DNA of 64,000 nt from Micromonospora ureilytica (GTDB lineage Bacteria > Actinomycetota > Actinomycetes > Mycobacteriales > Micromonosporaceae), in the NCBI RefSeq assembly GCF_015751765.1, contig NZ_JADOTX010000001.1, positions 2,542,001-2,606,000 on the forward strand, given 5' to 3'. The notes below the pieces were generated by a model that did no database searches, was not told where the DNA came from, and saw only the letters and a program-made list of their open reading frames with translations. The translations under genes and the position numbers were made by a program. This document shows, piece by piece, positions 1 through 64,000 of the stretch; the first letter of the stretch is position 1, and every line of letters starts with the position of its first letter.

Positions 1-63
1 GTCGGGGGCGTCGATTGTCGGCACGGTGTGCCACCCTGGGACGGTCATCAATGGTTACCGGAG

Positions 64-696
64 GTGAGGGCCACGTTACGGCTACGCGCACTGGTCGCCG
101 TCCCCGGCACCGGGCCGGTGACCCTCGACGTTCCCGCCGGCACGCTCGCCGCCCTGGTGGCGCCGCCCCGCTTCGGCACGGCGGTCGCCCGGGTGCTGGC
201 CGGGCTCGCCCCGCCGGTGACCGGGCGCGTCCTCGTCGGCGACCGGGACGTCACCGGCCTGCCGCCGCCCCGCCGGCAGATCGGCTACGTGCCCGCCGGC
301 GGCGCGCTGCTGCCGCAGCTCACCGTGCGGCGCAACATCGAGTACGGCCAGCGCAAACGCGAACGGGTGCACGAGGTGGCCAACGACTGGACGGCCACCG
401 TGGTCGACCGGCTCGAGTTGGCGCTCTCGCTCGCCCTGCTGCCGCACCAGATCTCCGCCGCCCAGCGGTTCCGGGTGGCGCTCGCCCGAGCGGCGGCCTG
501 CCTGCCCGAGGTGCTGGTGGTCGACCTGCCGGCCGGCTCGGCGGGCGACAGCCGCCTCGGTGACCTGATGCCTCGACTCTCACCACCGGACGCCCCCGGC
601 GTGGCGGTGCTGGTCTGCACCGCCGACCCGGCCACCCTGGCCGAGATCCCGGTGCGGCACGAGCTGATCACCGAGCCGAGCGAGGCGCCCCGATGA
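64..696 (+). CDS. Degenerate ABC-type ATPase (probable pseudo-ATPase)
   Basis: The 210-residue protein keeps the ABC nucleotide-binding fold pattern of sugar importers, for example GRVLVGDRDVTGLPPPRRQIGYV (about residues 54-76) and RVALARA (137-143). Every catalytic motif is altered. The P-loop region reads APPRFGTAVARVLAGL (33-48) with no lysine. The Q-loop reads YVPAGG instead of xxFQxx. The signature is SAAQ instead of SGGQ. Walker B reads VLVVDLP, so the catalytic Glu is Leu155. The switch His is Ala187 (CTAD). It is therefore unlikely to hydrolyse ATP, and I infer a structural or regulatory role with the permease gene downstream. The stop overlaps the next start (ATGA). Start is uncertain: GTG 64 fits the fold; GTG 28 would add 12 residues. 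The upstream end of the operon lies outside the window. Confidence 0.8.
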   Translation: MRATLRLRALVAVPGTGPVTLDVPAGTLAALVAPPRFGTAVARVLAGLAPPVTGRVLVGDRDVTGLPPPRRQIGYVPAGGALLPQLTVRRNIEYGQRKRERVHEVANDWTATVVDRLELALSLALLPHQISAAQRFRVALARAAACLPEVLVVDLPAGSAGDSRLGDLMPRLSPPDAPGVAVLVCTADPATLAEIPVRHELITEPSEAPR

Positions 697-1973
697 GGCC
701 GGCCGCCCGAACGAGCCGTCGTACGCTGCTACGCGCCGCCGCTGCGGGCGCCACCGCCCTGGCCGCGGGCTGCTCCGGCGGGGCGCGGTCGGTGCAGGTC
801 GCGGTGGTCTGGAGCACCAGCGAACTGGACCGGTTCCGCGAGGTCGTCGCCGGCTACCCCGCCCCCGTGCAGGTGGTCAGCGCCGGCAACGACATCGACG
901 CGTTCCTGCGCGCCCGACACCTGGCCGGCACCAGCCCGGACGTGGCGATCCTGCCGCGCCCCGGCCTGGTCACCGAGTACGCCCAGCGCGGATGGCTGAG
1001 CCCGGTGCGCGGTTCCACCGAGTACGCCGTACCCGCCGGGCTGGGCGAGCTGCTGACGGCCGAGGGCGGCCAGCGCTACGGCGTCTGGGTCAAGGCGGCG
1101 CACAAGTCGCTGGTCTGGCACCTGCCCTCGGTGCTGCCCGTGCAGCCGGCCAACTGGGACGCGCTGGTCCGGCGTACCCAGGAGCTCGGCGCGCTCGCCC
1201 GGCGCGCCGGCGGGCCGGCACCCCTGGCCATCGGCGCCGCAGACGGCTGGGTGCTGACCGACTGGTTCGAGAACGTCCTGGCCGACGTGGCACCCGAGAG
1301 CTACAGCGCCCTCGCCCGAGCGGACGCCGACTGGCAGGGCAGACCGGTGCGCGACACGCTGGACCGGCTCGCCGGGCTCTGGAGCATCAACGGGGCGTTC
1401 GTCGGCGGCGGCCGTCGTGCCCTGCTCACCCAGTACGAGGAGTCGGTGATCCAGGTGGTGCACACGAAGCGGGCGGTGATGCTCGTCGGGGCCGACTTCA
1501 CCGCCGACGTCGCCGACCCGTTCCAGCGCGGCCCGGAGGCGCCTGTCACATTCCGGTTCCCGGGCGCCGAGCCGGGCGGCGGCCCACTGATCGTCGGCGG
1601 GGACGCGGCCGTGGCGTTCGCCGACGCCCGGGGCGGGGTCGAGCTGGTCGAGTGGCTCACCAGGGCCGACTCGTTCCAGCCGTGGCTGCGCGCCGGCGGC
1701 TACCTCTCGCCCAACACCAACGTCGCGATCGGCAGCTACCGGGACCGCGTCGGCCAGGGGCTCGCCGAGGAGATGCGGACTCCTGGCACCCTTCGTTTCG
1801 ACCTCTCCGACCAGTTGCCCGGCGCGTTCACCGGCTCGGACGGGGTCGGCATCTGGCGGATCATGCAGGGCTTCTTCGCCGACGTCACCGACGGGGTCCG
1901 CGCCAGCGAGGCGATCCGTCGGGCCACCGGCCTGCTCGCCGCGGCGGCCCGCAGCGCGGGGGGCGGCCGATGA
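693..1973 (+). CDS. Tat-exported lipoprotein, ABC solute-binding protein
   Basis: The 426-residue protein begins with a twin-arginine signal (SRRTLLR, residues 8-14), a short Ala/Gly-rich hydrophobic segment and a lipobox LAAGC, so Cys27 is the predicted lipidated residue. The body looks like a family 1 extracellular sugar-type solute-binding protein: it contains hinge-region features such as TSPDVAILPRPGLVTEYAQRG near residues 70-91 and a C-terminal ELVEWLTRADSFQPW segment. It should capture a solute outside the membrane for the permease fusion encoded immediately downstream. It overlaps both neighbours by 4 bases, which indicates translational coupling. The ligand cannot be read from the sequence; carbohydrate is the family default. 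Confidence 0.85.
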   Translation: MRPAARTSRRTLLRAAAAGATALAAGCSGGARSVQVAVVWSTSELDRFREVVAGYPAPVQVVSAGNDIDAFLRARHLAGTSPDVAILPRPGLVTEYAQRGWLSPVRGSTEYAVPAGLGELLTAEGGQRYGVWVKAAHKSLVWHLPSVLPVQPANWDALVRRTQELGALARRAGGPAPLAIGAADGWVLTDWFENVLADVAPESYSALARADADWQGRPVRDTLDRLAGLWSINGAFVGGGRRALLTQYEESVIQVVHTKRAVMLVGADFTADVADPFQRGPEAPVTFRFPGAEPGGGPLIVGGDAAVAFADARGGVELVEWLTRADSFQPWLRAGGYLSPNTNVAIGSYRDRVGQGLAEEMRTPGTLRFDLSDQLPGAFTGSDGVGIWRIMQGFFADVTDGVRASEAIRRATGLLAAAARSAGGGR

Positions 1974-3736
1974 GCCAGGTGCGGGTCCTCGGTGAGCTGG
2001 CGGTCCTCGACGACGTCGGCCCGGCCCGGCGGGGCCGGGCGTATCCGGCAGCCGGCGCGACGTCGGCCCTGCTGCTGCCGGCCGCGGTGCTGCTCGGCGG
2101 GCTGGTGCTGTGGCCGGTGCTGCGGACCATGCACGCCAGCGTCACCACCGACGGTCGCTGGGTCGGCGCGGCGCACTTCCGGACCGCGCTCGCCGCCCCG
2201 GGCACCGGCGCGGTGGTCGGCCGGACGGTCCTCTGGGCCCTGCTGGTGCCGGCGGTGGTGACGGCGCTGGGTTATCTGCTCGCCGCCGCGTCCCGCCGCT
2301 CCCAGGAGGGCGGGCTGGTCCGGTTGATCCTCCTGGTGCCGGTGGCGTTGCCGCTGGTCGTCACCGGGGTCACCTTCCGGCTGATGTACGACCCGGACCC
2401 GAGCCGGGGCCTGGCCACCCTGATCGCGACCCGACTGACCGGCCGTCCGGTCGAGGACGCGCCGCAGTTGCTCGGGCCGGGGATGGTCACCGTCGCGTTG
2501 ATGTCGGCGTTCGTCTGGGCCTGGGTCGGGTTGGCGGTGCTGGTCTTCCGGTCCGCACTGGACGCGGTGCCGCCGAGTCTCGCCGACGCGGTCCGCGCCT
2601 ACGGCGGTGGACGCCGCCATGTGCTGTGGGACGCACAGTGGCGGCCACTGCTGCTGCGGACGACAGCTGTGGTCTTCGCGTTGGTGGCGGTCGGCACCAG
2701 CCGCACGTTCGACCTCATCCTGGTGATGACCCCCGGTTCGGTCCGCGACGAGGCCTCCGTGCTGGCGCTGCGGATCTGGCAGACGTCCGGGGGCACCACC
2801 ACCGGCGACGGCGCCGCCCTCGGCGTGGTGTGGCTGGTGGCGGTCATCGGCGGCATCATGGTGGCCGCGCTCTTCGTCCGGCAGGCCTGGCCCCCGCCGC
2901 GCGTCGAGGCGGCACCGGAGCCCGCCCCGGTCGCCCCGCCCCGGCGGGTGTTCCGGCTGCTCGCTGCGGGTGCCGCGATCGCCTGGCTGGTGCCGCTGGC
3001 GGTGCTGGTCGCCACGTCGGCGCACGGCAGGGTGGACGCCGCCGCGCGCGGTTGGTGGTCCGCAGCGCCGAATGGCGAGTCGTACCGCAACCTGGTCACC
3101 GGCACGGAGCTGTGGCGCACGCTGGGCTTCACCCTGCTGCTGGCCACCGCGGTGACCGCCACGGTGCTGGTGGTCGCGCTGCTGGCCGCGTACCCGTTGG
3201 CCTGGTTGACCGGGCCGGCCGCGCAGGCCACCGGGCTGCTGCTGCTGGCGGCCAGCGTCGTGCCGATCCAGGTCATCGCCGGCCCGGTCAACGAGGTGCT
3301 GGGCCTGGTGCTCTCCTCCGGCACGGCTCAGGGCCTGGCCCTGGTGCACATCGCGCTGGGCGTGCCGTTCGCGGTGCTGGTGCTGCGTAACGCGTTCGCC
3401 GACCTGCCGGTCGAGCAGGTCCGCGACGCCCGGCTGGGTGGGCGCCGGTGGTGGCACACCCTGCGCCGGTTGGCCCGGCACAACCGGTCGGCGGTGGTGG
3501 CGGTGTCCGTGCTGGAGTTCGTCCAGGTCTGGAACGACCTGGTGGTGGGTCGGCTGTTCGGTGGACCGGGGGCGTCGCCGCTCGGGCCGTTCCTGGCCGA
3601 GCAGACCCGCAGCTTCGTGAGCAACAGTGGCGCGCTGGCCGCCAGCTCGGTGCTCGCCTCGGTGCTGCCGGTGGTGCTCGTGGTGCTCTCGCGGCGGCAC
3701 CTGGTCGCCGGGCTCGTCTCCGGGGGCGTCCGGTGA
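1970..3736 (+). CDS. Fused two-domain ABC permease (MalF-like + MalG-like)
   Basis: The 588-residue membrane protein reads as two binding-protein-dependent permease halves in one chain. The first half (about 30-310) has roughly six membrane segments and an EAA-like loop ADAVRAYGGGRRHVLW. A Pro-rich linker follows (PPPRVEAAPEPAPVAPPRR), then a second half (about 325-588) with about six segments and a degraded EAA-like loop EQVRDARLGGRRWWHTL. Sugar importers normally encode these halves as separate proteins. The EAA loops dock onto the ATPase, and here the candidate ATPase partner is itself degenerate. ATG 1970 overlaps the stop of the solute-binding protein gene. Open frame continues upstream of this start, but that extension is a shadow of the preceding gene. 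Substrate is unknown. Confidence 0.85.
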   Translation: MSQVRVLGELAVLDDVGPARRGRAYPAAGATSALLLPAAVLLGGLVLWPVLRTMHASVTTDGRWVGAAHFRTALAAPGTGAVVGRTVLWALLVPAVVTALGYLLAAASRRSQEGGLVRLILLVPVALPLVVTGVTFRLMYDPDPSRGLATLIATRLTGRPVEDAPQLLGPGMVTVALMSAFVWAWVGLAVLVFRSALDAVPPSLADAVRAYGGGRRHVLWDAQWRPLLLRTTAVVFALVAVGTSRTFDLILVMTPGSVRDEASVLALRIWQTSGGTTTGDGAALGVVWLVAVIGGIMVAALFVRQAWPPPRVEAAPEPAPVAPPRRVFRLLAAGAAIAWLVPLAVLVATSAHGRVDAAARGWWSAAPNGESYRNLVTGTELWRTLGFTLLLATAVTATVLVVALLAAYPLAWLTGPAAQATGLLLLAASVVPIQVIAGPVNEVLGLVLSSGTAQGLALVHIALGVPFAVLVLRNAFADLPVEQVRDARLGGRRWWHTLRRLARHNRSAVVAVSVLEFVQVWNDLVVGRLFGGPGASPLGPFLAEQTRSFVSNSGALAASSVLASVLPVVLVVLSRRHLVAGLVSGGVR

Positions 3737-6117
3737 CCGGGCCGGGTGGCGCGCGCGGTGGCTCCCGTTGGCCGGCGCTCATCGCGATCGGCGGCGTGGT
3801 CGGCAGCATCCTCGCCAACGTGGCCAGCAACCTGGCCGGCAATCTCCTCTCCGAGCTGGCGGCGAGCGTGCTCGGGCCGGTGACCATCGTCCTGGCCGCC
3901 AGCGGGGTCGTGGGTTACGTGGTGTACGAGGTGCGCCGCCGCCGAGCCGGCCGCGAGGTCGGCCCCGAACCGACGGATGTGCTCACCACACCGGCCACCG
4001 GGGCCCCCACCCTGCCCTACACGGCCGAGTTCACCGGTCGCGGCGAGCACGTCGACGCGGTGGTCGGTCTGCTGGCGCGCGAGCACGCAGTGGCGGTGCT
4101 GGGCCGACGCGCTGTGGGCACCTCCGCGTGCGCGGTGCAGGCCGCGAACCAGTGCCGGGAGGACTTCCCCGACGGGCAATATTATCTGGACCTGCGGCGG
4201 CGGGGCCGACCCCGCTCGGCCCGGCAGGTGCTCACCGCGTTGGCCCGGATCCTGGGCACCGCCCCGCCGACCTCAGGCCGGCCGGACGCGCTCGCCGCCG
4301 CCGCCGACGCGCTGCGCGGCCAGCTCGACGGTCGCAAGATCCTGCTGGTGCTGGACAACGTCGACCGTCCCGACCAGGTCCGGCCACTGTTGCCGCCCAC
4401 CGCGCGTACCTGCCGCCTGCTCCTCGCCGGCGGTCCGGCGCTTGTCGGTCTGGAGGGTGTGGTCGCGCACTGGATCGCCGAACCGGGCACGTCCGAGGCG
4501 GTGGGGCTGTTCGCGACGGCGGGCGGGGCCGCGCCCGCCGCCCGGGTCCGTCGCGCCGACCCGCGCACCGACCCGGCGGTACGCGACATCGTCGACCTGT
4601 GCGGGCGGCAGCCGCGCACCGTCCGCGCGCTCGGTTATCGCACGGCCCAGCACGGCTGGCGGCACTCCGACGTGTTGGACGCGCTGCGCCGTGCGGTGCA
4701 GACGCCACCGCACCAGCGGCTCGCCGTCTCACCGGCGGCCCGCCTGGTCACCGAACGCGACATCGCGTACCGGGCGCTACCCCGCCAGGCTCGACGGCTG
4801 TACCGGCTGATGTCGCTGGTCCCCGCCCCGGTGGACCGGCCCACCATCGCCGCGCTGGCCGGGCGGCACCCCGAGCTGGTGACCGCTCTGCTCGACCGGT
4901 TGGCCGCCGCGGCGTTCGTGGTCGGCGCGCCCGGCGACCGGTACGAGATCCGTCCCCTGCTGGCCGGCAGCGCCCGGCTGCACCTGCGGGACGCGGATCC
5001 GGCCCGGGCCCGGGTCGCCGCGCAGGCCCGGCTGACCCGGCACCTGGCCCGCCGAGCCGAACGGCACGCGGCCAACCTGGCGGTGCTCGGCTCCCCACCG
5101 GACCGGGAGTGGTCCCTGCCGCTGGACGACGACCCGTACGGCTGGTTCGACCTGCACCAGGAGCTGCTGCTGGCGGTGGTGCGGGTGCCGGCCGGCGCGA
5201 AGGAGACCCTGCCCCGCCGGGTCCGCCGGTGGTGGTTCCGGCTGGCCGTGGCGCTGTGCGGGTGGCTGGCGTACGCCGAGCGGCTCGACGAGTGGGAGCA
5301 GGTCTGCCGCACCGTGCTGGCCACCCCGACCGCCGACGACCGCCCGGAGATCGCCGGGTGGGCGCACAACGAGCTGGGGGTGCTGCGCCGACGCCGGCAC
5401 GACCCCCAGGGGGCGGCCGCCGCTCTCACCCTCGCGGTCAACGAGCGGGGGCGGCGGGGCAACGCCCAGGCGCGGATGAACCTCGGCCTGGCCCTGCTCG
5501 ACCTGGGGCAGCTCGACGACGCGGTGGAGCACCTGGAGATGTCCCGCCGGCACCGCTCCGGCGCCGACCGTGCCGGCCACGCCCTCACCGAGCTGGGCCT
5601 GGGCGCGGCCCAGCTGGCCCGGGGAGAACCGGACACCGCGCACCACCACCTGGTGCGGGCGGCCAACACGTTCCGGTCGGTAGGCGACGCGCGCGGGTAC
5701 GCTGCGGCGCTGACCAACCTGGTGCTGGTGCACGCGGCGCTCGGCGAGCACCTGGACGCCGCCCAGGCGTGGCGCGCCGCGCTCCGCGAGTACGAGTCGG
5801 TCAACGATCCGACCAGCCGGGCGACGGCACTGCTCAACGCCGGGGCGACTCTGCTGAGCAGCACCCCGGGGCAGGCACGGACGGCGTACGAGCTGCTGGC
5901 CGAGAGCCGCCGGCTGCGCGAGGAGACGCGGCCGACCGCCGGGCTGGCCCGCACCCTGCTCTACCTGGGTGACGCCTGCGCCGCGCTGGGCGACCGGGCC
6001 GACGCGCGGCGGCACTGGGCGGACGCGGCGGCGGTGGCCGAGGAGGTCGCCGACGCCCAGGGGTTGGCCGCCGCCGACGGCCGACTGGAGGACGACGCCG
6101 ACAGCCGCGTGACGTAG
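3733..6117 (+). CDS. Membrane-anchored NB-ARC/STAND-like protein with TPR repeats, Walker A lysine lost
   Basis: The 794-residue protein starts at GTG overlapping the permease stop. Hydrophobic segments lie near residues 14-70, followed by a basic stretch RRRR. The NB-ARC signature FTGRGEHVDAVVGLL opens a STAND NTPase-like region. Its Walker A position reads GRRAVGTS (124-131), so the invariant Lys is Thr130. Walker B KILLVLDNVD is intact (Asp208). The usual TSR-type sensor motif reads LLLAGG. The C-terminal half (about 560-790) is built of TPR-like helices, for example AQARMNLGLALLDLGQLDDA. STAND proteins are signalling switches; loss of the Lys suggests weak or no nucleotide exchange. Co-transcription with an ABC system suggests it senses or regulates that transporter, which is inference. 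Confidence 0.8.
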   Translation: MTGPGGARGGSRWPALIAIGGVVGSILANVASNLAGNLLSELAASVLGPVTIVLAASGVVGYVVYEVRRRRAGREVGPEPTDVLTTPATGAPTLPYTAEFTGRGEHVDAVVGLLAREHAVAVLGRRAVGTSACAVQAANQCREDFPDGQYYLDLRRRGRPRSARQVLTALARILGTAPPTSGRPDALAAAADALRGQLDGRKILLVLDNVDRPDQVRPLLPPTARTCRLLLAGGPALVGLEGVVAHWIAEPGTSEAVGLFATAGGAAPAARVRRADPRTDPAVRDIVDLCGRQPRTVRALGYRTAQHGWRHSDVLDALRRAVQTPPHQRLAVSPAARLVTERDIAYRALPRQARRLYRLMSLVPAPVDRPTIAALAGRHPELVTALLDRLAAAAFVVGAPGDRYEIRPLLAGSARLHLRDADPARARVAAQARLTRHLARRAERHAANLAVLGSPPDREWSLPLDDDPYGWFDLHQELLLAVVRVPAGAKETLPRRVRRWWFRLAVALCGWLAYAERLDEWEQVCRTVLATPTADDRPEIAGWAHNELGVLRRRRHDPQGAAAALTLAVNERGRRGNAQARMNLGLALLDLGQLDDAVEHLEMSRRHRSGADRAGHALTELGLGAAQLARGEPDTAHHHLVRAANTFRSVGDARGYAAALTNLVLVHAALGEHLDAAQAWRAALREYESVNDPTSRATALLNAGATLLSSTPGQARTAYELLAESRRLREETRPTAGLARTLLYLGDACAALGDRADARRHWADAAAVAEEVADAQGLAAADGRLEDDADSRVT

Positions 6118-6157
6118 GTCGCTCGGGTTGGTCGGTGGCACGGCTCTGGGAGACTCT

Positions 6158-6781
6158 GTGATCGTGGACGCGCTCTCGGTACGGGGACTCAGCCGCAACT
6201 TCGGCAACCTGGTCGTGCTCGACGATGTGAGCTTCTCGCTCCCGGCGGGCCGGATCGCGGTGGTGCTGGGGCCCAACGGCAGCGGCAAGACCACCCTGCT
6301 GCGCTGTGTCGTCGGCGCCGACCGACCGGACTCGGGCGAGGTGCTGGTGCAGGGCCGACGGGCCGACGAGACCGATCCTCAGGTGCGGGCGCTGGTGGCG
6401 GCCGCCCTGGACGACATCGACTTCTTCCCCGACCTGTCCGTGGTCGAGCACCTGGAGCTGGTCGCGTACGCCCACGGGGGTGACGCCGAGCCGGTCGAGG
6501 AGGTCCTCGCCGAGCTGGGTCTGGAGCCGGCCCGCGACCAGCTGCCGGTGACGCTGTCCAGCGGGCAGCGTCGCCGACTGGCGCTGGCGTCCTGTTTCGT
6601 CCGGCCACGCCGGGTGCTGATCCTGGACGAGCCCGAGCAGCGGCTGGACGTCCGCGGGCGACAGTGGCTCGCCGACCGACTGCTCCGGGAACGGGCGGCG
6701 GGTACGGCCGTGCTGCTGGCCTCGCACGACCCGGAGCTGATCGACGCGGTGGTCGACGAGCGCATCGAGATCGGCAAGTGA
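6158..6781 (+). CDS. ABC transporter ATP-binding protein
   Basis: This 207-residue ATPase has all motifs intact: Walker A GPNGSGKTT, signature LSSGQ, Walker B VLILDEPEQRLD and switch His in ASHDPEL. It is compact and lacks extra domains, as in exporter-type or uncharacterised two-component ABC systems. GTG 6158 is preferred over an upstream TTG (6128) because a GGGAG ribosome-binding site sits 5 bases before it. The stop overlaps the start of the next gene (GTGA), which encodes its likely membrane partner. The intact motifs contrast with the degenerate ATPase at 64-696, so decay is specific to that protein and is not a property of the region. Confidence 0.88.
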   Translation: MIVDALSVRGLSRNFGNLVVLDDVSFSLPAGRIAVVLGPNGSGKTTLLRCVVGADRPDSGEVLVQGRRADETDPQVRALVAAALDDIDFFPDLSVVEHLELVAYAHGGDAEPVEEVLAELGLEPARDQLPVTLSSGQRRRLALASCFVRPRRVLILDEPEQRLDVRGRQWLADRLLRERAAGTAVLLASHDPELIDAVVDERIEIGK

Positions 6782-8199
6782 CCGCCGCGCCGGCCACTAT
6801 CGCCGACACGCCGGCCGGGGTGCCGACCGCCCGTCAGGTGCGGACGCACCTGCGCAAGGCCCGCAGCCGGCACCACGACCATTCGCTCGGCGACGTGCTC
6901 GGCGACGCGTACGTCATGGTCCTGTTCGTGGGCATGTACGGCTGGTTCGCGATCAGCGCCAGCCGCGACCTGCTGGACTCCCCCACCGTGGGGCGGGCCG
7001 AGCCGGGCGTGCGGTGGTGGCTGGCGGTGGCCGCGCTGCTGGCCGGCGCGGGGCTCGCCTGGCGTGGTCTGCGCGCGCTGGGCCCGCTGCTGGTCACCCC
7101 GGCGACGCAGAGCTGGGCGACCAGCGCTCCGATCGACCGGCGGGCCTGGTTGGCGCCGCGTTTCGTCCTGTTGATGCTGGGCGCGGCGGCCGGCACCGCA
7201 GCGCTCGGAGTGGCCGTGGCGGCGCTCGGCGGGGTCACCGACCTGTCCGCCCTGGGCTGGGCGGCGGCGGCCGGCGCGGGGTGGGGCGCCGCCGCGCTGG
7301 CGCTCAGCGTCGTCGCCCAGAGCAGCCGATCGGGGCGACGCTGGCCGACAGTGGTCGGGGCGGTGCCGATGGTGGCGGCGGCCGTCATCACCGCCCTGGT
7401 GGTGCTCGTCGGTCGCCTCGGCGACGGGCTGTCCCGGCCGGGGACGACGCCGACCGTCGCGTTGTTCGCCGCTGCGGTGCCCCTCGCGGGCGTGGGCATG
7501 ATCCTCGCGGTACGCGCGCTGCCCCGGGTCGACCGGGCCACCCTGACCACCGGCGCGCAGTTCGCCAACGCCGCCGCCACGGCCACCATCCTGCTGGATC
7601 CGAGCCTGCTCGCCGGCCTCGTGGAGAGCCGCCGCTGGCGCCGGATCGGCCGGGTTCGCAGCCGCCGGTTCCGGCCCGGCCCCGGCTGGTGGGCGCTGCT
7701 CCAGGCCGACGTACGCCGGCTGCGCCGCCACCCGAGCGCCGTGCTGATCTGGGCGGCGCTGATCGGGGTGCAGTACGCTGCCGCGCTCGCCCTGCCCGGG
7801 TTGGCCGGGGCCGCGCAGGTGGTGTTCGCGTACCTCGCCGCCAACCGGCTGACCGGCGGTCTGCGGTCGGTCAGCCGCTCACCCGGGCTACGCCGGGCGC
7901 TCGGCGGCAGCGACAACCTGCTGCGCGGGATCCACGTGGTGGTGCCGGCCGTCGGCGCGGGCGTGTGGTGGTTGCTGACCCTGCCGACCGTCGACCCGGG
8001 GCCGGCCTGGCTGGCGCCGACGCTGGCGCTGGGGGTGGTGGCCGCCGCGTTCCGGGCCGGCACCCGCCCGCCGATCGACTACGGCGGCGCGACTGTCAAC
8101 ACACCGTTCGGCATGATCCCGGTCGACCTGATGCGGCAGGGGTCACGAGGGCCGGCGCTGCTCGCCGTGCTGGTCCTCGTCCAGCTGTTCCTGGGCTGA
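6778..8199 (+). CDS. Polytopic membrane protein, partner of the preceding ABC ATPase
   Basis: The 473-residue protein has about ten or more hydrophobic segments (for example around 46-62, 78-98, 128-150, 155-180, 195-220, 232-250, 320-350, 385-410 and 455-473) and no recognisable soluble domain. It resembles large actinobacterial ABC-2-like membrane proteins of the DUF6297 type; that family name is from memory. Translational coupling with the intact ATPase suggests the two form an ABC transporter of unknown substrate. A basic N-terminal stretch (RTHLRKARSRHH) is probably cytoplasmic. It ends 24 bases before a convergent gene, with no clear terminator hairpin between them. Confidence 0.75.
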   Translation: MTAAPATIADTPAGVPTARQVRTHLRKARSRHHDHSLGDVLGDAYVMVLFVGMYGWFAISASRDLLDSPTVGRAEPGVRWWLAVAALLAGAGLAWRGLRALGPLLVTPATQSWATSAPIDRRAWLAPRFVLLMLGAAAGTAALGVAVAALGGVTDLSALGWAAAAGAGWGAAALALSVVAQSSRSGRRWPTVVGAVPMVAAAVITALVVLVGRLGDGLSRPGTTPTVALFAAAVPLAGVGMILAVRALPRVDRATLTTGAQFANAAATATILLDPSLLAGLVESRRWRRIGRVRSRRFRPGPGWWALLQADVRRLRRHPSAVLIWAALIGVQYAAALALPGLAGAAQVVFAYLAANRLTGGLRSVSRSPGLRRALGGSDNLLRGIHVVVPAVGAGVWWLLTLPTVDPGPAWLAPTLALGVVAAAFRAGTRPPIDYGGATVNTPFGMIPVDLMRQGSRGPALLAVLVLVQLFLG

Positions 8200-8223
8200 T
8201 TCCCGGCACTGCGCTGCCGATGG

Positions 8224-9696
8224 TCAGCGGTCGCCGAGCGCGGCGGCGACAGCGGCGACGCCGTCCTCGATCTCGGTGGGCGTCCGGGCCGCGTAGCCGA
8301 GCACGAGGCCGGGCCGGTAGGGACGCTGGCAGTGCCAGGACAGCGGTTGCACCTTCACCCCGCGCGCCAGCGTCGCCGCGGCCAGCTCGGTGTCGACCAC
8401 GGCATCGTCCAGCGTGATCATCAGGTGCAGACCGGCGGCCGCGCCGTGCACCGTCGCCGACGGCAACGCGCGGGCCAGCGCGGCGATCATGGCGTCCCGT
8501 CGGCGGATGTGTCGACGGCGCAGCAGCCGCAGATGCCGCTCGAAGGCGCCGGAGGTCATCAACTCCGCCAGCACCAGTTGCGGTAGCACGGCGTTGCCCA
8601 GGTCGGCGTTGCGCTTGGCGGCCACCACCGCCTCGCGCAGTCGCGGCGGCACGAGGAGCCAGCCGACCCGCAGGGCGGGGGCGAGCAGTTTGGAGACGCT
8701 GCCGGCGTAGCAGACCTGCTCGGGCAGCAGACCGCGTAGCGCCGGCACCGGAGGACGGTCGTAGCGGTGCTCGGCGTCGTAGTCGTCCTCGATGATCAGA
8801 CCGCCGGCCCGGGCCCAGGCGACGAGTTGGCGGCGACGGTCACCGTCGAGCACCACGCCGGTCGGGAACTGGTGCGCGGGGGTGAGCATCACGGCCGGTG
8901 TGCCGCTGGCGGCCAGCTCGTCGACCCGCAGCCCGGCGTCGTCGACGGTGATCGGCGGGGTGTCCATCCGCCAGTTGTTCAGGTGCTGCCGTACCCCGAG
9001 CGAGCCCGGGTCCTCGACCGCGATGCGGTCGACGCCGGCAGCGGTGAGCGCCTGGGCGAGCAGCCCGAGCGCCTGGGAGACGCCGGCCACGATGATCACG
9101 TCGGCGGGGTCGACGCTGATGCCGCGATTGCGGGCCAGCCAGGCGGCGACGGCCTGCCGCAGCGCGGGCGTGCCAACCGGGTCGCCGTAGCCGAGGTCGG
9201 CCGCGGCGAGGTGGCGCAGCACGGTCCGTTCGGCGCGCAGCCAGTCCGCGCGCGGGAAGGCGGCCAGATCGGGTACGCCGGGCGTCAGGTCGATTGTCGC
9301 GTGCGCCGCGCGTACCGCGTCGAAGATGTCGGTGCCCGGTGTCGGTGGGAAGGTCGTGACCGGTGCCGGCGCGGCGGCCGGGGCGGATGTGGGCGTGGCC
9401 GGCGCGGCGACGACCACAGTGCCGGCCCGGCCCCGACCGGCGACACGCCCCTCCTCGGTGAGGCGCTGGTACGCCTCGGTGACCACGCCCCGGGAGACGC
9501 CGAGGTCGGCGGCGAGCACCCGGGTGGGGGGCAACCGGTCACCGACCGGCACCCGGCCCTCGGCGATGGCCTGCCGCAGCCTGTCGGTCAGCCAGTCGGC
9601 GCGCCCGCCCGGCGCCGCGTCGCTGACGGTCAGGTGCAGGAAGTCTGACCCGGCCGATATGGACCTCTCGGACGCCGTCGCTTTGGCTCTGCCCAT
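8224..9696 (-). CDS. MocR/PdxR-type GntR-aminotransferase regulator
   Basis: The 490-residue protein joins an N-terminal GntR winged helix (about 30-100, with RLPPTRVLAADLGVSRGVVTEAYQRL) to a fold-type I aminotransferase domain (about 130-485). Lys336 in the SVSK motif is the predicted pyridoxal-phosphate lysine, and an Asp in EDDYDAEHRY is the usual cofactor contact. MocR proteins are DNA-binding regulators that sense PLP or amino-acid-derived ligands. It is divergent from a LysE exporter gene with 62 bases between the two starts, so it probably controls that exporter and itself. Start ATG 9696 gives a full-length protein; a shorter start cannot be excluded. Confidence 0.9.
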   Translation of the reverse strand: MGRAKATASERSISAGSDFLHLTVSDAAPGGRADWLTDRLRQAIAEGRVPVGDRLPPTRVLAADLGVSRGVVTEAYQRLTEEGRVAGRGRAGTVVVAAPATPTSAPAAAPAPVTTFPPTPGTDIFDAVRAAHATIDLTPGVPDLAAFPRADWLRAERTVLRHLAAADLGYGDPVGTPALRQAVAAWLARNRGISVDPADVIIVAGVSQALGLLAQALTAAGVDRIAVEDPGSLGVRQHLNNWRMDTPPITVDDAGLRVDELAASGTPAVMLTPAHQFPTGVVLDGDRRRQLVAWARAGGLIIEDDYDAEHRYDRPPVPALRGLLPEQVCYAGSVSKLLAPALRVGWLLVPPRLREAVVAAKRNADLGNAVLPQLVLAELMTSGAFERHLRLLRRRHIRRRDAMIAALARALPSATVHGAAAGLHLMITLDDAVVDTELAAATLARGVKVQPLSWHCQRPYRPGLVLGYAARTPTEIEDGVAAVAAALGDR

Positions 9697-9758
9697 CGGA
9701 CCATTGTGGCAGCAGAGTGAGCAGGAGCCAGACCTGCCAACTCCGCCGGAGGACGATC

Positions 9759-10370
9759 GTGACCATCCCGTTCCTGATCACCACGCTGATCGTGGTGGTC
9801 ACCCCCGGCACCGGGGTGATCTTCACGCTCTCCGCCGGCCTGTCGCGGGGTGCGCGGGCCGGAGTGCTGGCCGCGTTCGCCTGCACGCTGGGGACGTTGC
9901 CGCACCTGCTGGCCGCGATGACCGGGCTGGCCGCGCTGATGCAGACCAGCGCCGCGGCGTTCGAGACCGTCCGCTACCTCGGCGTCGGCTACCTGCTCTA
10001 CCTGGCCTGGTCCATGGCGAGGGACCGCGACGCCTTCGCGGTGACGACCGACGCCCCGCCCCGATCGGCGATCCGGGTGATCGTCTCCGGGGTGCTCGTC
10101 AACCTGCTCAACCCGAAACCGACGATGTTCTTCGTCGCGTTCCTGCCACAGTTCGTGGACACCACGGCACCGGGCTCGACCCGGGCGATGCTCGGCTGCG
10201 GCGCGGTGTTCATGCTGCTCACCTTCGTGGTGTTCAGCGGCTACGGCGTCTTCGCGGCCCGGGTACGCGACCGGGTGCTGACCCGACCCCGGGTCACCGA
10301 CTGGCTGCGCCGATCCGCCGCCGGCACATTCGTCGCGCTCGGCGTGACCCTCGCCCTCACCGAACGATAG
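9759..10370 (+). CDS. LysE/RhtB-family amino-acid exporter
   Basis: The 203-residue membrane protein has the LysE/RhtB pattern: TPGTGVIFTLSAGLSRGARAG near the N-terminus, LGVGYLLYLAW near 70-80, NLLNPKPTMFFVAFLPQF near 118-135 and about six membrane helices. The family exports amino acids and related small molecules. GTG 9759 is chosen because GGAGGA lies five bases upstream; an earlier GTG at 9717 lies inside the divergent promoter region. The MocR regulator is divergent and the B3/4 protein gene follows after 7 bases, forming a likely amino-acid stress module. Confidence 0.88.
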   Translation: MTIPFLITTLIVVVTPGTGVIFTLSAGLSRGARAGVLAAFACTLGTLPHLLAAMTGLAALMQTSAAAFETVRYLGVGYLLYLAWSMARDRDAFAVTTDAPPRSAIRVIVSGVLVNLLNPKPTMFFVAFLPQFVDTTAPGSTRAMLGCGAVFMLLTFVVFSGYGVFAARVRDRVLTRPRVTDWLRRSAAGTFVALGVTLALTER

Positions 10371-10377
10371 GACCACA

Positions 10378-11109
10378 GTGCACTTCGAACACTCTCCGCA
10401 GCTTCGCGACGCGTACCCCGACCTGGTCGCCGGCGTGGTGCAGGTCGCCGGGATCACCGCCACCGCCGACGTGACAGGACGGACGGCCGATCATCTCGCC
10501 GACGCGCGACGGCGGTTGGCCGGCGGCGCCGAGAGCGGGTTCCCGGAGATCCAGGCGTGGCGGCGGGCGTACGCGGCGATGGGGCTGCGGCCCACCAGGT
10601 ACCGGTGCGCCGCCGAGGCCCTGCTGCGTCGGCTGCGCCTGGACGGCGAGCTGCCCCGGGTGCACCCGCTCGTCGATCTCTGCAACGCCATCTCGGCCGC
10701 GTACGCCATCCCGGTCGCGGTGCTCGACCTGGACCGGGTCGACGGCGACCTGGTGGTCCGGCCGGCACACGGCGACGAGGCGTACCTGAGTTTCACGGGC
10801 GACACCGAACATCCCGAGCCGGGCGAGGTGACCTTCGTCGACTCCGCCGGGCGGGCACACGCCCGACGGTGGACGAACCGGCAGAGCGGCTGGTCGGCCG
10901 TGCGGTCGGGCACCTCGTCGGTGCTGATCGTCGCCGAGGCGCTGCACCCGGGTGGCGAGCCGGCCGTGACCCGGCTGGTCGCCGACCTCGTCACGGAGCT
11001 GACCGACGGATGGGCCGCCCCGACGGCCGCCGCGGTGCTCACCGCCGCCGCGCCCCGTTTCCGCACCCCGACGGCAGGTGGTCAGGCGGTGTCGCCGGGC
11101 ACCAGATGA
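10378..11109 (+). CDS. B3/B4 tRNA-binding-domain protein
   Basis: The 243-residue protein matches the free-standing B3/4 domain found in the beta subunit of phenylalanyl-tRNA synthetase, where it hydrolyses mischarged tyrosyl-tRNA. Seen here: a central WRRAYAAMGLRPTRYRCAAEALLRR segment (about 61-85) with the family's GLxPxxxRxSxExL-like pattern, and HPLVDLCNAISAAYAIPVAVLDLDR (about 96-120). Free-standing copies are proposed trans-editing or amino-acid sensing proteins. It starts at GTG seven bases after the LysE gene, so they are probably co-transcribed. Its last 28 bases overlap the end of the convergent MBL-fold gene. Confidence 0.8.
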   Translation: MHFEHSPQLRDAYPDLVAGVVQVAGITATADVTGRTADHLADARRRLAGGAESGFPEIQAWRRAYAAMGLRPTRYRCAAEALLRRLRLDGELPRVHPLVDLCNAISAAYAIPVAVLDLDRVDGDLVVRPAHGDEAYLSFTGDTEHPEPGEVTFVDSAGRAHARRWTNRQSGWSAVRSGTSSVLIVAEALHPGGEPAVTRLVADLVTELTDGWAAPTAAAVLTAAAPRFRTPTAGGQAVSPGTR

Positions 11110-11684
11110 CGGTAACCGGGGATCGTCTCGGCGAACCAGCCGGCGACGCTGGCCAGGCCGCGTTCGTTGAGCTGCGCGTCGTGGATCGGGTACGCCGCCG
11201 CCGCGCCCACGGCGCCGGCGAACCGGATCGCCTCGTCGAGGCGCAGCCAGGACCCCTGGGCCGGGACGAGCAGGGTGCGCACCGGCTCGTCCGGCACGTG
11301 CAGCGCGTCACCCGGGTGGTAGAGCTCGTCGCCGATCAGGTAGCCGAGGTTCGGGCAGTCGGGCTGCCCCTGGTGGATCGCGGCGTGCCGGCCGCCGTGC
11401 GCGCTGACCGGAATGCCGGCGGCCGTGAACCGTTGCCCCGCGCGCACCCGGGTCACCGGCAGCGGGGCGAGATCCGGCAGTCGGGCGCCCTCCGGGGCGT
11501 ACACGGGGACGCCGAGACCGGCGAGCCGCAACACGTCCACGTGGTCGGTGTGCTCGTGGGTGACCAGGACGGCGTCCGCGCCGACCAGGGCCCGCGGCTC
11601 GCTCCACGTTCCCGGGTCGACGACCAGGACCCCGCCGTCGTGCTCGACCCGCACGCACGAGTGGGTGAATCGGGTGATCCGCAC
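11082..11684 (-). CDS. Metallo-beta-lactamase-fold hydrolase (UlaG/YtnP-like small form)
   Basis: The 200-residue protein has the MBL zinc-ligand pattern: THEHTDHVD (about residues 43-51), a downstream HGGRHAAIH and HPGDALH. It begins with RITRFTHSCVRVEHDGGVLVVDPG, typical of UlaG-like L-ascorbate-6-phosphate lactonase relatives. The substrate cannot be inferred. GTG 11684 is chosen because the beta-strand pattern begins right after it. It follows the small membrane protein gene (stop at 11708) on the same strand with a 23-base gap, so the two may be co-transcribed. Confidence 0.8.
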   Translation of the reverse strand: MRITRFTHSCVRVEHDGGVLVVDPGTWSEPRALVGADAVLVTHEHTDHVDVLRLAGLGVPVYAPEGARLPDLAPLPVTRVRAGQRFTAAGIPVSAHGGRHAAIHQGQPDCPNLGYLIGDELYHPGDALHVPDEPVRTLLVPAQGSWLRLDEAIRFAGAVGAAAAYPIHDAQLNERGLASVAGWFAETIPGYRHLVPGDTA

Positions 11685-11707
11685 CCCGCCGACGGTACGC
11701 CCGTCGG

Positions 11708-12316
11708 TCAGCGTCGCCGCCCGGCCGACATCCGCACGATGTACACGAACTGCACGGCGAACGCCACGACCGCGACCAGCACCCCGACCACTACCGTCAC
11801 CACGCCCCCGGCCCCGACGGTCGCGGCCACCAGGGCGATGCCGAGCCCGCTCAGCACGGCGTTGACCGCGCCCACGAGTGCCGCAGTGGTCAGCAGGAAC
11901 TCCCATCGCCCCGGTCGGGTGCCGACCAGGTTCCAGGCGGTGCTCATGGCGTCGTCGGCCACCACCGCGTCGGCGAAGAAGTCGTGCTCGCCGGCGAGCT
12001 GGTGTTGGTAGTAGGCCCGGATGCGCTGGATCCGCCGCAGGTCCAACGAGTTCTCGACGGTGGTCTCCACCAGCCGCAGAAACGTCAGCACCCCGATGAT
12101 GACCAGCGTCGGCAGCACCGCGGCCAGGTACGGCCGGACCAGCTTGTCGTTGCTGGCGACGAAGCCGAGGCCGATCAGCGCCGCCGACAGGACGGACAGG
12201 AAGATCGTGGCGCGGCCGGTGGCCTCGGCGATGGTGCCGGCGCGGGACGTCTGCAACGCGTAGTGCTCGGTGGTCAGCACGGTGAGGAGCGCCTGCTCGC
12301 GTTCGCTCTCGTCCAC
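11708..12316 (-). CDS. Small four-helix membrane protein, unknown function
   Basis: I do not recognise a characterised family. The 202-residue protein has a cytoplasmic-looking N-terminus (MDESEREQALLTVLTTEHYA), two membrane helices (about 35-55 and 66-85), a charged helical middle (LDLRRIQRIRAYYQHQLAGEHDFF) and two further helices (about 138-160 and 165-192). A 2+2 helix layout with a cytosolic helical insert recalls SLATT or PycTM-like membrane effectors, but the resemblance is architectural only. It is divergent from the TM/PLD-like gene at 12389 with 72 bases between starts, so the two may share regulation. Confidence 0.65.
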   Translation of the reverse strand: MDESEREQALLTVLTTEHYALQTSRAGTIAEATGRATIFLSVLSAALIGLGFVASNDKLVRPYLAAVLPTLVIIGVLTFLRLVETTVENSLDLRRIQRIRAYYQHQLAGEHDFFADAVVADDAMSTAWNLVGTRPGRWEFLLTTAALVGAVNAVLSGLGIALVAATVGAGGVVTVVVGVLVAVVAFAVQFVYIVRMSAGRRR

Positions 12317-12388
12317 CCCGCCACCCTCCGTGGTCGCACGGCTCCGTTACCGTCAGCCTACGAGCGACCGACGGCGGAAGGGGACCGG

Positions 12389-13486
12389 ATGCCCGGGTGG
12401 GCTGGTCGGGGCAGGCGGCAGCGACGCGCCTTCGTCGTCGGTGGGGCACTCTTCGCGGTCGCCGTCGTCATGCTGCTGGCCGCCTGGCGCAGCAGCGGCT
12501 TCCTCAGCGATCTACTGCTCAACCTCGGAGCCAGCGTGGTCCTCGCGGCCATCTCGTACGTCATCTTCGACCCGATGTTCGAGGAGGCCCGCAAGGCGCG
12601 GGTGCAGGAGCACCTCAGCTTCGACCAGCAGGCGTTCGTGACGCGGCTGCACCGCTCCGGTCGCCGGGTGCGCATCCTCGACACCTGGACGATCCTGCTG
12701 GAGCAACGGCACCGCGAGGAGACCCTGAGCGCGGTGCGAGCGGCGCTCGCCAACGGCGCCCAGGTGCAGTTGCTCCTCCTCGACCCCGACTGCACCGCCG
12801 CCCAGCAACGCTCCGAGGAGCTGGAACGGCAACGGGTGGACGTGCCCCGACAGATCCGCACCAACCTGCGCCACCTGGCCGCGTTCGCCGACGCGCTCGA
12901 CTCGCGGCTGCGGCACCGCCTACAGGTCCGGCTCTACGACGCGTCCCCGTCGATCCAGCTCTACCAGTGGGACGGGCGGGCGCTGATCTCGTTCTTCCCG
13001 ATCGGGAAGTTGTCGTTCAACGTGCCGCAACTCGAGGTGGACATGGACAGCCCGTGGGGCGGGTTCGTGCACGCCCGATTCGAGGAGCTGTGGGAGCACG
13101 AGCAGGCCACCCTCGACCTGGAGCGGTACTGGTCAGTCACGGTCACGCTGCGCCACGACGAGTCGGACGTGGTCGAGGTGCGCGTGCCGTACGTGACGGT
13201 GGACGGGCAGCACTACGTCGACTGCCGGGGGTTCCGGGTCACCGGGCCGCTGACGGTGCGCGCCGTGCTGCCGCCCCGCGCGCCCGGGGCGGCCCCTGGC
13301 GTGTTCGCGCTGGCCGAGCCCGCCGACGGGGACCGCACCCCGGCCGCCGTCGTGAAGCGGCACTTCGACCAGAAGTACGGGCCCGGCGACGGCGAGCGCG
13401 ACGTCCGCCGGCTGGTGCCGCCGCCGGGCGACACCCGTACCCCGGCGCCCCGCCCCGCGACGGCCGACGACACGCACGCACGGTGA
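12389..13486 (+). CDS. Membrane-anchored PLD-like domain protein
   Basis: The 365-residue protein has a basic N-terminus (RGRRQRR), two hydrophobic segments (about 15-32 and 42-62), then a soluble domain of phospholipase-D-like type: [30 protein letters not shown] and [16 protein letters not shown]. This layout fits the DUF5919-like domains found in bacterial signalling proteins. I see no HxKxxxxD pair, so it is probably not an active phospholipase. The remainder (about 250-365) is a beta-rich segment ending in a Pro/Arg-rich tail. The start has a good GGAAGGGGA site. It is divergent from the four-helix membrane protein gene. Confidence 0.7.
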
Positions 13487-13559
13487 CCCCCGACCTGCCC
13501 GGTCGGCTCGGCACAGGAAACAATGGTGGTCCACCCTGATCGCCAGGAGGACCGTCGGC

Positions 13560-14447
13560 GTGTCGCACCGCACCGCACCGCCGTCCGGGGCGGCGCAGCT
13601 GCGCGCCGACTGCGGACGCTGCTTCGGCCTGTGTTGCGTGGTGCCCGCCTTCGCCGCGTCGACGGACTTCGCCATCGACAAGCCGGCCGGCTCGCCCTGC
13701 CCGAACCTGCGCCCCGACCACCGCTGCGGCATCCACACCGAGCTGCGGCAACGCGGGTTTCCCGGCTGCACGGTGTTCGACTGCTTCGGCGCCGGGCAGC
13801 AGGTCGCCCAGGTGACCTTCGGCGGACGGGACTGGCGGGACGCACCGGAGACGTTGCCGGCGATGGCGGAGGCGTTCGCGGTGCTGCGACCGCTGCACGA
13901 ACTGCTCTGGTACCTCACCGAGGCGGTGGCGCTGCGCCCGCCGGCCGACCTGCGCGGCGAACTGGAACGCGCCCGCGCCGAGACGCTGACGCTCACCGAG
14001 GGTGACCCGGCGCAGCTTCGCGCGGTGGACGTCGCCGGCCACCGGGACCGGGTCAACCCGCTGCTGTCCCGGGCCAGCGACGCGGCCCGCGCTCCCGGCA
14101 GCGCCGACCGTCGGGGCGCGCACCTGCTCGGGGTGGACCTGCGCCGCGTCGACCTCCGCCGGGCCAACCTGCGCGGGGCGCTGCTCATCGGCGCCGACCT
14201 GCGCGGAGCGGACCTCGGCCTGGCCGACGTCACCGGCGCGGACCTGCGCGGGGCCGACCTGCGGGGCGCGGACCTCCGCCGCACTCTCTTCCTGCACCAG
14301 ACCCAACTGGACGCCGCCCGGGGTGACGTACGCACCGGGCTGCCGCAGACGCTCACCCGGCCGACGCACTGGACGGCGCTGCCGCTCACCCCGGTCCGCC
14401 AGCCGGCCCGATCCTCCGCACCCGCCCGCCGGGGCCGACGCCGCTGA
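13560..14447 (+). CDS. Cys-cluster / pentapeptide-repeat fusion protein
   Basis: The 295-residue protein has an N-terminal cysteine cluster (CGRCFGLCC around residues 19-27, then CPNL, CGIH, GCTVFDC) resembling YkgJ-type zinc or iron-chelating modules. From about residue 180 it forms a right-handed pentapeptide helix: repeated A/V-D-L-R-G/R units such as GADLRGADL and [16 protein letters not shown]. Pentapeptide proteins of the Qnr/MfpA type mimic DNA and protect gyrase, while many others have unknown roles. The GTG start has AGGAGG nine bases upstream. It ends in a basic tail (RRGRRR). Confidence 0.82.
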
Positions 14448-14519
14448 CCGCGAGGTTTCGGCCGGGACGACCCCGGGTAGCCAGCGCCGACGCGGACCGG
14501 CATCGACGGGGGGCACGGC

Positions 14520-14756
14520 GTGGGCTACCGAAATCGCCAAGGTGAGCAGCCGGGCGACCCGCAGCACAGCGAGGACGAGGCCGGCCAGGCGAAACTGGTG
14601 CAGGTCGAGGCGGACACCGAGGTCCCCGCACCGGCGGACACCGACGTCCAGCCGGACATCGTGACCGAGCCCGACAACTCGGGCGTCGCCGGTGGCTCGT
14701 CCGGCAGCAGCGGCGGCGGGTCGACCATGCCGGGGCACCCCGACGCGACCCGCTGA
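14520..14756 (+). CDS. Small acidic low-complexity protein
   Basis: A 78-residue frame, GTG start, with an N-terminus GYRNRQGEQPGDPQHSEDEAGQ and a Gly/Ser-rich tail SSGSSGGGS. It has no membrane segment or recognisable domain. Composition looks like a disordered actinobacterial protein more than a shadow frame. It follows the pentapeptide gene by 72 bases and ends seven bases before the convergent RNase H gene. No clear ribosome-binding site stands out beyond a G-rich stretch, so the call is tentative. Confidence 0.45.
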   Translation: MGYRNRQGEQPGDPQHSEDEAGQAKLVQVEADTEVPAPADTDVQPDIVTEPDNSGVAGGSSGSSGGGSTMPGHPDATR

Positions 14757-14763
14757 CCCCGGC

Positions 14764-15237
14764 TCAGCGGCTGGTCAGCGCGCCCCGAGCCTCGGTCATG
14801 CCTTTGTTGGCGAGCCCGTCGGCCCGCTCGTTCTCCGGGTGCCCGTTGTGCCCCTTGACCCACAGCCAGGTGACCTCGTGCCGCTCGCAGGCCGCCTCCA
14901 GCCGCTGCCACAGGTCGGCGTTCTTCACCGGCTGCTTCGCGGCGGTCCGCCAACCGTTGCGCTTCCACGACGCCAGCCAACTGGTGATGCCGTTGCGCAC
15001 GTACGTGCTGTCGGTGTGCAGCTCCACGGTGACCGGCCGGTTCAGGCTCTCCAACGCCTGGATGGCCGCCATCAGCTCCATCCGGTTGTTGGTGGTGGGT
15101 GTGGCCTCACCGCCGCACAACTCGCGCTCGTGATCGCCGTAGCGCAGCAGCGCACCCCAACCACCCGGCCCGGGGTTGCCACTGCACGCCCCGTCGGTCC
15201 AGATCTGCACGCCCCTGCCGGCCGCCGCGTCCACCAT
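14764..15237 (-). CDS. rnhA: Ribonuclease HI
   Basis: The 157-residue protein is a full-length RNase HI, which cleaves the RNA strand of RNA-DNA hybrids. The acidic catalytic set is present: Asp in [17 protein letters not shown], Glu in NNRMELMAA, Asp in LHTDSTYV, and the final Asp in NERADGLAN; the His of the flexible loop is in [11 protein letters not shown] 15237 is chosen; a TTG three codons upstream (15246) is the alternative. It is convergent with the small acidic protein gene. It lies 10 bases downstream of the lycopene cyclase stop on the same strand. Confidence 0.93.
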
Positions 15238-15247
15238 GCCCGGCAAC

Positions 15248-16549
15248 CTACCGGGCGCGGACGTCGTCCTCCCCGCTCGGGGGGCCGCCGCGCCGAGTCG
15301 TCAGCGTCGCGCCCGGCGCGTCGCCCACCACGGCGGGTGGGACCGCCGGCGCGGGCCGGGTGGGGCGCAGCCGGTCACGGACGCGGTGTACGGCGTCACC
15401 GGCGGTGGCGGCGATCATCGGCAACAGCCGGGTCGAATTCATGATCGCGACCTCCTCGGCCGGGGTGGTGCCGCCGTCGAGGAAGCGCAGCACCCGCTCG
15501 GCCGGATTGCGGTCGAAGAGCCTGTCGAAGAACTCGGGGCCGCCCACCCCGCCCCGGTGCAGGGCGCGCAGCGCCACCGCGTCCATCCAGCGGTGCCGGG
15601 CCGGGTACGCCGGCGCGGGCACCGGCGCGCGACCCGCGGCGAGGGCGCGGGCCACCTGGTCGGCCTGGCGGTACATGGCGGAGAAGGTGAAGCCGGTGGA
15701 GGGGCGGGTAGCGCCACCGGCCGTGCCGAGCCGGACCACGCGGGGCGAGGGCCGGGCCGGGAACGGCGCGTCGGTCATCGGGATCACCCCGTTCTCCACC
15801 TCGCGCACCCGCAGCCCGGCCGGGTCCAACCCGAGCAGATCCCGGTAACCGGCCAGCGCCGAGTCGTACCCGGCGTCGGTGAGCAGGTCCGGCGAGAACT
15901 CGGTGTACTCGACCAGGGCGTAGCGGTCGCTGACCGGCAGCACGTACCCGAAGGAGACGCCCCGGGGCGGCTGCGGGGTACGGAAGTCCATCAGCACCGC
16001 GCGCGTCGGGTCGAACACCTGCCGGTCAGCCTCCAGCCACCACCCCCGGAAGTGCTGCAACCAGGTGGTTCGCCCCGCTCGCGCCGGCGGGCGGGGGCGG
16101 GAGTCGAGCACCCAGGCGGCCCGTACGGCGCGCCCGTCGCCGGTACGCACCAGCACCCGGGTGCCGTCGTCGCGCACCGTCTCGGCGGGCGCGACGATGC
16201 GGGTGGCGTCGAGGCGACGCTCGGCGTCGGCAGCCCGGTCGTAGACCGGGCCGGAGCGGAGCATGGCGTACCGCAGCGGGGTGAGGTCCAGGACGCGGCG
16301 CCGCGCCGCCGTCGCCACCTCGACCTGCCGCCAGCTCGCGCTGAGCAGCGGGTCCAGGTCGGTGTCGGGGTGGCCCCAGAACGCCCAGGTGCGGTCCTGG
16401 CCGCGTCGGCGCACCGGGTCCACGATGGCGATCCGCAGGTCCCGGACGCCGTGCCGGTCCAGTGCGGCGAGCAGCAACGACGCCGCGCCGCCGCCACCGA
16501 GCAGCGCGAGGTCGACGACGAGCGGCGCGGAGTCGGTCACCCGCACCAC
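15248..16549 (-). CDS. Lycopene cyclase (CrtY/CrtL family)
   Basis: The 433-residue flavoprotein-type enzyme carries the dinucleotide-binding GGGGAAS motif near the N-terminus, the family motifs FWGHPDTD and [24 protein letters not shown], and the C-terminal [13 protein letters not shown] region. Lycopene cyclases form beta- or related rings at the ends of lycopene on the membrane. No phytoene synthase or desaturase gene lies in this window, so the rest of the carotenoid pathway must be elsewhere if it exists. Start is GTG at 16549 or 16540. The MFS gene lies 46 bases upstream on the same strand. Confidence 0.82.
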
Positions 16550-16595
16550 GCTGCCACACCGCCGCCCGCCACCACCGGATGGGCCGGATCGGCGC

Positions 16596-17864
16596 TCAGG
16601 CCACCGGGGCGGGCGACTCGACCGGGGGCGGGTCGGCGTAGGCGCGCGCGACCGTCGCGCGGTTGAAGACCCGCCAGGTGGCGGCGGAGACGCCGATCGC
16701 TACCACCAACCCGACCCAGTACGGCGCGGTGATGCCGAACCGGGCGGCGAGCAGCCCGCCCAGCAGTGCGCCCAGGCAGTTGCCACCCGCAGCCACGAAG
16801 AGGGTCGTGCTGGCCACCCGGCCCTGCAACGTCGGTGGGGTGAGTCGTTGGCGCAGGGAGTTGGCCACGATGTTCCACAGCCCGCCGTGCACGCCGAAGG
16901 CGAACAGCGCGAACCCGACCACGATGGTGCTGCGGGACGCGGCCAACGCCAGGTGCAACCCCGCCTCGATGAGCAGGCCGACCCGGATCGTCCAGGTGGG
17001 GCTGATCCGGGCGATGATCCGGTCGCCGAGGAGCGCGCCGAGCACCCCACCGGTGGCCATGCAGGTGAAGAGCAGGCCGTAGCCGACTGACCCGAGGCCC
17101 AGCCGCTCGCCGGCGAGCAGCACCAGCACCGCGAGCGCGGCGGTGAGGGTCACGTTGAGCAGACCGATCAGCACGGCCATCGTGCGCAACAACCGCTGGT
17201 TGGCCAGCCAGCGCAGTCCCTCGACGATCTCGCCGCCCATCGAACGGGTACGGCGTTCGTGCGTGTCACCGGCGGCGGCCCGGAAGTCCCCGCCGATCAG
17301 TGCCACCAACACGGCGCTGAGGGCGTACGTGACGGCGTTGACCAGGAACGGGCTGCCCGCCGAGAGGGCGAACAGGAAGCCGCCGAGCGGGCCGGCGAGC
17401 ATGCTGTGCATGAGGGTGGCGCCACCGCTGAGCCAGCCGTTGGCGCGCTCCAGGCGGTGCCGTGGCACCACGCTCGGCACGATGGCCTGGCTGGCCGCGC
17501 GGAACACGATCTCCCCGGTGTTGACCAGGAACAACACCGCGTACAGCAGCGCCACCCCGCCGTGGCCGGTGAGGATCGCCGTGGCCAGAACGGCGAGCGC
17601 GACCACCCGGACCAGGTCGATGACGATCATCAGGCGGCGCCGGTCCATCCGGTCCACCAGCACCCCGCCGGGCAGGGCGAAGAGCAGCCACGGCAGCCAC
17701 GCCACGGCGGACGCCCCGGCGACCACGAGCGGGTCATCGGTGCGCGACGCGACGAAGAGTGGCGCGGCGACGGTGGCCAGGCCGCTGCCCAGGGCCGAGA
17801 GGGTGGTCGCCGCCCAGAGTCGGGCGAACGCCGGTCCCAGGCCAGCTCCCGCGTTCGGTGTCAC
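16596..17864 (-). CDS. MFS transporter (MFS_3/enterobactin-exporter-like)
   Basis: The 422-residue protein has about twelve membrane helices and an MFS cytoplasmic loop VDRMDRRRLMIVIDL after helix 2. The overall pattern (FARLWAATTLSALGSGLATVAAPL at the N-terminus) matches the MFS_3 family of actinobacterial exporters. It is divergent from the ArsR-SRPBCC gene, with a repeat-rich 145-base promoter region between them. A role in export of a small hydrophobic compound is the family default; the substrate is not readable. Confidence 0.83.
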   Translation of the reverse strand: MTPNAGAGLGPAFARLWAATTLSALGSGLATVAAPLFVASRTDDPLVVAGASAVAWLPWLLFALPGGVLVDRMDRRRLMIVIDLVRVVALAVLATAILTGHGGVALLYAVLFLVNTGEIVFRAASQAIVPSVVPRHRLERANGWLSGGATLMHSMLAGPLGGFLFALSAGSPFLVNAVTYALSAVLVALIGGDFRAAAGDTHERRTRSMGGEIVEGLRWLANQRLLRTMAVLIGLLNVTLTAALAVLVLLAGERLGLGSVGYGLLFTCMATGGVLGALLGDRIIARISPTWTIRVGLLIEAGLHLALAASRSTIVVGFALFAFGVHGGLWNIVANSLRQRLTPPTLQGRVASTTLFVAAGGNCLGALLGGLLAARFGITAPYWVGLVVAIGVSAATWRVFNRATVARAYADPPPVESPAPVA

Positions 17865-17940
17865 GGCGAGCGAACCTACCAGCGACTCCCGTTGGCGCCA
17901 GGGGATTTATCCGTCCGGCAGAAGGCTGGCCGCGGTCAGG

Positions 17941-17993
17941 TTGACAGGCATCCCATTGGTTGCCTAAATTGACAAGCAACCAGACGGTTGCCT
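17941..17993 (+). promoter_or_regulatory. Tandem operator/promoter of the ArsR-SRPBCC gene
   Basis: Two 25-base direct repeats (17941-17965 and 17969-17993, 28 bases apart, 19 of 25 identical) each begin with TTGACA and end with GGTTGCCT. Inside, GCAACC and GGTTGC arms form short inverted repeats (for example 17977-17981 with 17986-17990). The first TTGACA can serve as a -35 element with a TAAATT at 17965-17970 as -10. The arrangement suits a dimeric ArsR-type repressor binding twice over its own promoter, 17 bases before the start codon. Direct evidence is the repeat; the binding protein is inferred. Confidence 0.6.
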
Positions 17994-18009
17994 GTTACGG
18001 GGAGGGTCG

Positions 18010-18843
18010 ATGGACGACGCGTTTCGGGCGCTGGCCGACCCCAGCAGGCGTCGACTGCTGGACCGCCTCAACGAGCGCAACGGCCAGACCCTGCGGGAGC
18101 TGTGCGACGGGCTGGCCACCACCCGCCAGGCCGTCAGCAAGCACCTGTCGGTGCTGGAGGCGGCCGACCTCGTCACGACCGTTCGGCGCGGCCGGGAGAA
18201 GCTGCACTACCTCAACGCCGCCCCGATCAACGCCATCGCCGACCGGTGGCTCAGCCGCTACGACCGCGAGCGCGCCGCCACCCTCGCCGACCTGACCACC
18301 GCATTGGAGCGACAACCCATGGAGAGCCCGACCTTCGTCTACACGACCTACGTCGCCACCACCGCGCAGCGACTGTGGTCCGCGCTCACCGAACCGGCGT
18401 TCACCCGTCGCTACTGGGGTGGAGTCGCGCTGGTTTCGGACTGGCAGGTCGGGTCACCCGTGCTGTGGCAGGACGCACCGGACGGCGAGCCGCGCGACCT
18501 CGGCCAGCGGGTGCTCGTCGCCGAGCCGTACCGCCGCCTCTCCTACAGCTGGCACGGTTTCCAACCCGAGCACGCCGAGCACTTCGGCTGGTCCGCGGAG
18601 GAGTTGGCCGCCCGGCTCGGCGAGCGCCGGTCGACGGTGACCTTCGAGATCGAGCCGCACAGCGGGTCGACCGTCCGGCTGACCGTCATTCACGACGATT
18701 TCTCCCCCGACAGCGAGATGCACCGGGCGATCAGCGGCCAGCTCGACGGCAGCGGAGGCTGGCCGGAACTGCTGGCCAGCCTCAAGACCCTGCTGGAGAC
18801 CGGCGAGCCGATGCCCGACCCGACCCAGGCCCAGGCCCGCTGA
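18010..18843 (+). CDS. ArsR-type regulator fused to an SRPBCC (AHSA1) domain
   Basis: The 277-residue protein has an N-terminal ArsR winged helix (1-95; FRALADPSRRRLLDRL, then TTRQAVSKHLSVLEAADLV as recognition helix). After a linker it continues as an AHSA1-type SRPBCC domain (about 105-265; FTRRYWGGVALVSDW, YSWHGFQPEH, FEIEPHSGSTVRLTVIHDDF). SRPBCC domains bind hydrophobic ligands. The two are often adjacent genes; here they form one chain, giving a candidate one-component ligand sensor. No metal-binding CxC of classical ArsR is present. It probably represses itself and the divergent MFS gene through the tandem repeats upstream. Confidence 0.85.
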   Translation: MDDAFRALADPSRRRLLDRLNERNGQTLRELCDGLATTRQAVSKHLSVLEAADLVTTVRRGREKLHYLNAAPINAIADRWLSRYDRERAATLADLTTALERQPMESPTFVYTTYVATTAQRLWSALTEPAFTRRYWGGVALVSDWQVGSPVLWQDAPDGEPRDLGQRVLVAEPYRRLSYSWHGFQPEHAEHFGWSAEELAARLGERRSTVTFEIEPHSGSTVRLTVIHDDFSPDSEMHRAISGQLDGSGGWPELLASLKTLLETGEPMPDPTQAQAR

Positions 18844-19180
18844 CCCGGGCGCGCCCTGGTCCAAGATCCGCACCCCGCCCGATCGCGTCGGCCAGGCGGG
18901 TGCATTTCCGCCGTCTCCGGCAATACCTCGCCATCGACCCAGCGGCGACAGCCCGACCGGATGGACATCGATGGGAGCACCGGTGCCGGTCGGGCCGTCC
19001 GGGCTTTTCCGCAGCTCTCCCCGCCTTCGGGTGGACACGTGACGGCAACGAGGATTTCTCATTTTCACCTGATCGAGGACCCAACCCACCTAGTGTTGGG
19101 CACACCGGTGCTAGTCACGGAGTTGGCCACCCGAACGACGTCCCACGCAGTCAGCGGACGAAAAGTGAGGGAAGACGCGT
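18844..19180. other. 337-base intergenic stretch without a gene
   Basis: I see no coding pattern here on either strand. A six-base hairpin (CCCAAC 19080-19085 with GTTGGG 19095-19100) and an AT-richer patch around 19051-19070 lie upstream of the surface-protein gene at 19181, whose GAGGGAAG ribosome-binding site is at about 19168-19175. The promoter of the surface-protein/sortase operon should be in the last 100 bases, but I cannot point to one clear pair of hexamers. Confidence 0.4.
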
Positions 19181-19666
19181 ATGAAGGTCTCAACAGCACT
19201 CTGCTCGGCGGCGCTCGGCGTGGGCCTCGGCACGCTCCTGCTGCCAGGCGCCGCACTGGCCGACACCACTGTGTCACCGGCCACCACCCCGGTCGGTGGG
19301 ACCGTCGTGCTCACCGCGACGACCTGCAACCCGAAGTCGGGTGACGCCATCTTCCGGGTCACCGGCCCCAACCGCGACCAGAACGTCCGATCCACCACGG
19401 CCGCCGCCGGCGGCGGACTGAGCGCCGAACTCTTCACCGCCGGATTCACCCTGGGCACCTACACGGTGGCGGCGACCTGCGGCGACGGCAGCTCGGCCGG
19501 CACCGCCACGTTCGCCGTCACCCCGATCGGCGGCGCGCCGGCCGGCTCCGGCGGCGACAACCGTGACACCGGCGCTCTCGCCGCCGGCGGCACACTGCTC
19601 GGCACCGCCCTCGCCGGCGCGGTGGTCCTGATCCGCCGGCGTCGTCCGGTGTCCACTGTCGCCTGA
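19181..19666 (+). CDS. Secreted cell-surface protein, probable sortase substrate
   Basis: The 161-residue protein has a Sec signal peptide (1-27, ending AALA), an Ig-like beta-rich body with two Cys (TTCNPKSGDAIF and AATCGDGSS, likely one disulfide), a Gly-rich linker and a C-terminal sorting-signal layout: NRDTGALAAGG (127-137), a hydrophobic helix and RRRR. LPxTG is absent, but T130-G131 stands exactly where the T-G of a sorting signal would be. The class F sortase gene lies 86 bases downstream, so it is a likely substrate. The exact wall-anchoring mechanism is inferred. Confidence 0.75.
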   Translation: MKVSTALCSAALGVGLGTLLLPGAALADTTVSPATTPVGGTVVLTATTCNPKSGDAIFRVTGPNRDQNVRSTTAAAGGGLSAELFTAGFTLGTYTVAATCGDGSSAGTATFAVTPIGGAPAGSGGDNRDTGALAAGGTLLGTALAGAVVLIRRRRPVSTVA

Positions 19667-19752
19667 TCGGCGACCGCTCCATCCCTGAGACGGGTGCCCG
19701 CGCCGGTGACACCGGTGCGGGCACCCCGACGATCCCGTACGGAGGTGCACAC

Positions 19753-20364
19753 GTGTGGTGGCGGCGGACCCTACCGGCCGTGGTCGCCCTGCTCGGCGTG
19801 ACCGGGCTCGGGCTGATCACCGTCAGCCTCACCGCCGACCCGGCGCGGCCACCACGCCCGTCGGCCGACGCGCCGACACGCACCCACCCCGCACCGGACC
19901 TGGCACCGCTGCCACACGCCGCGCCGGTCCGGGTGCAGATCCCCGCCATCGACGTACGCGCCGACATCGTCCCCGTCGGCGCGGACGCCGCCGGCGTGCT
20001 GGAGGTGCCGCCACTGGATCGGCCCACCCTCGCCGGTTGGTACCGGCACGGGGTCAGCCCCGGAGAGACCGGCAACGCCGTCCTGGTCGGACACGTCGAC
20101 TCGCCGGCCGGCCCGGCGGTCTTCTTCGACCTCGGTCGGCTCCGTGCCGGGCAGCAGGTACAGGTCACCCGCGCCGACGCACGGGTCGCCACGTTCACAG
20201 TGGACGACGTCCGGGCGTACCCCAAGGAGCACTTCCCCACCACGCTGGTCTACGGCCCGGCGGACGCCGCCGGGCTGCGCCTGATCACCTGCGGCGGCCG
20301 GTTCGACGCCGCGACCGGCAACTACGTGGACAACGTCGTCGTCTTCGCCACCCGCACCGCCTGA
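19753..20364 (+). CDS. Class F sortase
   Basis: The 203-residue protein has an N-terminal signal-anchor, a Pro-rich stalk and a class F sortase domain: VRVQIPAIDVRADIVPVG, GHVDSPAGPAVFFDLG with catalytic His114, and LITCGGRFD with catalytic Cys180. The catalytic Arg cannot be assigned with certainty; Arg183 is the nearest, and the usual tail segment reads NYVDN. Sortases cut a sorting signal and attach proteins to the cell wall outside the membrane. GTG 19753 has GGAGGTG 6 bases upstream. The gene directly upstream encodes the probable substrate. Confidence 0.85.
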   Translation: MWWRRTLPAVVALLGVTGLGLITVSLTADPARPPRPSADAPTRTHPAPDLAPLPHAAPVRVQIPAIDVRADIVPVGADAAGVLEVPPLDRPTLAGWYRHGVSPGETGNAVLVGHVDSPAGPAVFFDLGRLRAGQQVQVTRADARVATFTVDDVRAYPKEHFPTTLVYGPADAAGLRLITCGGRFDAATGNYVDNVVVFATRTA

Positions 20365-20415
20365 ACCGGACCGCACTGCCTGAACCGGACCGCACCGCCT
20401 GAACCGCCGCACCCA
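20359..20415 (+). repeat. 19-base tandem repeat, three copies
   Basis: Units start at 20359, 20378 and 20397 with consensus GCCTGAACCGGACCGCACY; the third copy diverges after GCCTGAACCG. The first copy contains the TGA stop of the sortase gene, so expansion occurred across the gene end without altering the protein. It probably arose by replication slippage. No hairpin or regulatory role is evident. Confidence 0.85.
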
Positions 20416-20517
20416 CCGAGTCGCCGCCCCGCTGTCGGGAGCCGGACCCTGCTCGGCAGAATGCGGTGGCACCATCCCCTGATCGGGGCGGTGCGCCGGC
20501 GACGGGGAGGCACAGCG

Positions 20518-21618
20518 GTGGATCAGCGACCGGTACGGGACCGGACCGGTCGAGGCGTACGCGCCCTGGCCCGTCGACTGCTCGGACGGGTCGAGGGCGA
20601 CTCCCCCACCCCCCGCCGGTCCAACCCGGACGCCGTTGTCGACTGCGCCGTCTACGTCAACGGCCGCCGGGAACCCGGTCAACCGCACTACGCCGACGCG
20701 TACGCCCGGACGCGGCACGGCCGCGACGCCTTCGTCTGGCTGGGACTGCACGATCCGGGCCCGGCCGTGCTCGCCGCGGTCGGCCAGACCTTCGGCCTCG
20801 ACGAGCTGACCGTCGAACAGGCACTCGCCGACGGGCACCGGCCCACAGTGCAGCGCCACGGGCCGGTCACGCTGCTGGTCCTGCGCACCGCCGGGTACGT
20901 GGAGCACGACGAGCTGACCGACACCTCCGAGGTGATCGACACCGGGGACGTCATGGTGCTGCTCGGTGACCGATTCGCCATCACCGTGCGGCACGGCGCC
21001 GCCGGGGCGCTGCGCAGCGTCCGCGCCGACATCGAGCGCCGCCCCGCGCTGCTGGCCGCCGGCCCGTGGGCGGTGGCGTACGCGGTCTGCGCCCGCATGG
21101 TCGACTCCTACCTGGAGGTGGCCGGGCACGTGGAACGGGACCTGGAGCGGGTCGAGGAGGCGGTGTTCGCCCGCGACCGCTCGGCCGACATCCAGCACAT
21201 CTACCAGCTCAAACGAGAGGTGGTGGAGTTCAAGCGGGCGGTCCTGCCGTTGCAGGCGCCGATGCGTACGCTGCTCGAACCCGACGGCCCACCGCGTTCC
21301 CTGCACCGCTGGTTCGTCGACGTCGACGGCCGGCTGAGCCGGGCGGTGGATCGGGTCGCCGCGTACGACGACCTGCTCACCTCGATCGTCCAGTCGCGAC
21401 TGGCGCAGCTCGCCGTGGAGCAGAACAACGACATGCGCAAGATCGCCGCATGGGCGGCCATCGCGGCCACCCAGACCGGCATCGCCGGCATCTACGGCAT
21501 GAACTTCGACCACATGCCCGAGCTGGCCTGGCGCTACGGCTACGCCGGGGCCCTCACCCTGATGGCGGCGGCGGCCCTGTTCCTGTACCGCCTGTTCCGC
21601 CGCTCCGGCTGGCTGTGA
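20518..21618 (+). CDS. corA: CorA-family divalent metal transporter
   Basis: The 366-residue protein has the CorA layout: a large N-terminal cytoplasmic alpha/beta domain (FVWLGLHDPG, VTLLVLRTAGY, DRFAITVRHG), a long helix with acidic/basic heptads (about 190-330), and two C-terminal membrane helices bracketing the signature YGMNFDHMPEL. It should form a pentameric Mg2+ (or Co2+/Ni2+) channel. GTG 20518 is preferred because GGGGAGG lies 7 bases upstream; an ATG at 20461 would add 19 basic residues. It is convergent with an MBL-fold gene 18 bases away. Confidence 0.9.
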   Translation: MDQRPVRDRTGRGVRALARRLLGRVEGDSPTPRRSNPDAVVDCAVYVNGRREPGQPHYADAYARTRHGRDAFVWLGLHDPGPAVLAAVGQTFGLDELTVEQALADGHRPTVQRHGPVTLLVLRTAGYVEHDELTDTSEVIDTGDVMVLLGDRFAITVRHGAAGALRSVRADIERRPALLAAGPWAVAYAVCARMVDSYLEVAGHVERDLERVEEAVFARDRSADIQHIYQLKREVVEFKRAVLPLQAPMRTLLEPDGPPRSLHRWFVDVDGRLSRAVDRVAAYDDLLTSIVQSRLAQLAVEQNNDMRKIAAWAAIAATQTGIAGIYGMNFDHMPELAWRYGYAGALTLMAAAALFLYRLFRRSGWL

Positions 21619-21636
21619 GGCCCGCCGACGGGCTGC

Positions 21637-22347
21637 TCAACGGTACGCGGAGAGGAAGGCGCGGATGCGGTCGCGGGGCTTGTCGGTCAGCTCGGGGCCG
21701 TGGGTGAAGGCCGCGAGGTCGTAATCCAACTCGCCGAGGACGTGCGCGGTCTCCCGGGTCATCTGGAAGTCGCTGCACAGCCACTTCATCGGCCACCGGA
21801 CGCCGAACATGTTGAACAACGCGTCCCCGGTGATCAACAGGCGGGTCGGCTCGTGCAGGAGCGACACATGCCCGGGCGAGTGCCCGGGGGTGTGCACCAC
21901 CCGCAGGCCACCACCGACGTCGAGCAGGTCCCCGTCGGCCAGCGGCTGGGCCACCTCGACCGCCGGAAACCGGCCGCTGTTGAGCCGGGCGAACAGCCGC
22001 CCGCCAGTCACGGTCGGGTCGCTGACCGGCGCGCGGCCCGCTTCCGCGTACGGCACGTCGGCGGCGTGCGCCGCGACCGGGGCGCCGGTGCGGCGGACCA
22101 GCTCCGCCGCGCCGCCGGCGTGATCGGGGTGCGCGTGGGTGAGCACGATCCGGGTGACGTCCGCCGGCACCTTGCCCATCGCCGCGAGCCCGCGCACGAT
22201 CCGGGCCGGCGCCTTGGCCAGCCCGCAGTCGACCAGCGTGACACTGCCGTCGTCGTCGACGAAGGCGTACGAGTTGACGGCCGCGCGGCCCACCGTGGGG
22301 ATACGCCAGACGTTCGGGGCCAGTGGCACCGCAGGGGCTCGCGTCAT
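21637..22347 (-). CDS. MBL-fold metallohydrolase (glyoxalase II-like)
   Basis: The 236-residue protein shows the full zinc-ligand set of the superfamily: LTHAHPDHAGGA (HxHxDH), VVHTPGHSPGHV, ITGDALFN and a C-terminal FTHG. The order and spacing resemble glyoxalase II/YqgX-type hydrolases. The natural substrate cannot be told from sequence. Start ATG 22347 follows a short gap from the SGNH gene, which is divergent (starts 85 bases apart). Confidence 0.85.
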   Translation of the reverse strand: MTRAPAVPLAPNVWRIPTVGRAAVNSYAFVDDDGSVTLVDCGLAKAPARIVRGLAAMGKVPADVTRIVLTHAHPDHAGGAAELVRRTGAPVAAHAADVPYAEAGRAPVSDPTVTGGRLFARLNSGRFPAVEVAQPLADGDLLDVGGGLRVVHTPGHSPGHVSLLHEPTRLLITGDALFNMFGVRWPMKWLCSDFQMTRETAHVLGELDYDLAAFTHGPELTDKPRDRIRAFLSAYR

Positions 22348-22432
22348 GTCGCGAGTCTAGGAAGGATCGTCAACTGTCGTTCTCGACCGACCGGCGGTCC
22401 GCCTGAGCAGACGGAGGGCTAACCTCGCGCGG

Positions 22433-23203
22433 GTGATGTGGCAGCGGTACGTGGCGATCGGCGACAGCACCACCGAAGGGCTCGACGACCCGGACGGCGT
22501 CGGCGGCTACCGGGGCTGGGCCGACCGGTTCGCCCTGGCGGTGGCCCGCGCCCAGGGTGGTCTGGAATACGCGAACCTGGCCATCCGTGGCCGGACCACC
22601 GCATTGATCCGCGCCGAGCAGCTCCAGCCCGCCCTCGACCTGGCACCCGACCTGGCCACCGTGGTCGCCGGCATGAACGACGTGCTGCGCCCCTCCTTCG
22701 ACGCCGACCAGGTCGCCGGGGATGTCGCGGCGATGCAGCAGGCACTGGTCGAGCAGGGGGCCACCGTGCTGACCTTCACGATGCCGGATCCGGCACCCGT
22801 GATGCCGTTGGCCCGGCCGCTCCGTGGTCGCATGCTGGCGCTCAACGAGGCGCTGCGGGCCGCCACCGCACGGACCGGCGCCACCCTCCTCGACCTGGGC
22901 GCCCACCCGGTCTCCTCCGATCCCCGGCTGTGGAGCGACGACCGGCTGCACGCCAACAGCGCCGGGCACGAGCGGATCGCCGCCGCGCTGGCGTACACGG
23001 CGGGTCTGCCCGGGTTCGACGACTCCTGGACGCACCCGTTGCCGCCGGCAGTCCGTCGGCGCCGCGGCGAGGTGTTCGGCACCGAGCTGGCCTGGACCCG
23101 TCGGCACCTGCTGCCCTGGCTGGTCCGGCACCTGCGCGGCCAGTCGTCGGGCGACGACCGGGTGGCCAAGCGGCCGGTGCCGCTGCCGGTGCCGCTCGAC
23201 TAG
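22433..23203 (+). CDS. SGNH/GDSL-family hydrolase
   Basis: The 256-residue protein has block I IGDSTTEG (catalytic Ser near residue 10), block III GMNDVLRPSF (oxyanion Asn), and a C-terminal DDRLHANSAGH containing the catalytic Asp-x-x-His pair. There is no signal peptide, so it acts in the cytoplasm. Such enzymes are esterases or lipases of broad range. The first codon is GTG 22433, followed immediately by an ATG; CGGAGGG lies about 14 bases upstream, slightly far. A basic tail follows the catalytic domain. Confidence 0.88.
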   Translation: MMWQRYVAIGDSTTEGLDDPDGVGGYRGWADRFALAVARAQGGLEYANLAIRGRTTALIRAEQLQPALDLAPDLATVVAGMNDVLRPSFDADQVAGDVAAMQQALVEQGATVLTFTMPDPAPVMPLARPLRGRMLALNEALRAATARTGATLLDLGAHPVSSDPRLWSDDRLHANSAGHERIAAALAYTAGLPGFDDSWTHPLPPAVRRRRGEVFGTELAWTRRHLLPWLVRHLRGQSSGDDRVAKRPVPLPVPLD

Positions 23204-23227
23204 AACGGGTGCGGCAGGATTGGCGAC

Positions 23228-23644
23228 GTGGGTAAGGGTGCGGGGCGTCGGCGGGCGAACGGGACGACGGGACGGGTGTGCCCGTGCGGCTCCGGCCGGG
23301 CGTACGCGGACTGCTGCGCCCCGGTGCACGGCGGCGACGCACCGGCGACGGCCGAGGCGTTGATGCGCTCCCGGTTCAGCGCCTTCGCCCTCGGCGACTC
23401 CGGTTACCTGCTGCGCAGCTGGCACTCCTCGACCCGGCCCACCTCGCTGGAACTCGACCCGGGGCAGCGGTGGACCCGCCTGGAGATCGTGGAGACCGAG
23501 CGGGGTGGCCTGCTCGACGCCGCCGGCACTGTGACGTTCCACGCCCACTACCGGGACGCGGGCCGGCCCGGCACGATGACCGAACACAGCAGGTTTGTCC
23601 GCGAGGACGGCCGGTGGGTCTACGTCGATGGTGACCAGCCCTGA
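23228..23644 (+). CDS. YchJ-family (UPF0225) SEC-C motif protein
   Basis: The 138-residue protein begins with a basic tail, then the SEC-C-like zinc motif CPCGSGRAYADCC (about residues 18-30) and the YchJ domain (ALMRSRFSAFALGDSGYLLRSWH; FHAHYRD; FVREDGRWVYVDGD). The function of the family is not established; the fold is NTF2-like. The GTG start is 24 bases after the SGNH gene stop, so both may be in one transcript. A structured non-coding stretch follows. Confidence 0.87.
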   Translation: MGKGAGRRRANGTTGRVCPCGSGRAYADCCAPVHGGDAPATAEALMRSRFSAFALGDSGYLLRSWHSSTRPTSLELDPGQRWTRLEIVETERGGLLDAAGTVTFHAHYRDAGRPGTMTEHSRFVREDGRWVYVDGDQP

Positions 23645-23655
23645 GGGCTGGTTTG

Positions 23656-23825
23656 GCGTAGGATGACGTCGGCGTAGTCCTGCGCCGCACCTCCCTCCCG
23701 GCGCTCACGCCGCCGGCAACGCGGAGGCAAAGGGGGCCTGGAGCCCTCGGGACGTGGTGCCACATGCCCCACTCCGGCGGGGTCGGCGGGAGCGTGAGTC
23801 CCGGTGACCGTGCCGTTGACCGGGA
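23656..23825 (+). promoter_or_regulatory. Structured 5' leader candidate of unknown class
   Basis: The 188-base gap before the SRPBCC gene holds several hairpins in a row: GCGTAGGA (23656-23663) with TCCTGCGC (23678-23685, one G-U); CGGCG-CTCA-CGCCG (23699-23712); a GGGC-CTGGA-GCCC stem near 23733-23745; and TCCCGGT (23799-23805) with ACCGGGA (23819-23825), the last ending 7 bases before the ATG and covering the likely GGGAG ribosome-binding site. I compared it by memory with common riboswitch consensus sequences and found no match. It may be a regulatory leader of a new or unrecognised class, or the terminator of the YchJ gene plus a GC-rich UTR. Confidence 0.35.
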
Positions 23826-23832
23826 GCATGTG

Positions 23833-24558
23833 ATGACCAACCAGAGATCGTTCAAGGCCCGGGTCCGAACCCGGATGGAGAAGACCGGCGAGAGCTACAC
23901 CACGGCCCGCCGGCACCTGATCAATCGGACCGCCGAGCCGGGTCCGGCGTCCACCGCCGCGGCGCAGACAGCGCAGACCGAACCCGCCGCCGCCGCGGCG
24001 CAGACCGAGCGGATCGCCGACGACCTGATCCGCGCCCGGACCGGCCGCGGCTGGGCCGAGTGGTTCGCTCTGCTCGACGACGCGGCCGCCACCGAGTGGA
24101 CACACACCCGGATCGCCCGTCACCTGGTCACCGACCACGAGGTGCCGGGCTGGTGGGCGCAGACCATCACCGTCGGGTACGAGCAGGCACGCGGCCTGCG
24201 CGCCCCGGGTCAGCGACGTGGCGGCGGCTTCGAGGCCAGCGCGAGCCGGACGGTGGCCGTGCCGGCGCTGCGACTGTTCGAGGCGTTCGCCGACGAGGCG
24301 GCACGCGCCCGCTGGCTGCCCGACGTCGAGGTGCGCGTCCGCACCGCCACCGCGCCGCGCATCTTTCGAGCCGACTGGGCAGGTGGTCCCACCCGGATTG
24401 TCGTCGGCATCGACGCCGTCGGCGAGTCGAAGGCCCGGGTCAGCATCCTGCACGAGAAGCTGACCGGAGCCGAGCAGGCCGCGGAGCTGAAGACGTACTG
24501 GCGGGACCGGCTCGCCGCGCTGAAGGCACTGCTCGAAACGGACGGAGACCACCGATGA
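23833..24558 (+). CDS. SRPBCC/AHSA1-like protein
   Basis: The 241-residue protein has a basic N-terminal helix (FKARVRTRMEKTGESYTTARRHL), an Ala-rich linker, a conserved helical DUF4287-like segment (GRGWAEWFALLDDAAATEWTHTRIARHLVTDHEVPGWWAQ...), and an SRPBCC half at the C-terminus (VPALRLFEAFADEAARARWLP, RIFRADWAGGPTRIVVGID). SRPBCC folds bind hydrophobic ligands; no enzyme activity can be assigned. ATG 23833 is chosen. Its stop overlaps the ATG of the VOC gene, so the two are translationally coupled. Confidence 0.78.
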   Translation: MTNQRSFKARVRTRMEKTGESYTTARRHLINRTAEPGPASTAAAQTAQTEPAAAAAQTERIADDLIRARTGRGWAEWFALLDDAAATEWTHTRIARHLVTDHEVPGWWAQTITVGYEQARGLRAPGQRRGGGFEASASRTVAVPALRLFEAFADEAARARWLPDVEVRVRTATAPRIFRADWAGGPTRIVVGIDAVGESKARVSILHEKLTGAEQAAELKTYWRDRLAALKALLETDGDHR

Positions 24559-24941
24559 CCATCACGTTCATCAACCTGCCGGTGCGCGACCTGACCACCG
24601 CCACCGAGTTCTACCGGGCGATCGGCTTTACCAGCGACCAGGCCGAGCCGGACGGCGACAGCACGGTGCTCACCATCTCCGACACCGCCCGGCTGGTGCT
24701 GCACCTCCGCTCGGGCTTCGAGGCGTACACCGGGGTCGCCACGACGGACACGGCGACCAGCCGGGAGGTCGTGGTCGGGCTGTCGGCGTCGAGCCGGCGA
24801 CAGGTCGACGAGCTGGTCGACCAGGCGGCGGTCGCCGGTGGGGAGTCGCTCGGGCCGGGGATGGCCAACGGGCCGATGTACATGCGCGGCTTCCGGGACC
24901 TCGACGGCCACCAGTGGTCGTTCCTGCACATGGCCGGCTGA
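24555..24941 (+). CDS. VOC-family (glyoxalase/bleomycin-resistance-like) protein
   Basis: The 128-residue protein has the paired beta-alpha-beta-beta-beta layout of the vicinal oxygen chelate superfamily: ITFINLPVRDLTTATEFYRAIGF at the N-terminus and GFRDLDGHQWSFLHM at the C-terminus, the latter typical of the YaeR/PhnB-like subgroup. The start overlaps the stop of the SRPBCC gene. The ligand is unknown. A 14-bp terminator hairpin follows. Confidence 0.85.
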   Translation: MTITFINLPVRDLTTATEFYRAIGFTSDQAEPDGDSTVLTISDTARLVLHLRSGFEAYTGVATTDTATSREVVVGLSASSRRQVDELVDQAAVAGGESLGPGMANGPMYMRGFRDLDGHQWSFLHMAG

Positions 24942-24948
24942 CAGTGCG

Positions 24949-24982
24949 GCCCGGCGGCGGCCTCCTCGGGCCGCCGCCGGGC
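24949..24982. terminator. GC-rich hairpin between convergent genes
   Basis: GCCCGGCGGCGGCC (24949-24962) pairs perfectly with 24969-24982 around a 6-base loop. There is no U-run. It sits between the VOC gene stop and the convergent MFS stop and can serve both strands. Confidence 0.7.
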
Positions 24983-24987
24983 CCCGG

Positions 24988-26318
24988 TCAGTCCGGCACA
25001 GCCGCGGCCACGCCGGTGGGCACGGCCGTTCGGCGCCGGCGGCCGGTCAGCAGCACCAGCGCCACCACGAGGTACGCCCCGGCGGTCAGCGCGAACGCCA
25101 CCGCGTTGCCGGCCGCCGTGGCGAGCAGACCGTAGCCGGCGTACGTCACGATGATCAGCACGTCGGTGGCCATCCCGGCCAGGGACGTGACAGTGGCGCG
25201 GCTGGTGCCGGTGATCCGGGCCTGGAGCCGCGCGTCGGCCAGCACGGTGGCCAACTGCGCGGCGCCGAAGGCCACCGCGAGCAGCACGAACCCCGCCGGG
25301 TGCCGGAGCAGGGCACCTCCGGCCAGCGCGACGCCGACCAGCCCCAGCAGCGCGGCGTACCCTCGGCCGCCCAGCCGCTCCCCCACCGGGGCGAGCAGCC
25401 CGCCGACCGTCACCCCCGCCCAGAGCAGCAGGAGCAGCAGGGGTGCGGCCTGCGCCCCGACGCCGGTGTCCAGGGCGAGCAGCGGGGTGTACTCGTCCAG
25501 GGCACCCCAGTCGGCGGCGACCACGGCCACCAACAGCACGGCGGCCCGCACCGGCGGACGCGTACGGACCTGCGACACTCCGGCCCGCAGCGTGTCCCAC
25601 CACCCCAGGTCACCGTCGTCGTCCGGGTTTGCGGGTGGGACAGCGTCCGGCTCGTCCGGCCGGGCGCCGCGGCACCCACGGCCCGAACAGCGATCGCAGA
25701 CCCGTAGACCGGTACACGGGCGGCGGTCGGCGCGCGGTGCTCCGGTAGCCGGGTGGCGACTGTCGTGGCGAGCAGGCAGGCGAGCACGCTGGCCGCGCCG
25801 ACCACCGGGTAGCCGCCGACCGCGAGCACCGGGCCGGCGAGCACTCCGGAGACCACCACACCCAGCACACCCGCCGTCCGGGCCCGCCCGAGCACCCGGG
25901 CGTACCGGCCGACCGCGCCGAGCCGGTCCAGCTCGGTCCAGACCAACGCCTCCAGGGCACCGGAGACCAGTGCGCCACCGGCGCCCCAGAGCAGGAAACC
26001 GACAGCGAACGCCGGGTACGACGGCACCAGCACCCACAGCGCGAACCCGGCGGCGGCCACCAGCGGGGCGAGGCACAGCAGCAGCCGGCGGGACAGCACG
26101 TCGGCCCAGGCGCCGGAGGGCACCTCGAACAGGACACCGGCGGCCGACCAGATGACGAAGAGCGACGCGATCTGCCCCACCGTCAGCCCGGTGTCGGCGA
26201 AGAACACCACGTACAGCGGGTAGAGCAGGACCAGGTCGCTGAGGAACGCGTACCCGTAGAGGGTCGTCGTCAGCCGACGGACCGCCGGGTCGGGCACGCG
26301 CGAAGCGATGGGGAGCAT
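24988..26318 (-). pseudogene. MFS exporter gene, frameshifted in the central loop
   Basis: Two overlapping frames on the minus strand together make one MFS transporter. The N-terminal half (from ATG 26318; TTTLYGYAFLSDLVLLYPLY, SGAWADVLSRRLLLC, six helices) runs into non-coding-like sequence after about 25745 (LPEHRAP). The C-terminal half, in another frame, resumes about 25640 (DDDGDLGWWDTLRAG) and continues through helices 7-12 to the stop at 24988. Changing frame needs one missing base (or two extra) between about 25640 and 25745, in the loop between helices 6 and 7. It is either a sequencing error or a recent inactivation; the codon pattern is otherwise well kept on both sides. The leader upstream looks like a drug-inducible attenuator. 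Confidence 0.75.
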
Positions 26319-26429
26319 GGGACCTTCCCGTGGGAGTGAAGACGGACACCGGACGTGCGGTGCCCGTGGTGGCCCACGGGATCGGCCTAGGCTGCTGGAT
26401 CAATGTCGCCAGGTCATGCCGCGATGCTA
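26319..26429 (-). promoter_or_regulatory. Attenuator-like leader of the MFS gene
   Basis: On the minus strand TAGCAT (26429-26424) can act as a -10 element and would place transcription start at about 26417, the A of a five-codon ORF. Downstream, segment 26381-26373 can pair in two exclusive ways: seven bases with 26369-26363 (loop 26370-26373), or nine bases with 26334-26326. The second pairing sequesters part of GGGAAGG (26329-26323), the ribosome-binding site of the exporter; the first leaves it free. This is the layout of translational attenuation of resistance genes. No -35 element is evident. Confidence 0.45.
26400..26417 (-). CDS. Five-codon leader peptide MTWRH (putative)
   Basis: ATG ACC TGG CGA CAT TGA lies 81 bases upstream of the exporter start on the same strand and would begin at or next to the inferred transcription start, so it may be translated as a leaderless message. 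Stalling of a ribosome on it could shift the two alternative hairpins described for the leader. Evidence is positional only; a five-codon ORF can arise by chance. Confidence 0.3.
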   Translation of the reverse strand: MTWRH

Positions 26430-26498
26430 GACAACCCGCACGGCTGCGGCGAGCGCTTTCGGCGCGACGGGCGAGCGAGGCGGGACGGGCAACGCGAG

Positions 26499-26529
26499 GC
26501 GGGGCGGGATCAGATCGATCCCGCCCCGC
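26499..26529. terminator. 13-bp perfect hairpin after the TM-helix protein gene
   Basis: GCGGGGCGGGATC (26499-26511) pairs with 26517-26529 around a 5-base loop, 15 bases beyond the minus-strand gene that ends at 26545. No U-run is visible. It separates that gene from the MFS leader region downstream on the same strand. Confidence 0.65.
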
Positions 26530-26544
26530 GCCGTAGCGCTGGTG

Positions 26545-27549
26545 TCAGCGCCGGTCGACAGGCGGAATGACAGTGGTGGTCTCGCTGTCGTCGCTGGCGC
26601 GCTGCCCGGGCACCGGGCGGTCGATGCCACCGGTGACCACCTGGGTCGCCTCGGGGTCGGCACCGACGCCCACCACAGGGGTGGCGTCGGAGCTGGACGG
26701 GAAGTGGACGACCTGGGTGGCCTCCGGGTCGGTGGGCCGGGTCACCACCTGGGTGGCGTCGGCGTCGGCCGGCCGGGTCACCACCTGGGTGGCCTCCGCG
26801 CCGCTGGTGGTGGTGGTCGACGCGCGGGCCAGCTCGGCCTCGGCGTCGCGGCGACCGGCCCGGTACGCCTGGGCGTGCTCGGCGATCAGCTGCGACTCCT
26901 GTTCGGCGCGGGTCAGCCACGACTCCCAACGACTCTGCATCGGACGGATCAGACCGCCGCCGACACCGACGACGAGGATGCCGCCGATCGTGGCCAACAC
27001 GGCGATCAGCACCGGAGTGGTGACAGCGGTGGCCACGCCGATCTGGTTCAGCGCGGCGATGACACCGAGGCCGAGGATGAACACCGAGGCGATGGTGGCC
27101 AGAACCCGGCCGTACGACAGGCCGCCGAGCGCGCCGCTGATGATGTCCTTGACCGCGTTGGCGATGGCGGCGGCGACCACGACGATGACGATCGCGACGA
27201 AGGCCCGGGGCAGCCACGAGATCACCGCGCCGAGCAGGTCGGAGATCGGGTTCGGCCCCCAGATGCCGAAGGCGAGCTGAAGGGTGAACAGCAGCACCGC
27301 GTAGTAGACGAGTTTCGCGACGATGTCGCTGGCGTCGTACCGGGAGCGGCTCAACGCGCGGCGGATGCCGCCGCGTTCGACGGCGCGGTCGAAGCCCACC
27401 CGTTCGAGGACCTTCTCCACGATCTTCAGTACGGCCTTGGCGATCAGCCATCCGGCCACCAGGATCGCCAGGAAGGCGACGGCCTTGGGCAGGAAGAGCA
27501 TCACCGAGCGGAGAGCGTCGCCCACCGCGTCGCTGACGTTGTCACTCAT
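26545..27549 (-). CDS. Conserved TM-helix (MscS-like) protein with a phospho-Thr docking-type repeat tail
   Basis: The 334-residue protein has N-terminal amphipathic and membrane helices of the conserved TM-helix repeat type (FLPKAVAFLAILVAGWLIAK; IVAKLVYYAVLLFTLQLAFG; two more near 110-150 and 160-195), as in small mechanosensitive-like channel proteins. After a coiled segment (RAEQESQLIAEHAQAY) the cytosolic tail carries five 12-residue repeats centred on Thr254, 266, 278, 290 and 302 (four ATQVV, one ATPVV), most preceded by acidic residues, and a final ETTTVI. This pattern resembles Ser/Thr-kinase phosphorylation sites read by FHA domains. The start has AAGGAA upstream. No classical MscS beta domain is present. 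Confidence 0.8.
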   Translation of the reverse strand: MSDNVSDAVGDALRSVMLFLPKAVAFLAILVAGWLIAKAVLKIVEKVLERVGFDRAVERGGIRRALSRSRYDASDIVAKLVYYAVLLFTLQLAFGIWGPNPISDLLGAVISWLPRAFVAIVIVVVAAAIANAVKDIISGALGGLSYGRVLATIASVFILGLGVIAALNQIGVATAVTTPVLIAVLATIGGILVVGVGGGLIRPMQSRWESWLTRAEQESQLIAEHAQAYRAGRRDAEAELARASTTTTSGAEATQVVTRPADADATQVVTRPTDPEATQVVHFPSSSDATPVVGVGADPEATQVVTGGIDRPVPGQRASDDSETTTVIPPVDRR

Positions 27550-27745
27550 CTGGTCATTCCTTAAGAGGGGCAGCCGGAACGGTCAGCTCCGGACCTACCC
27601 TCGACCCGATGCACGGAAACACGGGTGGTCATGTGGCCTGCCGGCCCTCTAGCGCGCGGGCGAGTCTTGGCAATATTCTTCGGAGTGCATGCGGCCGCTG
27701 GAGCTACTTTTCATCCCCCCGCCGTCGGCCGCAGGAGGAGATGCA

Positions 27746-28876
27746 ATGCACGTCGACCATTCCGAAGTGGATCGCCGGACGCTGCTGCGGGCCGGTCTCG
27801 GCGCCGCCACGGTCGCCGTCGTCGGGAGCGAACTCGCCTTCCCGGGCGCGGCGCAGGCCGCGCCGGGCACCGACCTGGACTGGATCATCAGCTGTGACGA
27901 GTGGGGCGCCCGCCCGCCGACGGACCCGCTGTCGGTGAGCGCCATCGCCACCAACAAGATCATCGTGCACCACATGGCGTTCCCGAACGTCACCGACTAC
28001 TCCCGCGAGCAGGCGGTCAAGCTGGCCCACGACTGCCAGGACCTGCACATCGACGGCAACGGCTGGTCGGACACCGGTCAGCACTTCACGGTGAGCCGGG
28101 GCGGCTACGTGCTGGAGGGCCGCCGGGGCAGCCTGGAGCGCCTGGAAGCCGGCGACCGGCAGATGATCTCGGCGCACTGCCCGGGTGAGAACGGTCGGGC
28201 CATCGGCATCGAGAACGAGGGCACCTACGTCACCGAGACCCCGCCGAAGGCGTTGACCGACTCGCTGGTCAAGCTCTGCGTCGCGATCTGCCGCCAGTAC
28301 GGGCTGCACGCGCACGACATCTTCGGCCACTGGGACTTCCGCACCACCGAGTGCCCGGGCGCGGCCTTCTATCGGCAGTTCCCCGAGCTGCGGCGGCGGG
28401 TGCACGCCGCCCTGGGCACCAAGCTCGGTGACGTGCCGGCACGCCGCTGGCCGGACCTGTGGCGTTTCGTCAACTCCCCCTCGGTCCGGGTGGTGCAGCA
28501 CCTGCTCGCCCACCGCGGCTACCCGGTGACCGTCAGCGGCACGTTCGACGCCGCGACCGTCGCGGCGGTGCAGGACTGGCAGGCCCGCAACGGCATCGCT
28601 GTGGACGTGGACGCCACCCTCACCACGCCGACCTGGGAGACCCTCGCTCCGGAACTGGACCAGCACGCCGCCGGAGCGCCGGTCACGGCCGTGCAGGAAA
28701 TCCTCGCCACCAAGGGGTACGCGGTCACCGTCACCGGGGCGTACGACCACGCCACCCGGAAGGCGGTGCAGGACCTGCAGGCGCTGCACGGGCTGCCCCG
28801 CAACGGCAAGCTCAGCACGAGCACGTGGTGCACGATCGTCGGCGGGTCGGTCCGCGAGTCGTTCCGGCACCGCTGA
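27746..28876 (+). CDS. Tat-exported N-acetylmuramoyl-L-alanine amidase with two peptidoglycan-binding domains
   Basis: The 376-residue protein starts with a twin-arginine signal (VDRRTLLRAG) ending near AAQA. An Ami_2/PGRP-type zinc amidase domain follows: IIVHHMAFPN (first zinc His), QHFTVSRGGYVLEGR, GIENEG, and HWDFRTTECPGAAFY containing the later His/Cys zinc ligands. Two peptidoglycan_binding_1 modules fill the C-terminus (VRVVQHLLAHRGYPVTVSG and VTAVQEILATKGYAVTVTG). It should cut the amide between muramic acid and stem peptide outside the membrane. ATG 27746 has AGGAGG 7 bases upstream, ahead of an earlier ATG at 27741 in another frame. Confidence 0.9.
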   Translation: MHVDHSEVDRRTLLRAGLGAATVAVVGSELAFPGAAQAAPGTDLDWIISCDEWGARPPTDPLSVSAIATNKIIVHHMAFPNVTDYSREQAVKLAHDCQDLHIDGNGWSDTGQHFTVSRGGYVLEGRRGSLERLEAGDRQMISAHCPGENGRAIGIENEGTYVTETPPKALTDSLVKLCVAICRQYGLHAHDIFGHWDFRTTECPGAAFYRQFPELRRRVHAALGTKLGDVPARRWPDLWRFVNSPSVRVVQHLLAHRGYPVTVSGTFDAATVAAVQDWQARNGIAVDVDATLTTPTWETLAPELDQHAAGAPVTAVQEILATKGYAVTVTGAYDHATRKAVQDLQALHGLPRNGKLSTSTWCTIVGGSVRESFRHR

Positions 28877-28887
28877 GCCCATGGTGG

Positions 28888-28910
28888 CGGTGCGGGGCGC
28901 ACCCGCACCG
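28888..28910 (+). terminator. Hairpin after the amidase gene
   Basis: CGGTGCGGG (28888-28896) pairs with CCCGCACCG (28902-28910) around GCGCA, 12 bases past the amidase stop. No U-run follows. Confidence 0.6.
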
Positions 28911-28963
28911 TCACCAGCCAGCTCACCGGTTTGATCCGTGGCCGGGGCGGAAAGAGTTCCGGC

Positions 28964-30538
28964 ATGACCTGGGCCCGTCGAGCCGTACCCGCTGTCGCCG
29001 CCGCCGTCGCGGCGCTCGCCGCGCGGGACCTGATCCAGCGCGACCACGCGCTGCTGCGCAACTATCCGGTCCTCGGCCGGGCCCGTTACCTGTTGGAGAC
29101 GATCGGGCCGGAGCTACGGCAGTACATCGTGGCCGGCAACAACGAGGAGCGGCCGTTCACCCGCGACCAGCGTCGCTGGGTGTACGCGTCGGCCAAGCAG
29201 GAGAACAACTACTTCGGTTTCGGCACTGACAACGACATCGAGTACACCCCCGGGTACCCGATCATCAAGCACCGCACGTTCGGTCGTGCCGTGCCGCCGT
29301 CGTCACCGACCGCCGGTCACGACGTGCGGTTGCCCAGCGCGAAGGTGCTCGGCGCGGCACGGGGACGCGCCCGGGCGTTCCGACCGGAGTCGGTCGTCAA
29401 CATCTCCGGCATGAGCTTCGGCTCGCTCTCCGGCAACGCCATCACCGCGCTCAACAAGGGGGCGGCGCTCGCCGGCTGCCTGCAGAACACCGGCGAGGGC
29501 GGCCTGTCGCCGTACCACCGCAATGGTGGTGAGCTGGTCTTCCAACTCGGCACCGCGTACTTCGGCTGCCGCGACGAGCACGGCCGGTTCAGCCTCGACC
29601 GGCTGAAGGACCTGGTCGCCGGCGCGCCGGTGCGGGCGCTGGAGATCAAGCTGAGCCAGGGCGCCAAGCCGAGCCTCGGTGGGCTGCTGCCCGGGGCGAA
29701 GGTGTCCGCCGAGATCGCCGCCACCCGAGGCATCCCGGCCGGTCAGGACTGCGTCAGCCCGTCCCGGCACGCCGAGTTCTCCGACTGCGACAGCCTGCTC
29801 GACTGGGTGGAGTTGCTGGCCGCCGAGACGGGACTTCCGGTCGGCATCAAGTCCGCGGTCGGCGACCTGAGCTTCTGGCAGGAGTTGGCCACCCTGATGC
29901 GCGACACCGGCCGGGGTGTGGACTTCGTGACGATCGACGGCGGTGAGGGCGGCACCGGCGCCGCGCCGCTGATCTTCACCGACTCGGTGTCGCTCCCGTT
30001 CCAACAGGGCTTCTCCCGGGTATACAAGATCTTCGCCGAGCACGACCTGCACGAGAAGGTGGTCTTCGTCGGTGGCGGCAAGCTCGGCCTACCGGACAAC
30101 GCCATCGTGGCGTTCGCGCTCGGCTGCGACCTGGTCAACGTCGGTCGGGAGGCGATGCTGGCGATCGGCTGCGTCCAGGCGCAGAAGTGCCACACCGACA
30201 CCTGCCCCACCGGCGTCGCCACCCAGAACGCGTGGCTCGCCCGGGGCCTGGACCCGGCGTCGAAGTCGGTCCGGGCGGCCAACTACCTGCGGACGCTGCG
30301 CCGGGACCTGACCAAGGTCGCCGAGGCCTGCGGCGTCGAACACCCCGGCCTGATCGGCACCGACGCCGTGGAGATCCTGGACGGCCGCACCGGCTCCACC
30401 CCACTGCACCAGGTGTACGGCTACCGACCGGAATGGGGGCTGCCCTCGCCCGCCGACCAGGCGGAGATCATCCGGTTGATGGCCCCCGAGGCACCTCAGG
30501 GCGGCAGCGCCCCACCCTCAGCCACCGCCGTCGGCTGA
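28964..30538 (+). CDS. FMN-binding glutamate-synthase-family protein
   Basis: The 524-residue protein has an N-terminal hydrophobic stretch (AVPAVAAAVAALAA) and then the FMN/4Fe-4S core of glutamate synthase (about 80-500): NISGMSFGSLSGNAITALNKGA, GEGGLSPYHRNGGELVFQLGTAYFG, ISAEIAATRG-like KVSAEIAATRG, TIDGGEGGTGAAP and CVQAQKCHTDTCPTGVATQ with the Cys cluster of the iron-sulfur site. It lacks the class II glutamine amidotransferase domain, so it is not a complete glutamate synthase; archaeal and bacterial proteins of this family have uncertain roles. ATG 28964 is chosen. Confidence 0.88.
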   Translation: MTWARRAVPAVAAAVAALAARDLIQRDHALLRNYPVLGRARYLLETIGPELRQYIVAGNNEERPFTRDQRRWVYASAKQENNYFGFGTDNDIEYTPGYPIIKHRTFGRAVPPSSPTAGHDVRLPSAKVLGAARGRARAFRPESVVNISGMSFGSLSGNAITALNKGAALAGCLQNTGEGGLSPYHRNGGELVFQLGTAYFGCRDEHGRFSLDRLKDLVAGAPVRALEIKLSQGAKPSLGGLLPGAKVSAEIAATRGIPAGQDCVSPSRHAEFSDCDSLLDWVELLAAETGLPVGIKSAVGDLSFWQELATLMRDTGRGVDFVTIDGGEGGTGAAPLIFTDSVSLPFQQGFSRVYKIFAEHDLHEKVVFVGGGKLGLPDNAIVAFALGCDLVNVGREAMLAIGCVQAQKCHTDTCPTGVATQNAWLARGLDPASKSVRAANYLRTLRRDLTKVAEACGVEHPGLIGTDAVEILDGRTGSTPLHQVYGYRPEWGLPSPADQAEIIRLMAPEAPQGGSAPPSATAVG

Positions 30539-30628
30539 AACCACAGACATCAAACGTCTCCCGCCATGTCCGCGAAGCGCCGCGATAAACGCGTGGAGCT
30601 GGTGACACGCCGCGTCTATGGTGGCGCG

Positions 30629-31153
30629 GTGCTGATCAGACGCGAGACACCCGCCGACGTCGACGCCATTCGGGCGGTGCACTCCGCAGCCTTCGCCAAG
30701 GCCGACGGCGGTGACGGCGTACCGGTCGAGGCGACCCTTGTCGACGCGCTGCGCGCCGACGAGGGCTGGCTGCCCGCGTACTCCCTGGTGGCGACCGATT
30801 CGGACGGCCGGGTGGTCGGGCACGTGGTGGCCACCCGCGGCCTGGTGGCCGGTGCGCCGGTGGCGTTGGGTCTGGGACCGCTGGGTGTGCTGCCCGACTG
30901 GCAGCGGCGCGGGGTCGGCAGCGCGTTGATGCACGCGGTGCTCGGTGCCGCCGACGCGCGCGACGAACCGCTGGTGGTGCTGCTCGGGCACCCCGACTAC
31001 TACCCGCGCTTCGGGTTCCGGCCCGCCGTCGAGTTGGGCGTCACCCCACCACAGCCGTGGGGGCCGCAGTACTTCATGGCTCGACCGTTGCACGGGTGGC
31101 GCGAGTCGATCCGGGGCGAGTTCCGCTACGCCGGCCCGTTCGACGACCTGTGA
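30629..31153 (+). CDS. GNAT-family N-acetyltransferase
   Basis: The 174-residue protein shows the GNAT motif A region: LGPLGVLPDWQRRGVGSALMHAVL (acetyl-CoA pyrophosphate loop RRGVGSAL), followed by GHPDYYPRFGFRPAVELGV, characteristic of the YhbS-like subgroup. The substrate is unknown. GTG 30629 is preferred over an upstream start at 30566 because the beta-strand VLIRRETPADVDAI begins there. Its stop overlaps the next GNAT gene start. Confidence 0.85.
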   Translation: MLIRRETPADVDAIRAVHSAAFAKADGGDGVPVEATLVDALRADEGWLPAYSLVATDSDGRVVGHVVATRGLVAGAPVALGLGPLGVLPDWQRRGVGSALMHAVLGAADARDEPLVVLLGHPDYYPRFGFRPAVELGVTPPQPWGPQYFMARPLHGWRESIRGEFRYAGPFDDL

Positions 31154-31737
31154 ACCGACCCGCTATCCGTCGGCGGCGCGCCACCGACCTGGACGGCTGC
31201 GTCGCAGCGCTCGCCGAGGTTCACCGGGTCGACGGGTACCCGCTGAACTGGCCCGCCGACCCACACCGCTGGCTGCGCGAGCCGCACCCGGCGCGAGCCT
31301 GGGTCGCCGTCGACGCCGACGCGGCCGTTGTCGGACACGTCGCGGTGCATCGAATTTCCGGTCAGGTGGACGGGCGGCCGACAGCGGAGGTGGCTCGTCT
31401 CTTCGTGGTGCCGAGAGCCCGTGGGTTGGCGCTGGGCAGCGCGCTGCTGAACCGGGCCCGCCAGTGGGCGGACAAACGGGCAACGGACCTGGTGCTGGAG
31501 TTGGCCGGCGGTGGCACCGCGGCCGCTGCGCTGTACGAGCGCGCAGGATGGCGGTGTGTCCGCACCAGCACGGCACCGTGGACCGCTCCCGACGGCAGCC
31601 AGGTGACGCTACGCCACTACGCGCTGCGTCACCGCGCGCCAGGCCCCGACGTCGCACCGGCCAGCACCGCGAGGCGACGGGCGAGCCGGCCTGCGGCCTC
31701 GCGCAGCTCGGGAGGCTCCAGCACCTCCATCTCGTGA
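31150..31737 (+). CDS. GNAT-family N-acetyltransferase
   Basis: The 195-residue frame is a second GNAT protein: RRRRATDLDGCVAALAEVHRVDGYP at the N-terminus, VARLFVVPRARGLALGSALLNRARQW as acetyl-CoA loop, and ALYERAGWRCVRT near the C-terminus. GTG 31150 overlaps the preceding stop. The last 35 or so residues (RRRASRPAASRSSGGS) extend 109 bases into the convergent WYL-regulator gene and look like antisense shadow, so the functional protein probably ends near residue 160 in fold terms although no earlier stop exists. Confidence 0.82.
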   Translation: MNRPAIRRRRATDLDGCVAALAEVHRVDGYPLNWPADPHRWLREPHPARAWVAVDADAAVVGHVAVHRISGQVDGRPTAEVARLFVVPRARGLALGSALLNRARQWADKRATDLVLELAGGGTAAAALYERAGWRCVRTSTAPWTAPDGSQVTLRHYALRHRAPGPDVAPASTARRRASRPAASRSSGGSSTSIS

Positions 31738-32606
31738 TCCAGGCGGGCGAGGTGAGCGGCGAGCCAGTCCAGGTTGTCGCCGCCGACGACCAGCACGGAC
31801 CACCCGTCGTGGTCATCCGCGACCCTCCCCACCTGGGGCGGGACCACCGCACGCACCCGGTCGGCCGGGGCGCGCACCCGCACCCGGGCGAGGTACCGGT
31901 ACGGCGCACCGGTCACGGCCCGCTGCACGAAGGCGACCGGATCCGGGTGCTCGCGGGCCGGGAAACGCCAGGTCGTCGCCACAGCAGCCCGCATCCGGTC
32001 CAGCCGGAACGTGCGCCAGTCGTCGCGGTCGACGTCCCAGGCCATCAGATACCAGCGGCGGCCGGTCGTGACCATCCGGATCGGCTCGACCCTCCGCTCC
32101 TGCTCCCCACCGTCGCGGCCGGGGTAGTGGAATCGCACGCGCACCCCGTCCCGACAGGCCCGCGCGAATGTCACCAGCAACTCCGCGTCGATCTCGGCGA
32201 CCGGGCCGATGAGGGTGTCGGTGGAGCCGTGCACCGCCCGCACCTCGGCGCGTAGCCGCGACGGCATCACCTGGTCGAGCTTCGCGAGTGCCCGCAGCGC
32301 CGCCTCGCTCGCCCCGGCGACAGTGCCCCCGGAGGCGAGCCGCAGAGACACCGCGGTGGCGATCGCCTCCTCGTCGTCGAGGAGCAACGGCGGCAGCCGG
32401 GTGCCCGCACCGAGTTGATAGCCGCCGCCGACGCCCGACACCGCGTGCACGGGATAGCCGAGCGTACGCAGACGCTGCACGTCACGGCGCACGCAACGGC
32501 CGGTGACCCCCAGCTCGGCGGCGAGTTCCGCAGCTGTCCAGGACAGTCGTCGTTGCAGCAGCGCCAACAGGCGCAGCACCCGCTCGGTCGTCGCTTCGAC
32601 TGTCAC
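31629..32606 (-). CDS. WYL-domain transcriptional regulator (YafY-like)
   Basis: The 325-residue protein has an N-terminal HTH_11-type helix (VEATTERVLRLLALLQRRLSWTAAELAAELGVTGRCVRRDVQRL), the GGGYQLGAGTRLPPLLLDDEEA segment common to this family, a WYL domain (RRVEPIRMVTTGRRWYLMAWDVDRDDWRTFRLDRM) and a C-terminal WCX-like part. It is divergent from a VOC gene with 61 bases between starts, which is the usual arrangement for a regulator of that gene. A paralogue of the same length and layout is at 62790-63755. WYL domains sense ligands or nucleic acids. Confidence 0.88.
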   Translation of the reverse strand: MTVEATTERVLRLLALLQRRLSWTAAELAAELGVTGRCVRRDVQRLRTLGYPVHAVSGVGGGYQLGAGTRLPPLLLDDEEAIATAVSLRLASGGTVAGASEAALRALAKLDQVMPSRLRAEVRAVHGSTDTLIGPVAEIDAELLVTFARACRDGVRVRFHYPGRDGGEQERRVEPIRMVTTGRRWYLMAWDVDRDDWRTFRLDRMRAAVATTWRFPAREHPDPVAFVQRAVTGAPYRYLARVRVRAPADRVRAVVPPQVGRVADDHDGWSVLVVGGDNLDWLAAHLARLDHEMEVLEPPELREAAGRLARRLAVLAGATSGPGAR

Positions 32607-32667
32607 TCGTCGATCGTTGCACGGATAGCGGAACGACCCTGTCCGCTATCAGCGAGAGGCTGGGACC

Positions 32668-33138
32668 ATGACCGACCAGAGCAGGAAGCAGGGATCCGCC
32701 GTGATCCGCGACGTCCAGATCACGTTCGACTGCGCCGACCCGGCGGGGTTGGCCACCTTCTGGGCCGAGGCGCTCGGCTACCAGGTGCAGGCCCCACCCG
32801 GGAACTTCGAGTCCTGGGACCAGGCCCTGGACGCGATGGGCGTGCCGCCGGAGAACCGCAACGACGCCTCGGCGGTGGTCGACCCCGAGGGCTCGCGGCC
32901 ACGGCTGTTCTTCCAGCGGGTGCCGGAGCGCAAGCAGGTGAAGAATCGTGTCCACCTCGATGTCCGCGCGGCCCCCGGGCTGGAGGGTGACGAGCGCATG
33001 GCGGCCCTGGAGGCGGAGGCCGAACGGCTCATCTCGCACGGTGCCAAGCGGCTCAGTCGGCACGAGCCCACTCCCCCGTTGGGCGCCGGTCATCTCATCA
33101 TGGCCGACCCCGAGGGCAACGAGTTCTGCCTCGACTGA
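32668..33138 (+). CDS. VOC-family protein (glyoxalase-like domain)
   Basis: The 156-residue protein is of the Glyoxalase_6 type: IRDVQITFDCADPAGLATFWAEALGYQVQAP at the N-terminus and FFQRVPERKQVKNRVHLDVRA plus a final MADPEGNEFCLD. It has one VOC module pair, so it may dimerise. It is divergent from a WYL regulator, which may sense the same compound. Substrate unknown. Confidence 0.87.
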   Translation: MTDQSRKQGSAVIRDVQITFDCADPAGLATFWAEALGYQVQAPPGNFESWDQALDAMGVPPENRNDASAVVDPEGSRPRLFFQRVPERKQVKNRVHLDVRAAPGLEGDERMAALEAEAERLISHGAKRLSRHEPTPPLGAGHLIMADPEGNEFCLD

Positions 33139-33189
33139 TCGACCGTTCGCCCAGCTCACTGCCGCACTGGCCGGGCGTCATGCGAACAT

Positions 33190-34383
33190 GTGTACGTGTC
33201 GCCCGGCGCCAGCATCCTGCACGCCGACCTGGACGCGTTCTACGCGTCGGTCGAGCAGCGCGACGACCCGCGCCTGCGGGGGCGGCCGGTGATCGTCGGT
33301 GGTGGCGTGGTGCTCGCGGCCAGCTACGAGGCGAAGGCGCGGGGCGTCCGCAGCGCGATGGGCGGCCAGCAGGCGCGTCGGCTCTGCCCGGATGCGATCG
33401 TCGTGCCGCCCCGGATGTCGGCGTACACGGCGGCGAGCCGCGCGGTCTTCGAGATCTTCCGGCAGACCACACCGCTGGTCGAGGGGCTCTCCATCGACGA
33501 GGCGTTCCTCGACGTGGGTGGCCTGGGGCGGCTGGTCGGGCCACCGGCCGAGATCGCCGAACGACTGCGGCGGGAGGTCAGCGACCGGGTCCACCTGCCG
33601 ATCACGGTGGGGGTGGCCCGCACAAAGTTCCTGGCCAAGGTGGCCAGCGGGGTGGCGAAACCGGACGGCCTGCTGGTGGTCGCACCGGACGCCGAGCTGG
33701 CGTTCCTGCACCCACTGCCGGTGGAGCGGCTCTGGGGCGTCGGCCCGGTCACGGCCGCCAAGCTGCGCGAACGCCGGATCCGTACCGTCGGGGAGGTGGC
33801 CCGCCTCGGTGAGGCGGCGCTGGTGTCGCTGCTCGGGGCGGGCACCGGCCGGCACCTGCACGCGTTGGCGCACAATCGCGACCCCCGGGCGGTGCAGGTG
33901 GGACGGCGGCGCGGCTCGATGGGCGCGCAGCACGCGCTGAGTCGCACCCCGCACGCATCGACGGAGCTGGACGCCATCCTCGCCGGCCTGGTCGACCGGG
34001 TCAGCCGGCGGATGCGGGCGGCCGGGCGGTCCGGCCGCACTGTGGTGTTGCGGTTGCGCTTCGGCGACTACACCCGGGCGACCCGCTCGCACACGGTCGG
34101 CAAGGCGACGGCGGACACGACGCCACTGCTCGCCGCCGCACGTGCCCTGCTGCGCACCGCGCTGCCCGAGATCGATCGCCGTGGTGTCACACTGATCGGT
34201 GTCTCGGTGGGCAACCTCGACGACAACCCGGTGCAGCCTGAGCTGCCGTTCCAGCCGGACCCGGGTTCCAGTCTGGACGCTGCGGTGGACGCGGTCCGCG
34301 ACCGGTTCGGATCAGCGGCACTCACCCGGGCGGTGTTGCTCGGCCGGGAGCCGGGTGTGGAGATGCCGCTACTGCCGGATTGA
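33190..34383 (+). CDS. dinB: DNA polymerase IV (Y family)
   Basis: The 397-residue protein is a full DinB polymerase for translesion synthesis: LHADLDAFYASVEQ (catalytic Asp), VLAASYEAKARGVRSAM, LVEGLSIDEAFLDV (catalytic Asp-Glu), GVARTKFLAKVASGVAKPDGL, and little-finger domain. The C-terminus contains QPELPF, a canonical beta-clamp binding motif. Start is GTG 33190. It stands alone, 51 bases after the VOC gene, with no LexA-like box that I can identify upstream. Confidence 0.93.
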   Translation: MYVSPGASILHADLDAFYASVEQRDDPRLRGRPVIVGGGVVLAASYEAKARGVRSAMGGQQARRLCPDAIVVPPRMSAYTAASRAVFEIFRQTTPLVEGLSIDEAFLDVGGLGRLVGPPAEIAERLRREVSDRVHLPITVGVARTKFLAKVASGVAKPDGLLVVAPDAELAFLHPLPVERLWGVGPVTAAKLRERRIRTVGEVARLGEAALVSLLGAGTGRHLHALAHNRDPRAVQVGRRRGSMGAQHALSRTPHASTELDAILAGLVDRVSRRMRAAGRSGRTVVLRLRFGDYTRATRSHTVGKATADTTPLLAAARALLRTALPEIDRRGVTLIGVSVGNLDDNPVQPELPFQPDPGSSLDAAVDAVRDRFGSAALTRAVLLGREPGVEMPLLPD

Positions 34384-34505
34384 CCGATACGCGTGCGGCG
34401 TCCGCGGTCGAGTTGCGACCAGAGACACATCACAGCAGGTCGGCGGTTTAGCCGGCGGCTGACGGGTGACCCTTGAGGGGTACAGCCTGACGAGGGGGGC
34501 CCACC

Positions 34506-34871
34506 ATGTCCGAGGACACCAGCAACCGACCGAGCCGCACGGCCGAACGGCCACACGACGTGACCGACCCGCTGCTCTGGCAGTTGGCGATCGACGTGCT
34601 CAGCGCACACGAGCCGGACGACGAGGGCCAGTGCCGCAACCTGCAGTGCGCCGGGCAGTCCTGGCCGTGCACGGCCCGCACCGGCGCCGAGCACTCACTG
34701 CGACTGGCCCGCAGCGCGCCCACCTCGGTCGGGCTGACCATCGACGGAACGGACAGCGACGACGTCGACACGGACGGGCGCCGCGAGGCTGCCGTGCCGG
34801 CGCCGCGCTGGGGCTGGAACGCCGGCCCGGTGGCGTCGCACCGAGGGTCGAAGGCGGCCTCCGCGGCGTGA
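34506..34871 (+). CDS. Small Cys-containing actinobacterial protein, unknown function
   Basis: The 121-residue protein has a conserved-looking middle DPLLWQLAIDVLSAHEPDDEGQCRNLQCAGQSWPCTARTGAEH with three Cys in a possible metal or disulfide set, and an acidic and low-complexity tail. No membrane segment or known domain is visible. ATG 34506 has a GGGGGG-rich stretch upstream. It ends 37 bases before a strong bidirectional terminator. Confidence 0.7.
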   Translation: MSEDTSNRPSRTAERPHDVTDPLLWQLAIDVLSAHEPDDEGQCRNLQCAGQSWPCTARTGAEHSLRLARSAPTSVGLTIDGTDSDDVDTDGRREAAVPAPRWGWNAGPVASHRGSKAASAA

Positions 34872-34907
34872 CGGGACGCCAACGGTGAGCTGATCCGCCA
34901 CACGGGC

Positions 34908-34939
34908 GAACGCTCGGCCGGTGATTCGGCCGAGCGTTC
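34908..34939. terminator. 13-bp bidirectional hairpin
   Basis: GAACGCTCGGCCG (34908-34920) pairs perfectly with 34927-34939 around GTGATT. It lies between convergent genes and overlaps the stop of the ThuA-like gene (34938). Confidence 0.8.
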
Positions 34940-35600
34940 AGCTGTCGTGGCGCAGCCAGGCCACGATGCGGCGCAGCAGCGCCTGATGCCCCGGCGACTC
35001 GTACGAGCGGGCGTCGTGGCCGAGTGCGTTGTAGACGATCCGGCTGCTCCCGACGGTGCGCGCCCAGACCAGCGGGTGGGCGTCACCGCCCTCGTCGTGA
35101 ACGTAGAGGGGCTCGACGTCGACGCCGTCGACCAGCTCCAGGTCGGTGTAGCGCTCGTCGTGCACCTCGAAGTCCCCGAGCCCGGCGCTGATCGGGTGTT
35201 CCACACCGCTGCGCCGGATGAGACTCGGGCCGATGGGCGGGTGGAAGGTCCGACCGTGGGCCCAGGCGGCACCGACCGTGGAACGCCAGCTTGGCAGCTG
35301 GGGGAACGCGATAGTGGCACTGTGCACGGCGAGCAGGCTGCCGCCACGGGCCAGGAAGTCGTCGAGGACGCGGCCGAAGATCTCGTCCTCGGGGATCGGG
35401 GTGGTGCGGTCAGCGCTCGCGTTCACCACAAGTAGGCGCGCGCCGTCGAGTGCGACGTCGAGCTGGTCGACGGATGTCACGACCGCTACCGAACCCTCGT
35501 CGCCGATCAGCCGGGCCAGCGTGGCACTGGTTTCGGCCAGCGGGTGCCAGGGATCGGCGTGCGGGCCCTCCCCGCTGAAGATCACAGTGTCGACGGGCAT
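34938..35600 (-). CDS. ThuA-like (trehalose-utilisation family, GATase1-fold) protein
   Basis: The 220-residue protein matches the ThuA fold: DTVIFSGEGPHADPWHPLAETSATLARLI at the N-terminus, a central GGSLLAVHSATIAFPQLP and WARTVGSSRIVYNALGHDARSYESPGHQALLRRIVAWL at the C-terminus. The family is a class I glutamine-amidotransferase-like fold with uncertain chemistry, often tied to sugar catabolism. It is divergent from the ArsR regulator gene, with a short AT-rich control region between them. Confidence 0.83.
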   Translation of the reverse strand: MPVDTVIFSGEGPHADPWHPLAETSATLARLIGDEGSVAVVTSVDQLDVALDGARLLVVNASADRTTPIPEDEIFGRVLDDFLARGGSLLAVHSATIAFPQLPSWRSTVGAAWAHGRTFHPPIGPSLIRRSGVEHPISAGLGDFEVHDERYTDLELVDGVDVEPLYVHDEGGDAHPLVWARTVGSSRIVYNALGHDARSYESPGHQALLRRIVAWLRHDS

Positions 35601-35632
35601 GCCGGTGCTCCACTCATCATTTGGATAATTTT

Positions 35633-35648
35633 CGAAATCACGAAATCA
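35633..35648 (+). promoter_or_regulatory. Operator-like direct repeat between ThuA-like and ArsR genes
   Basis: CGAAATCA occurs twice in tandem (35633-35640, 35641-35648) within an AT-rich patch that also holds TTTCGAAA (35631-35637 region) and GGATAATT. In a genome this GC-rich the patch stands out and lies upstream of both divergent starts. It is a plausible site for the ArsR regulator at 35657. Confidence 0.4.
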
Positions 35649-35656
35649 AAGCTAGC

Positions 35657-36001
35657 ATGGCGTCCATGAGAGCCCTGCATCATCCCGATCTCGCCTCGGT
35701 CGACCTGGCTACCCTGCTCGGCGCCCTCGCCGACCCGGTGCGCCTCAGTGTCGTACGGCAGTTGGCGCAGGCCGGTGGTGTCGTCTGCGGCAAATTCGAC
35801 GCCTTGTCCGAGGTGAGCATCTCCACGCTCTCCCATCACCTGAAGGTCCTGCGGGCCGCTGGCGTCCTCCGTGTCACGCCGAACGGCAGTTTCCGCCGCC
35901 ACGAGTTGCGGGCCGACGATATCAACGACCGGTTTCCGGGCATCCTCTCCGCGATCGTCGCCAACCTCGACCTGCCCGAGCGAGTGGGAGTGCCCGCATG
36001 A
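35657..36001 (+). CDS. ArsR-family HTH regulator
   Basis: The 114-residue protein is a winged-helix repressor: TLLGALADPVRLSVVRQLAQAGG, then SEVSISTLSHHLKVLRAAGVLRV as the recognition helix and RRHELRADDINDRFPG. A Cys (VVCGKF) is present but no pair, so metal sensing is not indicated. Starts ATG 35657 and ATG 35666 are equally possible; upstream frame to 35621 lies in the promoter. It overlaps the nitroreductase start by 4 bases (ATGA) and so is co-translated with it. Confidence 0.85.
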   Translation: MASMRALHHPDLASVDLATLLGALADPVRLSVVRQLAQAGGVVCGKFDALSEVSISTLSHHLKVLRAAGVLRVTPNGSFRRHELRADDINDRFPGILSAIVANLDLPERVGVPA

Positions 36002-36690
36002 CCGACGCCACATCGGCCGGAAAGAACCCGCCGAGCACGCTGGGCCTGTCCGCCGACGAGGTCCTGAGCACGACCCGCGCCGTCCGCAAACGTCTCGACC
36101 TGGGGCGCCCGGTCCCCCGCGAGGTGATCGAGGACTGTCTGCGCATCGCGCTTCAGGCACCCAGTGGCCGCAACAGGCAGCGCTGGGACTTCATCTTCGT
36201 CGAGGACCGCGAGACCCGGGCAGCCGTCGCCCGACTGTGGCGACTCGGCCTGATGGCGCCGCCACCGGCGTCGGGCGGCACCGGGGCCGCCTTCAGCCGG
36301 ATGAACTTCGCCTCCGAGCAGTGGGGTCGGATCGCCGGCAGTCTGGCTCACCTGGCGGACCACCTGCACGAGGTTCCGTTGCTGCTCATCCCCTGCCTCC
36401 GCGTCGAGTCCCGCGCCGAACTGGACACCGTGCGCGGGCAGGCCGGGGCCTGGGGTTCGGTCATCCCGGCGTTCTGGAGCTTCATGCTGGCCGCCCGGGA
36501 ACGCGGGCTCGGCACCGCGTGGACCACCAGCCACCTCAGCTACGAGCGGGAGATGGCCGAACTGCTCGGCATCCCCTACGACACTGTCGTGCAGGTCGCC
36601 CTCACCCCTGTGGCGTACACCCTGGGCACCGACTTCAAGCCCGGTCCGCGGGCCGACGCGGACGCGTTCGCCCACTGGAACCGCTGGTAG
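35998..36690 (+). CDS. Nitroreductase-family protein
   Basis: The 230-residue flavin enzyme has the family pattern: TTRAVRKRLDLGRPVPREVIEDCLRIALQAPSGRNRQRWDFIFVEDRE (FMN phosphate-binding Arg set), a central WGSVIPAFWSFMLAARERGLGTAWTT and VQVALTPVAYTLGTDFKPGPR. It should use NAD(P)H to reduce nitro compounds or quinones. ArsR is encoded directly upstream and is probably its repressor. A terminator hairpin follows. Confidence 0.88.
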   Translation: MTDATSAGKNPPSTLGLSADEVLSTTRAVRKRLDLGRPVPREVIEDCLRIALQAPSGRNRQRWDFIFVEDRETRAAVARLWRLGLMAPPPASGGTGAAFSRMNFASEQWGRIAGSLAHLADHLHEVPLLLIPCLRVESRAELDTVRGQAGAWGSVIPAFWSFMLAARERGLGTAWTTSHLSYEREMAELLGIPYDTVVQVALTPVAYTLGTDFKPGPRADADAFAHWNRW

Positions 36691-36705
36691 CCGCCCACCC
36701 CCAGC

Positions 36706-36737
36706 GGCGGGCCGCCCGGTGATCCGGGAAGCCCGCC
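36706..36737. terminator. Two-tier hairpin between nitroreductase and htpG
   Basis: GGCGGGC (36706-36712) pairs with GCCCGCC (36731-36737), and inside it CCCGG (36715-36719) pairs with CCGGG (36724-36728). It separates convergent genes. Confidence 0.7.
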
Positions 36738-36756
36738 GGCCGGAGGGGTACGGCGA

Positions 36757-38685
<1,929 letters not shown>

Positions 38686-38791
38686 CTCGGCTCGTACGGA
38701 GGTTCGCGGAAAGGATACGAGTCGTCACCGGTCCGGGTGTGGGCGCGTCCGGGTCGTATTCCCGATCCGACCGGCCGCCCCCGTGACCTAG

Positions 38792-38815
38792 CTGACTTTG
38801 CTTAACCGAAGTCAG
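38792..38815 (+). promoter_or_regulatory. Inverted-repeat operator upstream of the SDR gene
   Basis: CTGACTT (38792-38798) and AAGTCAG (38809-38815) form a 7-bp inverted repeat with a 10-base spacer holding TTAA. The last arm ends 20 bases before the SDR start codon. Its size and place suit a TetR- or MarR-type repressor, although no such gene is adjacent. Confidence 0.5.
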
Positions 38816-38834
38816 GTCGGATAGCGTGGCGGCC

Positions 38835-39533
38835 ATGAAGATCGCTGGAAGCACCGCCCTCGTCACCGGCGCCAACCGTGGCCTCGGCCGACACCTGGCC
38901 GCCGAGCTCCTCGCCCGGGGCGCCACCGTCTACGCCGGCGCCCGCAACCCCGACAGCGTCGACCTGCCCGGCGTGACGCCGGTGCGGCTGGACATCACCG
39001 ACCCCGCCTCGGTGGCCGCGGCCGCCGAGTTGGCCGGCGGTGTGAACCTGCTGATCAACAACGCGGGCATCGACACCCGGACCGACCTCCTCGACGGCGA
39101 CCTGGACCTCGTCCGGCTGGAGTTGGAGACCCACTACATCGGCACCCTGTCGACGATCCGGGCGTTCGCGCCGGTCATCGCCGGCAACGGCGGCGGAAGC
39201 ATCCTCAACGTGCTCTCCGTGCTGTCCTGGTTCGGCTCCCCGACCCACGCGGCCTACAGCGCCGCCAAGTCCGCCGAGTGGGCGATGACGAACGTGCTGC
39301 GCGTCCAACTGGCCGACCGGGGCGTCCGGGTCGCCGGCCTGCACGTCGGCTACCTGGACACCGACATGGCCGCGGACATCACCGGCCCGAAGTCCGACCC
39401 GGCGGCCATCGCCCGGATCGGCGTGGACGGCATCGAGGCCGACGCGTACGAGATTCTCGCCGACGACCTCAGCCGCCAGGTGCAGGCCGGGCTGGCCGGC
39501 GGCGTCGCCGCGCTCTACCCCCAGCTCCCCTGA
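38835..39533 (+). CDS. Short-chain dehydrogenase/reductase (SDR)
   Basis: The 232-residue enzyme has the classical SDR set: cofactor loop TGANRGLG, NNAGID, a Ser in VLSVLSWFG, and the catalytic YSAAK (Tyr and Lys). The acidic/basic selectivity region after strand 2 reads AGARNPDS, consistent with NADP(H). Substrate unknown. ATG 38835 is preferred over GTG 38826. A strong terminator hairpin follows 11 bases after the stop. Confidence 0.9.
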   Translation: MKIAGSTALVTGANRGLGRHLAAELLARGATVYAGARNPDSVDLPGVTPVRLDITDPASVAAAAELAGGVNLLINNAGIDTRTDLLDGDLDLVRLELETHYIGTLSTIRAFAPVIAGNGGGSILNVLSVLSWFGSPTHAAYSAAKSAEWAMTNVLRVQLADRGVRVAGLHVGYLDTDMAADITGPKSDPAAIARIGVDGIEADAYEILADDLSRQVQAGLAGGVAALYPQLP

Positions 39534-39544
39534 TCCACGACGCG

Positions 39545-39583
39545 ACGGGCCGCCACCGGGAAGACCGGTGGCGGCCCGTTTTC
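39545..39583. terminator. 15-bp bidirectional terminator
   Basis: ACGGGCCGCCACCGG (39545-39559) pairs perfectly with 39565-39579 around GAAGA and is followed by TTTT-type sequence on the plus strand. It terminates the SDR gene and the convergent M28 peptidase gene. Confidence 0.88.
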
Positions 39584-39593
39584 GGGTACGCGC

Positions 39594-41045
39594 TCAGCTC
39601 GCCTGCAACGCCACGTCGTCGATCACGAAGGTGGTCTGCAACGACGAGTCCTCGGTGCCGGTGAACCGCAGCGTCACCGTCTGCCCGGCGAACCCGGCCA
39701 CGTTGATGCTGCGCTGCACGTAGCCGGTAGCGGCGTGGAGATTCGAGTACGTCGCCAGCGTGGTCGAACCCAGTTGCACGGCGAGCCGGTCGTACGCCGT
39801 GGATCCGGTGGTCTCGGCGGTGTCGATGTGCAGCCAGAACGACAGCGTGTACGTGGCACAGCCGGCCGGCAGGGTCACCGACTGGTACAGGCTCTCGGTG
39901 CGGGTGCTGCCGTACCCGTTGAGCCACGCCTTGTACGACCCGGTCCGGGCCGGCTGGCCGCTGGCGTTGGTGATCACGCCGGAGGACGCGGTCCACGTCG
40001 TGTTGCCGCTCTCGAAGCCACCGTTTCCGACCACCTGACCGCCGACACAGGTTGGGGCGCCGCCGCTCACGGCAAGCTGCCACAGCGCGTACGCGACGCC
40101 GTCGGCGGCCCGGTTCAGCACTGTGGCGCTGACGTTGGCGGTCGTGTCACAGGAGCGGTGGTAGCACGGGTCGTACGCCGAGTTGGCGGTGCCGCCCCAC
40201 TTGGCGGCCTGGGAGCTGGTCTTGCGGGCGCTCGCGCCGGCGGCGTAACCCGAGGTGGGGATGCCGGCCTGTTGGAAGTAGTAGTCGTCGGAGCGGCCCT
40301 GACCCTCGACGTTCTCCTCCGGTTGCAGACCCAACGAGTCCCAGTACGCCTTCAGCGGCGCGGCCGTGGTCGAGGTGACCCGGTTGATGAAGTAGCCGCC
40401 GTTGATCGAGCCGACCATGTCGAAGTTGTAGTAGCCCTTGATGTAGCCGCGCTGGGTGCTGTTGAGCGAGTTGACGTAGAACCGGGAGCCGTTGAGCCCC
40501 TGCTCCTCGTCGGTCCACCAGGCGAACCGGACCCGCTTGGTCATGGTCGGGTTCTGCGCGGCCAGGACCAACGCGTTCTCCAGCAGGGTGGACGAGCCGG
40601 TGGCGTTGTCGTTGATGCCGGGGCCGGCCGAGACGCCGTCGAGGTGGGCGCCGAACATGACCACCTGGTCGGTCGGGCCGCCGGGCCACTCCGCGATCAG
40701 GTTGTTCGAGGGGTACGTGCAGCTGGAGCAGTACTGCTCGCTGACGGTGTAGCCGGCCGACTGGAGCCTGGTCTTGACGTAGCTGAGCGAGGCGGTGTAG
40801 CCCGCCGAGCCGGCCCTGCGGTTACCGCCGTTGCTGGTGGCGATGCTGTTGAACTGGGTGAGGTGGGCCTGGACGTTGCTGACGGAGATGTCCGGTGCTG
40901 CCAACGCGGCGGCGGTCGCGGCGATCGGCCGGGCCTCCGTCATCGTGGTCGTAGGCGACGCGGCTACCGGCTGGGCGGCCAGCGTCACAGTCATCCCGGC
41001 GAACACGGCAAGCGCGATTCCCGCGCTCAGCGTTCTGCCTCTCAT
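39594..41045 (-). CDS. Secreted M28-family aminopeptidase with a C-terminal beta-sandwich domain
   Basis: The 483-residue protein has a Sec signal ([19 protein letters not shown]... to VAAS) and an M28 di-zinc peptidase domain (about 60-330): [19 protein letters not shown] gives His and Asp ligands, [12 protein letters not shown] the general base Glu pair, YNFDMVGS another Asp and CYHRSCDT the last His. It should remove N-terminal residues from peptides outside the cell. The C-terminal part (about 345-483; [16 protein letters not shown]) is a carbohydrate-binding-like or P-domain-like beta sandwich. ATG 41045 follows a GAGGA site; the frame upstream to 41081 is promoter. Confidence 0.9.
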
Positions 41046-41247
41046 GGGGGCTCCTCGGGGTTGGAGAGATACCCGAGACACTTACAGATATCTATTTCTT
41101 GAGCATCGGTCGTTCGTCCCGAACCGCCGCCGGTTCGACGGTGGGTACCGGCGTCAGCACAGGTGAGTAGAGGTGTCAGGATGGGTAGGTAATGCGGCAC
41201 GGGTCGTCGGGCCCGGAACGGGGGCTTGCGATGGGGTCGGATTGAGC
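41046..41247. promoter_or_regulatory. Divergent promoter region of the peptidase and hybrid-kinase genes
   Basis: The 202-base gap contains an AT-rich island (41080-41100, including AGATAT 41086-41091) 41 bases from the peptidase start, unusual for this genome, and no coding pattern. The rest, up to the kinase start, is GC-rich without obvious repeats. Part of it could encode an N-terminal extension of the kinase if an upstream GTG (41173) is used. Confidence 0.4.
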
Positions 41248-44025
41248 GTGACACGACCCAGCAGTGACCTGTTCAGCGGCGGCGGTGACACCGGTCGGCT
41301 GATGGCGGAGCTGGACTGGGCCCACACGCCACTCGGCCCGGTCAGCGGATGGCCACAGAGCCTGCGCGCCGCCGTGCGGATGGTGCTCTCCTCCCGCTAC
41401 CCCATGCTGCTGCTCTGGGGCGACGACTTCTCCCAGCTCTACAACGACGCGTACTCCGCGCTGATCGGCGACAAGCACCCCGCCGCGCTCGGCGACGACG
41501 TGCGGGTGACCCTGGCCGAGGGCTGGGACGTGCTCGCCCCGCTGATCGAGGAGGCCATGGCGACCGGGGTGGCCAGCTGGGTCCCCGCGCTGCAACTGCT
41601 GCTGGAGCGGGCCGGCTACCGCGAGGAGGCGTACTTCAGCGTCTCGCACGCCCCGGCCCGCGACGACGACGGCCGTACCGTCGGCGTGCTGACCGTGTGC
41701 AGCGAGGTCACCCAACAGGTGGTCGGCGAACGCCGGCTCCGCCTCCTGCGCGACCTGTCCGTGCTCGGCGACGGGCGCACCGTCGACGTGGACGCCACCG
41801 GCGCCCGGCTGATCGACGTGATCGACGGCCATCCCCTGGACGTGCCGTTCGCCGCCATCTACCTGCGCGACGGCACGGCGCTGCGACGGGTCGCCTGCAC
41901 CGGCGGCGACCGGGGGCACGCCGGCGCCCTGCCGGACACCGTCGAGCTGACCGACCCGGGGCCGCCCGCTTACGCCTGGGGGCTGACGGACGCCGTCGAG
42001 GGCCGTACGACCCAGGTGACCGACGTCGCCGACCGGCTGCCGCTGCCCGCCGGCCCCTGGGACGACCCGGTCCGCAACGCGCTGGCGCTGCCGCTGCCCT
42101 CCGCCGACGAGGATCAGCCGCTCGGCGTCCTGCTCGTGGGGGTCAGCCCCAGCCGAGGGCTCGACGAGGCGTACCGCTCCTTCCATCAGCTCCTCGCCCA
42201 GCAGATCTCGGTGGCGGTGCGCAACGCCCAGGAGTACGAGGAGGAGCGACGCCGGGTCGAGGCGATGGCGGAACTGGACCGGGTCAAGACCGACTTCTTC
42301 GCCAACGTCAGCCACGAGTTCCGCACCCCGTTGACCCTCATCCTCGGCCCGCTGACCGACGCCCTCACCGACGCCACGGCGCCGCTGGCGGCGGTGCAGC
42401 GGGAGCGGGTGGAGACCGGCTGGCGTAACGCCACCCGACTGTTGACGCTCGTCAACAGCCTGCTCACCTTCTCCAGCCTGGAGGCCGGGCGCGCACGCAG
42501 CGACGCCCGCCTGGTCGACCTGGCCGCGCTGACCGCCGAACTCGCCGGGGTGTTCCGGGCCGCCGTCGAGCGGGCCGGGTTGACTCTCGAGGTGAGCTGC
42601 CCGCCGCTGCCCCGGCCGGTCGCGGTCGACCCGGTCAACTGGGAACGCATCGTCACGAACCTGCTCTCCAACGCCCTGAAGTACACGTTCATCGGCCGCA
42701 TCCGGGTCACCCTCGACGCCGATGACGAGGAGGTGCGGCTCACCGTCACCGACACCGGCATCGGCATCGCGGAACGGGACCTGCCGAAACTCTTCGAACG
42801 CTTCCACCGGGTGCGGGGCGCCCGCTCACGCAGTCACGAGGGCACCGGCATCGGCCTGGCCCTGGTGCACGAGTTGGCCCGGCTGGAGGGTGGCGACGTT
42901 CGAGCGACCAGCCAGGTGGGCGTCGGCAGCAGGTTCACCGTGACGCTGCCCTGGTCGGCGACGCACCGCACCGCGGTCAGCGGGCCGGCGGTGGATGAGC
43001 GGGGTGACGCGGCCCGCGCCGCCGTCGAGGAGGCGATGGGCTGGCTCACCGAGCCGGGCGACGCGGTGACCGAGCCCGATCCCGCGTCGGGGGCGGCCAC
43101 GGACGAGCTGGCCGGAGCCCGGATCCTGCTCGCCGACGACAACGCCGACATGCGGGCGTACCTCATCCGGCTGCTCACCGGGCAGGGCTGGCGGGTGCGG
43201 GCCGTCACCGACGGCCGGCAGGCCCTCGACGAGATCCACCGCGACCTGCCCGACCTGGTCCTGACCGACGTGATGATGCCGGTGCTGGACGGCTTCGACC
43301 TGGTGCGCCGGCTACGGGCGGACCCGACGACCCGGGCGCTGCCGGTGCTGGTGCTCTCCGCCCGTGCCGGTGGAGAGGCCAGCGTGGAGGGCTTGAGCCT
43401 GGGCGCCGACGACTACCTGGTCAAACCGTTCGCCGCGGCCGAGTTGATCGCCCGGATCCGGGCCAGCATCCGCCGAGCCCGCGGCCGTACCCCTGCGGCG
43501 GCCGGCGGCGGCGGCCCGGCGACGGTCGCTACCCCAGCCCCGTCGGCGCGACAGGCCCCGGTCGGCCCGATCCCGTCGGCCCCTGCGGTCGAACCCGTCC
43601 ACGACGCGTCAGTGGTCGCGGAGACACCGGTCGACCCGGACGGGCTGGGCGACCTCCTGGACGTCGGGTGGGCGTACCCGTCCGCACCCACGTCGGCAGC
43701 GGCCATGCGTCGGGACGTCCGCGGCGCCCTGGGCGACCTGGACGTCGACCCGGACGTGCTGGAGGATCTCCTGCTCGCCGGCTCCGAGGCCATGAACAAC
43801 GCCGTCGAGCACGCGCAGCGGCCCAGCCGTCCGGAGGTGCGTGTGCGCGTCCAGATGGGTGGCGACCTGATCCGGATCTCGGTACGCGACTTCGGCACCT
43901 GGCGGGACCGCCGGCCGGCGATGGACCGGGGGCGCGGCGCATTGCTGATGAACGCCTACGGCGACGTGCGGCTGGTCTCCACCGCCGAGGGGACGACGGT
44001 GACCATCGAGCGTCGACTGGCCTGA
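41248..44025 (+). CDS. Hybrid histidine kinase-response regulator with C-terminal RsbW-type kinase domain
   Basis: The 925-residue cytoplasmic protein has, in order, a PAS-like sensor (about 15-155), a GAF-like domain (about 165-330), a HisKA dimerisation domain with His356 in VSHEFRTPL, a HATPase_c domain (about 450-580; NLLSNALKY, DTGIGI, GTGIGLAL), a receiver (about 625-745; Asp674 in LTDVMMPVLDG), a Pro-rich linker and a second ATPase of RsbW/HATPase_c_2 type (about 800-925; EAMNNAVEHAQ, DRGRGALLMNAYG). The last part resembles anti-sigma kinases, so the protein may link phosphorelay to partner-switching. No partner gene is adjacent. GTG 41248 is chosen; GTG 41173 is the alternative. Confidence 0.87.
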   Translation: MTRPSSDLFSGGGDTGRLMAELDWAHTPLGPVSGWPQSLRAAVRMVLSSRYPMLLLWGDDFSQLYNDAYSALIGDKHPAALGDDVRVTLAEGWDVLAPLIEEAMATGVASWVPALQLLLERAGYREEAYFSVSHAPARDDDGRTVGVLTVCSEVTQQVVGERRLRLLRDLSVLGDGRTVDVDATGARLIDVIDGHPLDVPFAAIYLRDGTALRRVACTGGDRGHAGALPDTVELTDPGPPAYAWGLTDAVEGRTTQVTDVADRLPLPAGPWDDPVRNALALPLPSADEDQPLGVLLVGVSPSRGLDEAYRSFHQLLAQQISVAVRNAQEYEEERRRVEAMAELDRVKTDFFANVSHEFRTPLTLILGPLTDALTDATAPLAAVQRERVETGWRNATRLLTLVNSLLTFSSLEAGRARSDARLVDLAALTAELAGVFRAAVERAGLTLEVSCPPLPRPVAVDPVNWERIVTNLLSNALKYTFIGRIRVTLDADDEEVRLTVTDTGIGIAERDLPKLFERFHRVRGARSRSHEGTGIGLALVHELARLEGGDVRATSQVGVGSRFTVTLPWSATHRTAVSGPAVDERGDAARAAVEEAMGWLTEPGDAVTEPDPASGAATDELAGARILLADDNADMRAYLIRLLTGQGWRVRAVTDGRQALDEIHRDLPDLVLTDVMMPVLDGFDLVRRLRADPTTRALPVLVLSARAGGEASVEGLSLGADDYLVKPFAAAELIARIRASIRRARGRTPAAAGGGGPATVATPAPSARQAPVGPIPSAPAVEPVHDASVVAETPVDPDGLGDLLDVGWAYPSAPTSAAAMRRDVRGALGDLDVDPDVLEDLLLAGSEAMNNAVEHAQRPSRPEVRVRVQMGGDLIRISVRDFGTWRDRRPAMDRGRGALLMNAYGDVRLVSTAEGTTVTIERRLA

Positions 44026-44039
44026 GTGCCGGCGGCGCG

Positions 44040-44798
44040 TCAGAGTCGGCGGCCGCTGGCGTCGCGGGCGATGATGCCGTCCAGCCGCTCCCCCGGAGTG
44101 AGCCGCGCCGGGTCGAACCAGAAGACCAGCACCTGCTTGTCGCCACTCCATGGCACCACTCGGGCGTCGACCTGCCGACCGTCGACGGTGCCGATGATCC
44201 GCTTGGCGGGCCCGACGAAGTAGCCGAAGGTGGGCACCGGCGCGGCAAAGCCCTCGTCGTAGCCGATCTGGTGGAACCCGGCGCTGCGGTCGCTGCCGTA
44301 GACATCGTTGACCAGGATGTCGGTGCTCAACGAGCCGTCCGGAGCCTGGCGACCGGCGGCCAGTCCGATGGACACCTTGGGCTCACCGGGCAGGGACACC
44401 GGGACGAAGTAGTAGACCCGACGCTCGGCGCCGTGCCGCACCCCGCTGTCCACGATCTGGCCCAGGGGCTTCGGTGGCGGCTCGTCGCGGCCCACCGTCG
44501 GCGGCGGCGTGGAGCCCAGCGACTTCTCCGCCCACGGCGAGACACCCACCGACGGTGGAGCGACGGCGACCGGCGGCGGGTGCTCGGCCGGCGCCGGATC
44601 GCCCGGCCCGGACGCGCCGACCGCCACCACGACGACCACGGCGGCCAGGCCGGTCGCGAGCGTCGCCGCCCCGGCCCCGGCGACGCGTCGACGGGTACGC
44701 AACCGACGGCCCTCGCGCATCACAGTGTCCAGATCGAGCACCGCGTCGGGGCGCTCGGTCGCCCGCATGGCGTGGCGGAGTCTTTCCAGCTCGCTCAT
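44040..44798 (-). CDS. Single-pass membrane protein, probable anti-sigma partner
   Basis: The 252-residue protein has a cytoplasmic N-terminus (MSELERLRHAMRATERPDAVLDLDTVMREGRRLRTRRR), one membrane helix (about 40-62) and an extracytoplasmic region with Pro-rich spacer and a beta-rich domain (RVYYFVPVSLPGEPKVSIGLA; GTVDGRQVDARVVPW). It overlaps the SigE-type sigma gene by 4 bases, as anti-sigma factors do. It lacks a recognisable HxxxCxxC zinc anti-sigma domain, so the role is inferred from genomic position. Confidence 0.72.
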   Translation of the reverse strand: MSELERLRHAMRATERPDAVLDLDTVMREGRRLRTRRRVAGAGAATLATGLAAVVVVVAVGASGPGDPAPAEHPPPVAVAPPSVGVSPWAEKSLGSTPPPTVGRDEPPPKPLGQIVDSGVRHGAERRVYYFVPVSLPGEPKVSIGLAAGRQAPDGSLSTDILVNDVYGSDRSAGFHQIGYDEGFAAPVPTFGYFVGPAKRIIGTVDGRQVDARVVPWSGDKQVLVFWFDPARLTPGERLDGIIARDASGRRL

Positions 44799-45295
44799 CG
44801 GCGCGCCTCCTCGTCGGCCGTGCGGGGCGCGGCGGTGCGCAACTTCTCCAGAGCTCGCGAGCTGGTGCTCTTGACAGTGCCGACGGATACGGAAAGTTCC
44901 CGGGCCACCTGCGCCTCCGGCAGGTCGAAGTAGTAGCGCAGAACGACGATGGCGCGCTCCCGGGGGCTGAGCGCACCGAGGATGGTGATCAACCAGCGCC
45001 GGGTGGCCACATCGTCGGCCACGTCGCCACGCCGCTGCTCCGGCACCTCCTCGGTCGGATACTCCCGCATCGGCCGTCGCCACCCGTCGACCAGATGGTT
45101 GACAAGCGTGCGGCGGGCGTACCCGTAGGCGTCGTCGTCGTGGATCCGCGACCACGACGCGTAGGTGCGGACCAGGGCGGTCTGCGCGGCGTCCTCGGCC
45201 TGGTGGTGGTCGCCGGTCATCAGGTACGCGGCATGCACCAGTCGCGCGGACGCCGCCCGCGCGAACTCGACGAATTCCGCGTCACCCCGCGCCAC
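44795..45295 (-). CDS. SigE-family ECF RNA polymerase sigma factor
   Basis: The 166-residue sigma factor has region 2 (FVEFARAASARLVHAAYLMTGDHHQAEDAAQTALVRTYASW) and region 4 (LSPRERAIVVLRYYFDLPEAQVARELSVSVGTVKSTSSRALEKLR), typical of the actinobacterial SigE/TIGR02983 type. GTG 45295 is chosen because GGGGAGGG lies 6 bases upstream; a GTG 7 codons earlier is in frame. The membrane protein gene overlaps its 3' end. A long inverted repeat lies in the divergent promoter region. Confidence 0.88.
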   Translation of the reverse strand: MARGDAEFVEFARAASARLVHAAYLMTGDHHQAEDAAQTALVRTYASWSRIHDDDAYGYARRTLVNHLVDGWRRPMREYPTEEVPEQRRGDVADDVATRRWLITILGALSPRERAIVVLRYYFDLPEAQVARELSVSVGTVKSTSSRALEKLRTAAPRTADEEARR

Positions 45296-45325
45296 CGCGA
45301 ACCCTCCCCGTGCCACAGAGCTACA

Positions 45326-45390
45326 GACGGGTGAGGCCGGGAAAAGGTTGAGCCCTGGGTCACATCAACTTTTGGCCACGGTCACCCGTC
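45326..45390 (+). promoter_or_regulatory. Inverted repeat flanking the divergent sigma/lipoprotein promoters
   Basis: GACGGGTGA (45326-45334) and TCACCCGTC (45382-45390) are perfect 9-base inverse complements 47 bases apart. They lie between the sigma-factor start (45295) and the DUF3152 lipoprotein start (45434), so the arms could be paired operator sites for both promoters. Confidence 0.4.
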
Positions 45391-45433
45391 TTCTCCTCCG
45401 CGCCGCCGCCGAGCGACGCGCGAGGGGAGAGAC

Positions 45434-46264
45434 ATGTCGACGAAGGTTACCCGCCGCTGGGGTCCCGCTTCGATGGCGTCGCTGCTGGTGGTGGCGCTGC
45501 TCACCGGATGCGGCCTACCGGCCGCCGGGCAACCCACCGCCGACCCGGTCGCCGCCGGACCGCTGCCCGGCGGACCGGCGACACCCACCGGCCGGCCGAC
45601 CGCAACCAGCGCGGTTCGACCCAGTTCCGCGCCCGTCGCCCCGGTCAGCTACCCCGCCACCGGCGGTAACCGCTGGTCGGTGGCGCCCGGCGAGGCAACG
45701 CCCGGACGCGCGACGGCCGGCCGGTTGCTGCGCTACCGGGTCGCCGTGGAGCGCGACATCCGGGGCCTGCCGGCGACCGACATCGCCACGGCGATCACCA
45801 CGACGTTGAACGACAGGCGCGGGTGGACGGCGGGCGGGGCGTGGCGGCTGCGCCGGGTCGGCGCCGGCGAACCGACCGACTTCACCATCTACCTGGCGAC
45901 CCCCGGCACCCGCGACACCCTCTGCCAGGACGTGCCGGACGCCTACACCTCCTGCCGCAACGGTGGCCGGGTGGTGCTGAACGTGGCGCGTTGGGTCAAG
46001 GGGGTGCCGGGTTACGGCGCCAGCCTGGACAGCTACCGGCAGTACATGGTCAACCACGAGGTGGGGCACAAACTCGGGTACGGCCACGAGCGGTGCCCCG
46101 GGCGGGGCCGGCCGGCGCCGGTGATGCAGCAGCAGACGCTGGGGCTGCACGGCTGCGCCGCGAACGCCTGGCCGTACCCGAAGGGCAAGGTCCGCTACAG
46201 CGGGCCGGTCGGGGCGTACGACGACGCAATCCCCCGGCGTGAGGGCGCCTACTCGGCGCACTGA
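45434..46264 (+). CDS. DUF3152-family zincin-like lipoprotein
   Basis: The 276-residue protein has a lipoprotein signal (SLLVVALLTGC; Cys26 predicted lipidated), a Thr/Pro-rich spacer (30-75) and a metzincin-like domain. The zinc motif is HEVGHKLGYGH with His208, Glu209, His212 and His218, matching HExxHxxGxxH; a downstream PVMQQQTLGLHGC has a Met-turn-like residue. DUF3152 proteins are predicted secreted zinc peptidases of actinobacteria. The divergent sigma factor may control it. Confidence 0.82.
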   Translation: MSTKVTRRWGPASMASLLVVALLTGCGLPAAGQPTADPVAAGPLPGGPATPTGRPTATSAVRPSSAPVAPVSYPATGGNRWSVAPGEATPGRATAGRLLRYRVAVERDIRGLPATDIATAITTTLNDRRGWTAGGAWRLRRVGAGEPTDFTIYLATPGTRDTLCQDVPDAYTSCRNGGRVVLNVARWVKGVPGYGASLDSYRQYMVNHEVGHKLGYGHERCPGRGRPAPVMQQQTLGLHGCAANAWPYPKGKVRYSGPVGAYDDAIPRREGAYSAH

Positions 46265-46281
46265 GACCGACGCCGGGGCCC

Positions 46282-46935
46282 TCAGGTTCGCCGACGGCGC
46301 TCCTGTTCGAGTCGCTCGTCCAGCCGGCCCATCTCGTAGATGGCGTTGAGGCTGGTCGGCAACCGGCTGACGTTGTCCGGCACCGGCCCGAGGTCCGGCG
46401 GCGGGCCGGAATCCGGTACGGGACCGGGGTCGGGCGTCCGCGTGGCGGCGGGGACCGGGGCCCGGCGGCGCAGGATCAGCAGTGCCAGCACCGCGAGGAC
46501 CGCCACCACCAACAGGTACGACACGGGTGGCCAGGCGTTGCGGGTGGGGCTGGCGAGCGCCGGCGCGGCGGCCGGCGCGGAAGTGTCGCCGTCGCGCTGC
46601 GGCACGGCGGCCTCGCGGGTGCCGGTGCCCTCGTCAGCGGTGCGCGGATCGGGGGCGGCGGGTGCGGGGACACCGCCCGCCGAGGCGGCGGGCACGGGGA
46701 TCGCCACGGGCTCCACCGGGCTGGGCTGACCGGCGACCGGTGGCCGACTCGGCGTGGACGGCCGGGTGGGCGTGACGCTCGGCGCGGGAGCAGCACTCGG
46801 CGTAACGCCGCCGAGCAGGTCGTCGACGATCTGGCCGACGCCACCGATGATGTCACCGAGCGGATCCGAGGTGACCGACGGGGACGGCGCGGGCGCGAGG
46901 GCGAGGGTCAGCGCGAGGACGACGACGGTAGGCAT
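46282..46935 (-). CDS. Pro/Ala-rich secreted protein with a C-terminal membrane helix
   Basis: The 217-residue protein has an N-terminal signal-like segment, a long low-complexity Pro/Thr/Ala region (about 20-130), a membrane helix near 142-160 (PVSYLLVVAVLAVLALLIL), and a cytoplasmic tail (RLPTSLNAIYEMGRLDERLEQERRRRT). ATG 46935 has GGAGG upstream. No domain is recognisable. It lies between the protease and the DUF3152 gene (convergent). A surface stalk or spacer role is possible. Confidence 0.65.
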   Translation of the reverse strand: MPTVVVLALTLALAPAPSPSVTSDPLGDIIGGVGQIVDDLLGGVTPSAAPAPSVTPTRPSTPSRPPVAGQPSPVEPVAIPVPAASAGGVPAPAAPDPRTADEGTGTREAAVPQRDGDTSAPAAAPALASPTRNAWPPVSYLLVVAVLAVLALLILRRRAPVPAATRTPDPGPVPDSGPPPDLGPVPDNVSRLPTSLNAIYEMGRLDERLEQERRRRT

Positions 46936-47060
46936 GAAGCCACCTCCGATGTGCCGAATATGCACGCACCGTACCGCATCGTGGGATGGCGTGGGTGACA
47001 CCGGCACACTGGGGCGGGGGCGCGTCTGCCGCTCGCCCCCGCCCGCGATGTCAGTGGCGG

Positions 47061-48242
47061 TCAGACGGGCAGGCCACCGACCTGAGTGGAGATCCACGAT
47101 CGGATCGACGGCAGGTCGACGTAGATGGACGGGCCGGTGGCGCAGGTGGAGTTGTTGTTGCCGGCCCGGCTTGTCGCACCGATCAGGTTCCACACTCCGT
47201 TGACCTGGCGCACCTGCGGCCCGCCCGAGTCGCCGTAGCAGGCGCCGGAGTTGCCGTTGGTGTTGTTGGTGCAGATCTCGTACGTGCCGTTGATGCCGGA
47301 GCACCTGCTGTCGGCCACGATGGACGTGTCCAGTTCGTTGGCCACAGCCGGAGCCGACCCGCAGCCCCGCGGGGCACAGGTCTGGCCCCAGCCGATGATC
47401 CGGGTGGCGGTGCCGACCGCGCCGGAGGTGCTCGGGATCGGGGCCTGCGCGTACGCGACCGAGCTGGCCAGTTGCAGCAGCTTGACGTCGACGCTCGGGT
47501 GGTTGACCGCACGGGTCACCCGCACCACGGTCCCGCCGCTGGAACGGTTGACGCTGCCCACCCGTACCGAGGACGGCGTCGAACAGTGCTTGGCGGTGAC
47601 CGCCCAGTTGCCCTTGATCAGGGTGCCGGTGCAGCCGGAGACGTACACCATGAAGGGATAGTTCTCGGTGGCCGGCCGGCCGCCGACCACCAGCGGGCCG
47701 ATGTCCGAGGCGCCGTTCCAGGTGTACGTCGTGCTGGCCGGCGCGGCCAGGGCGCCGGCGAACAACGAGTTCACCCGGGTCGCCTCGGCCGCGCTGGGGT
47801 TCGCGTTGCGACAGGACACCGGAGCGCTGCTGCCGGACATCAGGTCGGAACAGAGGCCGGTGCGCCGGTCCGGCAGGCCCAGGATGTGGCCGACTTCGTG
47901 GGTGGCGATGCGGGTGCGGTCGTAGCCCTGGTTGACGGCCGTGCGGCCCATCCAGATCCGGCCCGAGCCGAGACCGGTCGGCTGCGCGCGGGGCCAGCCG
48001 TCGTCGACGTAGATGGTGATGCTGGCCGGGGTGCCGGCCAGGAGCCGGACGTTGCTGACCCGGCTGTTCCAGATCTGCGCCGCCTGGTCGAAGTTGGTAC
48101 GGAACTCGCCGGTCCGGCTCGCGTCGTAGTAGACGGTCCGGACAGCGGCGGCCGGCGCACCGGTGGCGAGCTGCATCCCGGCCGCCGCCAGGATAGCCAC
48201 CAGCATGGCCAGCGCCGCGCGTCTCAGTTGTCCTCGGAACAT
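47061..48242 (-). CDS. Secreted protein combining snapalysin (M7) and trypsin-like (S1) domains
   Basis: The 393-residue protein has a signal peptide (1-30), a snapalysin-like zinc domain (about 33-165) with HEVGHILGLPD (His115, Glu116, His119, Asp125) as the metalloprotease site, and a chymotrypsin-fold serine protease domain (about 170-393) with the triad His219 (TAKHC), Asp252 (HPSVDVKL) and Ser339 (GDSGGP). Both active sites look complete. It should act outside the cell on proteins. ATG 48242 has GGGGAG 7 bases upstream. Whether the two domains are separated by self-cleavage cannot be told from sequence. Confidence 0.88.
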   Translation of the reverse strand: MFRGQLRRAALAMLVAILAAAGMQLATGAPAAAVRTVYYDASRTGEFRTNFDQAAQIWNSRVSNVRLLAGTPASITIYVDDGWPRAQPTGLGSGRIWMGRTAVNQGYDRTRIATHEVGHILGLPDRRTGLCSDLMSGSSAPVSCRNANPSAAEATRVNSLFAGALAAPASTTYTWNGASDIGPLVVGGRPATENYPFMVYVSGCTGTLIKGNWAVTAKHCSTPSSVRVGSVNRSSGGTVVRVTRAVNHPSVDVKLLQLASSVAYAQAPIPSTSGAVGTATRIIGWGQTCAPRGCGSAPAVANELDTSIVADSRCSGINGTYEICTNNTNGNSGACYGDSGGPQVRQVNGVWNLIGATSRAGNNNSTCATGPSIYVDLPSIRSWISTQVGGLPV

Positions 48243-48392
48243 CGGGTACTCCCCTGCGGTCGTCCGGCGGCCGTCGGTCACCGGCTCATCGATACACGTA
48301 GATATTAATGTGACGGCGAGCGATGTTCGGCATAGCGGAAGCGTCATACCGCCGAGACTCGCCAGCGTCCTGGTGGGTCCCGTCGACCGGTC

Positions 48393-49376
48393 TCAGGTGA
48401 CAGCCGTACCGCTGGCGGCGAGCAGCGCCTCGGCCGCGGCTGTGCGGGCATAGAGGACGAAACGTCCGACCCGGTGTGTGCCGACGAGGCCGACGTCACG
48501 CAGCGCGCCGAGGTGCTGGGACACGGTGCCCGGGGTGAGCCGGCACCGCTCGGCGAGTTCCAGTGTCGACGTCGGTACGGCCAGCTCGTGCAGCAGCGCC
48601 GCGCGGGTCCGACCCAGGACCCGGGCGAGCGCGTGCCCGTGCGAGGTCCGATCCCGTTCCCAGAGGGTGGCCACTGCCCGCGCCGGGAAGCGCAGCACCG
48701 GTTGTCCAGGAGAGCCAAAATTCGACCACACCCGGCGTCCGATGAATACCGACGGTACGAGCAGCAGGCCCCGCCCGTCGAGTCGCACCGTGCCGCTCCG
48801 GGTCAGGTGCTCCACCGACAGCGTGTCGGCTTTCAATTGGACGAAGGGATCAAGGTGGTTGAGCAAGCCATGAACTCCGTCGGTGGCCATGCGCTGTGCG
48901 CCGAGGAGCACTTCCCGCTCCAGCAGAGTGTGCATCCGGGGCCAGTAGGGTGCGATGACCGCGTCGACATACGCCCGGACCGCCTCGGCCAGCCGAGTCA
49001 GGTGACCCGGCGGGTCGGCATAGAGCGCCACCAGGAGCGACGACCGCGGGCCGGACAGCGCGTCGAGGCTGGCCCGCACCGCTTCGGCAGGGGTGGCAAC
49101 GAGGGACGCCAGCTCGATCTCAAGGGTGGGCTGTGAGGTGGCCGGCGGCGGACAGACGAAGGTCGGGATGATCGGCGTCGGCATCTGCACCAGATCGGCA
49201 AGGAGCTGCCACCGCACGCCGGCCAAGCGTGGCTGGACCCGCTCGTACCAGGCCAGATGCTCCGGAAACTGATGCGGCCGCTTGATGATCCGCACGCTCG
49301 CCACAGCTTCCCACAGCGGTGACACCGCGAATCGGGTCATCGCCAGGTCCCGCACGTTCAGACCGACCAGCATCAT
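48393..49376 (-). CDS. ArsR-type winged-helix regulator with an N-terminal DUF5937-like domain
   Basis: The 327-residue protein has a long N-terminal domain (about 1-245; RFAVSPLWEAVASVRIIKRPHQFPEHLAWYERV) and a C-terminal winged helix of ArsR type (about 250-325; LARVLGRTRAALLHELAVPTSTLELAERCRLTPGTVSQHLGALRDVGLV). The layout is that of DUF5937-type regulators common in actinobacteria. ATG 49376 or 49373 is the start. It is divergent from an MFS exporter 73 bases away, so it probably regulates that transporter. Confidence 0.83.
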   Translation of the reverse strand: MMLVGLNVRDLAMTRFAVSPLWEAVASVRIIKRPHQFPEHLAWYERVQPRLAGVRWQLLADLVQMPTPIIPTFVCPPPATSQPTLEIELASLVATPAEAVRASLDALSGPRSSLLVALYADPPGHLTRLAEAVRAYVDAVIAPYWPRMHTLLEREVLLGAQRMATDGVHGLLNHLDPFVQLKADTLSVEHLTRSGTVRLDGRGLLLVPSVFIGRRVWSNFGSPGQPVLRFPARAVATLWERDRTSHGHALARVLGRTRAALLHELAVPTSTLELAERCRLTPGTVSQHLGALRDVGLVGTHRVGRFVLYARTAAAEALLAASGTAVT

Positions 49377-49449
49377 TGGACGCCCCCGACGGATTCGGCG
49401 AGAGTCAAATCTATCGGTTCGAGGTGCTGCCGCCGGCAGCGTGGGCGGC

Positions 49450-50712
49450 ATGACCACCGCCTCGATGACGACCGGATCCAAGGGCCAGCCCAACCCCTGG
49501 CCGCGTTCCTTCCGACTGCTCTACGCCGCCGCCCTCATCGATGGCGTCGGCTTCCACATCGGCCAGTTGGCCGTGCCGGTGTTGGCGGTGTCCCTACTCT
49601 CGGCAAGCCCCGGCGAGGTGGGGCTGCTCGGTGCGCTGAGCACCGCCGCGTTTTTACTGATCGGTCTGCCGGCCGGAGTCTGGGTCGACCGGCTGCCGCG
49701 TCGCGCCGTCCTGCTCACCGCCGATCTCACCCGGGCTGCGCTGGTGGCCTCGGTGCCGGTGGCGTGGTGGGCCGGGTGGCTGACCATCCCGCAGCTGTAC
49801 CTGGTGGTACTGCTGACCGGAGTCGGCACCGTCTTCGCCGACGTCGCTGCGCAGAGCTATCTGCCGGAGCTGGTCGGCCGGGGCCGGTTGGTGGCGGCGA
49901 ACGCACTGATGATGAGCACCAATGCGACCGTGCAGATTGCAGGTCGCGGGCTGGGCGGGATCGTCGTACAGGTGCTCACTGCGCCGGTCGCGATCGTGCT
50001 GGACGCGGTGACCTTCGTGGTGTCCGGTGTGATTCTGACCCGGATCCGTGCCGAAGCACCCCGCCGACGTCCGCCGCGGGTGCCGGGCGGTTTCGTCCAG
50101 CAGCTCGGCGCGGGGGTCAGGCACGTGACCGGCAACCCCCTGCTCCGCCCGCTGGCCCTCTCGACCGCGAGCATCAACCTGAGCATGCAGCTCACCACCA
50201 CTCTGCTTCCGGTGGTGTTCCTACGCGAGTTGGGGCTGGGCGCCGCTGCCCTCGGCCTGTTCCTCGGCGTGGGCGGGATCGGCGCCTTGCTCGGAGCAGT
50301 GACCGCGCGCCCGCTCGCCGAGCGGATAGGCCATGGTCGCGCTCTCTGGCTGCCCGGGCTGCTCGTTGCGCCGCTCGGCGGGTTGGTCACGCTGATCGAC
50401 ACCGGGCCGATGCTCTGGGTGGCGGCTGTCGGTTGGCTGGCTTTGGCCTGGCGGACGGGAGTAGGCAACGTGATCGGGGTCAGCCTGCGCCAGGGCGCCA
50501 CCCCCGACGCGTTGCTCGGGCGGATGAACGCCACCTTCCGGTTTCTGCTCACCGGGGCGCTCACCATCGGCGCAGTGCTCGCCGGAGTACTCGGACAGTA
50601 CGGAGGCGTCCGTACCGCGCTGGTGGTCGGCGCGCTCGCGAACGCGGTGACATGGCTTCCGGTGTTCTGCTCCCCGCTACGCACGCTCCACCGGCCGCCC
50701 ACAGTCGACTGA
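49450..50712 (+). CDS. MFS transporter (MFS_3-like)
   Basis: The 420-residue protein has about twelve helices, the MFS loop VDRLPRRAVLLTADL after helix 2 and FADVAAQSYLPELV after helix 4. It is of the same actinobacterial MFS_3 group as the gene at 16596. Export of a drug-like compound is the family default. The ArsR/DUF5937-type regulator is divergent. ATG 49450 is chosen; frames starting earlier run into the control region. Confidence 0.85.
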   Translation: MTTASMTTGSKGQPNPWPRSFRLLYAAALIDGVGFHIGQLAVPVLAVSLLSASPGEVGLLGALSTAAFLLIGLPAGVWVDRLPRRAVLLTADLTRAALVASVPVAWWAGWLTIPQLYLVVLLTGVGTVFADVAAQSYLPELVGRGRLVAANALMMSTNATVQIAGRGLGGIVVQVLTAPVAIVLDAVTFVVSGVILTRIRAEAPRRRPPRVPGGFVQQLGAGVRHVTGNPLLRPLALSTASINLSMQLTTTLLPVVFLRELGLGAAALGLFLGVGGIGALLGAVTARPLAERIGHGRALWLPGLLVAPLGGLVTLIDTGPMLWVAAVGWLALAWRTGVGNVIGVSLRQGATPDALLGRMNATFRFLLTGALTIGAVLAGVLGQYGGVRTALVVGALANAVTWLPVFCSPLRTLHRPPTVD

Positions 50713-50842
50713 ACATCGACCACTGTTACTCAGCGGTTACCCGGCAGCGAAGTTCCCGCGTCGAGAGGAGACAACTGTGGCGGCAGAGGGTCACCGGCAG
50801 CGCCGCCACCACGTGGCCCCGAGTCTCGAACGGAGAACCACG

Positions 50843-51406
50843 ATGAGGATCAAGAGCGCACTGACAGCGGTGGTGGTCGTCCTCGCCGGCTTGGTCGTCG
50901 GCGCGGGCAGCAGCTCCGCAGCCGGCACCACGACCGGGACGGCGTACTGCGGGATCACCTGGGGCAGCGCGGAGAAAACGGCCGGCGCGCTCAGCGACGC
51001 CCCGCTGGTCGACGTACGGACCGGCCGGCACGACTGCTACGACCGGGTGGTGTTCGAGTTCGCCGGCCCGGTCGACGGATACGCCGTCGGTTACGGCGAG
51101 ACGTGGACCGAGGGCGAGGGGTTGGCGCTGTCGCCGTACACCGCCGGAGGCGCGCTGCTGCGGGTCTCGCTGCGGGCCCCGGCGTACGACGACGACCACC
51201 TGGGCACCGTGCCCTACGCGGTCGGCGAGCACGTGGCGAACCTGTTGCGCTACCCGACGCTGCGCGACGTGGTCTTCGGCGGCAGCTTCGAGGGTTACAG
51301 CACCTTCGCGGTCGGCGTACGGGCCCGGTTGCCGTTCCGCACGTTCGTGCTGGCTGGGCCGGGCACCCACAGTCGGATCGTGCTCGACGTGGCCCACCAG
51401 TGGTGA
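50843..51406 (+). CDS. Secreted AMIN-like domain protein
   Basis: The 187-residue protein has a Sec signal (1-27, ending SSSAA) and one beta-rich domain (TGRHDCYDRVVFEFAGPVDGYAVGY; VGEHVANLLRYPTLRDVVFGGSFEGYSTFAVGVRA) of the AMIN-like type seen in actinobacterial (lipo)proteins. Two Cys (YCGITWG and HDCYDR) may pair. No enzyme motif is present; a cell-envelope binding role is likely. The start is ATG 50843. Confidence 0.78.
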   Translation: MRIKSALTAVVVVLAGLVVGAGSSSAAGTTTGTAYCGITWGSAEKTAGALSDAPLVDVRTGRHDCYDRVVFEFAGPVDGYAVGYGETWTEGEGLALSPYTAGGALLRVSLRAPAYDDDHLGTVPYAVGEHVANLLRYPTLRDVVFGGSFEGYSTFAVGVRARLPFRTFVLAGPGTHSRIVLDVAHQW

Positions 51407-51507
51407 CCTAACGGGAACTCGGCCGTCATCGGCCGATTGGATGGACTGGAACGGCGATCGGCCATTTCCATGTGCGACGGGCACCTCGCTACGCCTAGGA
51501 AGGAGCC

Positions 51508-52242
51508 ATGACCAACGAGGTGACCGTTCCCCTGCTGCCCTGCGCGTCCATCGACGACATCGTCACCTTCTACGAGGTGCTCGGCTTCCAGACCACGTAC
51601 AAGCAGCGCAAGCCCAACCCATACGTGGCGTTGCGCCGCGAGGATCTGCATCTGCACTTCTTCGAGATGGCCGGTTTCGACCCCGAGCAGTCCTACGGCT
51701 CCTGCCTCGTCCTCACCTCGGACATCGCGGAGTTGCACCGGGCCTTTGCGGCGGGCATGCGGGCCGCGTACGGCAAGGTGCTGGTGTCCGGAACGCCACG
51801 GATGACGCGTCCCCGGGTGCGACGGAACTACGACGGGCTGGGCGGGTTCAGCCTCATCGACCCAGGTGGCAACTGGATCCGCGTCGTCCAGAACGCCGCC
51901 ACGACCCCCGCCGTGGCGGCGGCTCCCTCCGGGCGGCTGGCGAAAGCCCTCGCGAACGCCATCGTGCAGGGCGACTCCAAGGGTGACGTCGGGCAGGCCA
52001 TCCGAATCCTCGACAGCACACTCGCCCGCCCGCAATCCGGTGACGACCCGGTCGCACTGGTAGAGGTCCTCGTCTACCGCGCCGAACTGGCAATGGTCCT
52101 GCGGGACGAGGAAACCGCACGGGAGATGCTGGCCCGCGCTAACGCCGTCGTGCTCAGTGCCGACGAGACCCAGCGGGCGGCACCGACGTTCGAAGCCGCA
52201 GCCGACCTCTTGAGGTCCTGCGCACCCACGTCGACGGTGTAG
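51508..52242 (+). CDS. VOC-family protein with a C-terminal helical extension
   Basis: The 244-residue protein has an N-terminal VOC domain of bleomycin-resistance type (LPCASIDDIVTFYEVLGFQTTYKQR; LHLHFFEMAGFDPEQSYGSC; FSLIDPGGNWIRVVQN, to about residue 130) and an extra helical segment of about 110 residues (AIRILDSTLARPQ; LVEVLVYRAELAMVLRDEETAREMLARANAV) resembling TPR-like helices. AGGAAGGAG lies 5 bases before the ATG. It ends seven bases before the convergent sigma factor gene. Confidence 0.82.
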   Translation: MTNEVTVPLLPCASIDDIVTFYEVLGFQTTYKQRKPNPYVALRREDLHLHFFEMAGFDPEQSYGSCLVLTSDIAELHRAFAAGMRAAYGKVLVSGTPRMTRPRVRRNYDGLGGFSLIDPGGNWIRVVQNAATTPAVAAAPSGRLAKALANAIVQGDSKGDVGQAIRILDSTLARPQSGDDPVALVEVLVYRAELAMVLRDEETAREMLARANAVVLSADETQRAAPTFEAAADLLRSCAPTSTV

Positions 52243-52249
52243 GTGGCGG

Positions 52250-53449
52250 TCATGGTGTCCTCCGTTCACGGGTTAGTTCGTTGCGACGGGTCTGCAAGTA
52301 GGCCCGCTCGGTCTCGTTGGTGGCCAGGGCCGCGGCCTGGTCGTAGGCGGCTCGGGCCTCCTCGTCCCGTCCGAGCCGGGCGAACAGTTCGGCCCGGGTG
52401 GCGGGCAGCCGGTGGTAGCCCGGGAGGTCGACGCCCTCCAGCGCGGCGAGGGCCACCGCCGGTCCGTGCACCTCGGCGACGGCAACCGCACGGTTGAGCG
52501 CCACGACCGGGGTTGGTGAGAGTGCGAGGAGCTGGTCGTACAGTGCCAGGACCTGTGGCCAGTCGGTGGCGGCACCGTCGGTGTGCACGGCGCTGATCGC
52601 GGCCTGGATCTGGTACGGGCCGGGGCGGTTGCGGCGCAGGCAACGGCGGACCAGGTCGTGGCCCTCGGCGATCAGCGGCCGGTTCCACAGTGACCGGTCC
52701 TGGTCGGCCAGCAGCACCAGTTCGCCGTCCGGGTCGAGCCGGGCCGGGCGGCGCGCCTCGGTCAGCAACAGCAGGGCGAGCAGGCCCAGGACCTCGGGCT
52801 CGTCGGGCATCAACGCGGCGAGTTCGCGGGCGAGCCGGATCGCCTCGGCGCACAGGTCCGTTCTGATCAGCGGACCGGCGGTGGACGCGTAGCCCTCGTT
52901 GAACATCAGGTAGAGCACGGTGAGCACGGGCGGCAACCGGTCCGGCAGCTCGTGTTCGGCGGGCACCCGGTAGGGGATGGCGGCGTCGCGGATCTTCTTC
53001 TTGGCGCGCACGATCCGCTGGGCGACTGTCGCCTCCTGGACCAGATAGGCACGGGCGATCTCCGGCACGTCGAGGCCGCCGAGCAGGCGCAGCGTGAGGG
53101 CGGTCCGCGCGTCCGGGGCGAGCGCCGGGTGACAGCAGGTGAAGATGAGTCGTAGCTGGTCGTCCCTCACCGGTCCCACCTCCCGGGGCTCGTCCTGGTG
53201 ATGCAGCAGCAGGGCCTGGGCGTGCCGGGCCTCGCGGGTCGACTCCCTGCGAAGCCGGTCGACGGCCCGGTTGCGGGCGGTGGTCACGATCCAGGCGCCC
53301 GGGTTCGGCGGCAGGGTCTGCCACTTCTGCAGCGCGGTGGTGAAGGCGTCCTGGACCGCCTCCTCGGCGAGGTTGATGTCACCGAGGAGGCGGGCCAGCG
53401 TGGCGACGCAGCGGCCGTACTCCGCGCGGTAGATGCTCGCCAGGTCCAT
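52250..53449 (-). CDS. ECF sigma factor of the SigJ/DUF6596 type
   Basis: The 399-residue protein has an N-terminal sigma region 2 (LASIYRAEYGRCVATLARLLGDINLAEEAVQDAFTTALQKW), sigma region 4 (RTALTLRLLGGLDVPEIARAYLVQEATVAQRIVRAKKKI) and a long C-terminal domain (about 185-399; LYLMFNEGYASTAG; TEAR; VVALNRAVAVAEVHGP) characteristic of the DUF6596 class of extended ECF sigma factors. The upstream gene is a YCII/DGPF protein, the usual partner of this class. ATG 53449 is chosen. Likely regulates its own operon. Confidence 0.9.
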   Translation of the reverse strand: MDLASIYRAEYGRCVATLARLLGDINLAEEAVQDAFTTALQKWQTLPPNPGAWIVTTARNRAVDRLRRESTREARHAQALLLHHQDEPREVGPVRDDQLRLIFTCCHPALAPDARTALTLRLLGGLDVPEIARAYLVQEATVAQRIVRAKKKIRDAAIPYRVPAEHELPDRLPPVLTVLYLMFNEGYASTAGPLIRTDLCAEAIRLARELAALMPDEPEVLGLLALLLLTEARRPARLDPDGELVLLADQDRSLWNRPLIAEGHDLVRRCLRRNRPGPYQIQAAISAVHTDGAATDWPQVLALYDQLLALSPTPVVALNRAVAVAEVHGPAVALAALEGVDLPGYHRLPATRAELFARLGRDEEARAAYDQAAALATNETERAYLQTRRNELTRERRTP

Positions 53450-53469
53450 GTCGGGTGACCGGCTCCTGG

Positions 53470-53823
53470 TCAGGCCTGGGACAGGTCGTCGAAGGGGCGC
53501 ACCTCGACCGGCCCGCAGGCCGCCGCGCACCTCTCGGCCCAGGCCAGCGCCGCGTCCAGGTCCGCGCACTTGATGACCCAGAACCCGGCGATGTGCTCCT
53601 TCGTCTCGGCGAACGGCCCATCGCTCATGGCGGTGGCGCCGTTCTCGACACGGACGACGGTGGCGCTGTCCGGTGACGTGAGCCCTCCGCCGAAGACCCA
53701 GGCGCCCGCGGCCTGCATGTCGTCGTTGATCCGACCGGTCTCCCTGAACATGGTCTGCATCTCCTCGTCGGACGGCGTCGGCGCGCCCTCGACGAAGTGC
53801 ACGGACAGCAGGTACTGCCTCAT
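53470..53823 (-). CDS. YCII/DGPF-domain protein
   Basis: The 117-residue protein matches the YCII-related/DGPF family: MRQYLLSVHFVEGA at the N-terminus and SDGPFAETKEHIAGFWVIKCADLDAALAWAERC at the centre. It lies 20 bases upstream of the extended sigma factor on the same strand, the standard pairing for this class. A redox or ligand-sensing partner role is possible but not shown. Confidence 0.88.
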   Translation of the reverse strand: MRQYLLSVHFVEGAPTPSDEEMQTMFRETGRINDDMQAAGAWVFGGGLTSPDSATVVRVENGATAMSDGPFAETKEHIAGFWVIKCADLDAALAWAERCAAACGPVEVRPFDDLSQA

Positions 53824-53862
53824 GATGATCCTCCGGTAGCTCGATTGTGGGATGGCGACAGG

Positions 53863-54276
53863 TCAGGCGGCCAGGCGGCGCGCGACAGCGGGGATCACGA
53901 TCGCGGCCGCGACCAGGTGGGTGAGCATCAGCAGCGCCTTGGTGGCCGTCGAGGCGTCGGCGATCAGATCCGGCACCAGGGACAGGACCGTCAGCACCAC
54001 AGTCGTACGGACGAACGCGCGCCGCGGGCGCCGGGCGAAACGCGCCAGCAGCGCGGCGATGATCAGGCCGATCAGCGAGAAGGCGGCGGTCAGCACGCCG
54101 AACCCCAGGACGGGGATCGGAGCGCCGCCCACGTCGAGGCTGACCCCGGCCAACTGGCCGACGGCGGCGACGGCCATGGTGGCGGCGCTCGCGGCTACCG
54201 TGGCGACGGCGCCGGCCCGGATCAGCGCCCCGACGGTCGACGTGGTGGCGCGTGTCGTGTTCGCAGTGGCGGTCAT
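53863..54276 (-). CDS. DUF6069-like four-helix membrane protein
   Basis: The 137-residue protein has four hydrophobic segments (about 18-40, 52-72, 80-105 and 110-132) and matches the small actinobacterial DUF6069 family; the family name is from memory. It is first in the operon DUF6069-YCII-sigma, separated from the YCII gene by 39 bases. Its role is unknown. ATG 54276 is chosen. Confidence 0.72.
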   Translation of the reverse strand: MTATANTTRATTSTVGALIRAGAVATVAASAATMAVAAVGQLAGVSLDVGGAPIPVLGFGVLTAAFSLIGLIIAALLARFARRPRRAFVRTTVVLTVLSLVPDLIADASTATKALLMLTHLVAAAIVIPAVARRLAA

Positions 54277-54421
54277 CGTGCCCTCCAGTGGGTGTGCGGC
54301 CCGTCGCGATGCCGGGCTCTCACCAGGGCTACGAACTGAACCGATCCCAATCGACAGCACGCCCAAAATTTTTGTCGACGATTTTCAACCTCGGCGTGAC
54401 ACGACCCAGTCTCGGGACCTC

Positions 54422-54496
54422 GTCGATCATGGAGTTGTGGTGGGCGACAAAGCGACCATCTGTCGCCACGTCGGGCACCACAACTCCATGATCGAC
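54422..54496. repeat. Long palindromic element (MITE/REP-like)
   Basis: A perfect 21-bp inverted repeat has arms 54422-54442 and 54476-54496 (each contains GATCATGGAGTTGTGG or its complement), with a nested 7-bp pair GGCGACA (54443-54449)/TGTCGCC (54461-54467) inside the 33-base centre. It lies in the non-coding gap between the DUF6069 and rhamnose mutarotase genes. It carries no transposase. I recall similar CATGGA-type palindromes recurring in Micromonosporaceae genomes, but no second copy is in this window. Confidence 0.75.
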
Positions 54497-54516
54497 GCCG
54501 TCGAACGCTCCAGGGG

Positions 54517-54849
54517 CTAGGCCTCGTCGGCCAGGTGCCAGATCTCTCGCATCGGGGCCCACCAGTCCCCCGAGCCGGGCTCGGCGATCGACTCCTGACA
54601 CGGGTCGGTCAGCTTCCACCACTCCTGCGTCTGCGGGTCCGCGGCGATCAGCCGCAGGTCGGCCTCGTAGTCGTCGCCGACGTACTCGTAGTAGCCGAAG
54701 AGCAGATCGTCGTGGAGGAAGATGGTGTAGTTGCGGAAGTTCGCCTCGCGCAGCGTCTTCTCCACGCTCGGCCAGACGGTGGCGTGCAACCGCAGGTAGG
54801 TCTCCCGTTGCTCGGGGCGGAGTCGGATCACGCAGCCATGACGTTTCAC
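54517..54849 (-). CDS. rhaM: L-rhamnose mutarotase
   Basis: The 110-residue protein has the RhaM pattern: CVIRLRPEQRETYLRLHATVWPSVEKTLREANFRNYTIFLHDDLLFGYYEYVG, and ends DWWAPMREIWHLA. The enzyme interconverts the alpha and beta anomers of L-rhamnose. No other rhamnose catabolism gene is near. GTG 54849 is chosen after AAAGGG; the upstream frame to 54969 lies in the divergent promoter region. Confidence 0.9.
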   Translation of the reverse strand: MKRHGCVIRLRPEQRETYLRLHATVWPSVEKTLREANFRNYTIFLHDDLLFGYYEYVGDDYEADLRLIAADPQTQEWWKLTDPCQESIAEPGSGDWWAPMREIWHLADEA

Positions 54850-54995
54850 GTCGTGCCCTTTCGTCTGAGCTGGTTCAGGGGTGCCGAAGGCACTGACCGT
54901 AGCGGTTGGACGGCGTCGGGCAGAGGCCAGCCGGCCGTCGATGTCGACCGTTCTGCCAGGACTACGCACGGTCGCGCCGGGTCTACCCTCGGGTG

Positions 54996-55676
54996 ATGGA
55001 GGGCCGCGTGTTGGTGGTCGAGGACGACTTCTCGATCCGGGAGGTCACCGCCCTCGGTCTGCGCCGCGCCGGTTTTCGGGTCGACACCGCGGTTGACGGG
55101 GGGCAGGCCCTGGCCGCGTTCCGCGCTCACCCGGTCGACCTCATCGTGCTCGACATCATGCTGCCGGGCGTGGACGGTCTGGAGGTCTGCCGGGAGATCC
55201 GGCGGACCAGTCAGGTGCCGATCCTGATGCTGACCGCGCGCACCGACACCATCGACGTGGTGGTCGGGCTGGAGTGCGGCGCGGACGACTATCTGCGCAA
55301 GCCCTTCGACCTGCCCGAGTTGGTGGCCCGGGTCCGCTCGGTGCTGCGCCGGGTGAACGTGCCGGCCCCGTCGACAGTCATCGAGGTCGACGGCTTGGAG
55401 ATCGACCCGGGCGCCTTCGTGGTCCGCCAGCACGGCCGGGAGGTGACGTTGACCTCCACCGAGTTCCGCCTGTTACTGGAGCTGGCCCGCCGACCCGGCC
55501 AGGTCTTCACCCGGCAACTGCTGTTGGACCTGGTCTGGAACCACGACTTCCTCGGCGACTCCCGACTGGTCGACGTGGCCGTGCAGCGGCTCCGCGCCAA
55601 GATCGAGGACGACCCGGCGCAGCCACGGCTGATCCGGACCGTGCGCGGCGCCGGCTACAAGTTGTCTACGGGCTGA
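54996..55676 (+). CDS. OmpR/PhoB-type response regulator
   Basis: The 226-residue regulator has a receiver domain (VLVVEDDFSIREVT; phosphorylated Asp53 in IVLDIMLPGVDG; LTAR; RKPF) and a C-terminal winged helix (LTSTEFRLLLELARRPGQVFTRQLLLDLVW; LVDVAVQRLRAKIEDDP). It lies immediately upstream of a histidine kinase and a lipoprotein gene; this order resembles mtrA-mtrB-lpqB and cseB-cseC modules. ATG 54996 or GTG 54993 is the start. Confidence 0.92.
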   Translation: MEGRVLVVEDDFSIREVTALGLRRAGFRVDTAVDGGQALAAFRAHPVDLIVLDIMLPGVDGLEVCREIRRTSQVPILMLTARTDTIDVVVGLECGADDYLRKPFDLPELVARVRSVLRRVNVPAPSTVIEVDGLEIDPGAFVVRQHGREVTLTSTEFRLLLELARRPGQVFTRQLLLDLVWNHDFLGDSRLVDVAVQRLRAKIEDDPAQPRLIRTVRGAGYKLSTG

Positions 55677-55688
55677 CGGGGGTCGGCG

Positions 55689-57092
55689 ATGGCCGGACGC
55701 GGGGTGCTCCCCGGCCGCCTGCGGCGCCGGCTGACGATCGCGTTCGTCCTGGTCGCCGGCGTCTCGGCCGGCCTGCTCGCCGGCGGGACCGGGCTGCTGC
55801 TGCGGCAGTCCTGGTTGGACGCGTCGCTGCACGAGGCCGCCGCCGACGCCCGCTACCACCTCGTTCTCGCCGGGCAGTTCCTGCCGCTGACCGAGCAGCG
55901 CAGCACCGAACTGCTCACCAGCTTCGAGGCCAGCGGTCGGCACGTGGTGCTCGTCGACGGCCCGACCCGTGCCTCGCACCCCGCGTACGCCCCGGTGCTG
56001 GGCAGCCCGTTGCGGGCCGTCGTCGCGGCCGGCCGGCTCGGCTATCAGCGTTCCGCGCCGGCGGAGCGTCCTCGGCTGCTGGTGGTCGGCGGGCGCATTC
56101 CCGGCTCGACCGCCGAGCTGTACGTCCTCACCGTGGAGGACGATGTCGCCACCGACCTGGGTCAGCTGCGCGGCGCGCTGGTGGCCGGCTGGGCGCTCGT
56201 GGTGTTGCTCGCCGCCGCGGTGGGTCACGCGCTGGCCCGCCGCACGTTGGAGCCGGTGGGCCGGGCCAGCCGGGCGGCGCGAGCCCTCACCGAGGGCCTG
56301 CTCGCCACCCGCCTGCCGGTACGCGGGCGCGACGAGTTCAGCGTCTGGGCGGCGACGTTCAACGAGATGGCCGAGGCACTGGAGTCGAAGATCGCCGCGC
56401 TGTCGGCCGCGCAGGCCCGCGAGCGGCGGTTCACCGCCGATGTCGCGCACGAGCTGCGTACCCCGGTGACCGCGTTGGTGGCCGCGGCGTCGCTGCTGCG
56501 CGAGCACCTCGACCAGTTGCCCGACGACGCCCGGCCGGCCGCCCGGCTGCTGGTCGGCGACGTGGTCCGGCTACGCCGGTTGGTCGAGGACCTGATGGAG
56601 ATCTCCCGGCTGGACGCCGGGCGGGAGCAGCTGGCCGTCGGGCCGGTCGACGCGTTGGCGCTGCTGCACGGCATCGTCGTGGCGCGTGGCTGGTCGCCGC
56701 GGGTGCGGGTCACCGGCGACCCGGTCGTGTTGCGCACCGACAGGCGTCGGCTGGAGCGCGTGCTGGCCAACCTGGTCGCCAACGCGGTCGAGCACGGCGG
56801 TGGGGAGATCACGGCAAGTGTGGCGGGCGCCGGCCCCCTGGTCGTCTTCGAGGTCAGCGACCAGGGGCCCGGCATCCCGGCCGAGCATCTGCCCCGCGTG
56901 TTCGACAGGTTCCATCAGGTCGACAGGTCCCGCTCCGCGCCGGGCAGCGGGCTCGGGCTGGCCATCGCGCGGGAGCACACCGATCTGCTCGGCGGCGCGC
57001 TGGGCGTGCGCAGCGAGCCGGGCGAGGGCACCCGGTTCCGGCTGGAGTTGCCCACTGACGCTCCCGCCGGCACGGCGGACGGTGTGGGATGA
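55689..57092 (+). CDS. Sensor histidine kinase
   Basis: The 467-residue kinase has two membrane helices (about 13-37 and 158-180) bracketing a periplasmic-type sensor of about 120 residues, a HAMP-like segment (TLEPVGRASRAARALTEGLLATRLPVRGRDEF), a HisKA domain with His254 in VAHELRTPVT and a HATPase_c domain (NLVANAVEHGG, DQGPGIP, GSGLGLAIA). It is the partner of the response regulator upstream and overlaps the lipoprotein gene by 4 bases. Confidence 0.92.
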   Translation: MAGRGVLPGRLRRRLTIAFVLVAGVSAGLLAGGTGLLLRQSWLDASLHEAAADARYHLVLAGQFLPLTEQRSTELLTSFEASGRHVVLVDGPTRASHPAYAPVLGSPLRAVVAAGRLGYQRSAPAERPRLLVVGGRIPGSTAELYVLTVEDDVATDLGQLRGALVAGWALVVLLAAAVGHALARRTLEPVGRASRAARALTEGLLATRLPVRGRDEFSVWAATFNEMAEALESKIAALSAAQARERRFTADVAHELRTPVTALVAAASLLREHLDQLPDDARPAARLLVGDVVRLRRLVEDLMEISRLDAGREQLAVGPVDALALLHGIVVARGWSPRVRVTGDPVVLRTDRRRLERVLANLVANAVEHGGGEITASVAGAGPLVVFEVSDQGPGIPAEHLPRVFDRFHQVDRSRSAPGSGLGLAIAREHTDLLGGALGVRSEPGEGTRFRLELPTDAPAGTADGVG

Positions 57093-57988
57093 ACGGCCGC
57101 GGCACGGCCGGGCTGGGCGTACCGGTGCTCGTCGCGGCCCTCCTGCTCGGCGGCTGCGGCACTCCCCGCTCCGGCGATCTCGGCCCGGCGCCCACCGCGC
57201 CGCCAACGAGCGCCACGCCCACCGACCGTCCGGAACCTACAGGGACCCCGGCCGTGGAGCCGACGCCGCCACCCGCCGACCGACCACCGGGTCCGTCGGC
57301 GCCGGCGTCCGTCGGCACGCGCCGGCCGGACCCGGTGACCATCGAGCTGTGGTACGTCCGCGCCGGGCTGCTCGTGCCGACCCGACGCACCCGGCCGGCC
57401 ACGGTCGCGACGTCCCGGCTGGCGCTCACCGAACTGGCCGCCGGGCCGACCGCGGCCGAGGCCGCCACCGGGATGACCACACTGCTTCCGGCCGGCGTCG
57501 AGGTCACCCGCATCGCCGACGGCGTGGCGACGCTGCGGGTACCGTCCGTCGGCGACCCGGCCACCCGCCGACTGCGCGAGGCGCAGGTGGTGTGGACTCT
57601 CACCCAGTTCCCGAGCGTGCGGCGGGTCCGCCTCGACGGGGCGGCCCCTGTCGAACGGGCGGATTACGCGGACCTGCTGCCACCGATCGTGGTCACCGCC
57701 CCGATCCCCGGTGCGCGCGTCTCCGCCCCGCTCGTCGTCGCGGGCACCGCCACCGTGTTCGAGGCCACGGTGAGCGTCCGGGTCCTGGACGCCGCCGGCC
57801 GGGAGGTGGCCACCGGTTTTGGCACCGCCAGTTGCGGCAGCGGTTGCCGCGGTGGCTACCGGGTGGTGGTCGGCTGGCGCACGGTCCGCGAACAGAAGGG
57901 CACGATCGAGGTGTACGAGGTGTCCGCCCGGGATGGCGCGCGGATCAACACGATGGCCGTGCCGGTGGTCCTCGCCCCCGGTGGCTGA
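57089..57988 (+). CDS. GerMN/Gmad2-domain lipoprotein
   Basis: The 299-residue protein has a lipobox LLLGGC (Cys23), a Pro/Thr-rich spacer (about 30-80), a GerMN-like domain (VTIELWYVRAGLLVPTRRT; TLRVPSVGDPATRRLREAQVVWTLTQFPSVRRVRL) and a C-terminal Gmad2-like immunoglobulin domain (PIPGARVSAPLVVAGTATVFEATVSVRV). Such lipoproteins flank MtrAB-like kinases and modulate sensing at the cell envelope. It is translationally coupled to the kinase gene. Confidence 0.85.
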   Translation: MNGRGTAGLGVPVLVAALLLGGCGTPRSGDLGPAPTAPPTSATPTDRPEPTGTPAVEPTPPPADRPPGPSAPASVGTRRPDPVTIELWYVRAGLLVPTRRTRPATVATSRLALTELAAGPTAAEAATGMTTLLPAGVEVTRIADGVATLRVPSVGDPATRRLREAQVVWTLTQFPSVRRVRLDGAAPVERADYADLLPPIVVTAPIPGARVSAPLVVAGTATVFEATVSVRVLDAAGREVATGFGTASCGSGCRGGYRVVVGWRTVREQKGTIEVYEVSARDGARINTMAVPVVLAPGG

Positions 57989-58029
57989 CCACCCCGTTCA
58001 CCCGCCGGACTCCGGCTGGAAACGCAATC

Positions 58030-58115
58030 GTTTCGTGGACTCAGTGCGAGGCAACTCACGAAACCCTGCACGATCAGCCAACTGCGAACTAGGGTCAGTA
58101 CGACATCGTTTCGCG
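58030..58115 (+). promoter_or_regulatory. Repeated half-sites upstream of the tetR gene
   Basis: GTTTCGTG (58030-58037), its complement CACGAAAC (58057-58064) and GTTTCGCG (58108-58115) share an eight-base core. The first two form an 8-bp inverted repeat 19 bases apart. They lie between the lipoprotein stop (57988) and the TetR start (58125), the usual place for a TetR autoregulatory operator. Confidence 0.5.
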
Positions 58116-58124
58116 GGGGGTCGG

Positions 58125-58754
58125 ATGCTGGGTGGTCAGCAGGTGGGCGCGGGCGCCGGGGTGCCAGCGGCCCGGGGTCCGCGGTGCACCGACAGCGACC
58201 TGTTCACCGTCGTCATCGACACCCTGCGGGAGGTCGGCTACGACCGGATGACCATCGACGCCGTCGCCGCCCGCGCACACGTCAGCAAGGCCACCATCTA
58301 CCGACGCTGGGACGGCAAGGCCGAGCTGGTCGTCGCCGCCCTGCGCGACAGGCACGTGGGTGTGCACAACCCGCCCGACACCGGCTCGCTCCGCGGGGAC
58401 CTGATCGAGTTGCTGCGGGCCACGGCCGCGATCTGCACGGCCGACTGCGACCTGATGCAGGCGTTGACCTTCGCCATGCGGACCAACCCCGAGCTGGAAC
58501 GCCTGGTGCGTCACCAGGTGCTACCGGCCGGGCGGGTGGCCAGCACCGCCATCCTGGTCCGCGCCGCCGCCCGCGGGGAGATCCCGCCGGAGGCCGGGGA
58601 GCGGGAGTTGTTCCACGATCTGGCGCCCGCGCTCACCATGTCCCGCATCGTCGCGCACGGCCTACCCGCCGATGACGCGTTCCTCACCCAGGTCGTCGAC
58701 CAGGTGCTGATCCCGGTGCTCCGCTATCAGCACCACCGTCCGTCTCCGGCCTGA
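58125..58754 (+). CDS. TetR/AcrR-family regulator
   Basis: The 209-residue protein has an N-terminal TetR DNA-binding domain (FTVVIDTLREVGYDRMTIDAVAARAHVSKATIYRRWDGKAELV) and a C-terminal TetR_C-like ligand domain. The downstream DHA2 exporter gene, 34 bases after its stop, is the likely target. Expected ligand: a drug-like compound. ATG 58125 is chosen. Confidence 0.92.
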   Translation: MLGGQQVGAGAGVPAARGPRCTDSDLFTVVIDTLREVGYDRMTIDAVAARAHVSKATIYRRWDGKAELVVAALRDRHVGVHNPPDTGSLRGDLIELLRATAAICTADCDLMQALTFAMRTNPELERLVRHQVLPAGRVASTAILVRAAARGEIPPEAGERELFHDLAPALTMSRIVAHGLPADDAFLTQVVDQVLIPVLRYQHHRPSPA

Positions 58755-58788
58755 CTCACCGAAAATTCGCAACACGGAAGGCTTCACC

Positions 58789-60282
58789 ATGCCCGGAACC
58801 ACCTCGACCGCGCCCGGCGCGCCCAACGCCGGGCCGTCGACTGGCGCACCGCACCCGCGGCGCTGGATCGCGCTGGCGGTCATCGCGGTCTCACAGCTGA
58901 TGGTCGTCCTGGACGCCACGATCGTGAACATCGCGCTGCCGCAGGCCCAGGCCGACCTGGGGATCACCGACGCGAACCGGCAGTGGGTGATCACCGCCTA
59001 CACGCTGGCCTTCGGTGGTCTGCTGCTGCTCGGCGGTCGCATCGCCGACTACTGGGGGCGCAAGCGCACCTTCCTGGTCGGCATGACCGGTTTCGCGCTC
59101 GCCTCCGCCCTGGGCGGTCTGGCCACCACCGGTGAGATGCTCTTCGCCGCTCGCGCGTTGCAGGGCGCCTTCGGCGCGCTGCTCGCCCCGGCCGCGCTGG
59201 CGCTGCTCACCGTTCTCTTCACCGAGGCCACCGAGCGGGCCAAGGCCTTCGCGGTGTACGGCGCGATCGCCGGCGGTGGATCCGCGGTCGGCCTGCTGCT
59301 CGGCGGGGTGCTCACCGAGTACGCCGACTGGCGCTGGTGCCTGCTGGTCAACATCCCGGTCGCCGCCATCGCCATCGCCTTCGCGCTCCCACTGGTGCCG
59401 GAGAGCCGGGCCCACGGCAACACCCGCTACGACGTACCCGGTGCGATCGTGGTGACCGCCGGCCTCGTCTCCCTGGTCTACGGCTTCACCAAGGCCGCCG
59501 AGGACGGCTGGGACGCCACCGCGACGCTCGGTTTCATCGCCGCGGGCGTGGTGCTGCTCGCCGCCTTCGTGGTGATCGAGCTGCGCTCCAGCCACCCGCT
59601 GCTGCCGCTGCGGATCATCCTGGACCGCAACCGGGGCGGGGCGTTCCTCACCTCGACGTTGATCGGCGCCGGCCTGTTCGGGGCGTTCCTCTTCCTCACC
59701 TTCTACTTCCAGGTGGTGCTGCAGTACAAGCCCCTCGAAGCCGGTCTCGCGTCACTGCCGGTCACCGCCGGTGTGCTGATCGCCGCGGGTGGCGCCAGCC
59801 AGCTGATGCCCCGCTTGGGTGCCAAGCCGCTGATGGTCGCCGGTGCGGTGCTCGCCGCCCTGGGCATGCTGGTGCTGACCCAGATCGACGTGAACACCTC
59901 GTTCCTCACCCACCTGCTGCCCGCGCAGGTCATCCTGGGCCTGGGGCTGGGCTTCACCTTCGTCCCGCTGTCCAGCCTCGCCCTGGTCGGGGTGCCGGAG
60001 CACGACGCCGGCGCGGCCAGCGCGACGCTCAACGCCACCCAGCAGATCGGTGGTTCGCTCGGCACCGCGCTGCTGAACACCTTCTACACCAGCGCTGTCG
60101 CCGCCTACCTGGTCGGCAAGGCGCCGAACCCGGTCAACCAGGTGGACGCACTGGTGCACGGCTACCGGGTGGCCTTCGCCTGGGGCGCGGCGCTGATCGT
60201 GCTCGCCGGACTGGCCACCCTGGTCCTGGTGAAGGTCCGCAAGGAGGACATCCCGACCGGCAACACCGTGCACATGGGCTGA
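58789..60282 (+). CDS. DHA2-family MFS drug exporter
   Basis: The 497-residue protein has fourteen helices and DHA2 (EmrB/QacA) motifs: VVLDATIVNIALPQAQADLGIT (motif D1), GGRIADYWGRKRTFLVG (motif A), RALQGAFGALLAPAALALL (motif C/G) and IAGGGSAVGLLLGGVL. It should be a proton-driven exporter of hydrophobic drugs or metabolites. The TetR gene immediately upstream probably represses it. Confidence 0.92.
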   Translation: MPGTTSTAPGAPNAGPSTGAPHPRRWIALAVIAVSQLMVVLDATIVNIALPQAQADLGITDANRQWVITAYTLAFGGLLLLGGRIADYWGRKRTFLVGMTGFALASALGGLATTGEMLFAARALQGAFGALLAPAALALLTVLFTEATERAKAFAVYGAIAGGGSAVGLLLGGVLTEYADWRWCLLVNIPVAAIAIAFALPLVPESRAHGNTRYDVPGAIVVTAGLVSLVYGFTKAAEDGWDATATLGFIAAGVVLLAAFVVIELRSSHPLLPLRIILDRNRGGAFLTSTLIGAGLFGAFLFLTFYFQVVLQYKPLEAGLASLPVTAGVLIAAGGASQLMPRLGAKPLMVAGAVLAALGMLVLTQIDVNTSFLTHLLPAQVILGLGLGFTFVPLSSLALVGVPEHDAGAASATLNATQQIGGSLGTALLNTFYTSAVAAYLVGKAPNPVNQVDALVHGYRVAFAWGAALIVLAGLATLVLVKVRKEDIPTGNTVHMG

Positions 60283-60392
60283 GCTGACCGAACGCGCCCG
60301 CCGGCCGGTGCGCCCCGACCGTGGAATGGGCTGGCCGGCGGTAACGTCCGGTAACGTCCCGATCAAAGCTGAAAATCCGTTTGAGGAGATTC

Positions 60393-61181
60393 ATGTCGAC
60401 AGCAGCTGACCAGATCATCACAGCTCTTCGAGCGGGCCACGAGGAGCTCGCCGCCCTCGTACGGGACCTCAAGGAAGACGACCTGCTCCAGCCGTCGGGG
60501 GCCAGCGAGTGGCAGGTGTCCCAGGTGCTGAGCCACCTGGGCAGCGGCGCCGAGATCAACCTGGCGACGCTGGACGCCGCCCGCACCGGCGCACCCGGCC
60601 CGGACGGGGACTTCAACCGTGGCGTCTGGGCACGCTGGGACGCGATGTCCCCGGCCGAGCACGCCGCCGGGTTCCTCGCCACCAACGAGCGGCTGGTCGA
60701 GGCGTACGAGGCGCTGGACGCCGAGACCCGGGCCTCGATGCGGATCGACCTCGGCTTCCTGCCGGAGCCGGTCGACGTGGCCACCGCGGCCCGGTTCCGG
60801 CTCAGTGAGTTCGCCCTGCACCAGTGGGACGCCGAGGTGGCGTTCAACAGGTTCGCGGCGGTGACGCCGGGGGCGGTGGCGCTGCTGCTCGACCAGGTCG
60901 GCGGCATGCTGGCCTGGACCAGCCGGCCGCAGGAGTTGGCCGGGGAAGCCACCCTGCTGGTCCGCCTGCACGCACCCGAGCGGACGTTCGGGCTGCGGCT
61001 GGGCGAGAAGGTCGAGGTCGTCGACGCGCCGGAGCGTCCCGACGGGGAGCTGGTGGCCCCGGCCGAGGCGTGGTTGCGGCTGGCCACCGGACGGCTGGGC
61101 CCCCAGTACACCCCCGACGGGGTGCTGGTGACCGGCTCGGTGACCCTCGACGACCTGCGCCGGGTCTTCGTCGGCTTCTGA
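60393..61181 (+). CDS. Maleylpyruvate isomerase/mycothiol-type DinB-fold protein
   Basis: The 262-residue protein is of the TIGR03083/MDMPI_N family: LRAGHEELAALVRDLKEDDLLQPSGASEWQVSQVLSHLGSGAEI (metal-binding His in the SHL motif), RFRLSEFALHQWDAEVAFN with another His, and a C-terminal MDMPI-like domain (EVVDAPERPDGELVAPAEAWLRLATGR). Family members use mycothiol or bind divalent metal. ATG 60393 has GAGGAG 5 bases upstream. A strong terminator follows. Confidence 0.88.
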   Translation: MSTAADQIITALRAGHEELAALVRDLKEDDLLQPSGASEWQVSQVLSHLGSGAEINLATLDAARTGAPGPDGDFNRGVWARWDAMSPAEHAAGFLATNERLVEAYEALDAETRASMRIDLGFLPEPVDVATAARFRLSEFALHQWDAEVAFNRFAAVTPGAVALLLDQVGGMLAWTSRPQELAGEATLLVRLHAPERTFGLRLGEKVEVVDAPERPDGELVAPAEAWLRLATGRLGPQYTPDGVLVTGSVTLDDLRRVFVGF

Positions 61182-61187
61182 GATCGC

Positions 61188-61219
61188 GCCGCGCGGGCCG
61201 GTGACCCGGCCCGCGCGGC
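61188..61219. terminator. 14-bp bidirectional hairpin
   Basis: GCCGCGCGGGCCGG (61188-61201) pairs with 61206-61219 around TGAC. It separates the convergent DinB-fold and rtcB genes. No U-run is seen. Confidence 0.8.
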
Positions 61220-61222
61220 CTC

Positions 61223-62422
61223 TCAGCCCTTCACGCAGACCACCTGCTTGAGGTGCGCGACCACCTCGACCAGGTCCTCCTGCTGGGCCATCACCTCGGT
61301 GATGTCCTTGTACGCGCCGGGAATCTCGTCGACCACCCCGGCGTCCTTGCGGCACTCCACCCCGGCGGTCTGCGCGGCCAGGTCCTCGGTGCTGAACGTC
61401 CGCTTGGCCTGCGCCCGCGACATCCGACGCCCCGCCCCGTGCGACGCCGAGCAGTACGCGTCCGGGTTTCCCCGCCCCCGCACGATGTACGACCCGGTGC
61501 CCATCGACCCGGGGATGATGCCCAGGTCACCCAGGCCGGCTCGGATGGCGCCCTTGCGGGTCACCAGCAGGTCCACCCCGCCGTAGTTCTCCTCGGAGAC
61601 ATAGTTGTGGTGAGAAGATATGGGCTCGTCGTAGCCGACCTGCGGGAAGTGCTCACGCACCACGCCGCAGAGCAGGGCCAGCATGACCGCCCGGTTGCGC
61701 CGCGCGTACTCCTGCGCCCACCACAGATCCCGCCGGTACGCGTCCATCTCCGGCGTCCCGGCGAGGAACACGGCCAGGTCCCGGTCCGGAAGGTCGACGT
61801 TGTGCGGCAGCCCCCGGGCCACCCCGATGTGCCGCTCGGCCAGCTCCTTGCCGATGTTGCGGGACCCGGAGTGCAGCATCAGCCAGACTCGCCCCTCGTC
61901 GGCGCCGCCCTGCTCCAGGCAGACCTCGATGAAGTGGTTGCCCCCGCCGAGGGTGCCGATCTGCCGCTGCGCCCGCGTCTCCAGTTGCGCCACCCGCCGG
62001 TCCAGGCCGGCGAACCGGTTCCAGAAGTCGTCCCAGCCGGCCTGCTCCAGGCCCCGGATCCGACGGGTGTCGACCGGGTCCTTGCGCTGGGCGAAGCCGA
62101 CCGGGATGGTGGCCTCAATCGCGGAACGCAGCCCGGCCAGGTCGTCCGGCAGGTCGGCGGCGGTCAGCGAGGTACGGACCGCCGACATCCCGCAGCCGAT
62201 GTCGACGCCGACCGCGGCCGGCGAGACGGCCTGCCGCATCGCGATCACCGAGCCGACCGTGGCGCCCTTGCCGAAGTGCACGTCGGGCATGACGGCGACA
62301 CCCTGCACCCAGGGCAGCGCGCCGATGTTGCGCAGCTGCTTGGCGGCCTGCGGCTCGATGGCGTACGGGTCGGTCCAGACCCGGACCGGTGCCCGGGTAC
62401 CGGCGAGGGGGGTGAATCCCAT
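61223..62422 (-). CDS. rtcB: RNA-splicing ligase RtcB
   Basis: The 399-residue ligase carries RtcB metal and guanylylation motifs: VMPDVHFGKGATVGSV, GVDIGCGMSAV (Cys ligand), GTLGGGNHFIE (His), LMLHSGSRNIG (His), SSHHNYVSEE and the GMP-accepting His328 in SASHGAGRRMSR. It joins RNA 3'-phosphate or cyclic phosphate to 5'-OH ends using GTP and Mn2+. AAGGAG precedes ATG 62422. A hairpin and a 41-codon ORF precede it on the same strand. Confidence 0.94.
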   Translation of the reverse strand: MGFTPLAGTRAPVRVWTDPYAIEPQAAKQLRNIGALPWVQGVAVMPDVHFGKGATVGSVIAMRQAVSPAAVGVDIGCGMSAVRTSLTAADLPDDLAGLRSAIEATIPVGFAQRKDPVDTRRIRGLEQAGWDDFWNRFAGLDRRVAQLETRAQRQIGTLGGGNHFIEVCLEQGGADEGRVWLMLHSGSRNIGKELAERHIGVARGLPHNVDLPDRDLAVFLAGTPEMDAYRRDLWWAQEYARRNRAVMLALLCGVVREHFPQVGYDEPISSHHNYVSEENYGGVDLLVTRKGAIRAGLGDLGIIPGSMGTGSYIVRGRGNPDAYCSASHGAGRRMSRAQAKRTFSTEDLAAQTAGVECRKDAGVVDEIPGAYKDITEVMAQQEDLVEVVAHLKQVVCVKG

Positions 62423-62497
62423 GATGGACTCCTTCTGTCGTGCGGTGACCGTTAATGATCAGACTTGACGGCCAGCGGCAGTGCGCGGATACGAAAG

Positions 62498-62527
62498 GGC
62501 CGCCCGATCCCGGTGGGATGGGCGGCC
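62498..62527 (-). terminator. Hairpin between the small ORF and rtcB
   Basis: GGCCGCCC (62498-62505) pairs with GGGCGGCC (62520-62527), and ATCCC (62507-62511) with GGGAT (62515-62519) around GGT. On the minus strand it follows the 41-codon ORF (ends 62550) and is followed by CTTTC. It could terminate the small ORF transcript or act as an attenuator before rtcB. Confidence 0.6.
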
Positions 62528-62549
62528 GACGGACGCGTCAGCGTCGGCG

Positions 62550-62675
62550 TCAGTCGCGCCACCCCGGCTCGTTGCGCCGCGATGGGCAGCAGGCACGGGT
62601 TTTGGCGGTGATCTGCAAAGGGGTGCCGGTCGGGAGCAGGCACCAGCGGGCATCGGTGCGGACGCGTCGCGACAT
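62550..62675 (-). CDS. Small Cys/Arg-containing protein or leader ORF upstream of rtcB
   Basis: This 41-residue frame begins at ATG 62675 with GGAGGGA nicely spaced upstream and encodes a basic peptide with three Cys (RWCLLPTGTPLQITAKTRACC, then a Trp-containing end). It lies on the same strand as rtcB, 127 bases upstream, with a hairpin between them, and is divergent from the second WYL regulator. It may be a real small protein or a leader. No homologue is recognised. Confidence 0.5.
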   Translation of the reverse strand: MSRRVRTDARWCLLPTGTPLQITAKTRACCPSRRNEPGWRD

Positions 62676-62789
62676 GGCGTACTCCCTCCGGGTTGATCGG
62701 TTGACGGTGCACCGCCGAGAGTAGGAGGGCCGTGGCGGGTCCGCAATGGATATCCCCGTCAGTCGGGGCCGTAGGGCAGACTCGCGGAC

Positions 62790-63755
62790 ATGGTGGAGAC
62801 CTCCGTGCGCCTGCTGCGGCTGCTGACTCTCCTGCAGGTGCGCCGGGAGTGGTCCGGCGCCGAGTTGGCCGAACGGCTCGCGGTCACCACCCGCACGATA
62901 CGTACGGATGTGGAGCGGCTGCGGGTGCTGGGCTACCAGATCGAGTCGCACCCGGGAGTCGCCGGCGGCTACCGGCTCGGTGCCGGGTCGGCGCTGCCGC
63001 CGCTGCTCCTCGACGACGACGAGGCCGTGGCGGTGGCCGTCGGCCTGCGGGCGGCGGCGGGTGGCTCGGTGACCGGCATCGAGGAGACCTCGCTGCGGGC
63101 GCTGGCCAAGTTGGAGCAGTCGCTGCCGTCACGGCTGCGGCACCGGGTGGACGCCCTGCGCTCGGCGACGGTCTCCGCCGCCGGCGGTGGCCCGACAGTG
63201 GACGCCGACACACTCACCACCGTCTCCACGGCCGCGCACCGCCGGGAGCGGCTGCGGTTCGACTACGCCGGGCACGACGGCACGGTCAGCGTGCGCGATG
63301 TCGAGCCGTACCGTCTGGTCTACACCGGGCGGCGGTGGTATCTGCTGGGGTGGGACACCGACCGGGGCGACTGGCGGACCTTCCGCGCCGACCGGATCCA
63401 GCCCCGGGTGCCGACCGGCCCACGCTTCGCGCCCCGGGAGCCGCCCGGTGGTGACGCGGTCGCGCACGTGCTGCGCGGCGTCGGCTCCACGGCCTGGCCG
63501 CACCCCGCCCGGGTACGGCTGCACGCCCCGGCCGAGACGATGGCGCAACGGATCCCCACCACGGCGGGCCTGCTGGAAGCGATCGACGACCGGGCCTGTC
63601 TGCTGCACACCGGCGGCGAGTCGCTGGGCAATCTGGCCGCCTTCCTCGGCACCCTGGCTGTCGACTTCGACGTGCTCGACCCACCGGAGCTGCGCGCCGT
63701 CGTCCGGGACGTCGCCGTGCGGTTCGCGCGCGCCGCCGGTCCCGCGCCGGGGTGA
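62790..63755 (+). CDS. WYL-domain transcriptional regulator (YafY-like)
   Basis: The 321-residue protein has the same layout as the gene at 31629: HTH_11-type helix (VETSVRLLRLLTLLQVRREWSGAELAERLAVTTRTIRTDVERLRVLGY), GGYRLGAGSALPPLLLDDDEA, WYL domain (VRDVEPYRLVYTGRRWYLLGWDTDRGDWRTFRADRI) and WCX-like end. It is divergent from the small ORF/rtcB unit with 114 bases between starts. WYL proteins often regulate RNA- or DNA-repair genes, so rtcB is a plausible target. Confidence 0.88.
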   Translation: MVETSVRLLRLLTLLQVRREWSGAELAERLAVTTRTIRTDVERLRVLGYQIESHPGVAGGYRLGAGSALPPLLLDDDEAVAVAVGLRAAAGGSVTGIEETSLRALAKLEQSLPSRLRHRVDALRSATVSAAGGGPTVDADTLTTVSTAAHRRERLRFDYAGHDGTVSVRDVEPYRLVYTGRRWYLLGWDTDRGDWRTFRADRIQPRVPTGPRFAPREPPGGDAVAHVLRGVGSTAWPHPARVRLHAPAETMAQRIPTTAGLLEAIDDRACLLHTGGESLGNLAAFLGTLAVDFDVLDPPELRAVVRDVAVRFARAAGPAPG

Positions 63756-63792
63756 GTCGCGGTTCACCCCGGCACGGGACGCGGTAGTGCAG

Positions 63793-64000
63793 CTATGCCT
63801 GCGGCACCAGGCGGAAGGACTGGGCCGCGGTGCCGTTGCAGGTGTACTGGATGAGCTGGACGCTGTCCGCCGTGGACGCTCCCGGCACGTCGAGGCACTT
63901 ACCGCTGGAGCGGTTGACCAGGCGGTAGTAGCCGCCCCCCTCGGACTCGGCCCGCCACTGCTGGTTGTTGCCGCCGCTGTAGGACCAGAGCTGGATCTTC
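63793..64000 (-). CDS. Ricin-type beta-trefoil lectin domain, C-terminal end (partial)
   Basis: Read on the minus strand, a frame open from the window edge ends at TAG 63793-63795 and encodes a ricin/CBM13 module: SYSGGNNQQWRAESEGGGYYRLVNRSSGKCLDVPG and QYTCNGTAAQSFRLVPQA, with the QxW motif and two Cys. Such modules sit at the C-terminus of secreted glycoside hydrolases or peptidases. The catalytic part lies beyond position 64000. Confidence 0.85.
   Translation of the reverse strand, partial: KIQLWSYSGGNNQQWRAESEGGGYYRLVNRSSGKCLDVPGASTADSVQLIQYTCNGTAAQSFRLVPQA

Follow-up and report, generated by a model that had tools for sequence, protein, structure and literature searches.

ATP-driven pumping is the defining property of ABC importers. 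What, then, is the function of an operon that encodes all the parts of such an importer, in which the ATPase lacks the residues of ATP chemistry and the last gene specifies a STAND protein without its P-loop Lys? We addressed this question for a locus of Micromonospora ureilytica, starting from a window of 64,000 nucleotides (i.e., the whole stretch of DNA analyzed) and extending the comparison to relatives within the Micromonosporaceae.

Organization and distribution of the operon

A translation check gave a GTG start at position 64 and four open frames that overlap by four bases, as follows:

64 to 696, forward strand: psABC, an ATPase-like protein of 210 aa with a MalK-type ABC ATPase fold, lacking the Walker A Lys, Q-loop Gln, catalytic Glu, and switch His
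693 to 1973, forward strand: SBP, a Tat-type lipoprotein of 426 aa, a solute-binding protein of the sugar type
1970 to 3736, forward strand: PERM, two importer permeases in one fused chain of 588 aa
3733 to 6117, forward strand: STAND/TPR protein of 794 aa, with a hydrophobic N terminus followed by a NOD module and a TPR superhelix

The first-pass annotation had placed a Tat lipoprotein and a fused permease between the two nucleotide-binding proteins, linked by four-base overlaps, and coordinates, motifs, and Pfam matches all agree with this layout. Among the operon loci, an in-frame start overlaps the preceding stop by four bases at 47/47, 45/47, and 42/44 of the three successive junctions. 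The four genes are inherited together, and their translation is probably coupled. The operon is carried by 25 named Micromonospora genomes as well as by other genera of the Micromonosporaceae. Across a set of 200 genomes of the family, the STAND gene was detected in 28, and psABC in those same 28 plus one more (G035); the spread is patchy, with STAND in 15 of the 38 Micromonospora genomes of the set. At L002, L006, and L085, STAND does not lie within the locus DNA examined, and L080, whose contig is the same as that of L026, was dropped from all counts.

In the SBP tree, the converted group falls entirely on one side of a branch with support of 100/99. Basal branching within this clade is weakly supported (83/34), and we therefore make no claim on the order of the losses. 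The sister operons encode ordinary importers in which the permeases are separate proteins, and in many of them the ATPase gene is not adjacent. Scanning 10 open reading frames (ORFs) next to sister importers for hints of the ligand yielded one GH13 alpha-amylase, adjoining L094; the other matches were of unrelated function.

A listing of the flanking ORFs revealed no fifth partner gene common to the neighborhoods across genera. Judged from this listing, the widely shared flanking ORFs looked like shadow ORFs of the operon genes, lying antisense or out of frame, and the remaining shared ones were common to Micromonospora loci only. The downstream pair of an ABC ATPase and a DUF6297 protein (6128 to 8199) was rejected as part of the system because only part of Micromonospora has it next to the operon, and it is missing from the L021 to L026 sequence examined.

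Nucleotide-binding sites of the two ATPase-like proteins

The ABC_tran model matched positions 64 to 693 with 48.9 bits (cutoff, 25), and the predicted structure retains an intact ABC fold (pLDDT, 88), in line with the earlier description of an intact frame and fold. At 210 aa, psABC is too short for the C-terminal domain of MalK. Within this fold, Walker A reads APPRFG-TA, without Lys; the Q-loop carries Ala78, the signature reads SAAQ, Leu155 follows the Walker B Asp, and Ala187 occupies the switch position. All residue losses listed in the first-pass annotation (i.e., Walker A Lys, Q-loop Gln, signature Gly-Gly, Glu, and His) could thus be verified. Two segments of psABC are of particular relevance:

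160 to 183, forward strand: decayed Walker A (APPRFG-TA), drifting within the family
277 to 324, forward strand: former Q-loop and permease-docking cleft (QIGYVPAGGALLPQLT), the best conserved of six motif windows measured

The Walker A Lys, Q-loop Gln, catalytic Glu, and switch His are each present in 0/46 psABC sequences versus 10/10 intact MalK-type ATPases of sister importers, and the first and second signature Gly are present in 0/46 and 3/46, respectively, versus 10/10 each (L081, which has a broken frame, was dropped from the ATPase columns). The 46 sequences include many near relatives and therefore do not represent 46 independent events. Judged from these alignments, the loss of catalytic residues is far beyond chance. 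All 46 retain an Arg where MalK has R47. The conservation percentiles of the psABC windows are 0.63 for Walker A and 0.02 for the docking cleft, whereas 20 canonical ATPases of similar spread, used as a control, gave 0.02 and 0.35, respectively. In a second control consisting of 10 close sister ATPases alone, the Q-loop window (0.17) likewise ranks as more conserved than Walker A (0.26), although both windows hardly vary. The ATP site of psABC drifts, and the permease-docking cleft is its best-kept part.

The second nucleotide-binding protein lacks its P-loop Lys as well, the residue used by STAND switches. The segments concerned are as follows:

3760 to 3936, forward strand: hydrophobic N-terminal segments followed by RRRR, a predicted membrane anchor (hydropathy only; a low-confidence part of the model)
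4102 to 4125, forward strand: altered P-loop GRRAVGTS with Lys replaced by Thr130, fixed in the family
4339 to 4380, forward strand: Walker B region (ILLVLDNVDRPDQV), kept and reading LVLDNV

Both the Thr130 substitution and the retained Walker B had been proposed previously and are read directly in GRRAVGTS and LVLDNV. At the Walker A position, 39 of the 40 operon STAND proteins have Thr, one has Ser, and none has Lys, and the Walker B Asp is present in 40/40; the Walker A Lys is kept in 11/11 other STAND matches read in the M. ureilytica genome. A nuance beyond the first-pass annotation is that the P-loop of the ABC protein has drifted, whereas that of the STAND protein falls in one of its best-conserved windows. 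One TPR window is also very conserved, and hydrophobic N-terminal segments followed by an Arg-rich stretch were found by hydropathy in 11/11 aligned STAND proteins.

Pfam matches of the STAND protein comprise TPR families and a weak AAA_22, with no recognized effector or DNA-binding domain. The nearest PDB structure to its AF2 model (pLDDT, 82) is 6mfv, a STAND protein with TPRs (TM, 0.36/0.44 over several domains), followed by Apaf-1, and a profile search matched the NOD region to the AfsR chains 8k60 and 8jke. NCBIfam scores are far under the cutoffs for AfsR (109.5/1430), HaaT (108.2/1125), and FxSxx TPR (26.2/300), and a link to RiPPs through HaaT or FxSxx was rejected on these scores. The NLR-like fold, hydrophobic N terminus, and patchy distribution would suit a defense or cell death module in which the importer-like part triggers STAND, whose membrane segments would take the place of an effector. 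We regard this as very unlikely: PADLOC, run on the four operon proteins, returned one generic TPR match for STAND and none for the other three, and the P-loop Lys used by STAND switches is absent.

Residue losses at two nucleotide sites could also be the mark of an operon decaying after loss of function, and broken frames at two loci (the SBP of L013 and the psABC of L081), together with internal stops in the matches from a few genomes, point in that direction. However, frames are open, junction overlaps are kept, and dN/dS is low over many species and genera, and the losses are shared and fixed, so that decay is an extremely improbable explanation and was rejected for the family as a whole. 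The dN/dS values of the four genes range from 0.21 to 0.36, well below 1 (NG86 without GC bias correction; pairs with dS outside 0.1 to 1.5 were dropped, as were partial PERM and STAND rows, i.e., L002 PERM, L020 STAND, and others of <80% length). With the same method, psABC gave 0.17 versus 0.10 for an intact neighboring ABC ATPase. The homologs thus contradict the scenario, raised in the first-pass annotation, of a single altered copy among intact relatives: the altered residues are fixed family-wide, and the four genes are found together. Because the losses are fixed, the genes co-occur, and dN/dS is low, the proposed non-hydrolyzing complex is well supported by sequence.

Binding protein, fused permease, and coupling loops

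The importer parts outside the ATPase have been retained to different degrees. Of the residues conserved in ≥95% of sister importers, the retained fraction is 0.67 for SBP, 0.52 and 0.59 for the two permease halves, and 0.37 for the ATPase. SBP scores just below the Pfam cutoffs for SBP_bac_8 (22.5; cutoff, 27) and SBP_bac_1 (21.8; cutoff, 26); its top PDB profile matches are sugar-binding proteins, and its twin Arg and lipobox Cys are invariant in 19/19 aligned sequences. Fifty-one SBP columns are conserved at 90% in both the converted and the sister groups (the comparison leaves out L002, L006, and L013, and the count also leaves out the low-scoring SBP of L139). In PERM, BPD_transp_1 matched in two stretches. 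The following segments carry the comparison:

1233 to 1265, forward strand: GAADGWVLTDW motif of SBP, whose DGWxLTD core is common to canonical sister importers
2585 to 2608, forward strand: first coupling (EAA) loop of PERM, DAVRAYGG, with Glu replaced by Asp in 38/40 and the loop Gly kept in 38/40
3422 to 3442, forward strand: second coupling (EAA) loop of PERM, RDARLGG, with Glu replaced by Arg in 39/40 and the loop Gly kept in 38/40

The loop Asp is kept in 0/40 fused permeases in the first loop and in 1/40 in the second. Sister permeases have an acidic residue at the EAA position in 24/24 first-loop rows and 20/21 second-loop rows (tallies that include second or partial permease rows of L099, L103, L106, and L109).

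These loops bear on the possibility that the system is still an importer, energized by a multitask ATPase of the MalK/MsiK type whose gene lies elsewhere, with psABC and STAND regulating assembly only. Multitask ATPases serving several sugar importers are known (PMC7658222), the M. ureilytica genome contains nine matches to a MalK-type query at an E value of ≤1e-40, and many sister importers themselves have no adjacent ATPase gene. Powering in trans, which the first-pass annotation had offered as one option, is possible in principle, but it is disfavored by the altered coupling loops, above all the Arg in place of Glu in the second loop, where sister permeases are acidic, and by the loss of the loop Asp. 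The docking cleft is moreover the best-kept part of psABC, and psABC therefore probably occupies the docking site itself. On balance, an importer energized in this way appears fairly unlikely.

A candidate importer-derived receptor and its closest known systems

The four proteins are predicted to form a conserved membrane complex, which appears, from its sequences, to derive from a sugar-type ABC importer and is predicted neither to hydrolyze ATP nor to pump. With a probability slightly better than even, we propose that it is a non-hydrolyzing receptor derived from an importer, in which a membrane-anchored STAND/TPR protein transmits the ligand signal. The idea of a ligand-sensing receptor passing its signal to STAND, also put forward in the first-pass annotation, would fit the pattern of retention and loss and has, by analogy, a precedent in MalK-MalT. 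In such a receptor, the ligand-loaded SBP would dock on the permease, which would then change shape; psABC would relay this change to membrane-held STAND, whose TPR part would bind or release a cytosolic partner. psABC may dock on the first permease half only, because the second coupling loop is charge reversed, and the second half might then contact STAND. Any nucleotide that might bind in the P-loop of STAND would be a ligand with a structural role rather than fuel. The full version is more tentative and falls somewhat short of an even chance: a complete importer turned receptor, with SBP as sensor, the fused permease as transmitter, the dead ATPase as adaptor, and the lysine-less, membrane-anchored STAND as output, in which the permease is asymmetric (the first half for the adaptor and the charge-reversed second half for STAND) and no ATP is spent in the receptor.

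Several observations were counted against the receptor reading, namely, the lack of a shared fifth gene in the flank listing and of a STAND effector domain in Pfam, the MalK-type ATPases elsewhere in the genome, the length of psABC relative to MalK, the weaker second control, the patchy spread, and a psABC dN/dS above that of the intact neighboring ABC ATPase. A passive structure, i.e., a scaffold or gated pore serving envelope organization or facilitated diffusion without signaling, would accommodate the loss of all ATP chemistry residues alongside the partly kept sugar-type SBP core and permease, as well as a predicted membrane anchor and a very conserved TPR window in STAND. However, it leaves unexplained the strictly fixed P-loop region and Walker B of the NOD module and the finding that all 28 genomes carrying a close psABC also have STAND, and we consider it unlikely.

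The ATPase, the coupling loops, and the STAND switch are all without key residues, and much of the ligand-binding core and docking surface is kept, which suggests that the converted importer unit may be a new kind of nutrient sensor. If the receptor reading is true, this family-wide lineage is a natural experiment separating sensing from transport, and the MalK-MalT principle would extend to a dedicated receptor. The operon would then be a compact setting for studying how an NLR-like protein reads importer conformation and whether a STAND module lacking the P-loop Lys can still signal. No importer-derived, STAND-linked system of this kind is described in the titles and abstract openings of the literature matches listed.

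In the E. coli maltose regulon, the STAND protein MalT is retained at the membrane by the MalK subunit of MalFGK2 while this importer is idle (PMC10427625). The likeness lies in the pairing of an importer ATPase subunit with a STAND protein that has a superhelical-repeat sensor (PMC10427625), a pairing seen here in gene linkage and overlapping junctions. MalFGK2 pumps and MalT carries a DNA-binding effector domain (PMC10427625), whereas here both nucleotide sites lack Lys, STAND is predicted to be membrane anchored, and no DNA-binding domain was recognized. Type I carbohydrate ABC importers (e.g., MalEFGK2 and LpqY-SugABC), to which the sister operons belong, share the sugar-type lipoprotein SBP, the permease domains, and the MalK-type ATPase fold. 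Unlike them, the converted operon has lost the Walker A Lys, Q-loop Gln, catalytic Glu, and switch His, and it has fused permeases, altered coupling loops, a shortened ATPase, and an added STAND gene. AfsR-type NOD/TPR regulators resemble the operon STAND in the NOD region (chains 8k60 and 8jke), and AfsR, HaaT, and FxSxx TPR proteins give weak NCBIfam matches, but the operon STAND lies far under the cutoffs of these models, has no recognized SARP domain, and lacks the P-loop Lys. A further comparison is with the Ger spore germination receptors, which are not known to have an ABC ATPase or STAND part and whose GerAB subunit has an APC superfamily fold rather than that of an ABC importer. In these receptors (GerAA/AB/AC), a transporter fold serves as a nutrient receptor (PMC8617281), and it is this use of a transporter fold that the proposed receptor would share.

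Gene order and distribution of the operon

The four genes of the window are arranged as follows.

64-696, + strand: psABC, an ABC-ATPase-like protein
693-1973, + strand: SBP, a sugar-type binding protein (twin-arginine lipoprotein)
1970-3736, + strand: PERM, one chain of two fused importer permeases
3733-6117, + strand: a STAND/TPR protein

Each junction is a 4-base overlap, and across the compared loci an in-frame start overlapping the preceding stop by 4 bases is kept at 47/47, 45/47, and 42/44 of the three junctions, respectively, which argues for production of the four proteins in balanced amounts. The first-pass annotation had described a four-gene operon in which both nucleotide-binding proteins lack the P-loop Lys; all residues that it named for psABC and the STAND protein were confirmed on checking.

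Directly downstream of the operon lie genes for an intact ABC ATPase and then a DUF6297 membrane protein (6128-8199, + strand), a pair that adjoins the operon in only part of Micromonospora and is found ~1.6 kb further off in locus L008. The next stretch (8224-9696, - strand) appears, on inspection by eye, to encode a regulator of the MocR type that combines GntR and aminotransferase portions. A putative WYL-type regulator gene (named by eye; 6943-7971 of L001, the locus of the window) lies immediately upstream of the window; it has the same orientation as psABC, ends ~90 bases ahead of it, and adjoins it in most Micromonospora loci among L002-L024.

Matches to psABC with 92-97% identity occur in 12 Micromonospora genomes. 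A psABC scan of GTDB species genomes yielded 40 loci, of which 25, all named Micromonospora, show the order psABC, SBP, PERM, STAND to contig limits (the contigs of L002 and L006 stop ahead of the STAND gene, and that of L020 stops within it). The remaining 15 (L027-L041) are ordinary ABC matches, with no partner gene found in the surrounding DNA examined. Separate searches for SBP, STAND, and psABC in 200 Micromonosporaceae genomes detected the STAND gene (E<=1e-50) in 28 genomes from 11 genera and psABC (E<=1e-25) in all of these and in G035; for G089 and G199, both among the 28, the STAND gene is on a separate, fragmentary contig. More divergent versions with a fused permease and a STAND gene are present in G035, G050, G070, and G086. 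The SBP frame of L013 (about 10582-11905) and the psABC frame of L081 (about 10061-10755) are fragmented, through either mutation or sequencing error. When fused permeases were searched class-wide (296 genomes, four candidates scored per genome), the window's own PERM was the only full-length single-frame match; almost all of the matches in 49 other genomes covered just the second half, and the three that spanned both halves each had an internal stop. Ten neighbourhoods taken from this search contained no STAND match, and no comparable system was found in the open-access literature among the matches listed.

Conservation of psABC and the STAND protein

Relative to ten intact ATPases of sister importers (i.e., canonical relatives with separate permeases), the Walker A Lys, Q-loop Gln, catalytic Glu, and switch His are absent from all 46 psABC sequences, as are the first signature Gly (46/46) and, in 43, the second. 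All 46 retain an acidic residue in Walker B (Asp in 42, Glu in 4) and an Arg one turn past the P-loop (46/46); in MalFGK2, this Arg pairs with the EAA Glu. We ranked alignment segments by percentile among segments of the same length (0, most conserved). In 19 psABC members (mean entropy, 1.34), Walker A fell at the 63rd percentile, the D-loop at the 92nd, and the former Q-loop/docking cleft at the 2nd, compared with the 2nd for Walker A and the 35th for the Q-loop in 20 canonical ATPases with a comparable spread (1.46); this contrast was not seen against the ten sister ATPases alone, which vary little (0.46; 26th and 17th). The alignments indicate that constraint on psABC is shifted. PMC7658222 places the docking of coupling helices in this Q-loop cleft in MalK. 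The predicted psABC structure keeps the ABC fold (pLDDT 88); the closest solved folds are ATPases of importers, among them 2it1 and AlgS, and LptB ranks third.

Median NG86 dN/dS values among 22-25 Micromonospora sequences were 0.24 (psABC), 0.36 (SBP), 0.21 (PERM), and 0.25 (STAND). In a smaller set, psABC gave 0.17 and the adjoining intact ABC ATPase 0.10, indicating that psABC is under constraint, though to a somewhat lesser degree than an active ATPase. Values in this set for the WYL-like gene upstream and for DUF6297 were 0.165 and 0.26, respectively.

The STAND P-loop Lys is replaced in 40/40 sequences (Thr in 39, Ser in 1), yet the surrounding segment ranks with the most conserved in the protein (percentile 0.00); judged by sequence, this P-loop is therefore a fixed, reshaped site and not a drifting one. 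One segment of the region ahead of the TPRs likewise ranked at 0.00. The window's genome has 12 other STAND-like matches, and GK[TS] is kept in 11/11 of those read. The structural model (pLDDT 82, with most of residues 1-101 at low confidence) combines a NOD module with a TPR superhelix, and its closest matches are a STAND/TPR crystal structure and Apaf-1. Hydropathy profiles of 11/11 aligned proteins show hydrophobic segments at the N-terminus and, after them, a stretch rich in Arg, and the protein is predicted to be membrane anchored.

Relationship to canonical importers

The relatives (22 family loci, L090-L111; eight class-search loci; and L146) combine an SBP with two separate permeases, adjoined in ten loci by an intact MalK-type ATPase. 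STAND-like matches at sister loci were limited to L109 and L111, several kilobases off; the L109 gene, the only one of the two scanned, is a SARP regulator. A GH13 alpha-amylase gene adjoining one canonical sister importer (L094, 3563-5527, - strand) gives a weak hint that the ancestral ligands were alpha-glucosides.

An SBP tree of 57 rows places the 24 converted operons (the psABC-SBP-PERM-STAND type) together on a single side of a branch supported at 100/99; L087, L078, and the outgroup sit on long branches in this tree, and some rows are uneven in composition. The Walker A Lys is replaced by Gly in L087, L088, L089, and L145 and is absent altogether from the other 42 aligned psABC; because branching around the Gly-bearing versions is weak (83/34), we claim no order of loss events. 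L088, L089, and L145 are divergent: their psABC is longer (about 390 aa in L089), and the match of their STAND protein to the family model starts only about 390 bases after the overlapping start. Genome G048 carries a second STAND-like gene (L075, 1-2652, - strand) about 2 kb past the converted one; it scores 395 bits with the family model, has an intact P-loop (GMGGVGKSS), and may be closely related to the ancestor.

The share of residues conserved in >=95% of sister rows that converted rows retain was 0.67 for SBP (44 versus 31 rows), 0.52 and 0.59 for the permease halves (40 rows versus 22 and 19), and 0.37 for psABC (46 versus 10), a rough comparison, since the ATPase controls comprise fewer rows and are less diverse. 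Converted and sister SBPs share 51 conserved columns, with 7 fixed differences, and a common core (Lys-Ser, Trp, and Asp-Gly-Trp-x-Leu-Thr-Asp); the best PDB profile matches are sugar binders. The first coupling loop of PERM (the EAA loop of half 1) is still acidic in 38/40, and the second (half 2) carries Arg in 39/40.

A candidate receptor and the maltose system

We favour the reading of this operon as a dedicated receptor, in which ligand-bound SBP would change the permease, psABC would relay that change, and the STAND protein would respond. Rival explanations are that an ATPase in trans powers import, that the operon builds a passive structure such as a scaffold or pore, or that it serves defence. 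The dedicated receptor is favoured by comparison with MalFGK2-MalT, for which PMC10427625 describes the STAND activator MalT as kept at the membrane by the idle maltose importer via MalK and freed by transport. The same players, an importer ATPase part and a STAND protein, are present in this operon; here, however, the ATPase part retains the docking surface without the residues for its chemistry, and membrane anchoring is predicted for the STAND protein itself.
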